DNA of 64,000 nucleotides, taken from assembly GCF_916700565.1 (NCBI RefSeq), contig NZ_CAKAKO010000009.1, forward strand, positions 1 to 64,000. The letters are read 5' to 3'. Below, one piece after another: positions 1-64,000 of this stretch. The stretch's first letter is position 1; each line of letters starts with the position of its first letter. Below the pieces are notes generated by a model. It was not told the origin of the DNA. It ran no database searches and worked only from the letters and a program-made list of their open reading frames with translations. The position numbers and the translations under genes are program-made. Source of the DNA: Xenophilus sp. Marseille-Q4582. Its GTDB lineage: Bacteria; Pseudomonadota; Gammaproteobacteria; Burkholderiales; Burkholderiaceae_C.

Positions 1-1
1 G

Positions 2-130
2 GGCCGTGCCGCTGCGGCCTGCGTGGTCGGCGCGGTCGGCGCCGTGGGGCTACTCGGTGGCCCCTCCCCTGCTATGGCATCGGCTTATAACCAGATTGCC
101 AGTTCTAGCCTGTATCTTATGTCAAATTAA
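2..130 (+). CDS. Possible 3' end of a gene cut by the window edge
   Basis: One frame is open from base 2 to a TAA at 128-130 and gives about 42 residues. The first part is Ala/Gly/Val-rich and hydrophobic, and the last part is Ser/Tyr/Asn-rich. The first half has the G+C-rich third positions of the surroundings, but the second half is AT-rich, so it could equally be non-coding. No family is recognised. The rest of this stretch, up to the ankyrin gene, holds only the hairpins listed below. Confidence 0.22.
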   Translation, partial: GRAAAACVVGAVGAVGLLGGPSPAMASAYNQIASSSLYLMSN

Positions 131-140
131 AGCCCCCAGA

Positions 141-160
141 AAGAAGCCGCCGAAGCGGCT
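141..160 (-). terminator. Hairpin with UUCG tetraloop, probable terminator of the tatD-ankyrin transcript
   Basis: On the minus strand AGCCGC and GCGGCT pair around a TTCG loop, the very stable C(UUCG)G type. A pyrimidine run, TCTTTCT, follows. It lies about 60 bp past the stop of the ankyrin gene, the last gene of the minus-strand operon. The T-tract is interrupted, so termination strength is uncertain. Confidence 0.5.
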
Positions 161-190
161 ATGCGAAATGAAGGCCTGCTTCCTGGCAAC

Positions 191-217
191 GGGCGTGCCC
201 TTCATGCGGGCACGCCC
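191..217. repeat. Perfect 10-bp inverted repeat abutting the ankyrin stop codon
   Basis: GGGCGTGCCC (191-200) and GGGCACGCCC (208-217) are exact inverted copies around a 7-base loop, and the 3' arm ends one base before the stop codon of the minus-strand ankyrin gene. No T-run follows on either strand, so I read it as an mRNA 3'-end stabiliser or part of a compound terminator with the hairpin at 141-160. Confidence 0.55.
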
Positions 218-218
218 T

Positions 219-884
219 TCACCACTTGCCAGTGCCGGGCCGCTGCGGCGCACGCGCGGCAGCCGCGGTCAGGGCCTCGATGGCATCAGGCCGGTTGCCG
301 CGCCGGGCGAAGTCGAGCGCGGTCATTCCTTGCTCGTTCTTCATCGCCAGGTCCGCGCCTTCGGCCAGGAGCAGGTTCACCGCGTCGATCGTGCCGTACA
401 TGGCGGCCATCATCAGCGGCGTGGTGCCGTTGGGCGACTGGGCGTCGATGAAGGCGTGCTGCTCCAGCAACTGCTTCATGATGGCGACCTGGCCGCTGGT
501 GGCCGCGTAATGCAGGGGCGCCCAGCCGGTCTTGTTGACGGCCGCATCGCGCTTGAGCAGCAGGTCGACGAACTCCTGCTGGCCGCGCAGCGCCGCCATC
601 ATCAGCGGCGATTCGTCGCTGCCGTTGGTGGCGTTGACGTCGGTTCTCCTGTCTTCGATCAGCACGCGCGCCACCTTGGGCGAGCCGTCGCGCAGCGCGA
701 GGACCAGCGCCGTCTGCTTCCTGTCGTCCAGCACGTTCGGATCCAGCCCGCGCTCGATCTGGCTCTGCACGGCCCGGGGGTTGTCGACCGCCACGGCGCG
801 GAAGAAATCCTCGCGCGGGCCTGCGGTGGCGCACGACACGGCCAGTGCCGCGCCCACGAGGGAGAGAACGATCTTGAGGGTCAT
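219..884 (-). CDS. Exported ankyrin-repeat protein
   Basis: The 221-residue product starts with a hydrophobic export signal (about residues 1-21) ending near Ala-Val-Ser-Cys, which could serve as a weak lipobox. Four to five ankyrin repeats follow (about 40-205), shown by recurring G.TPL..AA...G and V..LL..GAD patterns. Ankyrin repeats bind other proteins, and the partner is unknown. The ATG overlaps the stop of tatD by 4 bases (ATGA), so it is the last, translationally coupled gene of the mltG-tmk-holB-pilZ-tatD operon. The tail after the last repeat is Ala/Arg/Pro-rich. A periplasmic location is inferred from the signal only. Confidence 0.85.
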   Translation of the reverse strand: MTLKIVLSLVGAALAVSCATAGPREDFFRAVAVDNPRAVQSQIERGLDPNVLDDRKQTALVLALRDGSPKVARVLIEDRRTDVNATNGSDESPLMMAALRGQQEFVDLLLKRDAAVNKTGWAPLHYAATSGQVAIMKQLLEQHAFIDAQSPNGTTPLMMAAMYGTIDAVNLLLAEGADLAMKNEQGMTALDFARRGNRPDAIEALTAAAARAPQRPGTGKW

Positions 885-1690
885 GCGTCGGTTCCTCCCA
901 GGAACAGTTGATCGAAATTGCGGCTGGTCAGCTCACCCACGGCCTCGGCGCTCATGCCGCGCAGTTCGCCGATCTGGGCTGCGACGAAAGGCACGTAGGA
1001 CGGGTTGTTCACCTTGCCGCGGTGCGGCACCGGCGCCAGATACGGGCTGTCGGTCTCGATCAGCAGCCGGTCCAGCGGCACGAAGCGCGCCACGTCGCGC
1101 AGTTCCTGCGCCTTTTTGAAGGTCAGGATGCCCGAAAAGGAAATGTAGAAGCCCAGGTCCAGCGCGGCGCGCGCCACCTCGGCCGTCTCGGTGAAGCAGT
1201 GGAAGACGCCGCCCGCCGCCTGCGCCCCGCCCTGCTCGCCCTCCTCCCGGAGGATGGCGAGGGTGTCCGCCGAGGCGTCGCGGGTGTGGATCACCAGCGG
1301 CTTGCGCACGCGTTGCGCGGCGCGGATGTGGACGCGGAAGCGCTCGCGCTGCCACTCCAGTTCGGCGATGCTGCGCCCGCCCTTGCGTTCTTCCATCTGG
1401 TAGTAGTCCAGCCCGGTCTCGCCGATGGCGATCACCTTCGGCCGCTGCGACAGGGCCACCAGCGTGTCCACGTCGGGCTCGCGCACGTCCTCGTTGTCGG
1501 GGTGCACGCCCACGCTGGCCCAGAAGTTGTCGTAGCCGGCGGCCAGCGCATGCACGGCTTCGAATTCTTCGAGCACGGTGCAGATGCACAGCGCGCGGTC
1601 GACGCGCGCCTCCTGCATCGCCGCGCGGATGCGCGGCAGCTCCTGCACGAGCTCGGGCATGCTCAAGTGGCAGTGGGAATCGGTGAACAT
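881..1690 (-). CDS. tatD: TatD family metal-dependent deoxyribonuclease/hydrolase
   Basis: The 269-residue product has the full TatD metal site: H6 and H8 in DSHCHL, E91 in GETGLDYY, H135 in VIHTRD, H164 in FHCFTE and D214 in ETDSPYL. TatD enzymes are cytoplasmic 3'-5' exonucleases/DNases of the amidohydrolase fold, linked to DNA repair and quality control. I chose the ATG at 1690 because the protein then begins with the standard MF.DSHCH; the frame stays open upstream but that part is low-complexity. It follows pilZ by about 120 bases and overlaps the ankyrin gene by 4. Confidence 0.93.
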   Translation of the reverse strand: MFTDSHCHLSMPELVQELPRIRAAMQEARVDRALCICTVLEEFEAVHALAAGYDNFWASVGVHPDNEDVREPDVDTLVALSQRPKVIAIGETGLDYYQMEERKGGRSIAELEWQRERFRVHIRAAQRVRKPLVIHTRDASADTLAILREEGEQGGAQAAGGVFHCFTETAEVARAALDLGFYISFSGILTFKKAQELRDVARFVPLDRLLIETDSPYLAPVPHRGKVNNPSYVPFVAAQIGELRGMSAEAVGELTSRNFDQLFLGGTDA

Positions 1691-1814
1691 GGGAAAAGCC
1701 AAGAATCGGCGGCTGCCGCCCCTGCGGGCACAGCCGGAGGAAAACCAGGAAACGGGATTGTCGGCCCAGCCGGCGCGCCGGCGGCTCAGGGCGCCCCGCG
1801 GCGCGCCCGGGCGC

Positions 1815-2201
1815 TCAGATGGTCTGCGTCGGCCGGTCCGAGCCCAGCGAGGCGCCCAGCGCATCCTCGATGCGGGCCTTGAGCTGGCGGGACTTCTCGT
1901 CGGACGGGAAGCGGATGCCCACGCCCGGCGAGCGGCTGCCGGCCGCGCGGCTGGGCGTGATCCAGGCCACCTTGCCGGCCACCGGGTAGCGCTGCGGGTC
2001 GTCCGGCAGCGTCAGCAGCACGTACACGTCGTCGCCCAGGCGGTATTCGCGCGTGGTCGGGATGAACACGCCACCTTCGGCGAACAGCGGAATGTAGGCC
2101 GCATAGAGCGCGCCCTTTTCCTTGATGGCCAGCTGGATCACGCTGGGCCGGTGCGGCGCAGCGGGGGCGGAGTTGGCGGCGGACGTGGCGGGGGCGTTCA
2201 T
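1815..2201 (-). CDS. pilZ: Type IV pilus PilZ-domain protein
   Basis: A 128-residue protein with a Pro/Ala-rich N-terminus (1-20) and a single PilZ beta-barrel domain (about 20-120), recognised by GGVFIPT, the LLTLPDDP strand and the GVGIRFP strand. The RxxxR and D/NxSxxG residues that bind cyclic di-GMP in canonical PilZ domains are absent, as in the PilZ proteins that act in type IV pilus assembly. The ATG overlaps the holB stop by 4 bases. The tmk-holB-pilZ-tatD order is common in beta- and gammaproteobacteria and supports the call. Confidence 0.9.
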   Translation of the reverse strand: MNAPATSAANSAPAAPHRPSVIQLAIKEKGALYAAYIPLFAEGGVFIPTTREYRLGDDVYVLLTLPDDPQRYPVAGKVAWITPSRAAGSRSPGVGIRFPSDEKSRQLKARIEDALGASLGSDRPTQTI

Positions 2202-3226
2202 GATGGGCGGCGAGCGGCGGAGTTTAGGGCGCTTTGGGCGTCGCTCACAAGCGACTCCAGCATCAGACCCGCGTTGAAAGGATGCTCGGCCGTGCGCGCC
2301 GACTGCATCAGCGAACGCGACCAGCGGCCCAGCACGCGGTGCGAAGGCGCAGGCGGCAGATCCTGCGCGTCGAAGAAGCGCGCGGCGGCGCCGCTGCGCA
2401 CGGCCTGCAGGTCGTGGCAGAGCTTGAGCAGTACGTCGATGGCCGCCGCGGGCGGCAGATCGGCCAGCGCCGCCACTTCGCCGCGGGCCAGCGCACGCGG
2501 CAGCAGCGCCCAGGCCCGGGGTGAGGGCCCGGTGCGCGACAGGCGCAGCGCGGCTTCGGGGCGGCCCCCCGCGGCGCGCAGCAGCGCCGGCGCATCGGCC
2601 GGCACCACGCCTTGCGCGACCAGCCAGGACTCGGCTTCGCCGGCTTCGGGCCAGGGCAAGGTGTAGGCCAGGCAGCGGCTGCGGATGGTGGGCAGCAGCT
2701 GCCAGGCCGCCTCGCTTGCCAGCACGAAGCGCATGTCGCCAGCAGGCTCCTCCAGCGTCTTGAGCAGCGCATTGGCCGAGATCGCGTTCATGCGCTCGGC
2801 CGGATAGACCAGCACCACCTTGCCGCGCCCGCGCGCGCTGGTGCGCTGCGCGAACCCGACGGCGTCGCGCATCGCTTCCACGCGGATCTCGCGGCTGGGC
2901 TTGCGCTTCTTGTCCTCGATCTCGGCCTGCGCCTTTTCGTCCAGCGGCCAGCCCAGCTCGTGCATGGCGACCTCGGGCATCAGCACGCACAGGTCGGCAT
3001 GGGTGCGCACGGCGATCGCGTGGCAGCTCGGGCACTGGCCGCAGGCGCCCTGCTCCGGCCGGCTCGCGTCGCGCCGCTCGCACAGCCAGGCGGCGGCCAG
3101 CGACAGCGCCAGCTCGTACTGGCCCAGGCCCGACGCACCCTGCAGCAGCCAGGCGTGGCCGCGCTGGCGCAGCAAGGCGGTGCGCGCGCGGGCCAGCCAG
3201 GGGGCGAGATCCGCTGGTTCGCTCAT
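2198..3226 (-). CDS. holB: DNA polymerase III subunit delta'
   Basis: A 342-residue clamp-loader subunit. The N-terminal AAA+-like region has a degenerate P-loop ([11 protein letters not shown], no Lys-Thr), as expected for delta', which does not hydrolyse ATP. A zinc module follows (WLCERR, then CGQCPSC), and ALLKTLEEP and RSRC (sensor/SRC) motifs lie about 165-200. The C-terminal half is helical. Start and stop overlap tmk and pilZ by 4 bases each, showing tight coupling. A short Lys/Glu/Arg-rich insertion sits after the zinc module. Confidence 0.93.
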
Positions 3227-3864
3227 GCCGCGAGCCCCCGGCGTCGCAGCGCGGCCTCGACCTGCGCCCACACCTGCTCGCGCGGCTGCGCGGCATCGAT
3301 GCGCTCGAAGCGCGGCTGGCCCGCGGCGCGCGCCGCGTAGCCGGCCGCCACGCGGCGGAAGAACTCGGCGGGCTGGGCCTCGAAGCGGTCCGGCACACGG
3401 GCCGATGCCAGGCGCTCGGCTGCCACGTCGGGCGGCAGGTCGAACCAGAAGGTCAGGTCGGGTTGCAGCAAGCCATGGGCGCCCTCGCCTTCCTGCGCCT
3501 GCACCCAGCCCTCCAGCGCCTGCAGCACGCCGGCGTCGAAGCCGCGGCCGCCGCCCTGGTAGGCGAAGGTGGCATCGGTGAAACGGTCGCACAGCACCAC
3601 CTCGCCGCGTGCCAAGGCCGGGGCGATGACCTGCGTGACGTGGTCGCGCCGCGCCGCGAAAACCAGCAGTGATTCGGTCAGCGCGTCCATGGCCCGGGTC
3701 AGCACCAGATCGCGCAAGCTTTCGGCCAGGGGGGTGCCGCCGGGCTCGCGCGTGCGCACCACCGTGCGGCCGCCCTGGCGCAGCAGCGCCTCCAGCGCAT
3801 CCAGGTGGCTGGACTTGCCGGCGCCGTCGATGCCTTCCAGCGTGATGAAAAGACCTGCGGACAT
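3223..3864 (-). CDS. tmk: Thymidylate kinase
   Basis: A 213-residue enzyme phosphorylating dTMP to dTDP. The P-loop GIDGAGKS is at about 11-18. The substrate-binding [15 protein letters not shown] segment is at about 93-110 and an ARVPDRFE lid-like segment is near 155. Length is normal for the family. It sits 12 bases after mltG and overlaps holB by 4 bases. Confidence 0.96.
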
Positions 3865-3876
3865 GGAATGGGGGGA

Positions 3877-4872
3877 TCAACGACCCCGGATGTACTTGTT
3901 CACGGCCCGGTTGTGCGCGTCGAGGTTCTCGCTGAACTCGCTGCTGCCGTCGCCGCGCGACACGAAGTAGAGGGCGCTGGTGCGTGCCGGCTGCACGGCC
4001 GCCAGCAGCGCCGCCTGGCCGGGCATGGCGATGGGCGTGGGTGGCAGGCCGGGCCGGGTGTAGGTGTTCCAGGGCGTGTCCGTCTGCAGGTCGCGCTTGC
4101 GCAGGTTGCCGTCGAAGGCCTCGCCCAGACCGTAGATCACCGTCGGGTCGGTCTGCAGCAGCATGTTGCTGCGCAGCCGGTTGGCGAACACACCCGCGAT
4201 TTCGGGCCGGTCGGCCGGCTTGCCTGTCTCCTTTTCGACAATGCTGGCCAGGATCAGTGCTTCCTCGGCCGTCTTGAGCGGCAGGTCGCTCGCGCGCGCC
4301 GCCCAGGCCGCTTCGAGCTTGCGGTCCATGGCACGCATGGCGCGCTGCAGCACGGCAATGTCGCTGGAGCCCTTCGAATAGGTGTAGGTGTCGGGAAAGA
4401 AGCGGCCTTCCGGGTGCACGCCGGGGCGGCCCACCGCCTCCATCAGCTGCGCGTCGCTCATGCCTGCGCTGTCGGGGCGCAGCATGTCGGCCCTGGCCAG
4501 CGCGGCGCGCACCTGGCGGATGTTCCAGCCCTCGACGATCACCACGCTGCGCGTGGCCTCCTCGCCGCGCACCAGCACCGCGAGCAGCGTGCGCGGCGTC
4601 ACGCCCCGCTCCAGCTCGTAGCTGCCGGCGCGGATCTGCCGGTCCTGGCCCGACAGGCGGAACCACCAGTACAGCAGTTGCGGCTCCACCTCCACGCCCG
4701 ACTGGCGCACCAGCTGGGCCACGCCGCGCGGCGTGGTGCCGGGTTCCACCGGCAGGTCGACCGTGGCGGCGGGCAGCTTCAGCGGCTGGTGCAGCCACCA
4801 CAGCGCCCAGGCGCCCGCGCCCAGCGCGATCAAGGCCGGCAGCAGGAAAAGAGTGAGGAAGAAACGGCGCAC
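3877..4872 (-). CDS. mltG: Endolytic peptidoglycan transglycosylase MltG
   Basis: A 331-residue inner-membrane lytic transglycosylase with one N-terminal TM helix (about 4-27) and a periplasmic LysM-like plus catalytic YceG domain. The catalytic Glu lies in LASIVEKETGKP, followed by the NRL...LQTDPTVIYG signature. The family cleaves nascent glycan strands and is thought to end glycan polymerisation. First gene of the minus-strand operon, divergent from ygfZ with a 122-base gap that must hold both promoters. Confidence 0.95.
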   Translation of the reverse strand: MRRFFLTLFLLPALIALGAGAWALWWLHQPLKLPAATVDLPVEPGTTPRGVAQLVRQSGVEVEPQLLYWWFRLSGQDRQIRAGSYELERGVTPRTLLAVLVRGEEATRSVVIVEGWNIRQVRAALARADMLRPDSAGMSDAQLMEAVGRPGVHPEGRFFPDTYTYSKGSSDIAVLQRAMRAMDRKLEAAWAARASDLPLKTAEEALILASIVEKETGKPADRPEIAGVFANRLRSNMLLQTDPTVIYGLGEAFDGNLRKRDLQTDTPWNTYTRPGLPPTPIAMPGQAALLAAVQPARTSALYFVSRGDGSSEFSENLDAHNRAVNKYIRGR

Positions 4873-4994
4873 TGGAAAGGGATTCGTCGAGGGGCGGAAA
4901 GCACGGGGACCCCTGCGCGTGCAAGGTGCGCGGCAGCCCGTCCGACATGTCCCGCCGAGCGGCAGGGCCGGGAGCCGGCCATGATAATTCAGCC

Positions 4995-5930
4995 ATGACT
5001 GCCAACGTCTTTCAGGGTGTGACGCCCGCGCTGACCCACCTGGGCGTGATCCGCGCCGAAGGGCCCGAAGCCGCCGCTTTCCTGCATGGCCAGCTGACCC
5101 AGGATTTCGTGCTCATGAAGCCCGACCAGGCCCGCCTGGCCGCGCTGTGCACGCCCAAGGGCCGCATGATCGCCAGCTTCATCGGCCTCCAGCCGCGCCC
5201 CGAGCAGGTCCTGCTGGTGTGCAGCCAGGACCTGCTGGCCGCCACGCTCAAGCGCCTGTCCATGTTCGTGCTGCGCGCCAAGGTCAAGCTCAGCGACGCG
5301 TCGGCCGATTGGCGCATCCACGGGCTGGCCGGCGCCGCGCTGGCCGCGAACGGCCTGGACGCCCAAGCCGCGCCCTGGCGCACCCAGAACGTGGGCGAGG
5401 CCTTCGGCGTGAGCCTGTACCCCGCCGACGGCGTGCCGCGCGCGCTGTGGCTGGCGCCGGCCGGCGCCCCGGCGCCCGTCGGTGACGCGCTGAGCGCCGC
5501 GCAATGGGCCCTTGGCGAGGTGCGCAGTGGCATCGCCACGCTGAGCCTCCCCGTGGTCGATGCCTTCGTGCCGCAGATGCTGAACTACGAGTCCGTGGAC
5601 GGCGTGAACTTCAAGAAGGGCTGCTATCCGGGCCAGGAGATCGTGGCGCGCAGCCAGTTCCGCGGCACGCTCAAGCGCCGGGCCTTTCTGGTGAGCGCCG
5701 ACGCGCCGCTGCAGCCGGGCCAGGAAGTGTTCGCCGGCGACGATGCCGAACAACCCGTGGGCACGGTGGCGCAGAGCGCCCCGGCCGCCGATGGCCAATG
5801 GGCCGCGCTCGTGTCGATGCAGGTCTCTGCGCTGGAGGCCGGCCCGCTGCGCACGGCCGGCGCCGGGGACGCGCCGGGTGCCGCCCTGCGGGTGGAGCCC
5901 CTGCCCTACGCGCTGCGCGACGACATCTGA
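4995..5930 (+). CDS. ygfZ: Folate-binding YgfZ/CAF17-like iron-sulfur repair protein
   Basis: A 311-residue GcvT-like tetrahydrofolate-binding protein that supports maturation or repair of certain iron-sulfur enzymes. The diagnostic KGCYPGQE motif is at about 211-218, followed by VARSQFRG. The ATG at 4995 gives the usual short N-terminus; the frame is open further up but low-complexity. It is divergent from mltG and convergent with the thioesterase-acetyltransferase gene, with a 46-base gap. Confidence 0.94.
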   Translation: MTANVFQGVTPALTHLGVIRAEGPEAAAFLHGQLTQDFVLMKPDQARLAALCTPKGRMIASFIGLQPRPEQVLLVCSQDLLAATLKRLSMFVLRAKVKLSDASADWRIHGLAGAALAANGLDAQAAPWRTQNVGEAFGVSLYPADGVPRALWLAPAGAPAPVGDALSAAQWALGEVRSGIATLSLPVVDAFVPQMLNYESVDGVNFKKGCYPGQEIVARSQFRGTLKRRAFLVSADAPLQPGQEVFAGDDAEQPVGTVAQSAPAADGQWAALVSMQVSALEAGPLRTAGAGDAPGAALRVEPLPYALRDDI

Positions 5931-5976
5931 TCCCCGAGACGCGGCCGCCGCCGCGGCCAGGCCACGGCACGGTGGC

Positions 5977-6864
5977 TCACAGCGCCTTGCGCATCTCGAC
6001 GTGGGGGATGCCCACCTCCTCGAACGGCTCGCCGCTCACGGCATAGCCCTGGCGCAGGTAGAAGCGCTCGGCGCTGCGCTGGGCGTTGAGCACGATCGTC
6101 CGGTCGCCGCGCCGGCGGGCGAAGTCCTCCAGCGCCGCCATCAGCGCCTCGCCGTGGCCTTCGCCGCGCAGCACGCGGTGCACGGCCACGCGGCCGACGT
6201 GGGCCGAGCCGTCCGCCTCGGCCGGCAGCAGGCGCGCGGTGGCGATCACCTGGCCCAGCCGGTTGCGCACCACGGCATGCGTGCTGCGCGCGTCATCCAG
6301 GTCCCATTCCATCTCCTCGGGAATGCCCTGCTCCTCGATGAAGACGTGGCGGCGCAGCGCGCCGGCCTCGGCGCCCAGCGTGTCCCAGTCGCCCGTTTCC
6401 ACGCGCGTCATGGCTTCGCCGGCCTCGAAGCCCAGCAGGATCTCGCGCAGCGGCGCGGGCACGGGGCGCGAGGTCTGCGTGGTCGGATCGGCGAACACGT
6501 AGACCAGCTCGCAGCCCACCAGGTACTGGTCGCGCCGGAAGAGCGCGCCGTCGAAGACCAGCGAGGAAGTGCCGATGCGCCGGCATTTCATCGCCACGTC
6601 CAGCACGTCGTCCACGCGGCCCGAGGCGCGGTAGTCCACCGTGGCCTTGCGCACGTAGAGGTCGCCCTCCAGGTGCAGCATCGCCTCTTCGTAGGGCAGC
6701 GCCAGGGCACGCCAGTAGTCGGCGATGGCGGTGTCGAAGTACATCAGGTAGTGCGCGTTGAACACGATCTTCTGCATGTCCACTTCGGCCCAGCGCACGC
6801 GCAGGCGGTGGAAGAAGCGGAAGTCGTCGCGCGTGGGCAGGCTTGTCTCTGGGGTGTTGCTCAT
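5977..6864 (-). CDS. Fusion: hot-dog acyl-CoA thioesterase plus GNAT acetyltransferase
   Basis: A 295-residue two-domain protein. Residues about 10-140 form a YbgC/FadM-type 4-hydroxybenzoyl-CoA thioesterase hot-dog fold: RWAEVDMQKIVFNAHYLMYF holds the catalytic Asp and the helix. Residues about 150-295 form an ElaA-like GNAT domain with FIEEQGIP, GRVAV and the acetyl-CoA loop RGEGHGEAL. Both use acyl-CoA, so a joint acyl-transfer or deacylation job is possible. I prefer the ATG at 6864, which has GGAAAAG upstream, over an in-frame ATG at 6897 that directly abuts the esterase stop without a ribosome site. It is co-directional with the esterase. Confidence 0.83.
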   Translation of the reverse strand: MSNTPETSLPTRDDFRFFHRLRVRWAEVDMQKIVFNAHYLMYFDTAIADYWRALALPYEEAMLHLEGDLYVRKATVDYRASGRVDDVLDVAMKCRRIGTSSLVFDGALFRRDQYLVGCELVYVFADPTTQTSRPVPAPLREILLGFEAGEAMTRVETGDWDTLGAEAGALRRHVFIEEQGIPEEMEWDLDDARSTHAVVRNRLGQVIATARLLPAEADGSAHVGRVAVHRVLRGEGHGEALMAALEDFARRRGDRTIVLNAQRSAERFYLRQGYAVSGEPFEEVGIPHVEMRKAL

Positions 6865-6897
6865 GGTCTTTTCCGAAGGGTCGGGGCTCTGCGGCAT

Positions 6898-7866
6898 TCA
6901 GGGGTTCAGGGCCGTGCGCAAGGCCGCCGCCATGTGCGCATGGGCCGCCTGGGCCTCGGGCACGGCGCGGCCCATCTTGACGAATTCGTGCACCACGCCG
7001 CGGTAGATTTCCAGCTCGACCGGCACGCCGGCGCTGCGCAGCTTGTCGGCGTACTGCACGCCTTCGTCGACCAGCGGGTCGCATTCGGCCAGCCCGATCC
7101 AGGCCGGCGCCACGCCTTCCACGTCGTCGGCGTTGAGCGGTGCGAAGCGCCAGTCGTCGCGCTGCGCGTCGTCGATGTACTGCGCGAAGAACCAGGTCAC
7201 CAGTGCTTCGGTGAGCACCGGGCCCTGGGCGAAGCGGCGGTGCGAGTCGGTGTTCTGCCGCGCGGCGGTGCCGGGGTAGATCAGCAACTGCAAGGCCAGC
7301 GGCACCGCCGCGTCGCGCGCGAGGATGGCGCACACGGCCGACAGGGTCCCGCCGGCGCTGTCGCCGCCGACGGCCAGACGCGCGCCGTCCAGCCCCAGCG
7401 CGGCGCCGCCCTCGCCCGCCAGGTGGCGCAGCGCGTCCCAGGCATCGTTGACGGCGGTCGGGAAGCGGTGCTCGGGCGCGAGCCGGTAGTCCAGCGAGAC
7501 GACGGCGATGCCCGCGTCGCGTGCCAGCACGCGGCACAGGATGTCGTGCGTGGCGACGCTGCCGACGGTGAAGCCGCCGCCATGCAGGTACAGCAGCACC
7601 GGCAACGCCTCGGCCGAGGGGGCGTACAGCCGCGCGGGCAGCGCCGCGCCGTCGCGCACCGGGATGCGCAGGTCTTCCACGCGCGCCAGTTCGGGCTTGG
7701 GCACTTCGAGCACGGCGGCGCCCTTCTCGTACGCGGCCTTGGCCTGCGCGGGCGTGAGTTGGTGCAGCGGCGGATGGCCGGCGCGCGCCATGCGTTCGAT
7801 GACGCCGGCCATGCGGGGCGTGAGGGCCGTGAGGGGAACGGGGCGGGAGAGGGAATCAGGCGTCAT
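6898..7866 (-). CDS. Alpha/beta hydrolase of the hormone-sensitive-lipase (GDXG) family
   Basis: A 322-residue esterase. The oxyanion-hole motif LHGGGF is at about 93-98, the nucleophile elbow GDSAGG at about 168-173, the acid Asp in AECDPLVDEG near 260, and the His in GVVHEF near 291. These define the HSL/bacterial esterase family acting on short-chain esters or lactones; the substrate cannot be read. It precedes the thioesterase fusion by 33 bases in the same direction and is probably co-transcribed. No clear ribosome site precedes the ATG. Confidence 0.92.
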   Translation of the reverse strand: MTPDSLSRPVPLTALTPRMAGVIERMARAGHPPLHQLTPAQAKAAYEKGAAVLEVPKPELARVEDLRIPVRDGAALPARLYAPSAEALPVLLYLHGGGFTVGSVATHDILCRVLARDAGIAVVSLDYRLAPEHRFPTAVNDAWDALRHLAGEGGAALGLDGARLAVGGDSAGGTLSAVCAILARDAAVPLALQLLIYPGTAARQNTDSHRRFAQGPVLTEALVTWFFAQYIDDAQRDDWRFAPLNADDVEGVAPAWIGLAECDPLVDEGVQYADKLRSAGVPVELEIYRGVVHEFVKMGRAVPEAQAAHAHMAAALRTALNP

Positions 7867-7936
7867 GGACCCAGGAAGCGGGAGGCCCGCGCATGCCCGG
7901 CCCGCGCCTGCGGACGCCGTGCAGCGCGGCGCAGCA

Positions 7937-8845
7937 TCAACGGAAATGCACGCGCACCGGCTGCAGGCCGGGCACGCCGTCGTAGTGGACCGTGGCGCTC
8001 AAGCCCGGCCGCGGCGGCAGCAGCGCGGAGAAAGAGCCCAGGCTGACCAGCTGGCCCGGCTGCAGGGCCAGCCCCTGCGCCTGCAGTGCCTGGGCCAGCC
8101 AGACCACGGCGTTGAGCGGATGGCCCAGCACGTCGGCCCCCCGGCCGCCGCCCAGGACCGCCCCCTGGGCATCGACCAGGCGCACGTTCATGTCGCGCAA
8201 CTGCTCCAGCAGCCGCGCCTGGCCGGGCGCATCGGCCGGCACCGCGAGGGGCGCGCCGCGCACGCCCAGGCGTGCGCCCACGTTGATGGCCGTGATCCCC
8301 GCGCCATTGAGCCGGGGCGGTGTCTGCACCATCAGGTCGGGCAGTTCGATGAAGGGCACGATCTGGTCCACCGCGGCCAGCACCGCGGCGGGCGTGCGCG
8401 CCTGGTTGATCGCGGCGCTCTTGACCCGCACCAGCAGGTCGGCCTCGTACAGCGGGCGGGCGCCGAAGGCGGCATCCACCGTAGCGCCGTCGTCCAGCAG
8501 CATGCGCTGGTACAGCGCGCCCCACACGGGCTGGTCGGTGTTGAAGCGCTTCTGCACGGCCGGGTTGGTGAGGCCGGCCTTGTAGCCGACCAGCGGCCCG
8601 GCCTGCGCCGCCAGGCGCTGCTGCAGCCGGGCGCGCGTGCAGGCGGCGTCGGCCGGCGTCAGGGAGGCCGGCGGATCGGCGGCCGGCGTGCGGCTGTTGT
8701 ACGCGGCCAGCCAGCCGTCGACCTGCGCCGCGCCGAGGCAGCCGGGCGTTGGCGCCACGGTCGGCGGCGCGGAAGGGGCGGCGCAGGCGCCGAGCAATGC
8801 GGCGACGGCCAGGGCGGCCAGCGGCCAACGCGTGGGCTGTGTCAC
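7937..8845 (-). CDS. Lipoprotein related to 2-keto-4-pentenoate hydratases
   Basis: A 302-residue protein whose first 21 residues are a lipoprotein signal with lipobox LLGAC; a Pro/Ala/Thr linker follows. The rest resembles the MhpD/XylJ hydratase-decarboxylase family (fumarylacetoacetase fold): GYKAGLTNP, the YEADLLVRV segment, GARLG and LGHPLNAVVWLA. Members are normally cytoplasmic and act on keto-acids from aromatic ring cleavage. A lipid-anchored periplasmic form is odd. It is 80 bases from and divergent to the iron alcohol dehydrogenase, and same-strand upstream of the esterase by 70 bases. Confidence 0.85.
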   Translation of the reverse strand: MTQPTRWPLAALAVAALLGACAAPSAPPTVAPTPGCLGAAQVDGWLAAYNSRTPAADPPASLTPADAACTRARLQQRLAAQAGPLVGYKAGLTNPAVQKRFNTDQPVWGALYQRMLLDDGATVDAAFGARPLYEADLLVRVKSAAINQARTPAAVLAAVDQIVPFIELPDLMVQTPPRLNGAGITAINVGARLGVRGAPLAVPADAPGQARLLEQLRDMNVRLVDAQGAVLGGGRGADVLGHPLNAVVWLAQALQAQGLALQPGQLVSLGSFSALLPPRPGLSATVHYDGVPGLQPVRVHFR

Positions 8846-8925
8846 GGATGTCTCCTCGATGAATGGGTTCTGCGGCGTGCCGCAGCTAGGATGCGTGCTG
8901 ATCCTACCTGTACGAGAGACACGCC

Positions 8926-10062
8926 ATGGCCCTGATCAATTACCTCACCCAGATCCAGTTCGACTTCGGCGCCGTGCGCCTGCTTGCCGACGAATGCGCG
9001 CGCATCGGCATCACGCGCCCGCTGGTGGTCACGGACGCCGGTGTGCGCGCGGCCGGCATCCTGCAAAAAGCCCTGGATGCGCTGGGCGAACTGCCGGTCT
9101 CCGTGTTCGACCAGACGCCCTCCAACCCCACCGAGGCCGCCGTGCGCGCCGCCGCCGAGCTGTACCGCAGCGGCCGGTGCGACGGCCTGATCGCCGTCGG
9201 TGGGGGCTCGGCCATCGACTGCGCCAAGGGCGTGGCCATCGCCGCCACGCACGAAGGTCCGCTCAAGACCTACGCCACCATCGAAGGCGGCTCGCCGAAG
9301 ATCACCGACCGGGTGGCGCCGCTGATCGCGGTGCCCACCACCAGCGGCACGGGCAGCGAGGTGGCGCGCGGCGCCATCGTCATCGTCGACGACCACCGCA
9401 AGCTGGGCTTCCACAGCTGGTTCCTGATGCCCAAGGCCGCCATCTGCGACCCCGAACTCACGCTGGGCCTGCCCCCCAAGCTGACGGCCGCCACGGGCAT
9501 GGACGCCATCGCGCACTGCATGGAAACCTTCATGGCCGCGGCCTTCAACCCGCCGGCCGACGGCATCGCGCTCGACGGCCTGGAGCGCGCCTGGGGCCAC
9601 ATCGAACGGGCGACGAAGGACGGCAGCGACCGCGACGCGCGCCTGAACCTCATGAGCGCCAGCATGCAGGGCGCCATGGCCTTCCAGAAGGGCCTGGGCT
9701 GCGTGCACAGCCTGAGCCACAGCCTGGGCGGCGTGGACCCGCGCCTGCACCACGGCACCCTCAACGCCCTCTTCCTGCCGGCCGTGATCCGCTTCAACGC
9801 GGGGGCCGAATCGGTGCAGAAGGAGCTGCGCCTGCAGCGCATGGCCCGCGCCATGCACCTGGACCAGCCGGGCGACATCGGCGAGGCCATCCGCGACATG
9901 AACGCCCGCCTGGGCCTGCCCAAGGGCCTGGCCGAAGTCGGCGTGACCGAAGCGATGTTCGACAAGATCATCGACGGCGCGATGGCCGACCACTGCCACA
10001 AGACCAACCCGCGCCTGGCCACGCGCGAGGACTACCGCGAGATGCTGTCAGCGTCGATGTGA
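8926..10062 (+). CDS. Iron-containing alcohol dehydrogenase
   Basis: A 378-residue group III NAD(P)-dependent dehydrogenase. The cofactor loop GGGSAIDCAKG is at about 88-98. Metal ligands are seen as Asp in CDPELT, His in DAIAHCMET, and His in VHSLSHSLGG and RLHHGTLNA. GTGSEVARGA is also typical. The family includes lactaldehyde, 1,3-propanediol and maleylacetate reductases, and I cannot assign the substrate. Divergent from the hydratase-like lipoprotein; its last 15 bases overlap the end of the convergent LysR gene. Confidence 0.93.
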   Translation: MALINYLTQIQFDFGAVRLLADECARIGITRPLVVTDAGVRAAGILQKALDALGELPVSVFDQTPSNPTEAAVRAAAELYRSGRCDGLIAVGGGSAIDCAKGVAIAATHEGPLKTYATIEGGSPKITDRVAPLIAVPTTSGTGSEVARGAIVIVDDHRKLGFHSWFLMPKAAICDPELTLGLPPKLTAATGMDAIAHCMETFMAAAFNPPADGIALDGLERAWGHIERATKDGSDRDARLNLMSASMQGAMAFQKGLGCVHSLSHSLGGVDPRLHHGTLNALFLPAVIRFNAGAESVQKELRLQRMARAMHLDQPGDIGEAIRDMNARLGLPKGLAEVGVTEAMFDKIIDGAMADHCHKTNPRLATREDYREMLSASM

Positions 10063-11022
10063 GCCGGGGGCCGCGGCCGCCGCCGCGGCGGCCAGCTCCG
10101 CCGCCCCGCGCTCCGTCGGCGGCAGCTTCACGTGGGCGACGAGGAAATCCAGCACCGCGCGGATCCGGGCCGGCAGCCGGCCCGACTTGCCCAGGTACAC
10201 GGCATGGATCGGCTCCACCTCGTGCGGGTTGAAGTCTTCCATCACCGGCACCAGGCGCCCGGCCTGCAGGTCGGCATGGATGTGGTAGATCGACAAGCGG
10301 GCCAGGCCCACGCCCTGCAGCGCCAGGTGGCGCAGCATGTCGCCGTCCGACGCGCGCACATTGCCGACGATGGGCAGGTCCGCCGCCTTGCCGTCGACAC
10401 GCAAGGGCCAGTCGGGCGCGCGCCGGCGATAGTTGGCGCCCAGCCGGTTGTGCCGCGCCAGTTCTTCGCGCGTGGTCGGCGTGCCGTGCCTTTGCAGGTA
10501 TGCGGGCGAGCCCACGATCGCCTGGCGCGTGTGGCCGAGCAGCCGCGCCACCAGGTCGGAGGACGGCAGCTGGCCCCAGCGGACCGCGATGTCGGCACGC
10601 TCGTCCATCAGGTCGACCACGCGGTCGGTCAGGCTGATGTCCAGCGTCACTTCCGGGTACGTGGCCAGAAAGCGGGGCAGCAAGGGCAGCAGCACGATGT
10701 GGCCAAAGCTGACGCTGGCGTTGAGCGACACCCGCCCGCGCGGTGCGGCGCCGGCGGCCGCGCAGCGTTCGGCCTCGTCGAGGTCGGCCAGCACGCGCAC
10801 GCTGCGCTCGTAGAAGTTCTGGCCCTCGGGCGTGAGCTGCAGCTTGCGCGTGGAGCGGTGCACCAGTTGCGTGGCCAGCCGGGCTTCCAGCCGGCCGATC
10901 AGCTTGCTGATGGCCGAAGGCGTCATGCCCAGCACGCGCGCCGCGGCCGAGAAGCCGCCGCGGTCCACCACGTGCACGAAGGCTTCCATTTCGCCGGAGC
11001 GGTTGATGTCGAGGCGGGGCAT
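10048..11022 (-). CDS. LysR-family transcriptional regulator
   Basis: A 324-residue regulator. The N-terminal winged helix-turn-helix (about 8-65) reads MEAFVHVVDRGGFSAAAR..GMTPSAISK with RLEARL, followed by a linker helix and a periplasmic-binding-protein-like effector domain (about 95-300). The start at 11022 gives the usual length; longer in-frame starts add low-complexity sequence only. The C-terminus is Ala-rich. Its 3' end overlaps the alcohol dehydrogenase by 15 bases. The target may be the VOC gene on the other side of the 271-base gap, in which I see no clear box. Confidence 0.9.
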   Translation of the reverse strand: MPRLDINRSGEMEAFVHVVDRGGFSAAARVLGMTPSAISKLIGRLEARLATQLVHRSTRKLQLTPEGQNFYERSVRVLADLDEAERCAAAGAAPRGRVSLNASVSFGHIVLLPLLPRFLATYPEVTLDISLTDRVVDLMDERADIAVRWGQLPSSDLVARLLGHTRQAIVGSPAYLQRHGTPTTREELARHNRLGANYRRRAPDWPLRVDGKAADLPIVGNVRASDGDMLRHLALQGVGLARLSIYHIHADLQAGRLVPVMEDFNPHEVEPIHAVYLGKSGRLPARIRAVLDFLVAHVKLPPTERGAAELAAAAAAAAPGSHRR

Positions 11023-11293
11023 GGGCGAAGGGCGAGGACGGGTGGGCGCGCGGCCGGGCGGCGCGCAGTTTAGCGAGCGCCGCCATGCGGACGCGGCCTT
11101 CGGGCCTGCGGAGCCTGGGCCGGCTCCCGCCTGCATGGCCGGCCGCTTCGCGCGGCGGCCCCCGGCCTCTCGCCGCCGCGGCGCCGCAGGCATCGGCGCT
11201 GTCCGGCAGACAAGCGCCGCGCCGCGCGCACCATCGGCAGGCCGGCGCCCGGCGGCGTCGCGTCCCTTTCCCACCCCTTCCAGGAGACCCCTG

Positions 11294-11773
11294 ATGCGCC
11301 CCAAGAACACCGTTTGCCTGTGGTTCAACGGCGATGCGGAAGAAGCGGCCCGCTTTTATGCCGCCACGATTCCGGAAAGCACCGTGGGTGCCGTCCACTA
11401 TGCGCCCGGCGACTACCCGGACGGCAAGCAAGGCCAGCCGCTGATGGTCGAGTTCACGGTCGCGGGCATCCCCTGCATCGGCCTGAATGGCGGGCCGCAG
11501 TTCCCCCAGACCGAAGCGTTTTCCTTCCAGATCGCCACCGACGATCAGGCCGAGACCGATCGGCTGTGGCATGCCATCATCGACAACGGCGGCAAGGCCA
11601 GCGACTGCGGCTGGTGCAAGGACCGCTGGGGCGTGTCGTGGCAGATCACGCCGCGCGTGCTGGTGGCCGGCGTCACGCACCCGGACCCGGCCGTCGCCAA
11701 GCGCGTGTTCGACGCCATGATGACCATGCAGAAGATCGACATCGCGACGATCGAGGCGGCGATGAAGGGTTGA
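11294..11773 (+). CDS. PhnB-like VOC (glyoxalase superfamily) protein
   Basis: A 159-residue protein of the 3-demethylubiquinone-9-methyltransferase-like / PhnB VOC group: NTVCLWFNGDAEEAARFYAA at the N-terminus, FTVAGIPCIGLNGGP in the middle, and the CGWCKDRWGVSWQITPR block near 115-131. The cellular substrate of this group is not established. A good ribosome site (AGGAG) sits 8 bases before the ATG. The C-terminal MTMQKIDIATIEAA helix is common in the group. Confidence 0.88.
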   Translation: MRPKNTVCLWFNGDAEEAARFYAATIPESTVGAVHYAPGDYPDGKQGQPLMVEFTVAGIPCIGLNGGPQFPQTEAFSFQIATDDQAETDRLWHAIIDNGGKASDCGWCKDRWGVSWQITPRVLVAGVTHPDPAVAKRVFDAMMTMQKIDIATIEAAMKG

Positions 11774-11923
11774 CGGATCGCCGCGCCGTTCGCGCCGCTC
11801 TGCCCTCGCGGCAGGACCGCGTGCCATGCACACCGGCTGCGCTTCATACGGTCTTGCCTTCAAACGTATAGCTTCGTTGGGGTGCCTTGCCGTGCGTCAG
11901 CGCTGCGCGGGACGCACGGGGGC

Positions 11924-12181
11924 TCAGGCATCCCCCCACTCATCCCGCAGATCCGCCACATGGCGCGCGGGCGCCGGCCCCCACAGCCCCCGGCCGGTGC
12001 CCCGCAGGCTCAGGAAGCCCGACGGGCGCCGCGTGGCTTTCGCGAGGAGTTCCGGGGACACGATGGCGGCATAGGGCTTGCCATGCCGCGTGAGCAGGCT
12101 GGGTTCACCGGCGCGTGCGCGCGAAGCGAGTTCGGGCAGGTTGCTGCGCCCCTGCTCCAGACCGACGGTACGAAGTGACAT
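11924..12181 (-). CDS. Phd/YefM-type antitoxin without a toxin partner
   Basis: An 85-residue protein typical of prevent-host-death antitoxins: an N-terminal DNA-binding fold with the L.EL..RA.AGE..L.TRHGKP.A.IV pattern (about 5-45), then a C-terminal toxin-binding tail with GTGRGLWG and LRDEW. The ATG at 12181 is preceded by AGGGGG. Antitoxins of this kind usually overlap a PIN-domain (VapC) or RelE/Doc toxin gene, but the 150 bases downstream hold no plausible toxin frame. The partner may have been lost or act in trans. Confidence 0.85.
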   Translation of the reverse strand: MSLRTVGLEQGRSNLPELASRARAGEPSLLTRHGKPYAAIVSPELLAKATRRPSGFLSLRGTGRGLWGPAPARHVADLRDEWGDA

Positions 12182-12195
12182 GTGACCCCCTGATT

Positions 12196-12210
12196 CCGTA
12201 CGGACCGTCC
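12196..12210. promoter_or_regulatory. Palindromic element upstream of the phd antitoxin
   Basis: CCGTACGG is an exact 8-bp palindrome directly followed by ACCGTCC, giving a CGTACGG/ACCGTCC repeat-like block 15-29 bases before the antitoxin ATG. Phd-type antitoxins repress their own promoters through short palindromes, so this may be the operator. It also lies in the divergent gap before the MFS gene. Confidence 0.35.
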
Positions 12211-12335
12211 GCTTTTCTGGGTCGACAGTCATTCAGCAGGGCCTTCGATGATTGATCTTGGAAGTGAATTCACAAATGCCGTTCCAACCGGGCGGCTAGT
12301 GAATCCCAGGGATAACCCGCACAGTTCATCCCATC

Positions 12336-13526
12336 ATGCCCATCGCTCTTCTTGCCCTGACCGCCGGTGCCTTTGGCATCGGCACCACCGAATTCGTCAT
12401 CATGGGCCTGCTGCTGCAGGTCTCGGCGGACCTTCATGTCTCCATCGCGGCCGCCGGCCTGCTGATCTCCGGCTACGCCATCGGCGTGGCGGTCGGCGCG
12501 CCGCTGCTCACCCTCGCTACGCGCCGCCTGCCGCGCAAGACGGTGCTGCTGGCGCTGATGGCCATCTTCACCCTGGGCAACATCGCCTGCGCCCTGGCGC
12601 CCAGCTATGACGCGCTGATGGCCGCGCGGGTCATCACCTCGCTGGCGCACGGCACCTTCTTCGGGGTCGGCTCGGTGGTCGCCACCGGGCTGGTGCCGCC
12701 CGAAAAGCGCGCCTCGGCCATCGCGATCATGTTCACGGGCCTGACGGCCGCCACGCTGCTGGGCGTGCCGGCGGGGGCCTGGCTGGGCCTGCATTTCGGC
12801 TGGCGCGCCACCTTCTGGGCCGTCGCCCTGATCGGCCTGGTGGCGCTGGCCGTGCTGGCGCGCTTCGTGCCGCGTGAGGCCACCCGCGCCGAGCCCGCGC
12901 CGCTGCGCGACGAACTGGCCGTGCTGGCCCGCCCGCAGGTCTGGCTGGGCCTGGCGATGACGGTGCTGGGCTTTGCCGGCGTCTTCGCCTTCTACACCTA
13001 TGTGCAGCCGGTGCTGACGCAGGTCACGGGCCTGTCCGAAGCGGCGGTGTCGCCGGTGCTGCTGCTCTTCGGCGCCGGGCTGGCGGTCGGCAACCTGTGG
13101 GGCGGCAAGCTGGCCGACAGGGCGCCGATGCGTGCCGTCATCGGCACCCTGGTCGCCCTGGCCGCCGTGCTCGCCCTGGCGCGCTGGGCCATGCCGCAGG
13201 CCGCCGCGGCGATCGTCTTCATCGGCGTGCTGGGCGTGGTGGCCTTCGCCACCGTGGCGCCGCTGCAGATGCGCGTGATGGAAAAGGCCGCCGGCGCGGG
13301 CCAGAACCTGGCGTCCAGCCTCAACATCGCGGCCTTCAACCTGGGCAATGCGCTTGGAGCCTGGGTCGGTGGGCTGGTGATCCTGCACACGCCGGGCGTG
13401 CCGGGGCTGCAGAACCTGGGTCTGGCGGCGGCCGGCCTCACGGCGGCGGGCCTGCTCATCGCCCTGGGCAGCCATGCGCTGGACCGGCGCCGCCCGCCGG
13501 TGGAATGCGCCACCGCCGGGGCCTGA
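12336..13526 (+). CDS. MFS exporter of the AraJ/sugar-efflux type
   Basis: A 396-residue inner-membrane protein with 12 predicted TM helices. The N-terminal GAFGIGTTEFVIMGLL and the loop 2-3 segment LATRRLPRKTVLL are typical of the AraJ/YdhP/PbuE-like drug:H+ antiporter-1 family, which exports sugars, purines or drugs. The substrate is unknown. No clear ribosome site precedes the ATG. Followed after 54 bases by an aldo/keto reductase in the same direction. Confidence 0.9.
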   Translation: MPIALLALTAGAFGIGTTEFVIMGLLLQVSADLHVSIAAAGLLISGYAIGVAVGAPLLTLATRRLPRKTVLLALMAIFTLGNIACALAPSYDALMAARVITSLAHGTFFGVGSVVATGLVPPEKRASAIAIMFTGLTAATLLGVPAGAWLGLHFGWRATFWAVALIGLVALAVLARFVPREATRAEPAPLRDELAVLARPQVWLGLAMTVLGFAGVFAFYTYVQPVLTQVTGLSEAAVSPVLLLFGAGLAVGNLWGGKLADRAPMRAVIGTLVALAAVLALARWAMPQAAAAIVFIGVLGVVAFATVAPLQMRVMEKAAGAGQNLASSLNIAAFNLGNALGAWVGGLVILHTPGVPGLQNLGLAAAGLTAAGLLIALGSHALDRRRPPVECATAGA

Positions 13527-13580
13527 GCCGCGCCCCTGCCCTTCTTTCCCCTTCTTCTTCATTTCCCAAGGAGTCCTTTC

Positions 13581-14633
13581 ATGGAACAACGACTGCTGGG
13601 CCGTTCCGGCCTGCGTGTGCCCGCCCTCGGTTTCGGTGCCGGCACCTTCGGCGGCCAGGGCCCGCTCTTCAGCGCCTGGGGCCAGACCGACGTGGCCGGC
13701 GCGCGGCGCCTGATCGACATCTGCCTGGACGCGGGCGTGAACCTCTTCGACACGGCGGACGTCTATTCGTCCGGCGCTTCGGAGGAGATCCTGGGCGCCG
13801 CGCTCGAAGGCCGCCGCCAGAAGGCGCTCATTTCCACCAAGGTCACGCTGCGCACGGGCGACGGGCCCAACGACGCCGGCTGGTCGCGCCACCACCTGAC
13901 CGAGGCCACGCATGCCGCGCTCAAGCGCCTGAAGACCGACCACATCGACATCCTGCAACTGCACGCCTTCGACGCCCACACGCCGGTCGAACAGATGCTG
14001 CGCACGCTGGACGACCTGGTGCGCGCGGGCAAGGTGCGCGCCATCGGCGCGTCCAACTTCGCGGGCTGGCAGCTCATGAAGGCGCTGGCGGCGGCGGACC
14101 GGCTGGGCACCGAGCGCTTCGTCGCCAACCAGACCTATTACTCGCTCGTGGGCCGCGACTACGAATGGGAGCTGATGCCGCTGGGCATCGACCAGGGCGT
14201 GGGCGCGCTGGTGTGGAGCCCGTTGGGCTGGGGCCGGCTCACGGGCAAGATCCGCCGCGGCGCGCCGCTGCCCGCAGGCAGCCGCCTGCACGAGACGGCG
14301 GGCTTTGCGCCGCCCGTCGCCGAAGAGCGCCTGTACCGCGTGGTCGACGCCCTGCTGCAGGTGGCCGAAGAAACGGGGAGGACCGTGCCGCAGGTCGCCA
14401 TCAACTGGCTGCTGCAGCGCCCGACTGTGTCCAGCGTGCTGATCGGCGCGCGCAACGAGGCGCAGCTGACGCAGAACCTGGGCGCCGTGGGCTGGAACCT
14501 GACGCCCGCGCAGGTCGGGGCATTGGATGCCGCCAGCGCCGTGACGCCGCCCTACCCCCACTATCCCTACTGGAACGGCCAGTTCACCGAGCTGGCGCCG
14601 CCGGCCGTGCCGCTGCCGCCCTCGCAAGCCTGA
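13581..14633 (+). CDS. Aldo/keto reductase
   Basis: A 350-residue NADPH-dependent oxidoreductase with a (beta/alpha)8 barrel. The catalytic tetrad is visible as Asp and Tyr in NLFDTADVY, Lys in ISTKVTL and His in LQLHAFD. The cofactor motif IGARNEAQL is near 295. Similar to the YajO/Tas-like and plant-type AKR groups. AAGGAG precedes the ATG. It follows the MFS exporter and precedes an IclR regulator, with 35 bases between, all in one direction. Confidence 0.92.
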   Translation: MEQRLLGRSGLRVPALGFGAGTFGGQGPLFSAWGQTDVAGARRLIDICLDAGVNLFDTADVYSSGASEEILGAALEGRRQKALISTKVTLRTGDGPNDAGWSRHHLTEATHAALKRLKTDHIDILQLHAFDAHTPVEQMLRTLDDLVRAGKVRAIGASNFAGWQLMKALAAADRLGTERFVANQTYYSLVGRDYEWELMPLGIDQGVGALVWSPLGWGRLTGKIRRGAPLPAGSRLHETAGFAPPVAEERLYRVVDALLQVAEETGRTVPQVAINWLLQRPTVSSVLIGARNEAQLTQNLGAVGWNLTPAQVGALDAASAVTPPYPHYPYWNGQFTELAPPAVPLPPSQA

Positions 14634-14668
14634 AAACGGGCCCACAGCCGCGTCACGATAATGCGCAC

Positions 14669-15472
14669 ATGCCGTCCGTTCGCTCCACAAGCGCCGGCGC
14701 GCCTCGCCCCAAGGAAGACCGGCATTTCGTGACCGCGCTGGCACGTGGCCTGGAAGTGCTGGCCTGTTTCCGATCGGGCGACAGGCTGCTGGGCAACCAA
14801 GAGATCGCGCAGCGCTGCCGCCTGCCCAAGTCCACCGTGTCGCGGCTCACCGCCACGCTCACGCGGCTGGGCTACCTGATCCATGTCGAGGACAGCGGCA
14901 AGTACCGTCTGGGCACCGCCACGCTGTCGCTGGGCAGCGCCATGCTGGTGCGCCTGGACGTGCGGCAGGTGGCCCGCCCGCTGATGCAGGAACTGGCCGA
15001 CTTCGCGCGCGCCGAGGTGTCGCTGGGCACGCGCGACCGCTTGTCGATGATCTATGTCGAGAACTGCCGCAGCTCGGCCCTGCACACGCTGAGCCTCGAC
15101 GTAGGCTCGCGCATCTCGCTGGCCACGTCGGCCATGGGACGCGCCTGGCTGGCTGCCGTGCCGGCCGGGGAGCGCGGCGAAGTGCTTGCGCAGATCCAGG
15201 CCCGCCAGGGCGAGGCCTGGCCCGAAATACAGCAGGGCATTGAGCAGGCGCAGCAGGACTACCGCAGCCTGGGCGTCACCACCTCGTTTGGCGACTGGCA
15301 GAAAAACGTCAACGCCATCGCGCGCGCCTTTCAGCCGGGCCGGGGCCTGCCTCCCATGGTGATCAACTGTGGCGGGCCGTCCTTCAACGTCGCGCAGGAG
15401 AAGCTTCTGGCCGAGGCGCGCCCACGCCTGCTCGAGATCGTGGCGCGCATCGAAACCGCGCTGTACCGCTAG
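14669..15472 (+). CDS. IclR-family transcriptional regulator
   Basis: A 267-residue regulator. The N-terminal winged helix (about 20-85) includes ALARGLEVLACF, IAQRCRLPKSTVSRLTATL and LGYL; the C-terminal GAF-like effector domain (about 95-265) includes SLGTRDRLSMIYVE, TSAMGRAWLAA and a conserved GVTTSFGDW turn. IclR proteins respond to small aromatic or carbon metabolites. It may control the upstream AKR/MFS pair or the convergent liv transporter starting 114 bases beyond its stop. Confidence 0.9.
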   Translation: MPSVRSTSAGAPRPKEDRHFVTALARGLEVLACFRSGDRLLGNQEIAQRCRLPKSTVSRLTATLTRLGYLIHVEDSGKYRLGTATLSLGSAMLVRLDVRQVARPLMQELADFARAEVSLGTRDRLSMIYVENCRSSALHTLSLDVGSRISLATSAMGRAWLAAVPAGERGEVLAQIQARQGEAWPEIQQGIEQAQQDYRSLGVTTSFGDWQKNVNAIARAFQPGRGLPPMVINCGGPSFNVAQEKLLAEARPRLLEIVARIETALYR

Positions 15473-15586
15473 GGACAGGCCCACAACACCCACTTCGGGC
15501 GCACGTCGGCCTCCAAGTGGGGCACCCTGGCTGGGTCCGCCCCCATCGATTGCGGCGGGCGGCCTGCCGACGCGCTGCGGCGCTTC

Positions 15587-16762
15587 TTACTTGGCCAGCG
15601 TGTCCAGGCGCACTTCCTTGACCTTGCCGCCTTCCACGATGGCCACGCGCGTGTTCGCAGTCGAGCCGCCGCGCGCGTCCACGCCGTGCATCTCGTGCGG
15701 GTTGTGCTGGGGGGGCAGCGACTTGAACGCCTTGTCGAGCTGCGCGCGGATCGCAGCGGCGTCGCTGGTGGAGCCTGCAAGTTTCATGGCCAGCGCCGTG
15801 GCGTGCACGGCCGTGTAGTTCAGCGACACCTCCGAGCTCGGATCGCGGCCCGGGTTGGCCTTGCGAAAGCGCTCGACGAAGGCCCGGGTCACGGGAGAGC
15901 TGTCTTCCACCACAGGCAGCACGCCGATGGCCCCCTCCAGAGAGCCGTAGCCGCCGGTGATCTTGCCGATCTCGTCCATCTTGGCCTGGTCGATGATCAC
16001 GAAGCCGCCCTTGAAGCCCAGCTCGCGCGCCTGCTTGATCACCAGGCCCGTGGGCTCCGACGCGCCGCCGATGAACAGCACGTCGGGCTTGGCCGCCAGC
16101 ACGCGGCTCACGCCGCTGTAGAAGTCGGTCGCGCGGTTGTAGGACATCGGGTTCTCGGCCACCACTTTGCCGCCCGCCGCCTCCCACGCGGGCTTGAACG
16201 CGGCGGTCCAGGCCTTGGCGTAGTCATGGTCCGCGTTGGCGATGGCCACGTTCTTGCCGTACTTGGTCATCGCGTGATTCACGAACGGCTTGACGTACGA
16301 GGTGAACTCGGGCGGGATGCGCAGCGTGAGCTTGTTGTTGCGCTCGGTGATCTGGGGCACGCTGGTGTAGGAAAGCAACAGCACCTTCTGTGCCTCGTTG
16401 GTGGCCATCACCGCGAAGCTGCCGCCCGAATGAGGCACCAGCACCGCGGGCGCCTTGTGCTCCTGCACCAGGCGCTGGGTATTGATGGCGGTTTCGGAAG
16501 GGTTGTACTTGTCGTCCAGCGCGACGATCTCCAGCTTGACCTTCTGTCCGCCCACCTCCAGGCCCTTGGCATTGATCTCTGCCACGGCCATTTCCATGCC
16601 GCTGAGCACGTTCTTGCCATACAGCGCAGCGCCGCCGCTCAGGGGGCCCGAGTAGCCGATCTTGACGACCTGCTGGGCCACCGCCGGGCCTGCGCCCAGC
16701 AGCGCGGCGGCTGCGAAGGCGGTGGCGCCGAGTCGAAGAAGGGTCTTGCGTTTCGTCAGCAT
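15587..16762 (-). CDS. Periplasmic branched-chain amino acid/amide-binding protein (LivK type)
   Basis: A 391-residue secreted binding protein. The signal peptide (about 1-29) has Arg/Lys followed by an Ala-rich core ending PAVAQ. The mature part begins VVKIGYSGPLSGG, the hallmark of the LivJ/K/AmiC type I periplasmic fold. Ligands in this family range from Leu/Ile/Val to amides and aromatic acids, so the substrate cannot be fixed. AGGAGA precedes the ATG at 16762. It is the last gene of the livHMGF operon, 35 bases after livF. Confidence 0.92.
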   Translation of the reverse strand: MLTKRKTLLRLGATAFAAAALLGAGPAVAQQVVKIGYSGPLSGGAALYGKNVLSGMEMAVAEINAKGLEVGGQKVKLEIVALDDKYNPSETAINTQRLVQEHKAPAVLVPHSGGSFAVMATNEAQKVLLLSYTSVPQITERNNKLTLRIPPEFTSYVKPFVNHAMTKYGKNVAIANADHDYAKAWTAAFKPAWEAAGGKVVAENPMSYNRATDFYSGVSRVLAAKPDVLFIGGASEPTGLVIKQARELGFKGGFVIIDQAKMDEIGKITGGYGSLEGAIGVLPVVEDSSPVTRAFVERFRKANPGRDPSSEVSLNYTAVHATALAMKLAGSTSDAAAIRAQLDKAFKSLPPQHNPHEMHGVDARGGSTANTRVAIVEGGKVKEVRLDTLAK

Positions 16763-16797
16763 AGGAATGTCTCCTGGGGTTGGTCTGCGGAAAATCG

Positions 16798-17491
<694 letters not shown>

Positions 17492-17505
<14 letters not shown>

Positions 17506-18256
17506 GCTCGCTCCCCAGGTAGGCATCGATCACGGCCGGGTTGGCGCGGATCTCGGCGGGGGTGCCCTCGGCGATCTTCTCGCCGTAGTTCAGCACCAGG
17601 ATCTTGTCGGCCAGGCTCATGATCATGTTCATCTTGTGTTCGATCAGACCCACCGTCAGGCCGCTGGCCACCATCTTGCGGATCAGGTCGGCCAGGCCCT
17701 CGGTCTCGTCGGGATTCACGCCGCCCGCAGGCTCGTCCAGCAGCACCAGGCGCGGGCCGGTCGCCAACGCCAGCGCGAAGGCCACGCGCTTGCGCTCCTC
17801 CTGCGAGATGTCGCCCGCGATGCGGTTCTCCAGGTGCGACAGGCCCACGAAGTCGAGCGCCTCGCGCGCCTTCTCGCGGCACACGCGCTCTTCCTCGCGC
17901 AGGCGGCTGGAGTTGCGCAGCACGTCGAGCAGGCCCGAGCGCGTGCGCAGCCGGTGGCCCACGATGAGGTTGTCCAGCACGGTGGCCATGTCGAACAGCG
18001 TCGTGGTCTGGAACGTGCGCGCCACGCCCAGGCGCGCCACCTCGTCGGTGCGCAGCGAGGTCACGTCCCGTCCTTCGAGCGTGATGGTGCCCGCGCTGGG
18101 CCGGTGCGTGCCGCTGATGAGGTTGAAGAAGGTCGTCTTGCCCGCGCCGTTGGGGCCGATGATCGCGTTGATCTTGCCCTTCTCGATCGTGGTGCTGACG
18201 TTGTTGACGGCGGCCAGTCCGCCGAAGCGCTTGGTCAGGTGTTCAATCTTGAGCAT
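17492..18256 (-). CDS. livG: Branched-chain amino acid ABC transporter ATPase LivG, atypical signature
   Basis: A 254-residue ATPase with Walker A GPNGAGKT (about 35-42), LivG-type VARTFQTT Q-loop, Walker [14 protein letters not shown] and switch His in LIEHKMN. The ABC signature is unusual: where LivG proteins normally have L(S/T)YG(E/Q)QRR, this one has ISQEERKR, losing the glycine that contacts the nucleotide gamma-phosphate of the partner subunit. The rest is intact, so the gene is not decayed. Overlaps livM and livF by 14 bases each. Confidence 0.92.
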
Positions 18257-19220
18257 GCCGCCCCCCTTGCGCCGCGCGGCGCGCGCGCCAGCCCAGATAA
18301 GTGCCCACGATGCCGTGCGGCACGAAGATCACCAGCAGCACCAGGATGGGCCCGAACACGAGGAAGCGGTACTCCTGCAGAAACTGCAGATACTGGGTGA
18401 GCCAAGGCATCGCCAACGCCCCCAGCAGCGGCCCGAGCAGGGTGCCCAGCCCGCCGATGATCATGTACATGGTCATGTCGAAGGTGTGCTCCACCGCCGC
18501 CACGTTGGGGCCGATGAAGCGCACGTAGCCCGCGTACAGGCCGCCCGCCACGCCCGCGTAGAACACCGACAACATGAAGGCGAGCACCTTGTTGCGCATG
18601 AGGTTGATGCCCAGCGACTCGGCCAGTTCGTCGCCGTTGCGGATCGCCATGAACGTGCGGCCCAGCAACGAATTGACGATGCGCCGCATGACCCACATGC
18701 CCAGCACGAGCCAGAAGAAGGCCAGGTAGTACAGCGCGAGCGGCGTGTCGAACGCCAGCGTGCCGATGGGGGACGGCGCCGGAATGCCGATGATGCCCAC
18801 CGTGCCATGCGTGAGAGCCTCCCACTTCTCGATCACGAGGAACATGATGTAGCCCACGCACAGCGTGAAGATCGAGAAGTAGTGCCCCTTCAGGCGCAGC
18901 GACAGGATGCCGATGAAGAAACCCAGCACCGCGGTCACCACGCCCGAGAGCGCGAAGGCCACCCAGAACGGCACCTGGTGATCCACCGTGAGGATGCCCA
19001 CCGTGTATGCCCCCACGGCCATGAACCCGCTGTGCGCCAGGTTGAACTGTCCCGTGTAGCCGGTGATGAGGTTCAGGCCGATGGTGGCGATGGCGAAGAT
19101 GTAGGCCTTGCCCATCACCGTGAGGTGGTAGTCGTTGCCCACGAACAAGGGGAACATCAGGCCCGCCGCGAACAGCAACGCCCAGCCCCACCGGCTTTCC
19201 AGGAATGCGAGGCGGCCCAT
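18243..19220 (-). CDS. livM: Branched-chain amino acid ABC transporter permease LivM
   Basis: A 325-residue inner-membrane permease with about 8-10 TM helices. Diagnostic segments are GLNLITGYTGQFNLAHSGFMAVGAY (first loop) and the EAA-like cytoplasmic block MAIRNGDELAESLGIN that contacts the ATPases. The start codon at 19220 shares one base with the livH stop (TGATG). The C-terminus is Arg-rich and overlaps livG. Confidence 0.93.
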   Translation of the reverse strand: MGRLAFLESRWGWALLFAAGLMFPLFVGNDYHLTVMGKAYIFAIATIGLNLITGYTGQFNLAHSGFMAVGAYTVGILTVDHQVPFWVAFALSGVVTAVLGFFIGILSLRLKGHYFSIFTLCVGYIMFLVIEKWEALTHGTVGIIGIPAPSPIGTLAFDTPLALYYLAFFWLVLGMWVMRRIVNSLLGRTFMAIRNGDELAESLGINLMRNKVLAFMLSVFYAGVAGGLYAGYVRFIGPNVAAVEHTFDMTMYMIIGGLGTLLGPLLGALAMPWLTQYLQFLQEYRFLVFGPILVLLVIFVPHGIVGTYLGWRARRAAQGGRHAQD

Positions 19221-20083
19221 CAGCGCACCCCCTTGGTGAACAGGCCCTGCGGACGCACCGACAGGATGGCCACCAGCAGCACGAAGGCAATGATGTCCTT
19301 GTAATCGGTGGAGATGTAGAAGGCGCCGAAGCTCTCGGCGAAGCCGATGATCAGCCCGCCCACGATGGCGCCCGGCACGCTGCCCATGCCACCCAGGATG
19401 ATGATCACGAACGCCTTGGTGATCACCAGATGCCCCATGGCCGGGTACACCAGGTTGATGGGCGCATACAGCGTGGCGGCCACGGCGGCCAGCATGCCCG
19501 AGATGGCGAAGGTGAGCATGGCCACGCGGTTCGCGTCGATGCCCACGAGCGAAGCACCCTCGCGGTTCTGCGCCATGGCGATGATGGTCGAGCCCACGAC
19601 CGTCTTCTTGAGGAACAGGTGCAACACCACCATCAGCACGAAGGCCGCCGCGATGATGAGCAGGCGCTGCACCGGCGCCGTGACACCCGCCAGGTCGATG
19701 ATGCCCGTGTAGGGCGTCTGCATGCGGTGGAAGTCCGCACCCCACAAGGCCTGCGCGCCCGCCTCCAGGAACAGCAGCACGCCGATCGCCGCGATCATGG
19801 GGTGCAGCCCCGAGGCATGGCGCAGCGGGTGGAACACCAGGCGCTCCGACAGCACGCCGATCAGGGCCACGGTGAGGGCCGAGCCGGCCATGGCCACCCA
19901 GTAATTGAAGCCCCAGGCCGCCATGAGGTGCCACGATACGAAGGCACCGGCCATGTAGAAGGCGCCATGCGCGAAGTTGGGCACGTGCAGGATGCCGTAC
20001 ACCAGCGTGAGGCCCAGGGCCACGAGGCTGTAGATGCCGCCAAGCGTGAGCCCATTGAGCACCTGCTGCAGGAACAGATCCAT
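19220..20083 (-). CDS. livH: Branched-chain amino acid ABC transporter permease LivH
   Basis: A 287-residue permease with about 8 TM helices. QVLNGLTLGGIYSLVALGLTLVYG and the IPNFAHG-like HVPNFAHGAFYMAG segment are LivH hallmarks; MAQNREGASLVGID is the ATPase-contact loop. The ATG at 20083 has GGAGGG 8-13 bases upstream. It is the first transport gene of the operon and lies only about 120 bases downstream of an inserted IS element. Confidence 0.94.
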   Translation of the reverse strand: MDLFLQQVLNGLTLGGIYSLVALGLTLVYGILHVPNFAHGAFYMAGAFVSWHLMAAWGFNYWVAMAGSALTVALIGVLSERLVFHPLRHASGLHPMIAAIGVLLFLEAGAQALWGADFHRMQTPYTGIIDLAGVTAPVQRLLIIAAAFVLMVVLHLFLKKTVVGSTIIAMAQNREGASLVGIDANRVAMLTFAISGMLAAVAATLYAPINLVYPAMGHLVITKAFVIIILGGMGSVPGAIVGGLIIGFAESFGAFYISTDYKDIIAFVLLVAILSVRPQGLFTKGVR

Positions 20084-20169
20084 CAGCTGGCCCTCCGCAG
20101 GGCGCGTTGCAAGATACCGGGCGGGGTCGTCGAGCGGGCCGCGGCGCACCCGGGGGGGTGAGTCTCCAT
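20083..20169 (-). CDS. Possible 28-residue upstream ORF coupled to livH
   Basis: An ATG at 20169 preceded by a near-perfect ribosome site (AGGAGG, 5 bases away) opens a 28-codon frame rich in Pro, Arg, Ala and Thr, whose TGA shares its final A with the livH ATG (TGATG). Either livH is translated by coupling to this leader ORF, or the strong ribosome site is a relic of the gene order before the IS insertion 35 bases upstream. The product resembles nothing known to me. Confidence 0.4.
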   Translation of the reverse strand: METHPPGCAAARSTTPPGILQRALRRAS

Positions 20170-20211
20170 CGTGTCCTCCTGGTGGAACGTGCGGCGCAGC
20201 TTAGAGCGTGT

Positions 20212-20745
20212 TCAAAGTCTCTTGAGCAAGAGCACCAAGAATGCCAAGTGGACGAACTGCAGGCTGGTGTTGAGCCATCGCTCGCAGTTCTTCCACAGCC
20301 TCCTGTTCTTGTCCAGCCAGGCAAAGCTGCGTTCCACGACCCAGCGCTTGGGCATCACCTTGAAAGTGTGAAGCTCGCTTCTCTTGGCGATCTGCACCGT
20401 CACATGCCCTCCCAGAATCTGCTGCACGCCTTGCGCGAACGGCCGACCGATGTAGCCTGCATCGCACAGCAGGCTTTGTAGCCGGCTCAACCGGGGCTTG
20501 CAGCGCTGTAGCGCCTGCAGTGCGCCTTTGCGGTCCGTCACCTCGGCCGTGGTCACCGCTATCGCATGCGGCAATCCCTGGGTGTCCACCGCGATGTGGC
20601 GCTTGATGCCCGAGACCTTCTTGCCTGCGTCATAGCCCTTCAAGCCCGCCGTGTCCGTGTTCTTCACGCTCTGCGCGTCCACGATCAAGAGCGTGCTGCA
20701 GGCGTTGCGCCCCAGTTTCTCGCGGGCCGCGCCAACCTGATTTTT
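20212..20745 (-). CDS. IS5-family transposase, C-terminal catalytic frame (ORFB)
   Basis: Open from just after a TAA at 20746-20748, this frame continues the transposase: NQVGAAREKLGRN, then the first catalytic Asp in LIVDAQSVKNTD, the second in LLCDAGYIG and the Glu in WVVERSFAWLDKNRR. It has no ATG or ribosome site of its own near its beginning (only TTG), so it is likely expressed by frameshifting or polymerase slippage on the A7 run in the ORFA-ORFB overlap. Removing one A joins the frames exactly. Confidence 0.82.
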   Translation of the reverse strand, partial: KNQVGAAREKLGRNACSTLLIVDAQSVKNTDTAGLKGYDAGKKVSGIKRHIAVDTQGLPHAIAVTTAEVTDRKGALQALQRCKPRLSRLQSLLCDAGYIGRPFAQGVQQILGGHVTVQIAKRSELHTFKVMPKRWVVERSFAWLDKNRRLWKNCERWLNTSLQFVHLAFLVLLLKRL

Positions 20746-21004
20746 TTAATGCCTGCTCCAGCAGGCTGCCACCCTCGCGTGGCTCGCTCCAGATGGCAAA
20801 GTACGAGTGCACGGTGCGCCACTTGGGAAAGTCACTGGGCAGTGCCCGCCACTGACAGCCCGTGCGCAGCAGGTAAAGCACGGCGCAAAACACCTCGTAC
20901 AGCTCCACTTTGCGTGGGGCAGTCTTTCTGCGCGCACTCTCCAGCAATGGCCGGATCACCTCGAACTGCTCGCGCTTGATGTCGCTGGGGTAGCCTTTTC
21001 TCAC
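20630..21004 (-). CDS. IS5-family transposase, N-terminal frame (ORFA)
   Basis: A 124-residue frame starting MRKGYPSDIKREQFEVIRPLLE, with the DUF4096-like helix-turn-helix block typical of IS427-group ORFA: EVFCAVLYLLRTGCQWRALP and FPKWRTVHSYF. The reading frame leaves the transposase family pattern at an A7 run (20741-20747, minus-strand sense) and then ends after out-of-frame residues. Full transposase would require a frame change there into the downstream frame. Confidence 0.85.
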   Translation of the reverse strand: MRKGYPSDIKREQFEVIRPLLESARRKTAPRKVELYEVFCAVLYLLRTGCQWRALPSDFPKWRTVHSYFAIWSEPREGGSLLEQALKKSGWRGPRETGAQRLQHALDRGRAEREEHGHGGLEGL

Positions 21005-21052
21005 CCACCGAGCTTCTCACATCAAGAGGGTGAGACTTTGAACACGTTCTTA

Positions 21053-21311
21053 ATGAGGAAGACCGCGAAGCCCAATCGGCGGTTCCGCCATGCAGAACAG
21101 TTCAGGGTAAGCACGCACCGGCCCAGGGGGCCGGAAGTCATGCATGCGACTCACACCAGCGATGCACCCGCCGCAAGTGACGCTGCGCCGAGAGTCGCCC
21201 GCCGCCAGTCAGCGCCTGTGCCGCGGCCGCCCGGGGCGGCTCGCCGTGAAGCGCCCCCGTTCCTCGCTCGCCGTCCCTGGACCCGCAGAGCCGCAGGTGC
21301 TCGGCAGCCGC
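21053..21311. other. Intergenic stretch beside the IS element
   Basis: These 259 bases lie between the IS target duplication and the small two-TM protein gene on the minus strand. They presumably contain what used to be the upstream region of the liv operon. I see no convincing gene, terminator or repeat in them. Confidence 0.5.
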
Positions 21312-21536
21312 TCAGCGCTTGCGCCCACCCCCGAAGACCAGCAGCGCGCCGCCCACCACGATGATCGCGATGCTGGCCCATTGGGGGATCAGCACGTTCT
21401 CCTTTTCCTTCACCGACAGCTCCAGCGGGCCGATCTTGGCCTGGTGGGTTTCCTTGGTGAAGCTGAAGCCGCCCGTGCCCAGGCCGGCGATGCCTGCCAC
21501 GATGAGGACGATGCCGATGATGCGGGTGAGGGTCAT
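21312..21536 (-). CDS. Small two-TM inner-membrane protein
   Basis: A 74-residue protein: TM helix 1 at about 5-25 (IIGIVLIVAGIAGLGTGGF), a short loop FTKETHQAKIGPLELSVKEKE, then TM helix 2 at about 51-69 and a GGGRKR tail. The ETH..K.GPLELSV.E pattern recurs in short proteobacterial membrane proteins without known function. The ATG at 21536 is followed at once by hydrophobic residues. It lies downstream of, and same strand as, the patatin gene, with 77 bases between. Confidence 0.72.
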   Translation of the reverse strand: MTLTRIIGIVLIVAGIAGLGTGGFSFTKETHQAKIGPLELSVKEKENVLIPQWASIAIIVVGGALLVFGGGRKR

Positions 21537-21613
21537 GGGGCGCTGCTCCAAAGGGAAAGACCGGATTCTGCGCAAGTATCCCGCGCCTGGCGTCTTTCGC
21601 GGCCTGAAGGCGG

Positions 21614-22684
21614 CTACAGCGGCTGCACCTGGGCCATGTCGGGGCGGCGCAGCCACTCCACCCATTCGTCCGCCAGTTGCTGCGCCATGCGCACGGCCTG
21701 GCGCCAGGCGGCGATGCGTGCGTCGGTGTCGCCGCCGTAGCCCGTGAAGTCCTTGCGGTCCGGCAGCTTGGCGCCCGGCAGGCTCGCCACCCATTCGGGG
21801 CTGGGCGCGAGCACCAGCATGCGGTCCAGGAAAGGCGTGGCGCGGTGGCGCCAGCGCAGGCCCTTGTCCAGCCAGCCCGGCACCACGGCGCGCTGGAAAT
21901 GGGGGTACAGCACGATGCCGTCGGCGGCGCGGTACTGCAGGTGCAGGTGGTAGTCGGTGATGCCGCCGTCCCAGTAGGCGCCGCGTGGCGCGCCGGGAAT
22001 GTCGTGCACGGCCTGCAGCACGAAGGGAATGGAGCACGAAGCCTGCAGCGCGGGGTGGAAGCTGGCTTCGTCCAGCGTCAGCTGGCGCGTGCGGTAGTCC
22101 CGCGTGTCGAAGGGCAGCGCCGCGGCGTGCGTGGAGAACACGCAGCGCTCCAGCCAGCCGCCCAGGCTGCGCCGGCTCAGCGAATTGCTCGCGAAGGCGC
22201 CGAGGTAGCCGGCCACGGTGCGCGCCCGCCCTTCCCGGCCCAGGATGTGGCGCCCACGCGCGGTAACCACATGCAGCCGGTAGCGTGGATGGCGCAGCAC
22301 CTCGGCCGCACGCGGGCCGAAGAAGCCGCGCAGGTCGGCACCAAAACGTGTGCTGACATCGGCCGCCGTGATGCGCGGCGCGCCCGGCGGCGTGTCGAAG
22401 CGCTGGTGCACGTAGTCGTGCGAGAAGCGCGCAAAGGCTTCAACCGCGTTGTCCAGGCAGGCCGTGGCCAGCCGCCAGGCGCCGATGGAGGCGCCCACCA
22501 GGTCCACGGGCTGCGTGGACTGCGGCAGCCATTCGCCGAACAGGTATTGGTCCAGCGGCCCGAGGATCAACCCCTTGGGCCCGCCCGCCGCGCCCGGGAT
22601 CACGCGCACATCGGCAGGCGCAAGGCCCCCGCGTGCGAGGTGTTCGCGCGCGGCGGGGCCGGCATAGAGACGCAGGGCTTTCAT
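21614..22684 (-). CDS. Patatin-like phospholipase
   Basis: A 356-residue protein with the patatin Ser/Asp dyad: an oxyanion loop GAAGGPKG near 33-40, the nucleophile elbow GASIGAW (GxSxG form) near 65-71, and the catalytic Asp in WDGGITDYH near 247-255. Patatins hydrolyse acyl chains of phospholipids or lipids; there is no signal peptide, so it is probably cytoplasmic or membrane-associated. Start at 22684 chosen because the protein begins MKALRLYAGP. Divergent from the DUF2760 gene across 226 bases. Confidence 0.88.
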   Translation of the reverse strand: MKALRLYAGPAAREHLARGGLAPADVRVIPGAAGGPKGLILGPLDQYLFGEWLPQSTQPVDLVGASIGAWRLATACLDNAVEAFARFSHDYVHQRFDTPPGAPRITAADVSTRFGADLRGFFGPRAAEVLRHPRYRLHVVTARGRHILGREGRARTVAGYLGAFASNSLSRRSLGGWLERCVFSTHAAALPFDTRDYRTRQLTLDEASFHPALQASCSIPFVLQAVHDIPGAPRGAYWDGGITDYHLHLQYRAADGIVLYPHFQRAVVPGWLDKGLRWRHRATPFLDRMLVLAPSPEWVASLPGAKLPDRKDFTGYGGDTDARIAAWRQAVRMAQQLADEWVEWLRRPDMAQVQPL

Positions 22685-22910
22685 GGCACGCGATGGGGTG
22701 GGCGGCAAGGGTCGTTCGTCGATGCACCGGCGGCCGGGGGCGGCCTGCCGGGCGCTGCGGGCACCGATTGTGCAAGAGCAGCGCCCGGGCTTGCGCCGCT
22801 CTCCGACGAGCCACGCCTCGCCAGCGAAGACAATAGCGGGTTGCCGCGCCCGGTCTGCCCGGGCCGCCTTCTGCCTGTCGCCCCCTGTGCGCGACGCTGG
22901 ATATGCATCG

Positions 22911-23489
22911 ATGAACGACTCCCTTTCCTTCTTCTCCCGCATCGGCCTGGCTTTCTCGCTGCTGGGCGACGGCCGCCTGGCGGCCCGTGTGAAAGCGCTG
23001 CGCGATGGCGCCGCCGCCCCGGCGTCCGCGCCGGCCCCCGTGGCCGCGCCAGCGCCGGTGCCCGCACCGCCCGCCCCGGTGGCGGCCCCCTCCCCCGTGC
23101 GCGCCACGGCCGACGTAGATGCCGCGCTGCAACTGCTGGCCCTGCTGCAGCGCGAAGCGCGCTTCGTGGACTTCCTGCAGGAAGACATCGCGCCCTATTC
23201 GGACGCCGAGGTGGGCGGCGCCGCGCGCATGCTGCATGGCGGCGCGCGCAAGGTGCTGGCCGAAACCTTCGACCTGGCGCCCATCCGCGCCGAAAGCGAA
23301 GGCAGCCGCCTGACGCTGCCTGCCGGCTTCGACGCCGCCGCGGTGCGCGTGACCGGCAACGTGGTCGGCCAGCCGCCGTTCACGGGCACGCTGCAGCACA
23401 AGGGCTGGCGCGCCACAGCCGTGCGCTTGCCTGCGCTGACCGAGGGCCACGACACGCGCGTGATCGCGCCGGCGGAGGTGGAGCTGTGA
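22911..23489 (+). CDS. DUF2760 protein linked to noncanonical Hsp70 genes
   Basis: A 192-residue protein. Residues 1-30 form a hydrophobic/amphipathic helix (FFSRIGLAFSLLGDGRLAARV); 35-65 is a Pro/Ala linker; about 70-190 is the conserved DUF2760 part, with LQLLALLQREARFVDFLQEDI, YSDAEVGGAAR.. and a C-terminal RLPAL end. Function unknown. Its TGA overlaps the GTG start of the first Hsp70 (GTGA), so the two are translationally coupled. In other proteobacteria this domain is, to my knowledge, found beside the same Hsp70-like genes. Confidence 0.85.
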   Translation: MNDSLSFFSRIGLAFSLLGDGRLAARVKALRDGAAAPASAPAPVAAPAPVPAPPAPVAAPSPVRATADVDAALQLLALLQREARFVDFLQEDIAPYSDAEVGGAARMLHGGARKVLAETFDLAPIRAESEGSRLTLPAGFDAAAVRVTGNVVGQPPFTGTLQHKGWRATAVRLPALTEGHDTRVIAPAEVEL

Positions 23490-25315
23490 GCCGTTATGCC
23501 ATCGGCATCGACCTGGGCACCACGCACAGCGCCCTGTCCTGGGTCGACCTGCAGGCCGAGGCCGCGGCGCCCGAGATCCTGCCGATCGCCCAGCAGAGCG
23601 GCCCGGGTGCCGTGCAGGACTTCGCGCTGCTGCCGTCCTTCCTGTACATGCCGCATGCCAGCGAATTCGCCACCGGCGACCTGGCCCTGCCCTGGGACGC
23701 CGCGCCGGCCCACATCACGGGCCCGATCGTGGGAGAAATGGCGCGCAGCCACGGCGCGCTGACGCCGATCCGCCTGGTCTCCAGTGCCAAGAGCTGGTTG
23801 GGCCATGCCGGCGTGGACCGGCGCGCCGGCATCCTGCCGTCAGACGCACCGCCCGAGGTCGAACGCATCTCGCCGCTGGCCGCCAGCACGCATTACCTGC
23901 AGCACCTGCGCGACGCCTGGAACCACCGCCATCCCGAGGCGCCGTTCGACCAGCAAGCCGTCACGGTGACCATCCCGGCCTCGTTCGACCCGGCCGCGCG
24001 CGAACTGACGGCCGAGGCGGCCCAGGCCGCCGGCTACCGCGACATCACGCTGTTGGAAGAACCCCAGGCCGCGCTGTACAGCTGGATCGCGGGCAGCGCA
24101 GGCGACTGGCGCAAGCAGGTGCAGGTGGGCGACATCATCCTGGTGGTCGACGTGGGCGGCGGCACCAGCGACTTCTCGCTGATCGCCGTGACCGAGGAAG
24201 CCGGCAACCTGCAGCTCAACCGCGTGGCCGTGGGCGAGCACATCCTGCTGGGCGGCGACAACATGGACCTCGCGCTGGCCCATGGCGTGGCGCGCGGCCT
24301 GGCGGCCGAGGGCAAGGCCCTGGACCCCTGGCAGATGCGCGCGCTGACCTACGCCTGCCGCCTGGCCAAGGAACAGCTGCTCAGCGACGACAGCCTGCAG
24401 AGCGTGCCGCTGGTCGTGCCCAGCCGCGGCTCCAGGCTCATCGGCGGTTCGATCAAGACCGAACTGCAGCGCGCGCTGCTCACCACCATCCTGCTCGAAG
24501 GCTTCTTCCCCGCCGTGGCCAGCGATGCGCGGCCTGTCAGCCGCCCGCGCGCCGGCCTCACGCAGATCGGCCTGCCCTATGCGCAGGACGCGGCTGTCAC
24601 GCGCCACCTGGCCGCGCTGCTGGGCCGCCAGCTCGGCGCCACGGCGCAACTGGCCGGCTTCGCGCAGCCCGAGGGCGCCAGCTTCCTGCACCCCACGGCC
24701 GTGCTGTTCAACGGCGGCGTGTTCAAGTCCGAATTGCTCGTGGCGCGCGTGCTGGACACGCTCAACGCCTGGCTGGCCGCCGACGGCGCGCCCGCCGCGC
24801 GGCTGCTGCAAGGTGCCGACATGGACCATGCCGTGGCGCGCGGCGCGGCCTACTACGGCCAGGTGCGGCGCGGCCAGGGCATCCGCATCCGCGGCGGCAC
24901 GGCCCAGGCCTACTACGTGGGCATCGAGTCCAGCATGCCGGCCGTGCCGGGGCTGGAGCCACCCGTGCAGGCGCTGTGCGTGGCGCCCTTCGGCATGGAG
25001 GAAGGCACGGAAGCCCCGCTGCCGCCGCAGCAGCTCGGCCTGGTGGTCGGCGAATCGGTGCGCTTCCGTTTCTTCGGCTCCTCGGTGCGGCGCGAGGACC
25101 AGCCCGGCACGCTGCTGGACTTCTGGTCGCCCGAAGAGCTGCAGGAACTCGCCGGCATCGAGGCCACGCTGCCCGCCGAAGGCCGCGCCGTGGGCGAGGT
25201 CGTGCCCGTGCAGCTGCGCGCGCGCGTGACCGAGATCGGCACGCTGGAGCTGCTCGCCGAAGCCGCCGGCGGCGCGCAGTGGAAGGTTGAGTTCGACGTT
25301 CGCGACGCAGCCTGA
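23486..25315 (+). CDS. Noncanonical Hsp70 family protein (first of pair)
   Basis: A 609-residue Hsp70-like ATPase. Phosphate-1 loop AIGIDLGTTHSALSW opens the protein; phosphate-2 is VVDVGGGTSDFSL near 218-230; the LFNGGVFKSELL adenosine-region segment is near 412. The linker and substrate-binding half differ strongly from DnaK, with a short beta-rich C-terminus. The start is a GTG at 23486 because the conserved N-terminus begins immediately after it and no in-frame ATG is near. Coupled to DUF2760 upstream and followed after 4 bases by the second Hsp70. Confidence 0.88.
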   Translation: MSRYAIGIDLGTTHSALSWVDLQAEAAAPEILPIAQQSGPGAVQDFALLPSFLYMPHASEFATGDLALPWDAAPAHITGPIVGEMARSHGALTPIRLVSSAKSWLGHAGVDRRAGILPSDAPPEVERISPLAASTHYLQHLRDAWNHRHPEAPFDQQAVTVTIPASFDPAARELTAEAAQAAGYRDITLLEEPQAALYSWIAGSAGDWRKQVQVGDIILVVDVGGGTSDFSLIAVTEEAGNLQLNRVAVGEHILLGGDNMDLALAHGVARGLAAEGKALDPWQMRALTYACRLAKEQLLSDDSLQSVPLVVPSRGSRLIGGSIKTELQRALLTTILLEGFFPAVASDARPVSRPRAGLTQIGLPYAQDAAVTRHLAALLGRQLGATAQLAGFAQPEGASFLHPTAVLFNGGVFKSELLVARVLDTLNAWLAADGAPAARLLQGADMDHAVARGAAYYGQVRRGQGIRIRGGTAQAYYVGIESSMPAVPGLEPPVQALCVAPFGMEEGTEAPLPPQQLGLVVGESVRFRFFGSSVRREDQPGTLLDFWSPEELQELAGIEATLPAEGRAVGEVVPVQLRARVTEIGTLELLAEAAGGAQWKVEFDVRDAA

Positions 25316-25319
25316 GCCG

Positions 25320-28100
25320 ATGGCGGCCGCCTTCCGCATCGGCATCGACCTGGGCACGACCCACACCGTGCTGGCCTTCGCGCCGCTCAGTGCGGACGGC
25401 ATCCAGGTCTTTCCCATCCCGCAGAGCATCGCGGCCGGCGAAGTGGCGCCGCGGCCGCTGCTGCCCTCGCTGCGCTTCCATGCGGCCGAGGGCGCGCTGG
25501 CGGCGGCCGATCTTCCTTTGCCCTGGCCGTCCGACGAGCCGGCCATCCTCGGCGCCTTCGCGCGCGAGCTGGGCCAGCAAACGCCGGGGCGCCTGGTCGC
25601 CAGCGCCAAGAGCTGGCTGTCGCACCCTGCGGTCGACCGCACAGCCGCCATCCTGCCCTGGGGTGCGCCGGACGAGGTGCCCAAGGTCTCACCGCTCGAG
25701 GCCAGCGCGAGCTACCTGCGCCACCTGCGCCAGGCCTGGGACCAGGCCCATCCCGAGGCGCCGCTGGCCGCGCAGCCCACCGTGCTCACGGTGCCTGCCT
25801 CATTCGACGACGGCGCGCGCGAGCTCACGCTGCAGGCCGCGCGTCTGGCCGGCCTGGGGCCGGTCCACCTGATCGAGGAGCCCCAGGCCGCGTTCTACGA
25901 CTGGGTCCATGCCCACCGCGCCGACCTGGCACAGCAGCTGGCCGGGACGCGCCGCCTGCTCGTGGTCGACGTGGGCGGCGGCACCACCGACCTCACGCTG
26001 ATCGAGGTGACGCTGGACGCCCGAGGCCAGCCGCAGCTGGCCCGCACGGGCGTGGGCGACCACCTGGTGCTGGGCGGCGACAACATGGACCTCGCGCTGG
26101 CGCGCTGGATCGAGCCGCGGCTGTCCGGCGGCCAGCCGGGCCAGCGCTTGAGCGCCATCCAGCTGGCCCAGCTCACGCAGCGCTGCCGCAGCGCCAAGGA
26201 GCGCCTGCTGGCGCCCGACGGGCCGGTGGAGACCACGGTCACGCTGCAGGGCAGCGGCAGCCGGCTGATCGGCGGCGCGCGCTCGGCCCTGCTGTCGCGC
26301 GCCGATGTGGACCGCCTGCTGGTCGAAGGCTTCTTCCCGCAGGTGGCGGCCGACGCGCAAGTGCAGCGCACGCGCGGGGCGCTGGTCGAGTTCGGCCTGC
26401 CCTATGCCAGCGACGCCGCCATCACGCGCCACATCGCCGCCTTCCTGCAGCGCCAGGGCGGCGCCCTGCCCGACACCGTGCTGCTCAACGGCGGCGTGTT
26501 CCACGCCCAGGTATTGCGCGAGCGCCTGCTGGCCACGCTGCGCAGCTGGCAGCCCGCCGGTGCCACGCCGATCCGCCTGCTCGACGCACCGCAGCTGGAC
26601 GCCGCCGTCGCGCGCGGCGCGGTCGCCTATGCCATGGCCCGCGCCGGCAGCGCGCCGCGCATCCGCAGTGGCGCCGCGCGCGCCTACTACCTGGCGCTCG
26701 AAGACGGCCAGGGCGTCTGCGTGTTGCCGCACGGCACGCCCGAGGGCGAGACCGTGCGGCTCACGGCCCAGCGCTTCAGCCTGCGCCTGGGCCGGCCGGT
26801 GCGCTTCAACCTCGCGACCAGCGCCGTCGACCGGCGCCACCGTGCCGGTGACCTTGCCAGGCTGGACGAAGACGGCGCGCAAGGCGGCTTCCAGCGCCTG
26901 CCGCCCATCACCACGGTGCTGCAGCCGCGCGAGGGCGCGGCGGGCGATGTGCAGGTGCACCTGGAAGCGCAGGTCACCGAAGTGGGCACGCTGCAAGTGC
27001 ATTGCGTGCAGACCCGGGAGCCCTGCGCTTCCCATCCCCAGCCGCCCCAGCGATGGAAGCTGGAATTCCAGTTGCGCGCGGCCGGAGCCGGCGAGGACGT
27101 GGGCGACGCGCCCGCCACGGCGCACCCACGCCTGCCGCAGGCGCTGGCGGCCATCGACCGCGTGTACGGCGGCCGCAAGCAGGACGTGGACGCCAAGGAG
27201 GTGCGCCAGCTGCGCGCCACGCTGGAGCGCCTGCTGGGCGACCGCGCCCGCTGGGACGCGCCGCTGCTGCGCGCCCTTTTCGACGCCCTGCTGCAAGGCG
27301 CGCGCCGGCGCCGCCGCTCGCTGCCGCATGAGCGCACCTGGTTCAACCTGGCGGGCTGGACGCTGCGCCCGGGCTACGGCGACCCGCTGGACGGCTGGCG
27401 CATGGCGCAGATGTGGGAACTGTTCGGCCCCGGCATCGCGCACAGCCACGACGCGCAGCAATGGTCGGAATGGTGGACGCTCTGGCGCCGCATCGCGGGC
27501 GGGCTCGACGCCCAGGCGCAGGAGATGGTCTACGAGGTCATCGCCTACTACCTGCAGCCCGCAGGCGGCACCGACGTCGAAAAGCCCGAGGGCCCGCCCA
27601 TGCAGGCGCTGGACGCGTTGCTGCGCATGGCCGCCAGCTTCGAGCGCATAGGCACCGCGCACAAGACCCAGTTCGGCGGCTGGCTGCTGCAGCGGCTGGA
27701 GGCTGCGGGCCGGCCGCCTGGCAAGGCAGGCTCCACCGCCGAACTCTGGTGGGCGCTGGGCCGCCTGGGCGCGCGGCAGCCGCTTTACGCGAGCGCGCAC
27801 CACGCGGTGCCGGCCCTTGTCGCCGAGGCCTGGCTGGCGCGCATCGCCACCGATCACCCGGACTGGCCCCGCCATGAGCCTGCCGCCTTCGCCGTGGCCC
27901 AGATCGCGCGCGCCACTGGCGACCGCGCGCGCGACCTGCCGCAGGCCCTGCGCCAGCAGATCGCCCGCCAGCTGGAAGCCGCGCGCGCAGCGCCGAGCTG
28001 GGTCGCCATGGTGCGCGAAGTGCGCATGCTGGACGAAGCCGACCAGCGCCGCGTGTTCGGCGATGCGCTGCCGCCGGGGCTGGTGCTGCTGTGGGATTGA
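25320..28100 (+). CDS. Noncanonical Hsp70 with large C-terminal extension (DUF3731 type)
   Basis: A 926-residue protein. Residues about 1-590 form an Hsp70-like ATPase with RIGIDLGTTHTVLAF, VVDVGGGTTDLTL and LLNGGVFHAQVL, parallel to its neighbour. Residues about 600-926 are an extra, mainly helical region (IDRVYGGRKQDVDAKEVRQL, RTWFNLAGWTLRPGYGDPLD, MWELFGPGI) matching what is called DUF3731 in such proteins. I chose the ATG at 25320; a TTG at 25287 is in frame but overlaps the previous gene and lacks a spaced ribosome site. No GrpE gene is near. Confidence 0.87.
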   Translation: MAAAFRIGIDLGTTHTVLAFAPLSADGIQVFPIPQSIAAGEVAPRPLLPSLRFHAAEGALAAADLPLPWPSDEPAILGAFARELGQQTPGRLVASAKSWLSHPAVDRTAAILPWGAPDEVPKVSPLEASASYLRHLRQAWDQAHPEAPLAAQPTVLTVPASFDDGARELTLQAARLAGLGPVHLIEEPQAAFYDWVHAHRADLAQQLAGTRRLLVVDVGGGTTDLTLIEVTLDARGQPQLARTGVGDHLVLGGDNMDLALARWIEPRLSGGQPGQRLSAIQLAQLTQRCRSAKERLLAPDGPVETTVTLQGSGSRLIGGARSALLSRADVDRLLVEGFFPQVAADAQVQRTRGALVEFGLPYASDAAITRHIAAFLQRQGGALPDTVLLNGGVFHAQVLRERLLATLRSWQPAGATPIRLLDAPQLDAAVARGAVAYAMARAGSAPRIRSGAARAYYLALEDGQGVCVLPHGTPEGETVRLTAQRFSLRLGRPVRFNLATSAVDRRHRAGDLARLDEDGAQGGFQRLPPITTVLQPREGAAGDVQVHLEAQVTEVGTLQVHCVQTREPCASHPQPPQRWKLEFQLRAAGAGEDVGDAPATAHPRLPQALAAIDRVYGGRKQDVDAKEVRQLRATLERLLGDRARWDAPLLRALFDALLQGARRRRRSLPHERTWFNLAGWTLRPGYGDPLDGWRMAQMWELFGPGIAHSHDAQQWSEWWTLWRRIAGGLDAQAQEMVYEVIAYYLQPAGGTDVEKPEGPPMQALDALLRMAASFERIGTAHKTQFGGWLLQRLEAAGRPPGKAGSTAELWWALGRLGARQPLYASAHHAVPALVAEAWLARIATDHPDWPRHEPAAFAVAQIARATGDRARDLPQALRQQIARQLEAARAAPSWVAMVREVRMLDEADQRRVFGDALPPGLVLLWD

Positions 28101-28129
28101 GCGGCCGGGCCGGCTCGCACGGGCGGTCT

Positions 28130-29527
28130 TCAGGCGCGCTCGCGCAGCGTCTCCAACTGCTGCGCATGCGCCCGGCAGGCGGCACGGAAGGCTTCGCTGA
28201 TGCGCGCATCGCTGGCCGCCTCGCGCCAGAAGGCCAGCGCGGCCGTGCAGGCCTCCAGCCAGGCGACGCGCTGCGCGGGCAGCGGCAGGCTGAACTCCGG
28301 GGCGCGCGTGGGCACTTCGCCGCCGGGCAGCGGCGCGTGGCGCATGGGCAGCATGTCGTAGACGGGAGCGAGCCGAAGCGCGCCCTGCCCGTCGGGCATG
28401 AAGGCGAGATTGCCCGCATGCATGTCGGTGTTGGCGATGAGGCGGCCGAACCACCACAGGCGTTGCACGGCCGCCTGCTGCGCCGCATCCAGCAGGCCCA
28501 GGTCGCCGAGGCGGGCGGCCACCTGCGGCCAGTCGGCGCGCAGGCTGCCCACGAACGCGGCATCGATCACGTCCAGCGCCGCCAGCGGGCTGCGGCCCGC
28601 CTCGCCGTGCCGGTCGAAGCGCTCCACCTCGAGGAAGGTGCGCCCTTCGCCTTGCAGCACGCGGCTGCGCGCGCCCCGCAGGCCCGGCAGCCGCGCCACC
28701 TGCTGCAGCGCCAGGTGCTCGCACACCAGCAGGTCGGACCAGCGGCGCACTGTGGCCGACGGCTCCTGGCCGGAGAACTTGACGATGACATGGGGCGTGG
28801 CCGCATCGGCCAGCACGCGCCGGGCCGTGAATTTCGGGAACTCGCCTGCGGCGCTGGAGCCCGGCACGCCGCTGGCCACGGCCTGGGCCGCCTGCGCCGC
28901 GTAATGCGCGATCACGCCGGACTCGGGCACCGGCTCCGTACCCGGCACGTTCCCCGCGCGTTCGGCCAGCCACTGGGTGCAGGCGCCGTCGCCCACGATC
29001 AGGTCGCCGCTGAGGTCGGCACCCGCCTGGCTCATGGCGAACAGCGCGTCTTCATCGCTCCATTGGCCCGGGTCGAGGGGCACCTGCAGCCGCTGGTGTT
29101 CGGCCCGCGCGAACTGCCGCCCCATGTAGCCCTGCGGGCGCATCTGGTGCAGCGGATAGGGCAAGCCGGGCCACCAGCCGTCGCGCGCCTCTTCGGGCAC
29201 CGGCCAGGCCGTCGCCGACAGGTCCATCCAGCAGCCCTCGGGGCGCACCAGCGTGAGCATGCCGACGAGGTGCAGCCGGCCTTCCGGATCGACGGCGTGA
29301 ACGGGCTGCCGGGCCGGCCCGCCGCGCAAGGGCCGCGCCAATGCGTAGCGCGTGCGGCGCGCCTTGCCCGCCGTCAGCAGTTCGTCGGCGGGCAGCCGGG
29401 CCAGCAGGCGCTGCACGGTCGGCACGCTGACGCCGAGCGCGGCCGCCAGCTCGGGCGTGCTGGCGGCCGCCTGCCGCGCCAGTTGCTGGCGCAGGGCTTC
29501 GGGGCTCGAAATGGCAGCGGCAGGCAT
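28130..29527 (-). CDS. HipA-like Ser/Thr kinase with built-in DNA-binding domain (HipH/YjjJ type)
   Basis: A 465-residue protein. Residues about 10-65 form a winged helix (TPELAAALGVSVPTVQRLLARL) followed by a HipA-like kinase: G-loop-like GEFPKF (228-233), ATP Lys in HVIVKFSG (K250), catalytic N-T-D-x-H (D368) and metal Asp in PVYDMLP (D391). HipA kinases phosphorylate glutamyl-tRNA synthetase and cause growth arrest; E. coli YjjJ/HipH has this same fused DNA-binding layout and lacks a separate antitoxin. No hipB-like gene is adjacent here. All kinase residues are present, so it is probably active. Confidence 0.85.
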   Translation of the reverse strand: MPAAAISSPEALRQQLARQAAASTPELAAALGVSVPTVQRLLARLPADELLTAGKARRTRYALARPLRGGPARQPVHAVDPEGRLHLVGMLTLVRPEGCWMDLSATAWPVPEEARDGWWPGLPYPLHQMRPQGYMGRQFARAEHQRLQVPLDPGQWSDEDALFAMSQAGADLSGDLIVGDGACTQWLAERAGNVPGTEPVPESGVIAHYAAQAAQAVASGVPGSSAAGEFPKFTARRVLADAATPHVIVKFSGQEPSATVRRWSDLLVCEHLALQQVARLPGLRGARSRVLQGEGRTFLEVERFDRHGEAGRSPLAALDVIDAAFVGSLRADWPQVAARLGDLGLLDAAQQAAVQRLWWFGRLIANTDMHAGNLAFMPDGQGALRLAPVYDMLPMRHAPLPGGEVPTRAPEFSLPLPAQRVAWLEACTAALAFWREAASDARISEAFRAACRAHAQQLETLRERA

Positions 29528-29535
29528 TGATCTGA

Positions 29536-29571
29536 AGAGATTATTGATTCGATTCTAATCAATAAATCTCT
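29536..29571. promoter_or_regulatory. AT-rich 36-bp dyad upstream of the HipA-like kinase gene
   Basis: ATTGATT (29543-29549) and AATCAAT (29557-29563) are exact inverted copies separated by 7 bases; outside them AGAGATT and AAATCTCT extend the symmetry with one extra base. The dyad ends 9 bases before the kinase start codon, in a region strikingly AT-rich for this genome. It is well placed to be an autoregulatory operator for the kinase's own winged-helix domain. Confidence 0.6.
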
Positions 29572-29617
29572 TTCAAATCATATGCATAGACAAATCACGC
29601 GGCCTGATGTGATGGGA

Positions 29618-31996
29618 TTATTTGCGCAATCCCTGCAGCTTGGCGAAGGCATTGGCCATCTGGCCTGCGGGCTGCGGCGAATTGTCCCGGCGCGAACCGT
29701 GGCTCTGCGGGCTGCGGCCCGCGCCTTCGAAGCGGTTCTCGCGGGGCCCGTCGCGCCGCGCGGGCGACGCATCCAGCCGCATCGACAGACCGATGCGCTT
29801 GCGGGCCACGTCCACTTCCATCACCTTGACCTTCACGATGTCGCCGGTCTTGACGATCTCGCGCGCATCGTTGACGAACTTGTGGGCCAGCTGGCTCACG
29901 TGGACCAGGCCGTCCTGGTGCACGCCCAGGTCCACGAAGGCGCCGAACTGGGCCACGTTGCTCACGGTGCCCTCGAGGATCATGCCTTCCTTGAGGTCGG
30001 CGATGTCCTCCACGCCCTCGTTGAAGCGCGCCACTTTGAAGTCCGGGCGCGGGTCGCGGCCGGGCTTCTCGAGTTCGCCCAGGATGTCCTTGACGGTGAT
30101 GACGCCGAATTTCTCGTTGGCGAAGAGTTCGGGCTTCAGCGTCTTGAGCATCTCGGCGCGGCCCATCAGCTCGGCCACGGGCTTGCCGGTCTTTTCGATG
30201 ATCTTCTCGACCACCGGGTAGGTCTCGGGGTGCACACCCGTCATGTCCAGCGGGTCGGCACCGCCGCGGATGCGCAGGAAGCCCGCGCTCTGCTCGAAGG
30301 CCTTGGGCCCGAAGCCCGTGACTTCCATCAGCTGCTTGCGGGTGGCGAAGGCGCCATTCGCCTCGCGCCAGCGCACCACGGCCTTGGCCACGCTGGGCGT
30401 GAGGCCCGACACGCGCGACAGCAGCGGCACGCTGGCGGTGTTGAGGTCCACGCCCACGGCGTTCACGCAGTCCTCGACCACGGCGCCCAGGGTGCGCGCG
30501 AGTTCGCTCTGGTTCACGTCATGCTGGTACTGCCCCACGCCGATGCTCTTGGGGTCGATCTTCACCAGTTCGGCCAGCGGGTCCTGCAGCCGCCGCGCGA
30601 TGCTGGCGGCGCCGCGCAGGCTCACGTCCACGTCGGGCATTTCCTGGCTCGCATATTCGCTGGCCGAGTAGACCGAGGCGCCCGCCTCGCTCACCACCAC
30701 CTTCTCGACCTTCATCTCGGGCGCACCGGCCTGGGCCGCCATCCTGGCCAGCAGCTTGATCAGGTCGCCGGCCAGCTTGTCGGTCTCGCGGCTGGCGGTG
30801 CCGTTGCCGATGGCGATCAGGTTCACGCCGTGCTTGGCGCACAGCTTGCCCAGGGTGTGCAGCGAGCCTTCCCAGTCCTTGCGCGGCTCGTGCGGGAAGA
30901 CGGTGGCGGTGTCGACCAGCTTGCCGGTGGCATCGACCACGGCCACCTTCACGCCGGTGCGAATGCCCGGGTCCAGCCCCATCACCACGCGCGGGCCGGC
31001 CGGCGCGGCCAGCAGCAGGTCGCGCAGGTTGTCGGCGAAGACCTTGATCGCCACCTTCTCGGCCTCCTCGCGCAGCCGCGTGAACAGGTCGCGCTCGCTC
31101 GACAGGCTGAGCTTCACGCGCCAGGTCCAGGCGATGCACTTGCGGATCAGGTCGTCGGCCTTGCGGCCCGCGTGGCTCCAGCCCAGGTGCAGCGCGATGC
31201 GGCCTTCGGCCACGGTGGGCTTGCCCGGTTCGGGCTCCACCGGCAGCACCAGCTTGGCATCGAGGATCTCCAGCTGCCGTCCGCGGAACACGGCCAGCGC
31301 GCGGTGCGAAGGCACGCGGCCGATCGGTTCGTCGTAGTCGAAGTAGTCGCGGAACTTGGCGACGTCGGGGTTGTTCTCGTCCTTGCCGGCCACCAGCGAG
31401 GACTTGAGCAGGCCCTCGGCCCACAGCCATTCGCGCAGCGACTGCACCAGCGCCGGGTCTTCGGCCCAGCGCTCGGAAAGGATGTCGCGCACGCCGTCGA
31501 GCACGGCCGGCACGGTCGAGAAATCCGGGCCCGGCTTGCCGTCATCGAGCGTGGTCGCGGGCTTGAGGAAGGCCTGCGCTTCGACGGCCGGGTCCAGCGT
31601 CGGGTCGGCCAGCAGCTTGTCGGCCAGCGGCTCGATGCCGAATTCCTTCGCGATCTGGCCCTTGGTGCGGCGCTTCTGCTTGAAAGGCAGATAGATGTCT
31701 TCCAGTTCCTGCTTGGTTGGCGCGGTGGCGATGGCGATGCGCAGCGCGTCCGTGAGCTTGCCCTGCTCGTCGATGGCCTTGGCCACCGCCACGCGGCGCT
31801 CCTCCAGTTCGCGCAGGTAGGTCAGCCGCACTTCCAGCTCGCGCAACTGCGCGTCGTCCAGCCCGCCCGTGGCCTCCTTGCGGTAGCGGGCGATGAAGGG
31901 CACCGTGGCACCTCCATCCAGCAAGTCGGTCGCGGCCTGGACCTGGTGCTCGCCCACCTTCAGCTCGGTGGCGATCTGGCGAATGATCTTCTGCAT
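29618..31996 (-). CDS. tex: RNA-binding transcriptional accessory protein Tex
   Basis: A 792-residue cytoplasmic nucleic-acid-binding protein. Order: N-terminal helical Tex domain (about 1-190, with FIARYRKE near 34), YqgF-like domain (GLDPGIRTGVKVAVVD near 330), helix-hairpin-helix domains (about 480-560) and a C-terminal S1 RNA-binding domain (EGMILEGTVSNVAQFGAF near 640-655). A basic Arg/Gly-rich tail follows. The start at 31996 gives the normal N-terminus. Tex affects transcription of virulence and housekeeping genes in several bacteria. Confidence 0.96.
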   Translation of the reverse strand: MQKIIRQIATELKVGEHQVQAATDLLDGGATVPFIARYRKEATGGLDDAQLRELEVRLTYLRELEERRVAVAKAIDEQGKLTDALRIAIATAPTKQELEDIYLPFKQKRRTKGQIAKEFGIEPLADKLLADPTLDPAVEAQAFLKPATTLDDGKPGPDFSTVPAVLDGVRDILSERWAEDPALVQSLREWLWAEGLLKSSLVAGKDENNPDVAKFRDYFDYDEPIGRVPSHRALAVFRGRQLEILDAKLVLPVEPEPGKPTVAEGRIALHLGWSHAGRKADDLIRKCIAWTWRVKLSLSSERDLFTRLREEAEKVAIKVFADNLRDLLLAAPAGPRVVMGLDPGIRTGVKVAVVDATGKLVDTATVFPHEPRKDWEGSLHTLGKLCAKHGVNLIAIGNGTASRETDKLAGDLIKLLARMAAQAGAPEMKVEKVVVSEAGASVYSASEYASQEMPDVDVSLRGAASIARRLQDPLAELVKIDPKSIGVGQYQHDVNQSELARTLGAVVEDCVNAVGVDLNTASVPLLSRVSGLTPSVAKAVVRWREANGAFATRKQLMEVTGFGPKAFEQSAGFLRIRGGADPLDMTGVHPETYPVVEKIIEKTGKPVAELMGRAEMLKTLKPELFANEKFGVITVKDILGELEKPGRDPRPDFKVARFNEGVEDIADLKEGMILEGTVSNVAQFGAFVDLGVHQDGLVHVSQLAHKFVNDAREIVKTGDIVKVKVMEVDVARKRIGLSMRLDASPARRDGPRENRFEGAGRSPQSHGSRRDNSPQPAGQMANAFAKLQGLRK

Positions 31997-32050
31997 CGTC
32001 GAACGGTCTACCCTGGGGAAAAGCGCGGAAGTTTGCCATAGGGCCCCGGG

Positions 32051-32263
32051 GTGTCCGGGTGCCGCCGCCCTGTCCCGCGGACTTCGCCCGACGGCAGCTT
32101 CAACGTGCTGTGGATGCAGCAGCTGGCCCATGTGGACGCAGGCGGGCCGCTCCCGACCGTGGGAGCGCCCGTGGCGGCGCACCCGCTGCAGCGCGAGCCC
32201 TCGCCGCTGTTCGACCTGCTGCCGCCCTTCTGGCAGCGGCGCGTGACGCCCGTGGGCCGCTGA
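32051..32263 (+). CDS. Doubtful 70-residue ORF between tex and the J-protein gene
   Basis: The 311-base gap between divergent-from-tex sequence and the J-protein stop holds a GTG-initiated frame of 70 codons. Its middle and end (SFNVLWMQQLAHVDAGGPLP, LFDLLPPFWQRR) look more protein-like than random G+C-rich frames, but there is no ribosome site and no recognised family. It may be the 3' remnant of a lost gene. I see nothing else in this gap. Confidence 0.25.
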   Translation: MSGCRRPVPRTSPDGSFNVLWMQQLAHVDAGGPLPTVGAPVAAHPLQREPSPLFDLLPPFWQRRVTPVGR

Positions 32264-32307
32264 GCGGCCGCAAGGCGCTGCGTGTGCGCCGGCGCCTCGC
32301 GCACCGC

Positions 32308-33441
32308 TCAGGCGGGGGCGGGCTTGCGGCGCCCCGGGGCCCAGGCGGCCACCCGGCGCTGCCACTCCTGCAGCGCGGGCGGCGCGTCGGCCGCCAGGCT
32401 GGCGCTCAGCTGCTGCAGCCAGGCGTTCTGGGCATCGCTCATGGCGGCGGGAAAGACCGGCCGCAGCAGCACCACCTGATCGGGCCGCGCCGCCTGGGCC
32501 CCGCGCCTGGGCGGAAAACCCTGGCCCGGCAGGACGTACTGCAACCGGTCACGGCGCAGGCCCAGCGGCTGCAGGCCGGCCAGCGTGGGCACCTGCACGT
32601 CCTGCTGCGCCAGCCAGGCGAAGCCGTCGACCGGCACTTCGCAGCGCAGCGTGCCATCGGCATCGACCACGAAGAAAGGATGCGCCAGCCATTGCACCGT
32701 CACCTCCAGGTCGGCGGGCGGCGCCTGGCGCCCGGCCTGGCGGCTGGGCACATGCAGCCGGTCGCCCGGCCGCACGCCGGCCGGAATCCGCACCTTCACC
32801 TCGTAGTGGCGCGACACGGTGCCCTGCCCCTGGCAGGCACTGCACACGTGGCGCACCTGGCCGCTGCCTTCGCAGGTTTCGCAGGCTTGCGCGGCGCCGG
32901 GCCAGCCGAAGAAATGGGCGCGCTGCTCGCCGCTGCCGCGGCAGGCGGCGCAGCGCAAGGTGGGGCCGGTCTGGCCCACGCCCTCGCAAGGCGCGCAGTC
33001 CTGCCGCGTCTTGCCGCGCAACACCTTCACGCAACCCGCGGCCGCTTCCTCGAGCGTGAGCTTCACGCGGCGCAGGAGGGGCTTGCGCGGCGGCGCGGCG
33101 CCTGCCGTGTCCGCCGTGCCCGCCTCGGGCGATGCGCCGGGCGGATCGGCCGCCGGCGCATCGGCGGCCCGCGCCGGTGGTGGCCCGGGCGGGGCCTCGG
33201 GTGCGTGCGCAAAGTCGGTCGGCTCTTCGTACGGCGACCAGCCCACGGGGTTGCGGAAGCCCGCCGCGCGGATGGCGTCGAAGGCGCGGTTGATGCGCTG
33301 CATGCGCGTCACGGCCTCGGCGCTGGGGTTGCGGTCCGGGTGCCATTGCGAGGCCAGGCGCCGCCAGGCGGCCTTGATCTCGCGCTCGCTGGCCGGCTCG
33401 GCCAGCCCCAGTTCGTCGAATGCGGTCGACTTCGCGTACAC
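32308..33441 (-). CDS. DnaJ-like protein with zinc-finger domain
   Basis: A 377-residue class A-like J-protein. J domain at about 5-65 with HPD in SQWHPDRNPS. A Pro/Ala linker (about 78-120) replaces the usual Gly/Phe region. The zinc domain (about 150-215) has four CxxCxGxG-type repeats: CAPCEGVG, CAACRGSG, CETCEGSG, CSACQGQG. A C-terminal client-binding domain follows. It starts with GTG at 33441. It lacks neighbouring dnaK/grpE, so it is probably a second J-protein, possibly serving one of the Hsp70 variants 5 kb away (inference). Confidence 0.87.
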   Translation of the reverse strand: MYAKSTAFDELGLAEPASEREIKAAWRRLASQWHPDRNPSAEAVTRMQRINRAFDAIRAAGFRNPVGWSPYEEPTDFAHAPEAPPGPPPARAADAPAADPPGASPEAGTADTAGAAPPRKPLLRRVKLTLEEAAAGCVKVLRGKTRQDCAPCEGVGQTGPTLRCAACRGSGEQRAHFFGWPGAAQACETCEGSGQVRHVCSACQGQGTVSRHYEVKVRIPAGVRPGDRLHVPSRQAGRQAPPADLEVTVQWLAHPFFVVDADGTLRCEVPVDGFAWLAQQDVQVPTLAGLQPLGLRRDRLQYVLPGQGFPPRRGAQAARPDQVVLLRPVFPAAMSDAQNAWLQQLSASLAADAPPALQEWQRRVAAWAPGRRKPAPA

Positions 33442-33501
33442 CTCAACTCCCTGAATGGAATGCCCGGAGCGCCCCAGCCGCCCCGCCTGTGCCGCGCCGG
33501 G

Positions 33502-34143
33502 TCAGCCCTCGCAACGCAGCACGGCCCCGCCCTGCAGCGCGGTGATCTGCCGCGCGAGCGCCTCCGCCACGCGGGCCGTGAGCCGCTGCGCGCCCTGGGC
33601 CACGGCGTCGATGCCGCCGCTCACGGCTTCCTGGCCCGCCCAGGCGCAGCCGCCCGCGTCCGTGCCATCGGGTCGGCGCAGCCGCCATTGCAGGCGGGTG
33701 TCGACCTGCGCGTCCTCCACCGCCTCAAAGGCCTGCACCTGCACGCCGATGCGCCACACGGCCTGGCCCGGCGTGCGGCCGCCGCGCGTCACGTCGGCGG
33801 CCCCCAGCCGCGCGGCCACGCCGCTGCCCAGCGCGTCGCGCAATTCCTGCTCGAACGAGGAGGCCCAGCGGTGCTGCTCCAGCACCCGCACCTCGGCCGC
33901 CCCCGCGCTGCGCAGCACCATCTGCGGCCGCGCCAGGCGTTCGGGCACGCCGACGGGCGCCACCTCGATGGCGAGCGGCGCATGCGCGGCCGCGGCGGCG
34001 GCAGGCAGGCCGTGCGGCGACGGAGCCAGCGTGTAATAGCGGTCGGGCACGCTGGCGCACCCCGCCAGCAGCAGGGCGGCTGCCCAGGCAGCGCCCGTGG
34101 CCAGGCGCCCTGCGGGCGTCCAGGCTTCAGCAAAACGTCTCAT
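33502..34143 (-). CDS. pqiC: Intermembrane transport lipoprotein PqiC
   Basis: A 213-residue outer-membrane lipoprotein: signal with lipobox LLAGC, then VPDRYYTLAP, the start of the ABC-type transport auxiliary component fold (YmbA/PqiC). A Trp-Arg-rich central strand and a C-terminal helix follow. In the Pqi system PqiC sits at the outer membrane as the end-point of the PqiB bridge. Its ATG overlaps the pqiB stop by 4 bases. Confidence 0.87.
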   Translation of the reverse strand: MRRFAEAWTPAGRLATGAAWAAALLLAGCASVPDRYYTLAPSPHGLPAAAAAAHAPLAIEVAPVGVPERLARPQMVLRSAGAAEVRVLEQHRWASSFEQELRDALGSGVAARLGAADVTRGGRTPGQAVWRIGVQVQAFEAVEDAQVDTRLQWRLRRPDGTDAGGCAWAGQEAVSGGIDAVAQGAQRLTARVAEALARQITALQGGAVLRCEG

Positions 34144-35807
34144 CGGCTCGGATCCTTGGGCTTGCCGCGCAGCAGCGATTCGGGATGGCGTTCCAGGTAG
34201 TCGGTCAGCACGCGCACCGAGGCGGCCGTGCGCGACAGCTCCTGCAGGGTCTGGCGCAGGTCCTGCTGCAGCGGCGCGTCTTCGGCCAGCGTGCGGCCGG
34301 CGGTGTCGATGGTCTTGCGCGCGTCCTTCAGGGCGGCGGCGATCTCGGGCGTCACGTCGTTGCGGATCGCCGTCACCGTGCTCTCCGCCGCGGTCAGCGT
34401 GCTGTTGAGCGTGGCCAGCGACTTGCGCGCATCGGCCGCCAGTTCCTCGAAGGGAATGCGGTTGATCTTGGTGGCGATCTCCTGCACCTGCGATTGCAGC
34501 TCGTCCAGGCTGTTGGCCACCGTGGGCAGTTCGATGGGCGTCTGCTCGGTGTCCACCTTGACCGGCTTTTCCTTGGGGAAGAAGTCCAGGGCCACGTAGT
34601 TCTGGCCCGTCAGCAGGTTGCCGGTGCGCAGTTGCGCACGCAGGCCGCGCTCGACCAGGAAGCGCAGGCGCTCGGCCTGGGTGAAGCGCGACTCGGCCGC
34701 CGGCTGCGCGCCGCCCTGGCCGCTGACGTCGGCGCGGCGCAGCCGGTCGGGGTAGATGGTGACCAGCACGGGCATGCGGAACTCGCGCTCGGCGCGGTCG
34801 AACTGCACGCCGATCGAGCGCACCTCGCCGATCACCACGCCGCGGAAGTCCACCGGCGCGCCCGGCGACAGGCCGCGCAGCGACTGGTTGAAGTACAGCA
34901 GCAGGGTCTGCGCCGGCCCGTCCGGCGGCTTCATGGCCGTGGCCTCGTCCTCGGCCAGCGCGAAGGCGGCTTCGGGCTCCGCCAGCGGACCCATCTGGTC
35001 GTCGGGCGCCTGGAAGGCCACGCCGCCCAGCAGGATGGTGGCCAGCGATTGCGTGCGCAGCGTGACGCCGCTCGCGCCCACCTGCACGTCCACGCCGCTG
35101 GCATGCCAGAAGCGCGTGTTGACGCCCACGAAGCGGTCGTAGGGCGCGTTGACGAAGGCGCGCAGGGTGACGCCGCGTCCGTCCTCGTCCAGCGTGTACG
35201 AGGCGATCTGGCCGACCTTGATGCGGCGGTAGTACACCGGCGAGCCGATGTCCAGCGAGCCGATGTCGCGCGCGCGCAGGGTGAACTGGCGGCCCTGCGC
35301 GTCGCGCGTCACGATGGGCGGCGTTTCCAGCCCGTCGAACTCCTCGCTGGTCTCGGCCTCCACGCCCGCGTCGGCCCCGATGTAGGCGCCCGAGAGCAAG
35401 GTGCCCAGGCCCGAGATGCCCGAGGTGTCCAGGCGCGGTCGCACCACCCAGTAGCGCGCGTCCTTGGCGGTGAAGCCTTCGGCAGCGTCCTTGTCCAGCT
35501 GCACCAGCACGCGCACATGCGTGCGGTCGCGCGCCAGGCGGATGCTCTGCACGGTGCCGATCTGCACGTCCTTGTACTTGACGGCCGTCTTGTTGGCCTC
35601 CAGCCCTTCGGCGGTCTGGAAGGTCAGGATGATTTCGGGCCCGCGGTTCCAGAGGATCTTGGCCACCAGCGTGATGCCCACGAGGGCCGCCACGATGGGA
35701 ATGAGCCAGATCAGCGACGGCACCCAGTCGCGCCGGCGCACCACGCGGGGTTCGGCCAGGGCGGGAGCGGCGGCGGAAGGCGAATCGGATCGGGGCGCTT
35801 CAGTCAT
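34140..35807 (-). CDS. pqiB: Intermembrane transport protein PqiB (MCE protein)
   Basis: A 555-residue protein with one N-terminal TM helix (about 30-50) and three MCE domains, each opening with a GLEANKTAVKYKDVQIG-like, GSPVYYRRIKVGQI-like or GAPVDFRGVVIGEV-like segment (starts near 55, 170 and 290). The C-terminal third is predicted coiled coil. MCE hexamers stack to form a lipid conduit across the periplasm. Start at 35807 is the ATG closest to the typical N-terminus and overlaps the upstream pqiA half by 8 bases. Confidence 0.93.
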   Translation of the reverse strand: MTEAPRSDSPSAAAPALAEPRVVRRRDWVPSLIWLIPIVAALVGITLVAKILWNRGPEIILTFQTAEGLEANKTAVKYKDVQIGTVQSIRLARDRTHVRVLVQLDKDAAEGFTAKDARYWVVRPRLDTSGISGLGTLLSGAYIGADAGVEAETSEEFDGLETPPIVTRDAQGRQFTLRARDIGSLDIGSPVYYRRIKVGQIASYTLDEDGRGVTLRAFVNAPYDRFVGVNTRFWHASGVDVQVGASGVTLRTQSLATILLGGVAFQAPDDQMGPLAEPEAAFALAEDEATAMKPPDGPAQTLLLYFNQSLRGLSPGAPVDFRGVVIGEVRSIGVQFDRAEREFRMPVLVTIYPDRLRRADVSGQGGAQPAAESRFTQAERLRFLVERGLRAQLRTGNLLTGQNYVALDFFPKEKPVKVDTEQTPIELPTVANSLDELQSQVQEIATKINRIPFEELAADARKSLATLNSTLTAAESTVTAIRNDVTPEIAAALKDARKTIDTAGRTLAEDAPLQQDLRQTLQELSRTAASVRVLTDYLERHPESLLRGKPKDPSR

Positions 35808-36618
35808 TCGTCGGGGGGCGGGCGGCAGGCATTGTCGCAAGAGGGGCCAGGGCCGGCGCGGCGGGCTGCGGCCCGTCCCAGGTCAGGCGCGGGTCGAAGC
35901 TCAGCGACGCGAGCATGGTCAGCACCACCACGGCACCGAAGGCGGCGATGCCCACGCCGGCCTGCACCACCGCAAAGCCCTGGATCTGCACCAGCCCGGC
36001 CAGCAGCGCGACCACGAACACGTCGAGCATGGACCAGCGGCCGATGAATTCCAGCAGGTGGTAGAGCCGCGCGCGCTCCCGCAGCCGCCAGGCGCTGCCG
36101 CGCTGCGCCATGGCCACAAGCACGAACAGTGCCGCCAGCTTGAACAGCGGCACCAGGAAGCTCGCGGTGAAGATCAGCGCCGCCAGCCCGTACGAGCCGC
36201 TGACCCAGAAGAAGATGACGCCGCTGAGGATGGTGTCCTGCTGCGTGCCGAACAGGCTCTTGGTGATCATCACCGGCAGCAGGTTGGCCGGCAGGTACAT
36301 CAGCGCGGCCGCGATCAGCAGCGCCCAGGTGCGTTCGATGCTGTGCGGCTTGCGGGCCCGCAGCGCGGCGCCGCAGCGCCCGCACCGCTCGCCTTCCTGC
36401 GCCTGCGACCAGACGGCGTTGCAGCGGTGGCAGCACAGCAGGCCCATCTGCGCGGCGGTCAGGGCCTCGCCCCGGCCGGCATGGACCGGCGTGAAGGGCG
36501 TGGCCTGCGCGGCCAGGGCGTCGAGCCGCGCCTGCACGCGTGCCGCACGCCAGCCCGCGCGGGCGGCACCGGGCCGCTGCGGCGGGCCGGGTTCGCACGG
36601 GCTGGGCCGTTCGCTCAT
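35800..36618 (-). CDS. pqiA: PqiA-domain inner-membrane protein (second half)
   Basis: A 272-residue integral membrane protein. A rubredoxin-like CxxC pair near 62-85 (CCHRCNAVW, CGRCGAAL) precedes four TM helices. The PqiA signature is seen in ANLLPVMITKSLFG, FIGRWSMLDVFVVAL and the SFDPR end. E. coli PqiA carries two such domains in one chain; here they are separate genes. It overlaps the preceding PqiA-domain gene by 4 bases and pqiB by 8, so expression of the complex is tightly linked. Confidence 0.9.
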   Translation of the reverse strand: MSERPSPCEPGPPQRPGAARAGWRAARVQARLDALAAQATPFTPVHAGRGEALTAAQMGLLCCHRCNAVWSQAQEGERCGRCGAALRARKPHSIERTWALLIAAALMYLPANLLPVMITKSLFGTQQDTILSGVIFFWVSGSYGLAALIFTASFLVPLFKLAALFVLVAMAQRGSAWRLRERARLYHLLEFIGRWSMLDVFVVALLAGLVQIQGFAVVQAGVGIAAFGAVVVLTMLASLSFDPRLTWDGPQPAAPALAPLATMPAARPPTND

Positions 36619-37259
36619 GCCGCCTGCTCCGCCTCCTGCACCTGGGCGGGCGTCGGGCCGTCATAGGCCAGCTCCCAGAAGCCGCGCGGGTCGAAGGAGA
36701 TCACGACAGTCAACAGCACCGTGAGCCCGACGAAGGCCCACAGCGCGGGCCCCGCCACCACGGTCGCCATGCCCGACAGCTTGATGATCGCCACCAGCAC
36801 ACCGAGCAGGAACACTTCCACCATGCCCCAGGGCCGCAGCGCCTGGAGCAGGCCCACCAGCCCGGCGAAACCCGGCGGGCGCACGCCGCGCGCCAGCGGC
36901 ACCAGCAGGTAGCACAGCGCGCACAGCTGCAGCAGCGGAAAGAGCAGCGTGGTCGCCAGCACGAGCAGCGCGACCACGGACATGCCCTCCCCCGCCAGCG
37001 TGACCACTGCGCCCGACAGCGTGGTCTGGCTACGCAGGCCCTGCAGTTCGATCTCGACGATGGGAAAGAGGTTGGCGATGGCGAACAGGATCAGGCAGGC
37101 CACCGCCAGAGGCAGCAGGCGGCGCTGCTGCATGCCCGGGTGGCGCGCGAGTTCGGTGCCGCAGCGCCGGCAGTGCGCGATCTCGCGCGGCCGCAGGCTC
37201 GGGCGGCGATAGACCGCATCGCAGCCTTCGCACACCACCAGGCCCGGCGCTTCCTTCAT
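36615..37259 (-). CDS. pqiA: PqiA-domain inner-membrane protein (first half)
   Basis: A 214-residue membrane protein with an N-terminal zinc-ribbon-like CxxC pair (CEGCDAVY, CRRCGTEL) and four TM helices; NLFPIVEIELQGL, LRPWGMVEVFLLGVLV and SFDPRGFWE are PqiA signatures. It opens the split pqiA-pqiA-pqiB-pqiC operon. I chose MKEAPGLVVC at 37259, with GAAGGA upstream, over longer Pro/Arg-rich starts. Confidence 0.9.
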   Translation of the reverse strand: MKEAPGLVVCEGCDAVYRRPSLRPREIAHCRRCGTELARHPGMQQRRLLPLAVACLILFAIANLFPIVEIELQGLRSQTTLSGAVVTLAGEGMSVVALLVLATTLLFPLLQLCALCYLLVPLARGVRPPGFAGLVGLLQALRPWGMVEVFLLGVLVAIIKLSGMATVVAGPALWAFVGLTVLLTVVISFDPRGFWELAYDGPTPAQVQEAEQAA

Positions 37260-37489
37260 CGCCCAACGTCCTTCGGATGCCGCACGCGCCCGCACGGCCC
37301 AGCGCGCCCCGCGCCGGGGCGCACCGGCGTGCGCCGCGTGTCGGTGGGGACGGCGGGGGCGGTGGGGACGAAACGGAAAGGCACCGGGCTCGGATCCATG
37401 GCCGCGCATTGTGCGTGACGCCGTCCTGCCCCCGCGCGAGCCGCGGCTTCCGCTGACGCGCGCCCGCGCGCTCAGCGGGCCGCCGCCTG

Positions 37490-37529
37490 TTTTGCCCGGG
37501 TGTATTGCACATCCATCTTTTGCCCGGGT
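37490..37529 (+). promoter_or_regulatory. Direct repeat TTTTGCCCGGGT before the DUF2239 gene
   Basis: TTTTGCCCGGGT occurs at 37490-37501 and again at 37518-37529, 28 bases apart start to start. The second copy ends 11 bases before the DUF2239 ATG. The repeat core CCCGGG is itself palindromic. The spacing and position fit a two-site operator or a promoter-overlapping repressor site, in a 281-base divergent gap between pqi and the DUF2239 gene. Confidence 0.5.
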
Positions 37530-37540
37530 AGAATTTGCGC

Positions 37541-38113
37541 ATGTCTGCTGACACCCCTCTTCCCCCTTTGCTCATTGCTTTTGCAGCGCAGCGCCGCATT
37601 GCGACGGGCACGCGCGACGAGGTGCTGGCCGCCCTGCGCGCGCACCCGGACGGCGCCTCGGCCCTCGTCTTTGAAGCGAACACGGGCACGCGGGTGGAAC
37701 TCGATCTGCGCCCGGAAGGCAGCACGTCCGCGCCGGCCGCCGACGAAGCCCCGGCGCGCGGCGTGGGCCGGCCCAAGCTGGGCGTGGTGGCGCGTGAAGT
37801 GACGCTGCTGCCGCGCCACTGGGACTGGCTGAGCCGCCAGCCCGGCGGCGCCTCGGTCGCGCTGCGCCGGCTGATCGACGAGGCCCGCCGCAACTACGCC
37901 GAGCGCGACAGCGTGCGCGCCGCGCGCGAGGCGGCGTACCGCGTGATGAGCCTGCTGGGCAGCGAACTGCCCGGTTTCGAGGAAGCCGCGCGCTCGCTGT
38001 TCGCTGGCGAACGCGCGCGCTTCGACAGCTATGTGAGCGACTGGCCGGCCGACGTGGCCCGCTACGTGCGGCAGCTGGCCGAGCCCGGATGGGCCGGCGG
38101 CGCCGCGCCCTGA
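37541..38113 (+). CDS. DUF2239 family protein
   Basis: A 190-residue cytoplasmic protein of unknown function. The central GRPKLGVVAREVTLLPRHWDW block (near 75-95), followed by GGASVALRRLIDEAR, is the strongest conserved feature; residues about 10-60 form a small alpha/beta part with GTRDEVLAAL. The ATG at 37541 is preferred to a TTG two codons earlier. Preceded by the TTTTGCCCGGGT repeats. Confidence 0.86.
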   Translation: MSADTPLPPLLIAFAAQRRIATGTRDEVLAALRAHPDGASALVFEANTGTRVELDLRPEGSTSAPAADEAPARGVGRPKLGVVAREVTLLPRHWDWLSRQPGGASVALRRLIDEARRNYAERDSVRAAREAAYRVMSLLGSELPGFEEAARSLFAGERARFDSYVSDWPADVARYVRQLAEPGWAGGAAP

Positions 38114-38259
38114 GAAGGCCCCGTCCCCCTTGCCCCTGCCCGCCGCCGCCTTGCATCGCCTCGCATCGCCGAGGCCGCGGCGTCGCCGCCTCCAGCCCCA
38201 CCACAACCCCGCACCCCGGCGCGCAAGCGCCGCTGCGGCGCTTTAAGGCAGAACCTTCC

Positions 38260-39681
38260 TTGAGCTCCCCATCTTCCTCCTCCGCCCCCGGGGCGGACGG
38301 CGCCGCGAGCGCCACGCCCTCGCCCCTGCCCGTGCCGGCCCCGCGCCCGCTGTGGCAGACCTTCGCGTTCTTCCTCGCGCCCATGCTGCTGGCCAACGTC
38401 CTGCAGTCGCTGTCGGGCACGTTGAACAACGTGTTCGTGGGCCAGATGCTGGGCGTGAATGCCATGGCGGCGGTGTCCAGCTTCTTTCCGGTGATGTTCT
38501 TCTTCATCGCCTTCGTCATCGGGCTGGGTGCCGGCGGCTCGGTGCTGATCGGCCAGGCCTGGGGCGCGCGCGAAGCGGAGAAGGCGCGCGCGATCGCCGG
38601 CACCACGCTGAGCGTGACGGTGCTGTTCGGCGTGCTGATCGCGGTGCTGGGCGGGCTGTTCACCGATCCGCTGCTGCGCATGCTGGGCACGCCGGCGGAC
38701 ATCCTGCCCGAGGCCACGCGCTACGCCCGCATCATGCTGGTGGCGATGCCGGGGCTGTTCGTGTTCCTGCTCGCCACCTCGCTGCTGCGCGGCGTGGGCG
38801 ACACACTGACGCCCATGTTCACGCTGCTCATTTCCACCGGCGCCGGCCTGCTGCTCACGCCGGCGCTGATCCGCGGCTGGCTGGGCCTGCCACCGCAGGG
38901 CGTGGCCAGCGCCGCCTGGGGCTCGGTGGCGGCCTTCGTGGTCGCGCTGGCCTGGATGAGCCGCCACCTGCGCCGCAGGCGCAGCCCGCTCGCGCCCGAT
39001 GCGGCGTTCGCGCGGCACCTGCGCATCGATCCCGCACTGCTGCGCGGCGTGCTGCGCGTGGGCGTGCCCACGGGCGTGCAGATGATCGTGGTGGCCGGCG
39101 CCGAGCTGGCCCTGCTGACCATGGTGAACGACTTCGGCTCCCACGCCACCGCGGCCTATGGCGCCGTCAACCAGGTGGTCGCCTATGTGCAGTTTCCGGC
39201 CATCTCCATCGCCATCACGGCCTCGATCCTGGGCGCGCAGGCCATCGGCGCGGGCCGCGCCGACCGGCTGGGGGCCATCACGCGCACGGCGCTGGGCATG
39301 AACCTGGTGCTCACCGGCGGCCTGGTCGGCCTGGGCTACCTTTTCTCGCGCCCGCTCATGGGCCTGTTCATCACCGATCCGGCCGTGATCGAGATCGCGC
39401 AGCGCCTGCTGCACATCATGCTGTGGAGCCTCGTGATCTTCGGCATGGGCTCGGCGCTGTCGGGGATCATGCGCGCCAGCGGCACGGTGCTGGTGCCCAC
39501 GCTGATTTCGGTGCTGTGCATCGTGCTGGTGGAAGTGCCCGTCGCCTGGGTCATGAGCCGCCGCATCGGCCTGGACGGCGTGTGGTTCGCCTACCCGGTG
39601 TTCTTCGCCTGCACGCTGGCGCTGCAGGCCGCCTACTACCGCTTCGTATGGCGCAAGAAAGCCATTCGCCGGCTGGTCTGA
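38260..39681 (+). CDS. MATE family multidrug efflux transporter
   Basis: A 12-TM inner-membrane antiporter of the MATE/NorM-DinF type, about 473 residues: QSLSGTLNNVFVGQMLGVNAMAAVSS in helix 1-2, the GGSVLIGQAWGA motif, and the repeat in the second half (YGAVNQVVAYVQFPAISIAITAS). MATE proteins export cationic drugs using Na+ or H+. The start is uncertain: there is no suitable ATG, and I chose the TTG at 38260, which gives a Ser-rich N-terminus; GTG 38328 is an alternative. Confidence 0.87.
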   Translation: MSSPSSSSAPGADGAASATPSPLPVPAPRPLWQTFAFFLAPMLLANVLQSLSGTLNNVFVGQMLGVNAMAAVSSFFPVMFFFIAFVIGLGAGGSVLIGQAWGAREAEKARAIAGTTLSVTVLFGVLIAVLGGLFTDPLLRMLGTPADILPEATRYARIMLVAMPGLFVFLLATSLLRGVGDTLTPMFTLLISTGAGLLLTPALIRGWLGLPPQGVASAAWGSVAAFVVALAWMSRHLRRRRSPLAPDAAFARHLRIDPALLRGVLRVGVPTGVQMIVVAGAELALLTMVNDFGSHATAAYGAVNQVVAYVQFPAISIAITASILGAQAIGAGRADRLGAITRTALGMNLVLTGGLVGLGYLFSRPLMGLFITDPAVIEIAQRLLHIMLWSLVIFGMGSALSGIMRASGTVLVPTLISVLCIVLVEVPVAWVMSRRIGLDGVWFAYPVFFACTLALQAAYYRFVWRKKAIRRLV

Positions 39682-40337
39682 ACGACGCGGGCAGCGCCCT
39701 GCCCGTGCTGTATTCCTTCCGCCGCTGCCCGTACGCGATGCGCGCCCGGCTCGCGCTGCTGGCCAGCGGCCAGGCCTGCGTGCTGCGCGAGGTGCTGCTG
39801 CGCGACAAGCCGGCCGCGCTGCTGGCGGCCTCGCCCAAGGGCACGGTGCCCGTGCTGCAGCTGGCCGACGGCACGGTGATCGACCAGAGCCTGGACATCA
39901 TGCGCTGGACCCTGCGGCGGCACGACCCGCTCGGCTGGCTGACGCACGACGACGACGCCGCGCAAGCCCTGATCGCGCAGTGCGACGGCCCGTTCAAGCA
40001 GGCGCTGGACGCCTACAAGTACCCCGAGCGGCACGCCGGCTGGGCGCCCGGGGCCGCACGCGACTCCGTCGCCCGCCAGTTCGCGGCCCTCGATGGGCGG
40101 CTTCAAGAACACGCCTTCCTGTGCGCGCCGCAGGCCAGCCTCGCCGACGCGGCCTGGATGCCTTTCGTGCGGCAGGCTGCGCAGGTCGACGCGGCCTGGT
40201 TTGGCGCCCAGCCCTGGCCCCGCCTGCAGAACTGGTTGCAGCGCTGGCTGGACGGCCCGCTGTTCGCGCGGGCGATGCGCCAGGTCCCGCCCTGGCGGCC
40301 CGGCCAGCCGCAGGTGCGCTTCGGCGCCGACGACTGA
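39648..40337 (+). CDS. Glutathione S-transferase family protein
   Basis: A 229-residue protein. The thioredoxin-like N-terminal domain (about 20-95) opens LYSFRRCPYAMRARLAL, with the CPYA dithiol/monothiol motif of the omega/beta-like GSTs, and continues with SPKGTVPVLQLADGTVIDQS. The C-terminal helical domain follows. It starts with an ATG inside the end of the MATE gene, a 34-base overlap, so translation is coupled; a GTG at 39705 is an alternative start. No own ribosome site is visible. Confidence 0.85.
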   Translation: MAQESHSPAGLNDAGSALPVLYSFRRCPYAMRARLALLASGQACVLREVLLRDKPAALLAASPKGTVPVLQLADGTVIDQSLDIMRWTLRRHDPLGWLTHDDDAAQALIAQCDGPFKQALDAYKYPERHAGWAPGAARDSVARQFAALDGRLQEHAFLCAPQASLADAAWMPFVRQAAQVDAAWFGAQPWPRLQNWLQRWLDGPLFARAMRQVPPWRPGQPQVRFGADD

Positions 40338-40377
40338 AGCGCTGCGCGCCGCCCCGGCCGGACCGCTGGCGCCGGCG

Positions 40378-41772
40378 TCAGCGCACGCGCAAGGCGCTGA
40401 ACACCCCCGCCAGCGCCGCGCAGCCGGCCGCCAGCCCCAGCGCCAAAAGCGGCCCGTGGCCGGCCTGCGGCGGCCACAGGCTGAAGATGCCCGCCAGCAG
40501 CACGGCCCCCAGCGTCTGCCCCGTGAGCCGCGCCGTGCCCTGCATGCCGCTGGCGGCGCCGCTGCGCGCCAGCGGGGCCGAGCTCACGATGGTGTGGTTG
40601 TTGGGCGACTGGAACAGCGCGAAGCCGACGCCGCACAGCACCAGCCGCGCCACCATGGCCGCGTCGCTGGCACCGGCCGGCAGCCGCGCGAGCAGCAGCA
40701 GGCCCAGCGCCAGCAGCCCCATGCCGATGCCGCCCAGCCAGCCGTCGGCCACGCGGCCGATCAACCGCCCCACCACCGGCCCCATGGCCACGATGGCCAG
40801 CGGCCAGGCCGTCATCAGCAGGCCGGCCTCGAGGTGCGAGCGGCCCCAGCTTTCCAGCAGCAGGAAGGGCAGCGACAGGTAGGCCAGCGTCTGGGCCGAG
40901 AAAGCGCTGATGGAGGCGCCCATGGACAGCGCGAACACCGGGATGCGCAGCAGGTCGACCGGAAAGAGCGGCGCCACGCGCGCGCGCTGGCGGCGCACAT
41001 GCAGCGCGCCCACCAGCACGCCCGCGCCCAGCAGCGTCAGGCCGTCCAGCGGCAGGCCCGGCGCGGCGCCTTCGCGCACGGCCAGCCGGTCGGCGCCCAG
41101 GAAGATCAGCGCGAACATCAGCACGTTGAGCAGCACGTCCAGCGGCGCGATGCGCGCCCCCGGCGCGGCGGCCGTGGCGTTGGGCGGCAGCGCGCGCCAG
41201 CCCAGCGCGATCACCAGCAGGCCGAACGGCAGGTTCAGCGCGAACAGCCAGGGCCAGGCCGCGAAGGACAGAATGCCCGCCGCCACCGTCGGCCCGGCCA
41301 CCGAGGCCGTGGCGACCACCATCGAATTGATGGCCATGCCGCGCCCCAGCTGCGCGGGCGGAAAGATCAGCCGCACGAGCGCCGCGTTGACGCTCATCAC
41401 ACCCGCGGCACCCAGCCCCTGCAGCGCGCGCGCCGCGATCAGCGTGCCCAGCGTGGGCGCCACCATCGCGCCCAGCGAGGCCAGCGCGAACAGCGCCATG
41501 CCGCCCAGGTAGACGCGGCGGTAGCCGATCAGGTCGCCCAGCGTGGCCAGCGGCAGCAACATCACCAGCGTGGCGATCTGGTAGGCGTTGACCACCCAGA
41601 TCGCATGCGAAGGCGAGGCGCCGAAGCCGCGCGCGATGTCGGGCAACGCCAGGTTGAGGATGGTGCCGTCGAGCACCGCCAGCGCAATGCCCAGCACCAG
41701 CACGCCCATCGCGCGCCAGCGCTGCGCGGGCGGCAGGCCGCCGGGGCGCGAAGCGGCCGAGCCGGCCGTCAC
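40378..41772 (-). CDS. MFS multidrug exporter, DHA2 (EmrB/QacA) family
   Basis: A 464-residue transporter with 14 predicted TM helices. The DHA2 hallmark LDGTILNLALPDI is in helix 1, YQIATLVMLLPLATLGDLIGYRRVYL covers motif A, and ALQGLGAAGVMSV is the helix 4 segment. It begins with a GTG at 41772 that overlaps the stop of the Bcr-type gene (GTGA). The two exporters form an operon of two drug-efflux pumps. Confidence 0.9.
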   Translation of the reverse strand: MTAGSAASRPGGLPPAQRWRAMGVLVLGIALAVLDGTILNLALPDIARGFGASPSHAIWVVNAYQIATLVMLLPLATLGDLIGYRRVYLGGMALFALASLGAMVAPTLGTLIAARALQGLGAAGVMSVNAALVRLIFPPAQLGRGMAINSMVVATASVAGPTVAAGILSFAAWPWLFALNLPFGLLVIALGWRALPPNATAAAPGARIAPLDVLLNVLMFALIFLGADRLAVREGAAPGLPLDGLTLLGAGVLVGALHVRRQRARVAPLFPVDLLRIPVFALSMGASISAFSAQTLAYLSLPFLLLESWGRSHLEAGLLMTAWPLAIVAMGPVVGRLIGRVADGWLGGIGMGLLALGLLLLARLPAGASDAAMVARLVLCGVGFALFQSPNNHTIVSSAPLARSGAASGMQGTARLTGQTLGAVLLAGIFSLWPPQAGHGPLLALGLAAGCAALAGVFSALRVR

Positions 41773-42971
41773 GCCGGCACCGCCGTGCCGCGCCGCCCCA
41801 GCGTGCCCCAGGTCGTGAGCAGTGACAGCAGCCCGCCGGCCGCCATGCCCACCACCATCGGCAGCGGATGGCTGCTGGTCGCCAGGCCGACCACGGCCAT
41901 CGCCAGGGCGCCGCCCAGCATCTGCAGGGTGCCCATCAGCGCGGACGCCGTGCCCGCGATCGCGCCGTGCGCCTCCAGCGCGAGCACGGCCGTGGTCGGG
42001 ATCACCTGCCCCATGAAGGCGCTGGCGCAGAAGAAAAGCACGATCAACACGGCCAGCGAATCGCCGCCGGCGCCGAAGAAGGCCAGCAGCGCCAGCAGCA
42101 GCAGCGCCGAGGCCGCCGCCGAGAAGCGCACCAGCGGCACCAGGCCGAAGCGCCGGCCCAGCAGCCCGTTGAGCTGCGCGGCGCCGATGAAGGCGGCCGC
42201 GTTGAGCGCGAAGGCCAGGCTGTACTGCGTGGGCGTGAGGCCGTAATGGTCGATCATCACGAAGGAGGAATTGGCCAGGTAGGTGAAGAAGCCCGCCATG
42301 CCGAAGCCGCCGATGGCCACCAGGCCCAGGTAGTGGCGGTCGCGCAGCAGCATCGCATACGCGCGCCAGGCGGCGCCCAGGCTGCTCTGCACACGCGCTT
42401 CGGGGCCGCGCGTCTCCTTCAGCGCGAACACCATCAGCGCCATGCCGGCCACGGCCGCAAGGGCCACGGCCCAGAACACGGCGCGCCAGCCGGTCCAGGC
42501 GATCACGGCGCTGCCGGCCAGCGGCGCGAGGATGGGCGAGACGCTGAACACCAGCATCAGCAGCGACATCAGGCGCGCCGCGTCCACGCCCGTGTGCAGG
42601 TCGCGCACCACGGCCCGCGGCACGGCCATGCCCGCGGCCGCGCCCAGCCCCTGGACGAAGCGCAGCGCCACCAGGACGCGGATGTCGGTGGCCAGCGCAC
42701 AGCCCACGCTGGCCAGCGCGAACAGCCCCAGGCCGAAGAAGAGCGCCGGCTTGCGGCCCAGCATGTCCGACACCGGCCCGTAGACCAGCTGGCCCGCCCC
42801 GATGGCGATGAAGAAGGCCGTGAGGCTCAGTTGCACGGTGCGCATGTCGGCGCCCAGTTCCTGCCCGATCAGCGGCAGGGCCGGCAGGTACATGTCGATG
42901 GCAAAGGGGCCGATGGCCGAGAGAAGACCCAGCACCAGCGCCAGGCCCACGAAACGCGGGGAAGAAGTCAT
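41769..42971 (-). CDS. Bcr/CflA family multidrug efflux MFS transporter
   Basis: A 400-residue transporter with 12 predicted TM helices. SAIGPFAIDMYLPALPLIGQ is the Bcr/CflA helix 1; GQLVYGPVSDMLGRKPAL is motif [23 protein letters not shown] is the helix 4-5 signature. This family exports bicyclomycin, chloramphenicol and sulfonamides. First gene of the pair with the DHA2 exporter, overlapping it by 4 bases. Confidence 0.93.
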   Translation of the reverse strand: MTSSPRFVGLALVLGLLSAIGPFAIDMYLPALPLIGQELGADMRTVQLSLTAFFIAIGAGQLVYGPVSDMLGRKPALFFGLGLFALASVGCALATDIRVLVALRFVQGLGAAAGMAVPRAVVRDLHTGVDAARLMSLLMLVFSVSPILAPLAGSAVIAWTGWRAVFWAVALAAVAGMALMVFALKETRGPEARVQSSLGAAWRAYAMLLRDRHYLGLVAIGGFGMAGFFTYLANSSFVMIDHYGLTPTQYSLAFALNAAAFIGAAQLNGLLGRRFGLVPLVRFSAAASALLLLALLAFFGAGGDSLAVLIVLFFCASAFMGQVIPTTAVLALEAHGAIAGTASALMGTLQMLGGALAMAVVGLATSSHPLPMVVGMAAGGLLSLLTTWGTLGRRGTAVPA

Positions 42972-43105
42972 CGCCGCGATTGTCGCCAGAGTGCGGCATG
43001 GCTGCTGCGGCGCCGCCGGCGCGGGCGGCGCGGCGAGGTTGTTGCGCTGGTGCCCTGCGTGAATGCGCGGGAGGGGGAAGGCTGCGCGCGCCCTATGGCC
43101 GGCGC

Positions 43106-43537
43106 TCAAGCGGGTGGCGGCATCCGCAGCGCGCTGCCGCCGTCGGCCGGCGGCAGGCTCCGCTCCAGCATCTGCTGGGCCGTCTCGTTGGCCACGCGCA
43201 GCCGGCGCAGCCCTTCGAGGATCGCGCCCACCACCGCCGGGTCGCGCGACTGCAAGGGCGCCAGCTGAGTGAGCCGGTCCAGCTTGCGCAGCACCAGCAG
43301 GATCTGTTCCTGCGCCCGCATGCGAGGCTCGGCGGCGATCTGCGGCGAAGGCAGGCGCTGCAGCCCCATGGTGATGGCCTCGGTCTGCTCGGCCGCTTCG
43401 GCCAGGTCCACGGCGTCGGCGCGCGTCCATTCCCGCACCACCTCGAGCATGACCAGCAACTGGAAATGGGCCATGGCAGCCTGCCGCGCACGCTCGACAG
43501 CGCCGGCCGTCCGATCGGTGGGTCCGGGTTCTCGCAT
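43106..43537 (-). CDS. Hypothetical protein, all-helical
   Basis: A 143-residue soluble protein, mainly alpha-helical by pattern (AHFQLLVMLEVVREWTRADAVDLAEAAEQ). It has no signal, Cys cluster or known motif. The ATG at 43537 has GGGAAGG upstream; the frame extends farther but upstream codons are unlikely to be translated. It is divergent from the 188-residue membrane protein across 269 bases, in which I see no clear regulatory site. Function unknown. Confidence 0.6.
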   Translation of the reverse strand: MREPGPTDRTAGAVERARQAAMAHFQLLVMLEVVREWTRADAVDLAEAAEQTEAITMGLQRLPSPQIAAEPRMRAQEQILLVLRKLDRLTQLAPLQSRDPAVVGAILEGLRRLRVANETAQQMLERSLPPADGGSALRMPPPA

Positions 43538-43806
43538 CTCAGCCTTCCCTGCTGTCTCTGCGGCCGCCGCTCCGCGGCCGTGTCTTTGTGTCCGGTCCAC
43601 GCCCACCAGGTGCATGGAGCCGGGAGGCGTTCGCAGCCATCTTAGGCATTTCGTTTTCCTCTTCAAACAGGTGCCGCCCAATCCCGCGCAGTGCAAGTGG
43701 ATGTAACAACCATGGCCGACCCCGGGATGCGGGCGCGCCACGCCTGCGAAGGCGGCCGGCGCGCAGGCGCCTGGAAGCGCGCCTGGCCTGTGGCACGATC
43801 CCGCCC

Positions 43807-44373
43807 ATGCTCGAGCCCACCCGCCGCGTCCCCTACCGCACCTGGCCGGCCAGCCTGGCTCTCCTGGCCGCCATCACCGCCTATGTGGGCGGCCTGCAGT
43901 GGTGGGACCGGCACACGCCCGCCACGCGCGCCCTGCCCGCCCAGCCGACGCTTTCGGTCGGCCAGGCGCGCTTCGTGCCGGCGCCGGGCTGGCTGATGGA
44001 CGTGTCGCGCTCGCGCGCCGGCCAGTCGCTGGTGCTGTTCAAGAACGGCCACACCTTCTCCGTCAAGACCGCGCGCTGGCTGGGCGGGCCGCAGGGGCCG
44101 ATGGCACGGCAGCAGCGGCTGATCGTGCGCGGCGAGCACCTGCGCATCGAGGGCGAGAGCACGGACTTCTTCACCGACTGGGGCCTGCAGGGCAGCACCT
44201 TCGCCTACTACGGCCCCAAGCTCAGCGGCCGCTTCTGGCAGATGGTGGACGCGCACCGGCAGTCGGTCGTGCAGGTGGACTTCTACGGGCCGAACGAGGA
44301 CGCGTCCGTGGCGTCCGAGGCGCTGGCCGACGCCCGCCGCATGCTCGCTTCGATGGACCTGGAGGCGTCGTGA
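43807..44373 (+). CDS. Membrane-anchored hypothetical protein coupled to PrsW-like protease
   Basis: A 188-residue protein with a short cytoplasmic N-terminus, one TM helix (about 13-30) and a soluble, probably periplasmic, part rich in aromatic residues (APGWLMDVSRS, FFTDWGLQGSTFAYYGP, QVDFYGPNED). Its stop overlaps the GTG start of the PrsW-like gene. The coupling suggests it may be a partner, regulator or substrate of that intramembrane protease. I do not recognise the family. Confidence 0.75.
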   Translation: MLEPTRRVPYRTWPASLALLAAITAYVGGLQWWDRHTPATRALPAQPTLSVGQARFVPAPGWLMDVSRSRAGQSLVLFKNGHTFSVKTARWLGGPQGPMARQQRLIVRGEHLRIEGESTDFFTDWGLQGSTFAYYGPKLSGRFWQMVDAHRQSVVQVDFYGPNEDASVASEALADARRMLASMDLEAS

Positions 44374-45626
44374 ACCTGCGCCAGACCCCGCCTGCCGCGC
44401 CCGATACCACCGACGCCCCTGCCTCGCAGGCATCGCAGGCCTGGCCCATTGGCACCGATTCCTTCTTCCAGCCCCGGCGCGCGGCCTTCTGGCTGCTGGC
44501 CGCCTGGCTCGCCAATGGCCTGGTCTACACCGTGGGGCTCTTTGCCACGGGCTTTCGCGTCGTGCCCATCGCGGCGCTGCTGGGGCTGGCCGTGTGGAGC
44601 CTGTACACGCTGGCCTTCTTCGCGCTCTTTCGCGCACTGGATCTGCTGGAGCAGCACCCGCCCGAGGCCTATGCCCTGGCCTTTGCCTGGGGCGGCCTGG
44701 GCGCGGTGCACCTGGCGCTGCCGGCCAACGTCGCGATCCAGAGCCTCGCGGCCAAGCTGATCTCGCCCGAGTTCGTGGCCGTGTGGGGACCCGCGCTTGC
44801 GGGCCCGGTCACCGAGGAGTTCCTCAAGCTGGTTGGCGTGCTGCTGCTCATCCTGGTCGCGCGCAACCAGTTCCAGACCGAGCTGTCGGTGCTGGTGGTG
44901 GGCGCCATGGCCGGGCTGGGCTTCCAGGTGGTGGAGAACCTCAGCTACACCGTTCGCGCGGCCATGAACTTCCCGCTCGAAAGCCAGGTGCTGCCCGTGC
45001 TGCTGAACCTGGTCACGCGCGGGCTGCTCAGCGGACTGTGGACCCATGCCGCCTACACCACGATCGCGGCCTACGGCGTGGCCTGGTACCTGCGCCACAC
45101 CGAGCGCGGCCCCGCTGCGCGCGTCGCCATCGCGCTGCTGTGCTTCGGGCTTGCGTGGTTCATGCATTTCTTCTGGAACTCGCCCTGGCTCGAAGACGGG
45201 TTCAGCGACGGCCCGCTGGGCCTGGCGCTGCTGCTGATCGTGAAAGGCCTGCCCGTGCTGGCGGCGGCGGCGGTGTTCTGGCGCGCGGCCGTGCGCGAAA
45301 GCGGCGCCCACCTCCACCACCTGGCGTCCTGCTTCGTGCCCGAGCGCGACCTGCTGCGCGACGACGAATGGCAGCGTCTGGGCTCGCCGCTGGAGCGCTG
45401 GCGCGTGCGCCGCGAGATGGGCCGCCGGCACGGCCGCCGCGCGCGGCGCCTGAAGGGCCGACTGCAGCGCGAGCAGCTGCGCCTGGTGATGCAGGCCGGC
45501 ACCTACGGGCGCGGCGCGCACACGCTGCGGCACGAATTGGCGATCCGGCGCATCCGCGCCAGGCTCGATGCGCTGGTGGCGCCGGCCCCGCCGGCGGGCG
45601 GGCGCGCCACCGCGGGCGCCGGCTAG
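44370..45626 (+). CDS. PrsW-like intramembrane metalloprotease
   Basis: A 418-residue protein with about 8 TM helices in the first 310 residues. PrsW active-site motifs are present: EE149-150 in GPVTEEFLK, E189-N190 in GLGFQVVENLSY, H226 in LWTHAAYT and H266 in WFMHFFWN. PrsW-type (CPBP superfamily) enzymes cleave TM proteins, such as anti-sigma factors. The cytoplasmic tail (about 310-418) is very Arg-rich with many RR pairs. It starts with GTG (GTGA overlap, GGAGG 4 bases upstream). Its 3' end overlaps the convergent ogt gene by 4 bases. Confidence 0.87.
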   Translation: MNLRQTPPAAPDTTDAPASQASQAWPIGTDSFFQPRRAAFWLLAAWLANGLVYTVGLFATGFRVVPIAALLGLAVWSLYTLAFFALFRALDLLEQHPPEAYALAFAWGGLGAVHLALPANVAIQSLAAKLISPEFVAVWGPALAGPVTEEFLKLVGVLLLILVARNQFQTELSVLVVGAMAGLGFQVVENLSYTVRAAMNFPLESQVLPVLLNLVTRGLLSGLWTHAAYTTIAAYGVAWYLRHTERGPAARVAIALLCFGLAWFMHFFWNSPWLEDGFSDGPLGLALLLIVKGLPVLAAAAVFWRAAVRESGAHLHHLASCFVPERDLLRDDEWQRLGSPLERWRVRREMGRRHGRRARRLKGRLQREQLRLVMQAGTYGRGAHTLRHELAIRRIRARLDALVAPAPPAGGRATAGAG

Positions 45627-46192
45627 AACAACTGGCCCTGGCCGCCCGGCCGCGCGCCCTCGATCGCGAGCATGCGCAGCTTCAGTTCCACCCCGCCCGG
45701 CGCCGAGAAGCCCCCTTGCCAGCCCCGCGCGCCGAGCACCCGGTGGCAAGGCACCACCGGCGCGAAGGGATTGGCCCCCAGCGCCTGGCCGACGGCGCGC
45801 GCCTGCGTCCGGTCGCCCAGCGCCTGCGCGATCTCGCCATAGGTGCGCACCTCGCCCGGCGCAATGGCGCGCGCCAGCGCATACACGCGCTGCTGGAAGG
45901 CCGGGATCGCCGCCATGTCGAGCACGATGTCCTGCAGGTCGCGCGGCTCGCCGGCCAGCAGGGCCCGCACGCCCTCCACCGCATGCCGGACCGACGGGGG
46001 CCACTGGCATTCCTGCGCCTCGGCCCATGCCGGCCACCGCCGACGCAGCCGGGCGCGCATTCCCTCGGCGCTGCCATCCTTCTCCGGCAGCAGCACGCAG
46101 CGCAGGCCCGCGTCGCCCCAGGCCAGTCCGCAATGGCCGATCGCGGTCACGAACGCGGCCCAGCCCTGCGCAAGCACAGTCTTTTCGGTCAT
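45623..46192 (-). CDS. ogt: Methylated-DNA-protein cysteine methyltransferase
   Basis: A 189-residue suicide DNA-repair enzyme. The C-terminal domain has VYALARAIAPGEVRTYGEIA, the helix-turn-helix Arg region NPFAP and the alkyl-acceptor PCHRV (Cys near 147), then GGFSAPGGVELKLRML. It removes O6-alkyl groups from guanine. N-terminal residues 1-80 form the divergent RNase H-like part. Start MTEKTV at 46192; longer starts are low-complexity. Confidence 0.91.
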   Translation of the reverse strand: MTEKTVLAQGWAAFVTAIGHCGLAWGDAGLRCVLLPEKDGSAEGMRARLRRRWPAWAEAQECQWPPSVRHAVEGVRALLAGEPRDLQDIVLDMAAIPAFQQRVYALARAIAPGEVRTYGEIAQALGDRTQARAVGQALGANPFAPVVPCHRVLGARGWQGGFSAPGGVELKLRMLAIEGARPGGQGQLF

Positions 46193-46392
46193 GGTTTCGG
46201 CATCGAAAGATGGGACACGGAAAGTCAAGCGGGCAGCCCCGCCTCCAGCGGCCTGCCATTGTCTCCCTCTCGCAGGGCGCGAGACGCAGCCGGCCCGGCC
46301 CGGCCTTGGCTGGCGGGACGGATGGGCGGCGCGCCTTGCCGCCGAACGCATGCGACCCGCCAGGCCCGTGGTGCGAGGCGCAAGAGGGCGCA

Positions 46393-46416
46393 AAAAAGGG
46401 CCCGCAGGCCCTTTTT
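46393..46416 (-). terminator. Rho-independent terminator after the ligand-binding lipoprotein gene
   Basis: AAAAAGGGCC and GGCCCTTTTT form a perfect 10-bp stem around a CGCA loop, with T-runs on both strands, so it can act bidirectionally. It lies 48 bases past the stop of the minus-strand binding-protein gene and about 200 bases before ogt, where I see no other signal. Confidence 0.85.
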
Positions 46417-46463
46417 CAGATCGCGCGCGCCGAAACGCGTCGGCGATGGACGGTCCGGTCAGA

Positions 46464-47675
46464 TCAGCGCACCACGGCGATCTGCGTGCGCTGGCCGCCC
46501 TTGTAGGTGTACAGCGTCAGGGCGCCGCCCTTGATGTCGCCCTTCTCGTCGAAGGTGATCGGGCCGGTCAGGCCCTTGTAGTCGACCTTGCCCACTTCGG
46601 GCAGGTACTTCTCGGGATCGGCCGAGCCGGCCTTCTGCATGGCGGCGGCCAGCACCTGCACGGCGTCGTACACGTACGGGGCGTAGATCTGCACGTCCAC
46701 ACCGTTCTTTTCCTTGAACTTGGCCTTCCAGGCATCCAGCGGCGCCTTGAAGTCGCCATCCACGCCGCCGGCTTCGGCGCACACCACCATGTCTTCGCCG
46801 ATGGCATCGCCGGCCAGCTTGGCCAGCTCGCCCGTGCACAGGCCGTCGCCGCCCATGAACTTGACGTTCAGGCCCAGCTGCTTGACCTGCTTGAGCATCG
46901 GGCCGCCGACGGCGTCCATGCCGCCGAAGAACAGGATGTCGGGGCTCTGGCCCTTGAGCTTGGTCAGGATGGCGTTGAAGTCGGTGGACTTGTCGGTCGT
47001 GAACTCGTGGCCCACGATGGTCGCGCCCGCTTCCTTGGCGGCCTTGGAGAACTCCTCGGCCACGCCCTGGCCGTAGGCCGTGCGGTCGTCGATCACGGCG
47101 ATCTTCTTGCCGTTGAGCGTCTGCACCGCATAGCGGCCCAGCGTGCCACCCAGCTGCGTGTCATCGGCCACGACGCGGAAGGTCGTCTTGAAACCCTGGC
47201 GCGTGTACTTGGGGTTGGTGGCCGAAGGCGAGACCTGCGGGATGCCGGCATCGCTGTACAGCTTGGACGCGGGAATGGTGGTGCCCGAGTTCAGGTGGCC
47301 GACCACGCCGTTGACCTTGCTGTCGACCAGCTTCTGCGCCACGGCCGTGCCCTGCTTCGGATCGCCGGCATCGTCTTCGGCGACCAGCTCGAACCTGGCC
47401 ACCTTGTCGCCGATCTTCACGCCCTGGGCGTTCAAGTCCTCGATGGCCATCTTGGCGCCGAGTTCGTTGTCCTTGCCCAGGTGGGCGATGGGACCGCTGA
47501 CAGGGCCCACGTGGCCGATCTTGACCACCACGGTCTCCGCTGCAGGAGGTGCAGCCGGCGCGGGTGCTGCGGCCGTGGGTGCGGGGGCCGCCGCAGGCGC
47601 TGCGGCCTCTTCCTTCTTGCCGCACGCCACCACCGAGAGAGCAGCCAGTGCGACCGCCGTCCATTTCAATTGCAT
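46464..47675 (-). CDS. Branched-chain amino acid-type ABC substrate-binding lipoprotein
   Basis: A 403-residue lipid-anchored binding protein. Lipobox LSVVAC ends the signal (Cys 18), followed by a KKEEAAAP linker very rich in Ala and Pro (about 20-48), then VVVKIGHVGPVSGPIAHLGKD, the LivK-type N-terminus. LNSGTTIPASKLY and SPSATNPKYT are typical ligand-site loops. No permease or ATPase genes are adjacent, so it either works with a distant transporter or is an orphan receptor. The start codon is 136 bases from an inserted IS element. Confidence 0.91.
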   Translation of the reverse strand: MQLKWTAVALAALSVVACGKKEEAAAPAAAPAPTAAAPAPAAPPAAETVVVKIGHVGPVSGPIAHLGKDNELGAKMAIEDLNAQGVKIGDKVARFELVAEDDAGDPKQGTAVAQKLVDSKVNGVVGHLNSGTTIPASKLYSDAGIPQVSPSATNPKYTRQGFKTTFRVVADDTQLGGTLGRYAVQTLNGKKIAVIDDRTAYGQGVAEEFSKAAKEAGATIVGHEFTTDKSTDFNAILTKLKGQSPDILFFGGMDAVGGPMLKQVKQLGLNVKFMGGDGLCTGELAKLAGDAIGEDMVVCAEAGGVDGDFKAPLDAWKAKFKEKNGVDVQIYAPYVYDAVQVLAAAMQKAGSADPEKYLPEVGKVDYKGLTGPITFDEKGDIKGGALTLYTYKGGQRTQIAVVR

Positions 47676-47810
47676 GGAAACCTCCAGAACTTGAGGAACA
47701 AGAGTTGATTAAACCGGTCTTCGTGACCGGGGCCTACGCTTGGAGCAAGTTCCAGGCCGGAGGCTCCGGCCGGCGCCCCTCGCGCCGTCCCGACCTGAAA
47801 TTCAGTTTAG

Positions 47811-49131
47811 CAGGCCGTTGAAAAATCCCCTGCGAGCGTCCGCGTCGGCCGCTACGATCTGAAGCCATCCCGCAACAACTGCGACAAGAAAGATGAGAGG
47901 CAACCAAGACTTCCAGGGGGCGATGTTCAGCTACATCAGCCTTGAAGAAAGAGTGCCAGCGGCACACCCGCTGCGCAAGTTGCGCGCCGTGGTGGATGCG
48001 CTGCTGGCGAGCATGAACAGCGAGTTCGAAGCGGTGTACGCCCGCCGTGGCCGACCGTCGGTGCCGCCGGAGATGCTGCTCAAGGCCTTGCTGCTGCAAA
48101 TCCTGTTCTCCATCCGCAGCGAACGCCAGCTGGTCGAGGCGGTCAACTACAACCTGCTGTACCGCTGGTTCGTCGGCCTGAACATCGAGGACAAAGTTTG
48201 GGACCACTCCACCTTCAGCGCCAACCGCGAACGCCTCTTCAACGAAGACCTGGCGCGCGCCTTCTTCGAGCGCGTCAAGCTCAGCGCCCAGTGGGGCCGG
48301 CTTGCCAGCGACGAACACTTCAGCGTGGACGGCACGCTGATTGAGGCCTGGGCCTCGCACAAGAGTTTCAAACGCAAAGACGACGACAGCGGCACGCCAC
48401 CCGGACGCAACCCCGAGGTGAACTTCAAAGGGCAGGAGCGCTGCAACGGCACCCATGCCAGCACCACCGATGCCGATGCCCGGCTGTTCAAGAAGAGCGC
48501 GGGCGACAAGTCCCGCCTGTGCCACATGGGGCACATCCTCATGGAGAACCGCAACGGTCTGATCGTGGATGTGGAGATCACACATGCCAGTGGCACCGCC
48601 GAGCGCGAGGCGGCGCTGGCGATGCTCAAACGCCGGGGCAACAGGAACAAGCGGGCCACGGTCGGCGCCGACAAGGGCTACGACAGCAAGAACTTCATCA
48701 AGGGCTGTCGCCGGCTCTTGGTCACGCCGCACGTGGCGGCCAAGGACAAGCACTCTGCAGTCGATGGGCGCATCAAGCGCCACGAGGGCTACAAAACCAG
48801 CCTCAAAGTGCGCAAGCGAATCGAGGAGGCCTTTGGCTGGATCAAGACAGTGGGCGGTCTGGCCAAGACCAAATTGATCGGTCAGGCCAAGCTCGCGGGC
48901 CAGGCGCTGCTGTGCTTTGCCACCTACAACCTGGTGCGCATGGGCAGTCTGGGCGGTTGGTGGGACGCGCATCATGCGTGAACCATGGGATACGTGCGCC
49001 CGGAACGGGCAAAACGGCCTGCAAACAGGCCGAAATGGCCGCTCCAATCGCTGCGCAGGCCAGTTTGCGCGATCCGTTTCTTCGAAATCCACGACCCTGG
49101 CGCGTTCGATGAGCATTTTTTCAACGGCCTG
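47811..49131 (+). mobile_element. IS5-family insertion sequence, 1321 bp
   Basis: The ends are perfect 15-bp inverted repeats CAGGCCGTTGAAAAA (47811-47825 and its inverse ending at 49131), flanked by a 4-bp target duplication TTAG at 47807-47810 and 49132-49135, which fits the YTAR target preference of the IS5 group. One intact transposase gene. The insertion lies in the last codons of the neighbouring gene (see that entry). The short 3' part (48982-49131) holds no gene. Confidence 0.95.
47893..48981 (+). CDS. IS5-family transposase
   Basis: A 362-residue DDE transposase. Order: DUF772-like N-terminus (PLRKLRAVVDALL, RPSVPPEMLLKALLLQILFSIRSERQL), first catalytic Asp in HFSVDGTLIEAWAS, second in GADKGYDSKNF, and Glu in KRIEEAFGWIKTVGGLAK. 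All catalytic residues and the full length are present, so the element is probably mobile. AAGAAAG lies just before the ATG. Confidence 0.95.
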   Translation: MRGNQDFQGAMFSYISLEERVPAAHPLRKLRAVVDALLASMNSEFEAVYARRGRPSVPPEMLLKALLLQILFSIRSERQLVEAVNYNLLYRWFVGLNIEDKVWDHSTFSANRERLFNEDLARAFFERVKLSAQWGRLASDEHFSVDGTLIEAWASHKSFKRKDDDSGTPPGRNPEVNFKGQERCNGTHASTTDADARLFKKSAGDKSRLCHMGHILMENRNGLIVDVEITHASGTAEREAALAMLKRRGNRNKRATVGADKGYDSKNFIKGCRRLLVTPHVAAKDKHSAVDGRIKRHEGYKTSLKVRKRIEEAFGWIKTVGGLAKTKLIGQAKLAGQALLCFATYNLVRMGSLGGWWDAHHA

Positions 49132-49771
49132 TTAGATCAAGCCGGGTGCGCGAATGCGCCGCGGACCCCGGGGTTTCCGATAGTTCATGCGCCATCGCTT
49201 CGACCACCAATTCGCGCAGCGCGGCCTCCACGCTCTGCCGCAGGCGCGGCACCATCGCGTCGAGCTGCTGCTGCACGGCGGCCGACACGATCTCGGTGAG
49301 CCGGTCTTCCAGCGACAGGTCCACGCGCTGCAGCACGCGATGCAGCAGCTCTTCTTCCAGCCGGAAGGCTTCGGCCTCGTCGATGGGCAGCGCGCGCATG
49401 CTCGGCGGGGCCGGCACGGGCTGGAACGGCGCGCCTTCGTGCGGCGCGCCCTCGGCCTGCATCGCATCGGCAGCGCCCGCCACGCGGGGCCCGGGTTCGG
49501 CCAGCGGCGGTTGTGAGGGCGCGCGCGCGAACGGCGGCTCGGCCGTGAAAGCGTCGGTCAGCACCGGCAGTTCCGGCTTCACGGCCGCGTCGCGCGGCGC
49601 CATGGACAAGGGCTCGACCGTTGGCTCGGCCGCGACAGGCGCTGGCGACTCAGGCGCGGATGCGGATGCGGGTGCGGGTGCGGGCGCCGTGGCGGCCTCT
49701 TCCTGCAGGTCCACCACGGCCGTCAGCGTCGGCACGAAACGCGGCGGCGTGCGCGGCGGCCCCTCCATCAT
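49121..49771 (-). CDS. Hypothetical Pro/Ala-rich protein, C-terminus rewritten by IS insertion
   Basis: A 216-residue protein. Residues 1-125 are low-complexity, rich in Pro, Ala and Glu; a PVLTDAF motif sits near 70, reminiscent of DUF2486 proteins, though I am not sure. Residues about 135-200 form a long amphipathic helical region (LEEELLHRVLQRVDLSLEDRL). The gene follows holC with a 4-base overlap. Its stop codon is supplied by the end of the IS: rebuilding the empty site gives ...Leu-Asn-stop, whereas now it reads ...Leu-Thr-Gly-Arg-stop. The body of the protein is unaffected. Confidence 0.72.
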   Translation of the reverse strand: MMEGPPRTPPRFVPTLTAVVDLQEEAATAPAPAPASASAPESPAPVAAEPTVEPLSMAPRDAAVKPELPVLTDAFTAEPPFARAPSQPPLAEPGPRVAGAADAMQAEGAPHEGAPFQPVPAPPSMRALPIDEAEAFRLEEELLHRVLQRVDLSLEDRLTEIVSAAVQQQLDAMVPRLRQSVEAALRELVVEAMAHELSETPGSAAHSRTRLDLTGR

Positions 49772-50217
49772 GCGCTCCTGGCGCCCAGGTCGTGGCGCGT
49801 GATCGCGTAGCCGCGGGACTGGTAGTGGCGCCAGCGCTGGCGGCCGGCCTCGCGCTCGGCCGGCTCCTGGCCGACCACGTCGATCAGGCGCTCGAAGCGC
49901 TCGAAGCCCGCCGGCGTGGCCGGGCCCAGGTTGACCATCACTTCATGGTGCGGGACCCGCGCGGCATCAGGGCCGTCCTGCGGCTCCAGCAGCACGACGG
50001 GGCTGCGCGACAGCACGGCCGGCGGCGCCGAAGCGAGGCAATGCGCGATGAAGTCGCTGGGCGAGAAAGTCCACAGCGCCTGGTCCAGCGCCTGCAGCAC
50101 AGGCGCCTCGGCCACCACCACCACCCTCGCGCCGGCGCCGGCCACGGCCTTGCGCAGCAGACGGCAGGCATGGCCGAGCTTGTCGCCGGCGTTGAAGTGG
50201 ACGTCGATGCCCGTCAC
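49768..50217 (-). CDS. holC: DNA polymerase III subunit chi
   Basis: A 149-residue subunit: N-terminal VDVHFN-like IDVHFNAGDKLGHACRLLRKA, then LDQALWTFSPSDFIAHC, both typical of HolC, the subunit linking the clamp loader to single-strand-binding protein. The start is a GTG at 50217 overlapping the pepA stop (GTGA) without its own ribosome site. The pepA-holC order is widespread in proteobacteria. Confidence 0.9.
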   Translation of the reverse strand: MTGIDVHFNAGDKLGHACRLLRKAVAGAGARVVVVAEAPVLQALDQALWTFSPSDFIAHCLASAPPAVLSRSPVVLLEPQDGPDAARVPHHEVMVNLGPATPAGFERFERLIDVVGQEPAEREAGRQRWRHYQSRGYAITRHDLGARSA

Positions 50218-51752
50218 GCGCGGCGAGCGGTGCGGCCGCCCTTGCCTGCGGCGGGTGCCCCGGCCGCGGCGGACTTGCGGGCCGCGCGGGCCGGCTTCCC
50301 GGTCCCGGCGGGCGCGCCCTGGTCCAGCAGGTACTGCAAGAGCAGGCCCACGGGCCGGCCGGTCGCCCCCTTGGCGGCACCGCTCTTCCAGGCCGTGCCG
50401 GCGATGTCCAGGTGCGCCCAGCGCAGGTCGGCCGTGAAGCGCTGCAGGAACTTGGCGGCCGTGATCGCGCCGCCCGCGCGGCCGGCCACGTTGGCCACGT
50501 CGGCGAAATTCGTCTTCAGGCCTTCGCCGTACTCCTCGTCCAGCGGCAGGCGCCAGCAGCGGTCCAGCGCCGCCTCGCCGGCCGCCTGCAACGCCTGCGC
50601 CAGCGCGTCGTCGGTGGAGAACAAGCCGCTGCGCACACCGCCCAGCGCGATCACGCAGGCGCCCGTGAGGGTGGCGATGTCCACCACCGCGGCGGGCTTG
50701 AAGCGCTTGGCGTATTCCAGCGCATCGCACAGGATCAGCCGGCCTTCGGCGTCGGTGTTGAGCACCTCGATGGTCTGGCCGTTCATGCTCGTGACCACGT
50801 CGCCCGGCTTGAGCGCGCGGCCATCGTTCATGTTCTCGCAGGCGGGGATCAGGCCGATCACGTTCAGGGCCGGCTGCAGTTCGCCCAGCGCGCGGAACAC
50901 GCCCAGCACGCTGGCCGCGCCACCCATGTCGAACTTCATCTCGTCCATCTCGGCCGCGGGCTTGAGCGACACGCCACCGGTGTCGAAGGTGATGCCCTTG
51001 CCCACCAGCACCTGCGGCGCCGCGTCCTTGGCCGCGCCCTGGTAGCGCAGCACGATGAAGCGCAGCGGCTCGGCCGAGCCCTGGGCCACGGCCATGAAGG
51101 CGCCCATCCTGAGGGCTGCCACCTCCTTGGGCCCCAGCACTTCGCAACGCACGCGCGGCGCCTTGGCCAGGGAACGCGCGGCCTCGGCCAGCATCGTCGG
51201 CGTGCAATGGTTGCCCGGGCGATTGGCCCATTCCTTGGCGAACTCCACGCCGCGCACCGTGGCCACGGCGGTCTCCAGCGCGGGCTGCAGGGCCTTGGCA
51301 TCGGGCACGCCCAGGGTCAGTTGCCGGATCGCGCGCGGCTCGGTCTTGGTGCGGGTGGTGGTGTAGACATAGCTCGCGTCCGCGGCGGCGGTGACGGCGG
51401 CCCGCAGCGCAGCGGCGTCGAGCGCGCCCGCCGCGACCAGCAACACGCGGCGCGACTTGCTCGCGTTGGCGGCCTGCACCGCCGCCAGCACGGCCGTGCG
51501 CACGTCGGCGGCCCGCAGGTCACCGGCATGCACGGCCCACAGGCGCGAGGCGCTCACCCCCGCGGGCTTGTAGAAGGCCAGCAAGCGGCCGGTCCGCTCG
51601 CCGATGTCACCCGCCTGCCACGCGTCGCGCAGCAGCCCGGCCAGCGCGTCGCCGCCCTCGAGCGCCGCGTCCCGCGGCAGCAGCACGATCAGCGCATCGG
51701 TCTTTTCGGTGGCGGCCTGGGCCAGGCTGAGGGTCTTGAGTTGAAAGTCCAT
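50214..51752 (-). CDS. pepA: Leucyl aminopeptidase PepA with basic tail
   Basis: A 512-residue M17 metallo-aminopeptidase. Metal and catalytic motifs are VGKGITFDTGGVSLKP, the NTDAEGRLILCDAL signature and the bicarbonate-binding Arg within it. The hexameric enzyme removes N-terminal residues and, in E. coli, also binds DNA in recombination and regulation. After the normal end (about residue 475) there is an extra tail of some 35 residues rich in Ala, Gly, Lys and Arg. Divergent from lptF by 60 bases. Confidence 0.95.
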   Translation of the reverse strand: MDFQLKTLSLAQAATEKTDALIVLLPRDAALEGGDALAGLLRDAWQAGDIGERTGRLLAFYKPAGVSASRLWAVHAGDLRAADVRTAVLAAVQAANASKSRRVLLVAAGALDAAALRAAVTAAADASYVYTTTRTKTEPRAIRQLTLGVPDAKALQPALETAVATVRGVEFAKEWANRPGNHCTPTMLAEAARSLAKAPRVRCEVLGPKEVAALRMGAFMAVAQGSAEPLRFIVLRYQGAAKDAAPQVLVGKGITFDTGGVSLKPAAEMDEMKFDMGGAASVLGVFRALGELQPALNVIGLIPACENMNDGRALKPGDVVTSMNGQTIEVLNTDAEGRLILCDALEYAKRFKPAAVVDIATLTGACVIALGGVRSGLFSTDDALAQALQAAGEAALDRCWRLPLDEEYGEGLKTNFADVANVAGRAGGAITAAKFLQRFTADLRWAHLDIAGTAWKSGAAKGATGRPVGLLLQYLLDQGAPAGTGKPARAARKSAAAGAPAAGKGGRTARRA

Positions 51753-51812
51753 AATCTCGCTTTTGGCCGCGCTCCACCCGCGCAGGTGCAAAGGGCGGCC
51801 GGTTCCTCGACG

Positions 51813-52904
51813 ATGTTATTCCATTCCTCTCTACGCAAAGAGTTGTCGCGCAGCTTCGGCGCGACCCTCGTGGTGCTGGCGACCATCGTCATGACCATCA
51901 TCCTGATCCGCACGCTGGGTCTGGCGTCGCGTGGCGGCGTGAACCCTTCCGAAGTGTTCCTGGTGATGGCCTACACGCTGCTGGGCTACATGCCCACCAT
52001 CCTGAGCCTGAGCCTGTTCATCGCGATCGTGGGCACGCTCTCGCGCATGTACCGCGACAGCGAGATGGTGATCTGGTTCGCCAGCGGGCGCGGGCTGGCC
52101 GATTTCGTGCGCCCGCTGCTGGGTTTCGCCTGGCCCGTGCTGCTGCTGATCGGCGCGCTGGCCTTCGTGGGCTGGCCCTGGGCCAATGCGCAGACGCAGG
52201 GCATGCGCGCGCAGTACGAGCAGCGCGGCGACCTCGACCGCGTGGCGCCGGGCCAGTTCCAGGAATCCTCGGGCCGCAACCGTGTGTTCTACATCGACAA
52301 GAACTCGACCGATGCCAGCCAGGCCTCCAACGTGTTCATCTCCTCGCTGGAGCGCAACATGGAGATCGTCACCTCCGCGCAGCACGGCACGGTGGAGACC
52401 GAGAACGGCGTGCGCTACCTGATGCTGCGCAACGGCCAGCGCATCGAGAACCCCTTCGACCGCAACGGCCTGAAGGTGAGCGAGTTCCAGACCTATGGCG
52501 CGCGCATCGGCGATGGCGGCGGGGTGGGCAGCAACGGTCCGTCGCCGCGCGCCACGCCCTCGCTGGGCCTGATCGCCTCGCCCACCCCGCCCAACCTGGG
52601 CGAGCTGGGCTGGCGCGTGGGCCTGATGCTGGCGGGCCTCAATTTCGTGCTGCTGGCGCTTGCGGTATCGGGCGTGAACCCGCGCGTGGGCCGCAGCGCC
52701 AACCTGATCTTCGCCCTCTTCTTCTTCGCCGTGTACTACAACCTGCTGAACCTGGGCCAGAACTGGGTGGGCTCGGGCCGTGTGCGCATGGACCTGTTCC
52801 TGCTTGTGCTGCACGGTGGCGTGTTTGGGCTCACGCTGCTGTGGCTGGGCCAGCGGCACAACAACTGGCGGCTGCTGCCGCGCCTGCGCAGGACCGCAGC
52901 ATGA
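51813..52904 (+). CDS. lptF: LPS export ABC transporter permease LptF
   Basis: A 363-residue inner-membrane permease of the LptB2FGC complex, which extracts lipopolysaccharide and delivers it to the periplasmic bridge. Three TM helices at each end flank a periplasmic beta-jellyroll (about 125-270, with NRVFYIDKNS). A Gly/Ser/Pro-rich loop lies near 225-255. Its stop overlaps the lptG ATG by 4 bases. Confidence 0.95.
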   Translation: MLFHSSLRKELSRSFGATLVVLATIVMTIILIRTLGLASRGGVNPSEVFLVMAYTLLGYMPTILSLSLFIAIVGTLSRMYRDSEMVIWFASGRGLADFVRPLLGFAWPVLLLIGALAFVGWPWANAQTQGMRAQYEQRGDLDRVAPGQFQESSGRNRVFYIDKNSTDASQASNVFISSLERNMEIVTSAQHGTVETENGVRYLMLRNGQRIENPFDRNGLKVSEFQTYGARIGDGGGVGSNGPSPRATPSLGLIASPTPPNLGELGWRVGLMLAGLNFVLLALAVSGVNPRVGRSANLIFALFFFAVYYNLLNLGQNWVGSGRVRMDLFLLVLHGGVFGLTLLWLGQRHNNWRLLPRLRRTAA

Positions 52905-54016
52905 GCATGACCACCATCCGTCGCCTGATCTACCGCGACGTGCTGCGCTCCATCGCCTTCGTGGCGCTGGGCTTTTTGTGCCTGTTCTTCTTCTTCGATT
53001 TCGTCGACGAGCTCGACGCCGTGGGCAAGGGCCTGACCGACGCCTACCGCATGCCGCAGGCGCTGATGTACGTGGTGCTGCAAATCCCGAGCCACCTCTA
53101 CGAACTGCTGCCCATCGCGGTGCTCATCGGCACCATCTTCGTGCTGTCCAACCTGGCCCGCAGTTCGGAGTTCACCATCCTGCGCACCAGCGGCCTGGGG
53201 CCCTGGCGCGCACTGCGCATGCTGCTGGTGCTGGGCTCGGCCTTCGTGGTGCTCACGGCCGCGGTGGGCGACTACCTGGCCCCCTGGGCCAGCCGCACGG
53301 CGCAGCTGCTCAAGTCGCAGCACCAGGGCTACCTGCTGTCGGCCGGCCTCACGGGCGGCTGGCTGCGCGAGACGCGCGAAGACCGCACCTTCTCCGTCAA
53401 CGTGCTGTCCATCGAGCCGGACGGCAGCGTGAAGCAGCCGCGCATCTTCGAATTCGACGAGCGCGGCTTCCTGGTGTCGCAGACCAATGCCGCCAGCGCC
53501 GGCATCGGGCCCGAGGGCTGGCTGCTCAAGGACGTGCGGCGCCAGGAGTTCCAGACCCGCAACGCCGACGGCTCCGCGCGCGTGACCATCACCACGCAGC
53601 CCTACTACGCCTGGCCCAGCACGCTGACCGGCGACATGGTGTCGGTGGCACTGCTGCGGCCCGAGCGCATGAAGACGCTGGACCTGTTCGACTACATCCG
53701 CCACCTGGAAGCCAACGGCCAGGACGCGCAGCGCTATGAGATCGAGTTCTGGCGCAAGGTCTTCTACCCGCTCAGCTGCCTGGTCATGGTGGTGCTGGCC
53801 CTGCCCTTCGCCTACCTGCATTTCCGCCAGAGCGGCATCGCGGGCTACGTGTTCGGCGGCGTGATGATCGGCATCAGCTTCTTCCTGCTCAACAACGTTT
53901 TCGGCTACATCGGCAACCTGCGCAACTGGCTGCCCTGGATCACGGCCGCCGCGCCGGGGATCATCTATTCGATGCTGTCGCTGGGCGCCTTCGGCTGGCT
54001 GGTGCTCAGGCGCTAG
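52901..54016 (+). CDS. lptG: LPS export ABC transporter permease LptG
   Basis: A 371-residue permease partner of LptF. RRLIYRDVLRSIAFVALGFLCLFFFFDFVDEL is the typical N-terminus; a periplasmic jellyroll (about 130-265) and the LSCLVMVVLALPFAYLHFR helix follow. The ATGA overlap with lptF keeps 1:1 translation. Confidence 0.95.
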   Translation: MSMTTIRRLIYRDVLRSIAFVALGFLCLFFFFDFVDELDAVGKGLTDAYRMPQALMYVVLQIPSHLYELLPIAVLIGTIFVLSNLARSSEFTILRTSGLGPWRALRMLLVLGSAFVVLTAAVGDYLAPWASRTAQLLKSQHQGYLLSAGLTGGWLRETREDRTFSVNVLSIEPDGSVKQPRIFEFDERGFLVSQTNAASAGIGPEGWLLKDVRRQEFQTRNADGSARVTITTQPYYAWPSTLTGDMVSVALLRPERMKTLDLFDYIRHLEANGQDAQRYEIEFWRKVFYPLSCLVMVVLALPFAYLHFRQSGIAGYVFGGVMIGISFFLLNNVFGYIGNLRNWLPWITAAAPGIIYSMLSLGAFGWLVLRR

Positions 54017-54043
54017 GAACGGCCCCGCGTTCGACCGTTCGAC

Positions 54044-54436
54044 ATGCCCCAAGCCATCATCCTGCTGGCCCACGGTTCGCGCGACCCGCAATGGCGCGAG
54101 CCGGTGGAGGCCGTCGCCCGCCGCATCGCGCGGCAGGCGCCCGACCGGCCCGTGCGCTGCGCCTACCTGGAACTGGCCGAGCCCGACCTGCAGACCGCCG
54201 CCGCCGAACTGGTGGCCGAAGGCTCGACCGCGCTGCAGGTGCTGCCCCTGTTCCTCGGCATGGGCCACCATGTGCGCGAGGATCTGCCGCGGCGCGTGGC
54301 GCAGTTGCAGGCCCGCTTCCCACTGGTGCCCGTGGCCCTGCGACGGCCCGTGGGACAGCACGAGGCGCTGCTCGACGCCCTCACGCGGATTGCCTTGCAG
54401 GACGAGCCAGATTCGGTGGCAGGCGCCGATCTTTAG
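54044..54436 (+). CDS. cbiX: CbiX/SirB-type chelatase
   Basis: A 130-residue class II chelatase: ILLAHGSRDPQWREP at the N-terminus contains one metal/catalytic His, and LPLFLGMGHHVREDLPR the second His pair. Single-domain length matches SirB/CbiX-S, which insert Fe or Co into sirohydrochlorin. Position just before cysB fits a siroheme (sulfite reductase) role. Confidence 0.88.
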   Translation: MPQAIILLAHGSRDPQWREPVEAVARRIARQAPDRPVRCAYLELAEPDLQTAAAELVAEGSTALQVLPLFLGMGHHVREDLPRRVAQLQARFPLVPVALRRPVGQHEALLDALTRIALQDEPDSVAGADL

Positions 54437-54451
54437 AATTAAATGACATAA

Positions 54452-54476
54452 TGATTCACAAATATTTGATGAATCA
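54452..54476. promoter_or_regulatory. 25-bp dyad directly before cysB
   Basis: TGATTCA (54452-54458) and TGAATCA (54470-54476) are exact inverted copies, and between them lies the palindrome CAAATATTTG. The dyad ends 3 bases before the cysB ATG in an AT-rich patch and has the T-N11-A form of LysR-type sites, so autoregulation by CysB is a fair guess. Confidence 0.5.
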
Positions 54477-54479
54477 GTT

Positions 54480-55421
54480 ATGAATCTTCATCAGTTCAAG
54501 TTCGTGCAGGAGGCGGTGCGCCGCAACCTCAACCTGACCGAAGCGGCCAAGGCGCTGCACACCTCCCAGCCTGGCGTTTCCAAGGCCATCATCGAGCTGG
54601 AAGAGGAACTGGGCATCGAGATCTTCGCGCGCCACGGCAAGCGCTTGAAGCGCATCACCGAGCCCGGCCAGCACGTGATCGCCAGCATCGACCTGATCAT
54701 GCGCGAGGTGGGCAACCTCAAGCGCATCGGCGAGCAGTTCAGCGCGCAGGACAGCGGCACGCTGTCCATCGCCACCACCCACACGCAGGCGCGCTACGTG
54801 CTGCCGGTGCCCGTGGCGCGCCTGCGCGAGGCCTACCCCAAGGTCAACGTCAGCCTGCACCAGGGCTCGCCCGACCAGGTGGCGCGCATGGTGCTCGACG
54901 AGGTCGCCGAGATCGGCATCGCCACCGAATCGCTGGACAGCTATGCCGACCTGGTCACCCTGCCCTGCTACGAATGGCAGCACGTGCTGGTGCTGCCCAA
55001 GGAGCATCCGCTGGCCTCCAAGGAGCGGGTGACGCTGGAAGACCTGGCGAACGAGCCCCTGATCACCTACCACCCCTCCTTCACCGGCCGCACGCGCATC
55101 GACCATGCCTTCGCGCAGAAGAAGCTCTCGCCGCGCATCGCGCTCGAGGCCATCGATTCGGACGTGATCAAGACCTACGTGCGCCTGGGCCTGGGCGTGG
55201 GCATCGTGGCCGAGATGGCGGTGCGCGACGACAGCAACGGCGACCTGGTCGTGCGCCCCATGGGCCAGGTGTTCGGCCAGAACATCGCGCGCGTGGCCTT
55301 CAAGCGCAGCGCCTACCTGCGCAACTTCGTCTTCAAGTTCGCCGAACTGCTGTCCGACCGGCTGGACCGCCACCTGATCGCCAAGGCCCTGGCCGGCCAT
55401 TCCAACGACTACGACCTATGA
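54480..55421 (+). CDS. cysB: CysB-type LysR regulator of sulfur assimilation
   Basis: A 313-residue LysR protein. MNLHQFKFVQEAVRRNLNLTEAAKALHTSQPGVSKAIIELE is the CysB/Cbl-specific helix-turn-helix (about 1-45), followed by EEELGIEIFARHGKRL. The effector domain holds ATTHTQARYVLP and the ligand-site YHPSFTGRTRID. CysB activates sulfate uptake and cysteine synthesis genes under sulfur limitation. Its TGA overlaps the aminotransferase ATG by 4 bases. Confidence 0.93.
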   Translation: MNLHQFKFVQEAVRRNLNLTEAAKALHTSQPGVSKAIIELEEELGIEIFARHGKRLKRITEPGQHVIASIDLIMREVGNLKRIGEQFSAQDSGTLSIATTHTQARYVLPVPVARLREAYPKVNVSLHQGSPDQVARMVLDEVAEIGIATESLDSYADLVTLPCYEWQHVLVLPKEHPLASKERVTLEDLANEPLITYHPSFTGRTRIDHAFAQKKLSPRIALEAIDSDVIKTYVRLGLGVGIVAEMAVRDDSNGDLVVRPMGQVFGQNIARVAFKRSAYLRNFVFKFAELLSDRLDRHLIAKALAGHSNDYDL

Positions 55422-56617
55422 GCGCCGTGCTTTCCCCCGCCGTTCCTTCCGCCGCTGCCCGCACGCCCGATCCGGGCACCAAGCTGCCCGCCGTCGGCAC
55501 CACCATCTTCACCGTGATGTCCGCGCTCGCGGCCGAGAAGAACGCCGTCAACCTGGGCCAGGGCTTTCCCGACTTCCACTGCGACCCGGCCCTGACCGAA
55601 GCCGTGACCACCGCCATGCAGGCCGGCCACAACCAGTACCCGCCGATGCCCGGCATCCCGGCGCTGCGCCAGGCCATCGCGGCCAAGATCGAGGCGCTGT
55701 ACGGCCGCCGCTACGACGCGGGCACCGAGGTCACTGTCACGGCCGGCGCCACGCAGGCCATCATCACCGCCATCCTCGCGCTGGTGCGACCGGGCGACGA
55801 AGTGATCGTGCTCGAACCCTGCTACGACAGCTACGTGCCCAACATCGAGCTGGCCGGCGGCACGGTGGTGCGCGTGCCGCTCACGCCGGGCAGCTTCCGG
55901 CCCGACTTCGCACGCATCGCGGCGGCGCTCACGCCGCGCACGCGCGCGATCCTCATCAACACGCCGCACAACCCCAGCGCCACGGTCTGGACCGCGGCCG
56001 AGATGCGCGCGCTGGAAGAGCTGCTCGCGCCCACCGACGTGTTCGTGATCAGCGACGAGGTCTACGAGCACATGGTCTATGACGGCGCCGTGCATCAAAG
56101 CGTGGCCCGCTTCCCGGGCCTGGCCGCGCGCAGCTTCATCGTCAGCAGCTTCGGGAAGACCTACCACGTGACCGGCTGGAAGGTGGGCTACGTGGCCGCG
56201 CCGGCCGTGCTGATGGCCGAGTTCCGCAAGGTGCACCAGTTCAACGTGTTCACCGTGAACACCCCCATGCAGCATGCGCTGGCCAGCTACATGGCCCAGC
56301 CCGGCCCCTACCTGGAGCTGCCGGCCTTCTACCAGCGCAAGCGCGACCTCTTCGTGCAGGGCCTGGCGAAGACGCGCTTCAAGCTGCTGCGCAGCGAGGG
56401 CACCTACTTCCAGTGCGTGGACATCTCGGCGCTGCCGGCCGCACGCGATCTGAACGAAGCCGACTTCTGCCAGTGGCTCACGCGCGAAGTGGGCGTGGCG
56501 GCGATCCCGCTGTCGGCCTTCTATGGCGACGGCTTCGACCAGCGCGTGGTGCGCTTTTGCTTCGCCAAGAAGGACGAAACGCTGGTCAGTGCGCTCGAGC
56601 GGCTGGCCCGTCTCTGA
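55418..56617 (+). CDS. PLP-dependent aminotransferase (methionine/YbdL-like)
   Basis: A 399-residue fold-type I aminotransferase. NLGQGFPDF, PHNPSATVW, ISDEVYEH, the PLP lysine in SSFGKTYHVTGWKVGY (near 246) and the C-terminal Arg in VRFCFAKK are present. The group includes YbdL (methionine) and kynurenine aminotransferases. Translational coupling to cysB suggests methionine or related sulfur amino acid use, which is inference. Confidence 0.91.
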   Translation: MSAVLSPAVPSAAARTPDPGTKLPAVGTTIFTVMSALAAEKNAVNLGQGFPDFHCDPALTEAVTTAMQAGHNQYPPMPGIPALRQAIAAKIEALYGRRYDAGTEVTVTAGATQAIITAILALVRPGDEVIVLEPCYDSYVPNIELAGGTVVRVPLTPGSFRPDFARIAAALTPRTRAILINTPHNPSATVWTAAEMRALEELLAPTDVFVISDEVYEHMVYDGAVHQSVARFPGLAARSFIVSSFGKTYHVTGWKVGYVAAPAVLMAEFRKVHQFNVFTVNTPMQHALASYMAQPGPYLELPAFYQRKRDLFVQGLAKTRFKLLRSEGTYFQCVDISALPAARDLNEADFCQWLTREVGVAAIPLSAFYGDGFDQRVVRFCFAKKDETLVSALERLARL

Positions 56618-56722
56618 CAGCGCCGCCCGCCGCGCCCTGACGGGGCGCAGCGCCGCCCGCCCGCGAAACGGTCCTGCACGGCGGGGCACCATGCCCGCAT
56701 TGCCACTGCATGGAGACCGCTG

Positions 56723-56878
56723 ATGCTCTCGACCATTCTTCTGATCGTGCTGATCCTGCTGCTGATCGGCGCACTGCCCAGCTGGGGCTACAGCAAGAGC
56801 TGGGGCTACGGGCCCAGCGGCGGGCTGGGCCTGGTCGTCGTGATCGTCATCATCCTGCTGCTGATGGGACGCATCTAG
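56723..56878 (+). CDS. DUF3309 family small membrane protein
   Basis: A 51-residue protein: a Leu/Ile-rich TM helix (about 2-17), the conserved central GALPSWGYSKSWGYGPSGGLG, then a second TM helix (about 34-48) and MGRI. This pattern is the DUF3309 family, with no known function. GGAG precedes the ATG. Confidence 0.85.
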   Translation: MLSTILLIVLILLLIGALPSWGYSKSWGYGPSGGLGLVVVIVIILLLMGRI

Positions 56879-56895
56879 CGGGACCTCGCCCCTTT

Positions 56896-56931
56896 GAAGG
56901 CGCGGCGCGGCAACCCGCCGTCCGCGCCTTC
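56896..56931. terminator. Hairpin between convergent DUF3309 and DUF305 genes
   Basis: GAAGGCGCGG (56896-56905) and CCGCGCCTTC (56922-56931) form a perfect 10-bp stem, and the loop can extend the stem with GCGG/CCGC. No T-run follows on either strand, so as an intrinsic terminator it would be weak; its place between two convergent stops is the main argument. Confidence 0.4.
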
Positions 56932-56971
56932 GCCACGCCTGGCTCCGCGCATCGGCACGGTCCGCCGCCGA

Positions 56972-57364
56972 TCAGCGCGGCGCATGGCGGCGCAGCCAGT
57001 CCTCCAGGAAGGCGATCTCCTTTTCCTGGGCGTCGATCACTTCCTGCGCGAGCCTGCGCAGGGCCGGATCCTTGCCATGCTGGAGCTGGATGCGCGCCAT
57101 CTCGATGGCCCCGCGGTGGTGCGGGATCATGCCGCGCGCGAAGTCGACGTCGGAGTTGCCGCTGTAGGGGATCGCCATGCCGTCATGCATGCGCGCGGCG
57201 GCCGCCTCATAGGCCTGCGTGCTGGCCGAGGCGCCAGCCTGGGGCGCGGGTTGCGCGGGCGCACCGTGCGCGCCATGGCCGCCGTGGCCAACCGCCTGGG
57301 CCCACGCTCCTGCGGCCGCCAGCGCCACCGCGCCCGCCACGCTCCATGCCTTGAGTTGCTTCAC
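56972..57364 (-). CDS. Secreted DUF305 protein
   Basis: A 130-residue exported protein: signal peptide (about 1-22, ending AWAQA), a His/Gly-rich stretch HGGHGAHG, then the DUF305 four-helix part with [20 protein letters not shown] and [15 protein letters not shown]305 proteins (ferritin-like, often near copper genes) may bind metal through the His residues. Start is the GTG at 57364, with AAAGGAG 6 bases upstream. Confidence 0.87.
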
Positions 57365-57462
57365 TGCTCGCTCCTTTGACGTTGATGCCACCGATGGCGC
57401 TTGCCGCCCTGCCGCGCCGGCCTGGACGGCACGGGCAGGGCGGCGGATCCGTTTCCAGCTTC

Positions 57463-60400
57463 TCAGCCCTGCAGCTGCGCCCAGGCCTTGTCCAGCCGCT
57501 TTAGACTGACCGGCTGCGGCGTGCGAAGTTCCTGCGCGAAGAAACTCACGCGCAATTCCTCCAGCAGCCAGCGGAATTCCAGCATGCGCGCATCCACCGC
57601 GCCCTTGCGCTCGGCCACCAGGCGCCAGTAGCGCTGCTCCTGCGGCTTGAACTCGGCCAGCCTGGCGGCATCGCGCGCGGGATCGGCGCGCAGCTTGTCC
57701 AGCCGCAGCACGACGGCCTTGAGGTAGCGCACGAAATGCTGCAGCTGCGGCCAGGGCGCGTCGGCGATGAAGCGCTTGCCGACCAGGCGCTGCAATTGTT
57801 CCTGCGCGTCCTTCACCGCTTCGGGCGCGGTTTTCGTGTCCTTGATCTTGCGCACCGCGAGCGCGTACTCGGCCAGGATGGCGGCGGCCAGACGCGCGAC
57901 CTCGTTGGCGATCAGCGTGAGCCGCCCGCGCCCCTCCTCCAGCCGGCGCGCGAAGCTGCCGGCGTCGGTGGGCAGCGGCTCCTGCAGGAAGGCCCGGTCC
58001 ACCGCCACGTCGATGATCTGCGCGCGCAGCTCCTCCATCGTGCCCAGCGGCATGTAGGCCACGGCCATCTTCTGCAGGTCGGGGATGTTCTTCTCCAGGT
58101 ACTTGAGCGCGTCCTTGATCTGCAAGGCAACCAGGCGGCGCAGGCCGGCGCGGTGCTTGGCGGCGGCCACCTCCGGCTCGTCGAAGACCTCGATGGTGAC
58201 GGCATCGCCCGCGTCGATGAGCGCCGGAAAGCCCACCAGCGACTGGCCACCGCGCCGCACTTCCATCAGCTCGGGCAGCTCGCCGAAAGTCCAGGCCGTG
58301 TGGCGCGCGGGCGCGGCGGCCGGTGGCGCGGCACGGGCCTTCGCCGGCGCCGCGGCGGCACGCGCGGGCACGGCCGGCGCGGGCTGGCCGGCCGCTGGCG
58401 CCTCCCGCACGCGCAGCCCGGCCAACGCCTGGAAGGCCCCGCGCGCCCTGGCACCCAGCTCGCCCTTGAGCGCGCCCAGGTTGCGCCCCATGCCCAGCTG
58501 GCGGCCGTGCTCGTCCACCACGACCAGGTTCATGAACAGGTGCGGCGGCAGCATGTCCAGCTTGAAGTCGGCGCGCTTCACGTCCAGGCTGGTCTCGTCG
58601 CGCACCTTTTTCAGCAGCGCATCGGTGAGCGAGCCGCTGCCGAAGGCCTCGGCCGCGCCCAACTCGCCCGCGAGCCGCGCCGCCGACTCGGCCAATGGCA
58701 CGAAGCGTGCGCGCGGCTTCTGCGGCAGGCTCTTGAGCAGCGCCTGCACCTTGTCCTTGAGCATGCCCGGCACCAGCCATTCGCAGCGCTCTTCGCTGAC
58801 CTGGTTGAGCACGAACAGCGGCACCGTCACCGTGAGGCCGTCGCGCGCGTCGCCGGGCTCGTGCAGGTAGGCGGCGGCGCAATCCACGCCGCCCAGCTTC
58901 ACCGTGGGCGGGAAGGCCTGGGTCGTGATGCCCGCGGCCTGGTGGCGCATCAGCTCCTCCTTGCTCAGGAAGAGCAGGCGCGGATGGGCCTTGGCGCCTT
59001 CGCGCCACCAGTGCTCGAAGCTACGGCCACCGGCCACGTCCTGCGGGACGTGGGCGTCGTAGAAGGCGTAGATCAGCGCCTCGTCCACCAGCACGTCCTG
59101 CCGGCGCGACTTGTGTTCCAGCGCCTCCACCTCGCGCACCAGCTTCCGGTTGGCGGCCAGGAAGGGAAGTTGGGTTTCCCACTCGCCGGCCACCAGCGCT
59201 TCGCGGATGAAGATCTCGCGCGCACCCGCCGGGTCGGCCTTGGCGAAGTCCACGCGCCGGCCGCTGTAGATGACCAGGCCGTAGAGCGTGGCGCGCTCGA
59301 AGGCCGTCACGCGCGCCTCCTTCTTCTCCCAGTGCGGGTCCAGCAGCTGCTTCCTGAGCAGGTGGCCGGCCACTTCCTCGATCCACTGCGGCTCGATGCT
59401 GGCGATGCCGCGGCCGAACAGGCGCGTGGTTTCCACCAGCTCGGCGCACACGATCCAGCGGCCCGGCCGCTTGCGCAGGTGCGCGCCCGGATGGCGGTGG
59501 AACTTGATGCCGCGCGCGCCCAGGTACTCGCCCGAGGCCGAGCCGGCCTCCTCGTCCATCTTCCAGCCGATGTTGCCCAGCAGGCCCGCCAGCATGGACT
59601 TGTGGATCGCCTCGTACGAAGCCGGGGCGGCGTTGAGCTTCCACTTGTGCTCGTTGACCACCGTGAGCAGCTGCGAATGGATGTCGCGCCATTCGCGCAC
59701 GCGGCGCACGTTGATGAAGTTCTGGCGCAGCAACTGCTCGTACTGGCGGTTGCTAAGCCTGTGCGTGGGGGCGGCAGCGGGAGTCGTGGGCGTGGCCGCT
59801 GCCTGCACCTGCTGGCGTTGTGCCACCGGCAGCACGGCCGCATGGGCTTTCTTCGGCCCTTGCGTGGCAGCCTGCATCTCGCGCCGCGTCTGCGCCACGG
59901 GCGCACCGCCGCGTGCGTCGTTGATCCACTTCCACAAGGTCAGGTAGCCGCTGAATTCGCTCTTCTCGTCGTCGAACTTGGCATGCGCCTGATCGGCCTG
60001 CTGCTGCGCCTCCAGCGGCCGGTCGCGCACGTCCTGCACACTCATGGCGCTGGCGATGACCAGCACTTCCTCCAGCGCGCCGCGCGTGCGCGCTTCCAGG
60101 ATCATGCGGCCCACGCGTGGGTCCAGCGGCAGCTTGGCCAGCTCGGCGCCCACGGGGGTGAGCTGGTTCGCCTCGTCCACCGCGCCCAGTTCCTGCAGCA
60201 GTTGGTAGCCGTCGGCAATGGCGCGGCCCGAAGGCGCCTCCAGGAAGGGGAACTGCGCCACGTCGCCCAGGTGCAGCGACTTCATGCGCAGGATCACGCC
60301 GGCCAGTGACGAGCGCAGGATCTCGGGGTCGGTGAAGCGCGGCCGGCTGTTGAAGTCCTTCTCGTCGTACAGGCGGATGCAGATGCCGTTGGCCACGCGG

Positions 60401-61503
60401 CCGCAGCGGCCGGCGCGCTGGTTGGCGGCGGCCTGGCTCACGGGCTCGACCAGCAGCTGCTCCACCTTGCTGCGGAAGGCATACCGCTTGACGCGCGCCG
60501 TGCCGGCGTCGATCACGTAGCGGATGCCGGGCACCGTGAGCGAGGTTTCGGCCACGTTGGTCGCCAGCACGATGCGCCGGCCGGTGTGGCCGTCGAAGAT
60601 GCGGTCCTGCTCGGCTTGCGACAGGCGCGCGAACAGCGGCAGCACCTCGGCATTGCGCATCACGGGGTGGTGAGACAGGTGCTTGCGCAGGTGATCAGCG
60701 GCCTCCCGAATCTCGCGCTCGCCGGGCAGGAAGACCAGGATGTCGCCGCCCGCATTGCCTTGCCATAACTCGTCCACGCCGTCGGCGATGGCGTCGTTGA
60801 GGTCGAACTCCTTCGACTCCTCGAAGGGCCGGTAGCGCACCTCCACGGGAAAGGTGCGGCCCGACACGTACAAGACGGGCGCCGGGCCCTTCGCGCTTTC
60901 AAAGTGCTTGGCGAAGCGGTCCGCATCGATGGTGGCCGAGGTGACGATCACCTTCAGATCAGGCCGGCGCGGCAGGATCTCCTTGAGGTAGCCGAGCAGG
61001 AAGTCGATGTTCAGCGAGCGCTCGTGCGCCTCGTCGATGATCAGCGTGTCGTAGGCCTTGAGCAGCGGGTCGGTCTGCGTCTCGGCCAGCAGGATGCCGT
61101 CGGTCATCAGCTTGACCGAGGCGTCGCGGCTCAGCCGGTCCTGGAAGCGGACCTTGTAGCCCACCACCTCGCCCAGCGGCGTGTTCAGTTCCTCGGCGAT
61201 GCGCTTGGCCACCGAACTGGCCGCGATGCGGCGCGGCTGCGTATGGCCGATCAGCCGGCCACGGCCCGGGGGCGCGTTGAGCTTGCCGCGGCCCAGCGCC
61301 AGCGCGATCTTGGGCAGCTGCGTGGTCTTGCCCGAGCCCGTTTCGCCGCACACGATGACCACCTGGTGTGCCGCGATGGCGGCCATGATCTCGTCGCGCT
61401 TGCCGCTGACGGGCAGGGACTCGGGAAAGTGGATGACCGGACGCGCGCGCGCCGCTGCCGCTGGGGCAGCAGGCGCCGCCGAAGAAAACGGGGGAAGATT
61501 CAT
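57463..61503 (-). CDS. hrpA: ATP-dependent RNA helicase HrpA
   Basis: A 1346-residue DEAH-box helicase of full HrpA length. P-loop GETGSGKTT near 53-61, DEAHERS near 158, SATIDADRF, and the QRAGRCGR motif VI near 372. The C-terminal half carries OB-fold and DUF3418 regions. HrpA rescues stalled, collided ribosomes in E. coli. The gene is divergent from the leader at 61.5 kb. Two Ala/Pro-rich inserts (near 590 and 1055) interrupt the conserved sequence. Confidence 0.95.
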
Positions 61504-61529
61504 AGAAGCCCCCGATTATCGGAAGTGCG

Positions 61530-61547
61530 CGTTGTGCATGCACAACG
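61530..61547. promoter_or_regulatory. Perfect 18-bp palindrome between hrpA and the AAA-M41 locus
   Basis: CGTTGTGCATGCACAACG is identical to its own reverse complement. It lies 27-44 bases before the hrpA start codon and about 70 bases before the predicted rightward transcription start. A dimeric repressor or activator site is the simplest reading. Confidence 0.6.
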
Positions 61548-61574
61548 TGATGCCATGCGCCGCGCCGTGGGCGC

Positions 61575-61604
61575 TTGTCAGCACGCGCCGGCGGCCCGAA
61601 TAAT
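61575..61604 (+). promoter_or_regulatory. Predicted sigma-70 promoter for the leader and AAA-M41 genes
   Basis: TTGTCA (61575-61580) is a 5/6 match to the -35 consensus, and AATAAT (61599-61604) is a fair -10, with 18 bases between. Transcription would begin near 61611, upstream of the leader ORF. Based on sequence match only. Confidence 0.42.
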
Positions 61605-61675
61605 CGCGCCCTTCGCTTCATTCGCTGGCGCAACGAGCACCCTTCGCCAGCTCCTTTTTTTGGAGCACCTCTCTC

Positions 61676-61705
61676 ATGTCCCACTTGTTCAACCGCTTCC
61701 CCTGA
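61676..61705 (+). CDS. Nine-residue leader peptide of a putative attenuator
   Basis: The frame encodes MSHLFNRFP and ends in TGA at 61703-61705. GGAG lies at 61662-61665, 10 bases before the ATG, and can be hidden by a GCTCC/GGAGC hairpin (61650-61666) with a T-rich loop. A ribosome stopping at the end of this ORF would disrupt the hairpin that starts at 61707. Confidence 0.5.
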   Translation: MSHLFNRFP

Positions 61706-61706
61706 A

Positions 61707-61762
61707 CACGGTTCCCTGCCCCGGCTGACCGTGGTCATTCCACGTTCGGCCCAGGCGCAACG
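61707..61762 (+). promoter_or_regulatory. Attenuator region with mutually exclusive RNA structures
   Basis: CACGGT (61707-61712) pairs with ACCGTG (61728-61733), forming a hairpin whose 15-base loop contains GCCCCGGCTG. The segment GCCCCGGCTGA (61718-61728) is exactly complementary over 11 bp to TCAGCCGGGGC (61778-61788), the 3' arm of the terminator hairpin. Pairing of those two would prevent terminator formation. Confidence 0.58.
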
Positions 61763-61794
61763 AAAGCCCTGGCCTGCTCAGCCGGGGCTTTTTT
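61763..61794 (+). terminator. Intrinsic terminator ahead of the AAA-M41 genes
   Basis: AAAGCCCTGGC (61763-61773) pairs with GCCGGGGCTTT (61781-61791) in an 11-bp stem with one G-U pair and a 7-base loop, followed by six T. It lies 47 bases before the ATG of the small basic protein, in the same direction, so it must be read through for the genes to be expressed. Confidence 0.8.
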
Positions 61795-61841
61795 GCTTGG
61801 GGTCGCCGCCACGAAGGCGCGGCCCCTGAGGAACCGCACGC

Positions 61842-62081
61842 ATGAGTGCCAAGAAACGATCCCGCGCCTTCGCCGAAGGCCGGGTCAAGGCTTTGCGCCG
61901 CATGAAGCAGCCGATGGTGCTGCTCATCGAACAGACCGCGCCGCCGCGCAACCCCGTCGCCCGTGCCCTCGGCACGCGCGCCTCGGGCGCCGGCCGGCAC
62001 ATCCGCAGCCAGGGCGCGCAGCGCCGCGCCGACCGCGTGGCGTTGCTGCGCGTGGCGGCCACGAGAGGGATTGAAGAATGA
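61842..62081 (+). CDS. Small very basic protein coupled to AAA-M41 gene
   Basis: A 79-residue protein with about 19 Arg/Lys residues: N-terminus MSAKKRSRAFAEGRVKALRRM, a short hydrophobic strand MVLLIEQT (near 25-32), then Arg/Ala-rich sequence. GAGGA sits 9 bases before the ATG. The stop overlaps the start of the AAA-M41 gene (ATGA). Nucleic-acid or acidic-insert binding, or an adaptor/substrate role for the protease, are possible; I do not recognise the family. Confidence 0.7.
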   Translation: MSAKKRSRAFAEGRVKALRRMKQPMVLLIEQTAPPRNPVARALGTRASGAGRHIRSQGAQRRADRVALLRVAATRGIEE

Positions 62082-64000
62082 TGGAAACACAAGACACGAA
62101 CGCGCGGCCGCAAGAGCCGGAGATGCCGCAGAACGCCATGACGCCGGACACCGACGCCCTGCGCCGACAACTGGCCGAGCGCACGGAGCGGCTGCACACC
62201 GTGGCCGCCACGCTCAAGCAGGAGCTGTTCGGCATCGATGCCGTGATCGACCGCGTCATCGAATCGGTGCGCGCCTGGTATGTGCTGCCGCAGATCGTCA
62301 CGCGGCCGGTGATCGTCTGCCTCTGGGGCCTGACGGGCACCGGCAAGACGCAGCTGGTGCGCCGGCTCACGCAGCTGCTGGGCTTCTACGACCGCTTCGT
62401 GGAGGTGCAGATGGACGGCTTCAGCCATGGCGCCAGCCACTGGGGACCGAGCGCCATTTCGGGCATGCTGGCGCAATCGGGCGTGCCCGAAGGCGCGCCG
62501 GGTGTGCTGGTGCTGGACGAGTTCCAGCGCTACCGCACCGTCGACAAGCAGGCCAACGACGTCAAGGTGGAGCGCTACCAGGATGTCTGGGCGCTGCTCT
62601 CCGATGGCAAGCTGCCGCCGCCGCTGTCGTTGCTGGGCGAGATCGAGTCCTCGATCGCGAGCGCCGCCTACGACGCCGATCAGGCGGACGACGATGGCGA
62701 GGACGACGAAGAAGGCGAGAAGGACGGCAAGAAGAAGCCCGCGCGCAGGAAGCGCTTCCGCCTGTCGACCTGGCAGGCGGAGGAACTGCGCCGCAACCTC
62801 AAGCTGCGCGAGCCGCTCACCACCGTCATGGCCTGGTCGCCCGACGAGGTGCTGCAGCGCCTGCGCGACTTCCGCGAATCGCAACAGCACTGGGAGACGG
62901 ACTACAGCCGCCTGCTGGTCTTCGTGTGCGGCAACCTCGACGGCATGTACGAGGACATGGCCACGCGCGTGGAAGACTGCGACACCGACGCCGACGTGTT
63001 CCACGAACTCACGCGCAAGCTGTCGGTCATCGACGTGAAGAAGGCGCTGGCCGAACGCTTCCGGCCCGAGCAAATCGCGCGGCTGGGCAACAACCATGTG
63101 GTCTACCCCTCGCTGTCGCGTGCGGCCTACGAGCAGCTCATCCGCCGCGCCTGCGCGCGCTATGTGGAAGAAGCGCATGCCAGCGCGGGCGTGGGCTTCG
63201 AGCTCCACGATTCCGTCTACGCGCAGCTCTACGCGAACGGCGTGTTCCCGGCCCAGGGCACGCGGCCGCTGTTCTCGTCGGTCCATGCGATCCTGAGTGC
63301 CATGCTGGTCAACGCCGCGCTGTGGGCATTGGAGTGCGGGGCCAGCGCAGGGGAGCGCGTGCAGCTGCGCATGTGTGGCACCCAGTTGCAGGCTCGGCTG
63401 ACGCAGGCCGGTGTCATGCGCGAGCGCAGCTTCGAGGTACCGCTGGACCTGAACCAGGTGCGGCGCCGCGCGGGCGAGGACTTCCGCGCCCTGCTCGCCG
63501 TGCACGAAGCCGGCCACGGCCTGGCCTATGCCCTGCTCTTCGGCCGGCCGCCGCTGGAGATCAAGATCAATCTCGCATCCTTCGAGGGTGGCTACAACAG
63601 CTATGCCGAGCGCAAGGCCTGGTCGCGCCAGAACCTGCTCGACGGCATCGCCGTCACGCTGGCCGGCCGCGCCGCCGAACAGCTGGTGTTCGGCGAGGCG
63701 ATGTGCAGCAGCGGCGCCGAGGCCGACCTGCGCAAGGCCACGGCCAGCGCCGCACGCTTCGTGCGCCACCTGGGATTTGCCGGCCGCCTGTCGCGCACCG
63801 ACGTGACCACCGATGCCGACGACAACCTCAACACGGACATCGCGGCGACCAATGTGCCCATCGAAGCGCTGCTGGGTGAGCAGATGGCACGCGTGTCGAG
63901 CCTGCTGGACGCGCACCGCGCTTCCCTGCTGGCCGTGGTCGACGAACTGCTGGCCGCCGGGGCCATCGCCCCCATGCGCTTCGCCGAACTGCTGGGGCTG
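62078..64000 (+). CDS. Clp-type AAA+ ATPase fused to FtsH-type M41 zinc peptidase (truncated by window end)
   Basis: 641 residues are visible and the frame is still open at the edge. Residues about 25-375 form an AAA+ module: LFGIDAVIDRV, Walker A GLTGTGKT (84-91), Walker B VLVLDEF (D147, E148), sensor-like FVCGNLDG, and a ClpX/ClpB-like ERFRPEQIARL end. A charged insert (199-226, Asp/Glu then Lys/Arg) lies inside it. Residues about 450-641 form an M41 peptidase: HEAGH (476-480), LAGRAAEQLVFGE and the distal metal Asp in SGAEADLRKA (D550). Unlike FtsH, no TM helix or periplasmic domain is seen, so it is probably soluble. Confidence 0.85.
   Translation, partial: MMETQDTNARPQEPEMPQNAMTPDTDALRRQLAERTERLHTVAATLKQELFGIDAVIDRVIESVRAWYVLPQIVTRPVIVCLWGLTGTGKTQLVRRLTQLLGFYDRFVEVQMDGFSHGASHWGPSAISGMLAQSGVPEGAPGVLVLDEFQRYRTVDKQANDVKVERYQDVWALLSDGKLPPPLSLLGEIESSIASAAYDADQADDDGEDDEEGEKDGKKKPARRKRFRLSTWQAEELRRNLKLREPLTTVMAWSPDEVLQRLRDFRESQQHWETDYSRLLVFVCGNLDGMYEDMATRVEDCDTDADVFHELTRKLSVIDVKKALAERFRPEQIARLGNNHVVYPSLSRAAYEQLIRRACARYVEEAHASAGVGFELHDSVYAQLYANGVFPAQGTRPLFSSVHAILSAMLVNAALWALECGASAGERVQLRMCGTQLQARLTQAGVMRERSFEVPLDLNQVRRRAGEDFRALLAVHEAGHGLAYALLFGRPPLEIKINLASFEGGYNSYAERKAWSRQNLLDGIAVTLAGRAAEQLVFGEAMCSSGAEADLRKATASAARFVRHLGFAGRLSRTDVTTDADDNLNTDIAATNVPIEALLGEQMARVSSLLDAHRASLLAVVDELLAAGAIAPMRFAELLGL

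Follow-up and report, generated by a model that had tools for sequence, protein, structure and literature searches.

The window analyzed here, a 64,000-nucleotide stretch of Xenophilus sp. Marseille-Q4582, ends inside a gene whose reading frame is still open at the last letter. Completion from the genome sequence, which the preliminary description had proposed as a check, closes the frame at 701 aa, 641 of which lie inside the window. The protein combines an ATPase half with a zinc protease half, and ahead of its gene lie a small gene and a leader with its own short open reading frame (ORF) and two stems (Table 1).

Table 1. Features of the protease locus, numbered from the first letter of the window
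Feature	Position	Strand	Basis or remark
Putative sigma-70-like promoter, TTGTCA-18-AATAAT	61575..61604	+	Consensus scan, 10/12; 1 found vs mean of 0.1 in shuffles
Leader ORF, 9 codons (MSHLFNRFP), GGAG upstream	61676..61705	+	Conserved in leaders
Hairpin after leader-ORF stop, arms CACGGT/ACCGTG, loop with conserved GCCCCGGC	61707..61733	+	Arms duplex test
Terminator-like stem and T-run before small gene	61764..61795	+	RNAfold structure; 3'-arm pattern
Small basic protein, 79 aa	61842..62081	+	Stop overlaps protease start (ATGA)
Clp-type AAA+/M41 protease, residues 1-641 of 701	62078..64000	+	Stop beyond window, 64183 on window scale
Clp/HSP100-type AAA+ module, residues 28-445	62159..63412	+	Profile scores, NCBIfam, structure comparison
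Variable acidic-then-basic part of Walker B-sensor 1 insert, ~residues 190-231	62645..62770	+	Lower pLDDT, family comparison
M41 zinc protease domain, residues 465-640 (H476, E477, H480, D550)	63470..63997	+	Pfam, profile, structure, alignment

Leader and small gene

The leader RNA proposed ahead of the gene proved to be real and conserved. The set compared comprised 29 leaders, from 27 of 34 loci (the seven left out being copies or near-copies) together with L088 and L089, which are 15-kb fragments; two phage fragments carry the same arrangement of leader, small gene, and protease. An ATG-initiated ORF of 7 to 16 codons that ends just before the hairpin is present in 29/29 leaders, as a raw count with a range of positions allowed, and the sequence of the encoded peptide is poorly conserved. 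For the hairpin, the mean duplex energy of arms with their own partner is -12.3, versus -8.7 +/- 0.6 when partners are re-dealt, and none of 2,000 re-deals was as low; shared ancestry among the leaders inflates this test, and across 24 distinct pairs, an arm's own partner ranks first in only 8. The arms test was used in place of RNAalifold, whose output for 28 leaders was a single 8-pair stem that left out the proximal hairpin, and the MAFFT alignment of the hairpin looked out of register. In 22 of 27 leaders, a simple pattern of 3' arm and T-run occurs no more than 90 bases from the small gene, the five without it being L007, whose stem lies upstream of the searched 90 bases, L018, L032, L084, and L085. 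A terminator scan of this part of the window found none, Rfam at gathering cut-offs gave no match in the window, and a scan of viral contigs for the leader pattern gave none. We infer that the leader works by attenuation governed by its own translation.

The small gene had been described as the protease's own partner, and this is correct in part. It is real and conserved and overlaps the protease gene, and at 9 of the 10 close-relative loci outside Variovorax a homologue with 57 to 90% identity precedes the protease. Strong matches (E < 1e-12) occur in 28 of 299 genomes of the family-level sample; among the 31 genomes with a protease match, 25 have one and 6 do not. The association is not exclusive: the small gene is absent at all 22 Variovorax protease loci, it is present without a detected protease in three genomes (G439, G521, and G556, with 7 to 8 kb read around each), and weaker kin lie beside other genes. 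A paralogue of the small protein was observed away from the protease at L208 (2572-2796), L209, and L210, in a genus (g250) that is probably Variovorax, because the DNA upstream of L060 equals that of L009. At L208, the paralogue has a leader ORF and a terminator-like stem of similar form ahead of it and, behind it, a 263-aa ORF that matched nothing in Pfam or NCBIfam. More distant kin, basic proteins of 53 to 58 aa with the pattern PRNPL..A..RKAG.HRKS, are encoded at L211, L213, L214, L215, and L216; those at L211, L214, and L215 had no Pfam or NCBIfam family, and the preceding gene appears transporter-like by eye only.

The small protein itself matched no Pfam or NCBIfam family up to E 10. 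A presumed resemblance to the ribosome-rescue factor ArfA found no support: PF03889 matched in none of 60 family genomes, this one included, with a positive E. coli control and a model that may fall short of so distant a relative.

A Clp-type motor joined to an M41 domain

By comparison of sequences and of a predicted structure, the protein is shown to consist of two complete units in one chain, a Clp/HSP100-type AAA+ module and an M41 zinc protease domain, and to retain all catalytic residues. The motifs stand where the preliminary description placed them: Walker A is GLTGTGKT at residues 84 to 91 (K90 and T91), Walker B is VLDE ending at residue 148 (D147 and E148), the FRPE..R segment carries R335, HEAGH spans residues 476 to 480, and the distal Asp is D550. 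We take N286 to be sensor 1, R335 the arginine finger, and R396 sensor 2, by position and from the motifs of Clp proteins. Conservation was read from a 67-row alignment of the window protein, 16 of 32 bacterial loci, and 50 of 53 viral representatives (<90% identity); the rows left out were L152 (broken frame), L157 (cut by a contig start), and L175 (short, near a contig end), so that counts of 67/67 cover unbroken rows only. K90, T91, D147, E148, N286, R335, R396, H476, E477, H480, and D550 are identical in 67/67 rows, which is therefore not chance.

The assignment of the C-terminal half as a true M41 domain, also made in the preliminary description, agrees with each of the comparisons. Pfam Peptidase_M41 (PF01434) scores 60.9 bits against a cut-off of 29.9 and matches at E 0.01 or better in 17/17 members of the first family alignment, and the family profile of this half, run against the organism's own genome, gives 96 to 97 bits to FtsH and <1 bit to Clp proteins. 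Three M41 matches occur in the genome, at 248 and 204 bits in two FtsH-size frames and at 63 bits in the hybrid gene. The second of the FtsH-size genes (633 aa; L006, 6346-11999, at ~296-302 kb of contig 3 of the genome) was seen to be grouped on one strand with two other ORFs, one of 483 aa and one, Clp-type, of 764 aa, an arrangement suggestive of mobile stress-tolerance islands.

For the N-terminal half, the reverse holds. The family profile of the AAA half gives the genome's Clp proteins 21 to 59 bits (25 to 59 for the four large Clp-type ORFs and 21 for a fifth, L183, which we take to be ClpX), versus 4 to 10 bits for FtsH. The generic Pfam AAA model scores 25.7 bits (cut-off, 21.2), and the NCBIfam matches in this half are to ClpA (39.3 bits), ClpB (32.2 bits), and ClpG (29.9 bits). 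The half is thus nearest to Clp/HSP100 modules by profile and fold, has sensor 1, arginine finger, and sensor 2, and retains across the family the Clp-like GxRP at sensor 2; the label "ClpX/ClpB-like" given to it beforehand is accurate as far as the Clp/HSP100 clade. As a whole protein, the hybrid belongs by score to neither FtsH nor any Clp equivalog: against the FtsH equivalog TIGR01241, it reaches 52.6 bits (cut-off, 600) through a match limited, in the window part, to residues 466 to 625, and its whole-protein scores fall below the cut-offs for ClpA (993), ClpB (1,232), and ClpG (1,900).

It could be argued that the protein derives from FtsH by divergence and loss of the membrane anchor, with the Clp resemblance arising from convergence or noise in the AAA half. 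We consider this very improbable, given the profile scores and the ClpA, ClpB, and ClpG matches, to which the retained GxRP adds a further point. In addition, the FtsH second-region-of-homology (SRH) string RPGR[FL]D is found in 0/67 members and is present in the genome's own FtsH L001 (L002 gave no row). The structural comparison points the same way. An AlphaFold model (pLDDT, 87.9) has halves that superpose on Clp nucleotide-binding domains (NBDs) and on the FtsH protease domain, with the Clp NBDs fitting mostly at 3.3 to 4.5 A (up to 5.8) over ~270 to 310 residues, versus 6.0 to 7.5 A for FtsH rows spanning both domains. Whole FtsH chains head both structure-match lists because they span both domains.

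The absence of a transmembrane segment, likewise claimed, is borne out at the N terminus, where the best 19-aa Kyte-Doolittle mean within residues 1 to 120 is 1.34, versus peaks of 2.09 and 2.18 in the genome's two FtsH proteins, at residue 20 and at residue 112 of the open frame, respectively. This check is by hydropathy alone and is confined to the full window protein, the N termini of the family rows being cut. The highest mean anywhere in the hybrid is 1.63, at residue 615 within the M41 C-terminal helices, and one family row, L149, reaches an internal value of 2.10.

Two features of the motor set the family apart in detail. The acidic-then-basic insert is real and belongs, as its variable portion, to a longer insertion shared by the family: 122 to 221 residues (median, 146) separate Walker B from sensor 1, versus ~40 in the genome's Clp proteins. 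A ClpP-docking-like tripeptide, [LIVM]G[FLY], after sensor 1 is found in 1/67 members, is lacking from the window protein, and is present in the genome's own Clp-type protein L180. A loose pattern detected an aromatic pore-loop residue in 55 of 67 members; as such a residue would be expected for threading, the 12 in which it was missed speak against a threading mechanism.

A Clp-like unfoldase or disaggregase in which the M41 domain is mainly structural or seldom used would also be compatible with part of these results, as Skd3 and ClpB-type disaggregases rank at the top of the AAA-only structure matches. We regard this as improbable, since HExxH and the distal Asp are identical in all 67 rows at identities down to 23%, which would be unexpected for an idle site.

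Distribution and phage relatives

Close relatives were found at 32 loci in genome contigs, 22 of them in Variovorax and the other ten in Xenophilus, Methylibium, Rubrivivax, Ramlibacter, Polaromonas, Brachymonas, Roseateles, and Hydrogenophaga. The family-level sample contains a protease match in 31 of 299 genomes (partial in G560, split over two frames in G438, and in two copies in G433), with none in three other genomes of the window's own genus. In broader samples, for which the best few candidates per genome were scored, and in which matches below ~100 bits covered the M41 part only and were left uncounted, the full-length hybrid occurs in the order in its own genome alone (1/300, with an M41-type match in 152), in the class (n = 274) in its own genome and G663, and in the phylum (n = 398) in its own genome and G415. 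Outside the family, the only full-length copy in these samples is that of G663, a divergent one in another gammaproteobacterial family (contig 43; L184, 5115-7025), which sits between hisF-like and hisE-like genes as read from the sequence without a family search. No hybrid was found on plasmids, which gave one FtsH-only match.

An hrpA orthologue lies upstream of the protease gene and divergent from it at 24 of 33 bacterial loci. Variovorax accounts for 20 of these, out of 22 loci, with little upstream DNA available at the remaining two; of the 11 loci from elsewhere, 4 have it, the window included. The position is therefore settled in Variovorax and variable elsewhere. Directly downstream of the window's gene and convergent with it, we observed a large ORF (L004, 7263-10628; 64262-67627 on the window scale) with a long threonine-proline repeat, autotransporter-like by eye.

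The patchy occurrence, together with the ATGA overlap and carriage by phages, might suggest that small protein and protease form a mobile toxin-antitoxin or defence unit and not a proteostasis enzyme, and weak PADLOC matches in the AAA half (PDC-M37B, 2.9e-5; DolB, 3.7e-4) would fit such a role. These matches are limited to the P-loop region, however, and look like shared AAA+ homology; the hrpA synteny suggests that the gene is settled, in Variovorax at any rate, and the Variovorax copies have no small gene. We therefore think a toxin-antitoxin or defence role improbable as well.

Relatives are abundant among viral contigs. A first scan of IMG/VR gave 12 loci, and a second with a mixed alignment gave 70, of which 69 score >200 bits (L178 falls below) and 53 are distinct at 90% identity. 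The contigs are 200 to 548 kb long for 24 of the 70. Their assignment as phage follows IMG/VR classing and Terminase_6N, present in 13 of 37 records tested and not found in 24, which are possibly fragments. Positive records include ones of 378,912, 385,394, and 296,594 bp, with protease copies 40 to 43% identical to that of the window. Ten viral neighbor genes, one per recurrent cluster, were tested and include a Dda-like helicase, RNA and DNA ligases, a Thg1-like protein, a homing endonuclease, and an IS605-type transposase. The nearest viral copies, 52 to 53% identical, lie on two short contigs, with a phage capsid gene on the opposite strand in one and an SU10 adaptor gene in the other. Among named phages, there were FtsH-type protein matches in 11 Pseudomonas phages and none by DNA.

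Phylogeny supports the separate evolutionary pairing of unfoldase and peptidase put forward in the preliminary description. In an M41 tree rooted on 21 FtsH sequences, the hybrid family lies on one side of a branch with an SH-aLRT of 99 and FtsH on the other; the basal rows of the family are viral, and 17 Burkholderiales rows with L109 form a clade at 100, nested in a set of 26 (85) with eight further viral rows. In the midpoint-rooted whole-protein tree, a branch (93) separates the 22 Burkholderiales rows, which lie among viral rows. Both are quick trees with long branches flagged, and at the root of the M41 tree the family as a whole is joined by a long outgroup row (FtsH_L040). L100, a bacterial genome locus, is mislabeled as viral in the whole-protein tree and falls in no group of the M41 tree. 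The trees favor, without proving, descent of the Burkholderiales gene from a large-phage gene that is now chromosomal. The opposite course, in which the gene arose in bacteria and was later picked up by large phages, could draw on the divergent chromosomal copy in G663 and on the uncertain root of the M41 tree. It seems unlikely to us, as both trees put the Burkholderiales clade among viral rows, the base of the FtsH-rooted tree is viral, and full-length copies beyond the family are confined to G663 in the samples searched.

As a separate observation, L040 (G100, contig 22) encodes a protein of FtsH-like AAA+ and M41 parts, preceded by a long N-terminal region that looks by eye like a response-regulator-type domain. 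Its frame is open at the locus edge, and it may be a further soluble M41 design, driven by an FtsH-type motor.

Proposed function and comparison with known AAA+ proteases

Taken as a whole, these results are best explained by a soluble, ATP-dependent, single-chain unfoldase-protease of phage descent, a reading that we consider probable from the sequences and the model. The hybrid would form a hexamer in which the Clp-type ring unfolds a substrate and threads it directly into the M41 chamber, so that neither ClpP nor a membrane anchor would be needed. Outside Variovorax, promoter, translated leader, attenuator-like stem, small protein, and protease may constitute a phage-like cargo cassette. 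Translation of the leader would set read-through into the small gene and the protease, and the ATGA overlap would couple production of the two proteins, the small basic protein being most simply an adaptor or a substrate of the protease. It could be speculated further, and we do so only tentatively, that this is an additional family of AAA+ proteases next to FtsH, Lon, HslUV, and the Clp proteases, built by large phages and captured by Burkholderiales in a cassette with a ribosome-sensing translated leader, with the small protein delivering substrates.

To our knowledge, the AAA+ proteases make up a short list, and M41 is known only behind FtsH-type motors. The parts of the hybrid are already known. 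Among the matches listed in the open-access literature (PMC), the pairing of Clp and M41, present in many phage contigs, is nowhere described, and an account may exist elsewhere. Together with the profile scores of the ATPase half and the N-terminal hydropathy, this decides all three refuting conditions set beforehand in favor of the preliminary description. Such a chain, occurring in nature, would mean that evolution can swap motor and blade, would offer a soluble single-chain system for the study of ring-protease coupling, and would point to a degradation machine of their own in large phages, directed at host or phage proteins. As its catalytic residues are conserved, the hybrid is directly testable.

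Lon is a soluble single-chain AAA+ protease with a Ser-Lys protease domain. The hybrid would share its layout and, unlike Lon, has a zinc M41 domain, with an NCBIfam Lon match only at E 0.082. With the second AAA+ modules of ClpA, ClpB, and ClpC, with ClpX, and with Skd3, the hybrid shares the lid, the sensor 1 Asn, the arginine finger, and the GxRP of sensor 2. It differs from the Clp proteins and Skd3 in having one AAA+ ring only, with the protease in the same chain, and from the Clp proteins in the near absence of the docking-like tripeptide and in the wide spacing between Walker B and sensor 1. Like FtsH and the m-AAA and i-AAA proteases, it has a C-terminal M41 domain with HEAGH and a distal Asp, unites AAA+ and protease in one chain, and is predicted to work as a stacked hexamer. 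In contrast to them, its AAA+ module is of the Clp/HSP100 type, no N-terminal transmembrane segment or SRH string was found, and its M41 domain lies across a branch from the FtsH sequences. By its parts, the hybrid should therefore act as an AAA+ protease on the FtsH plan with a Clp motor.
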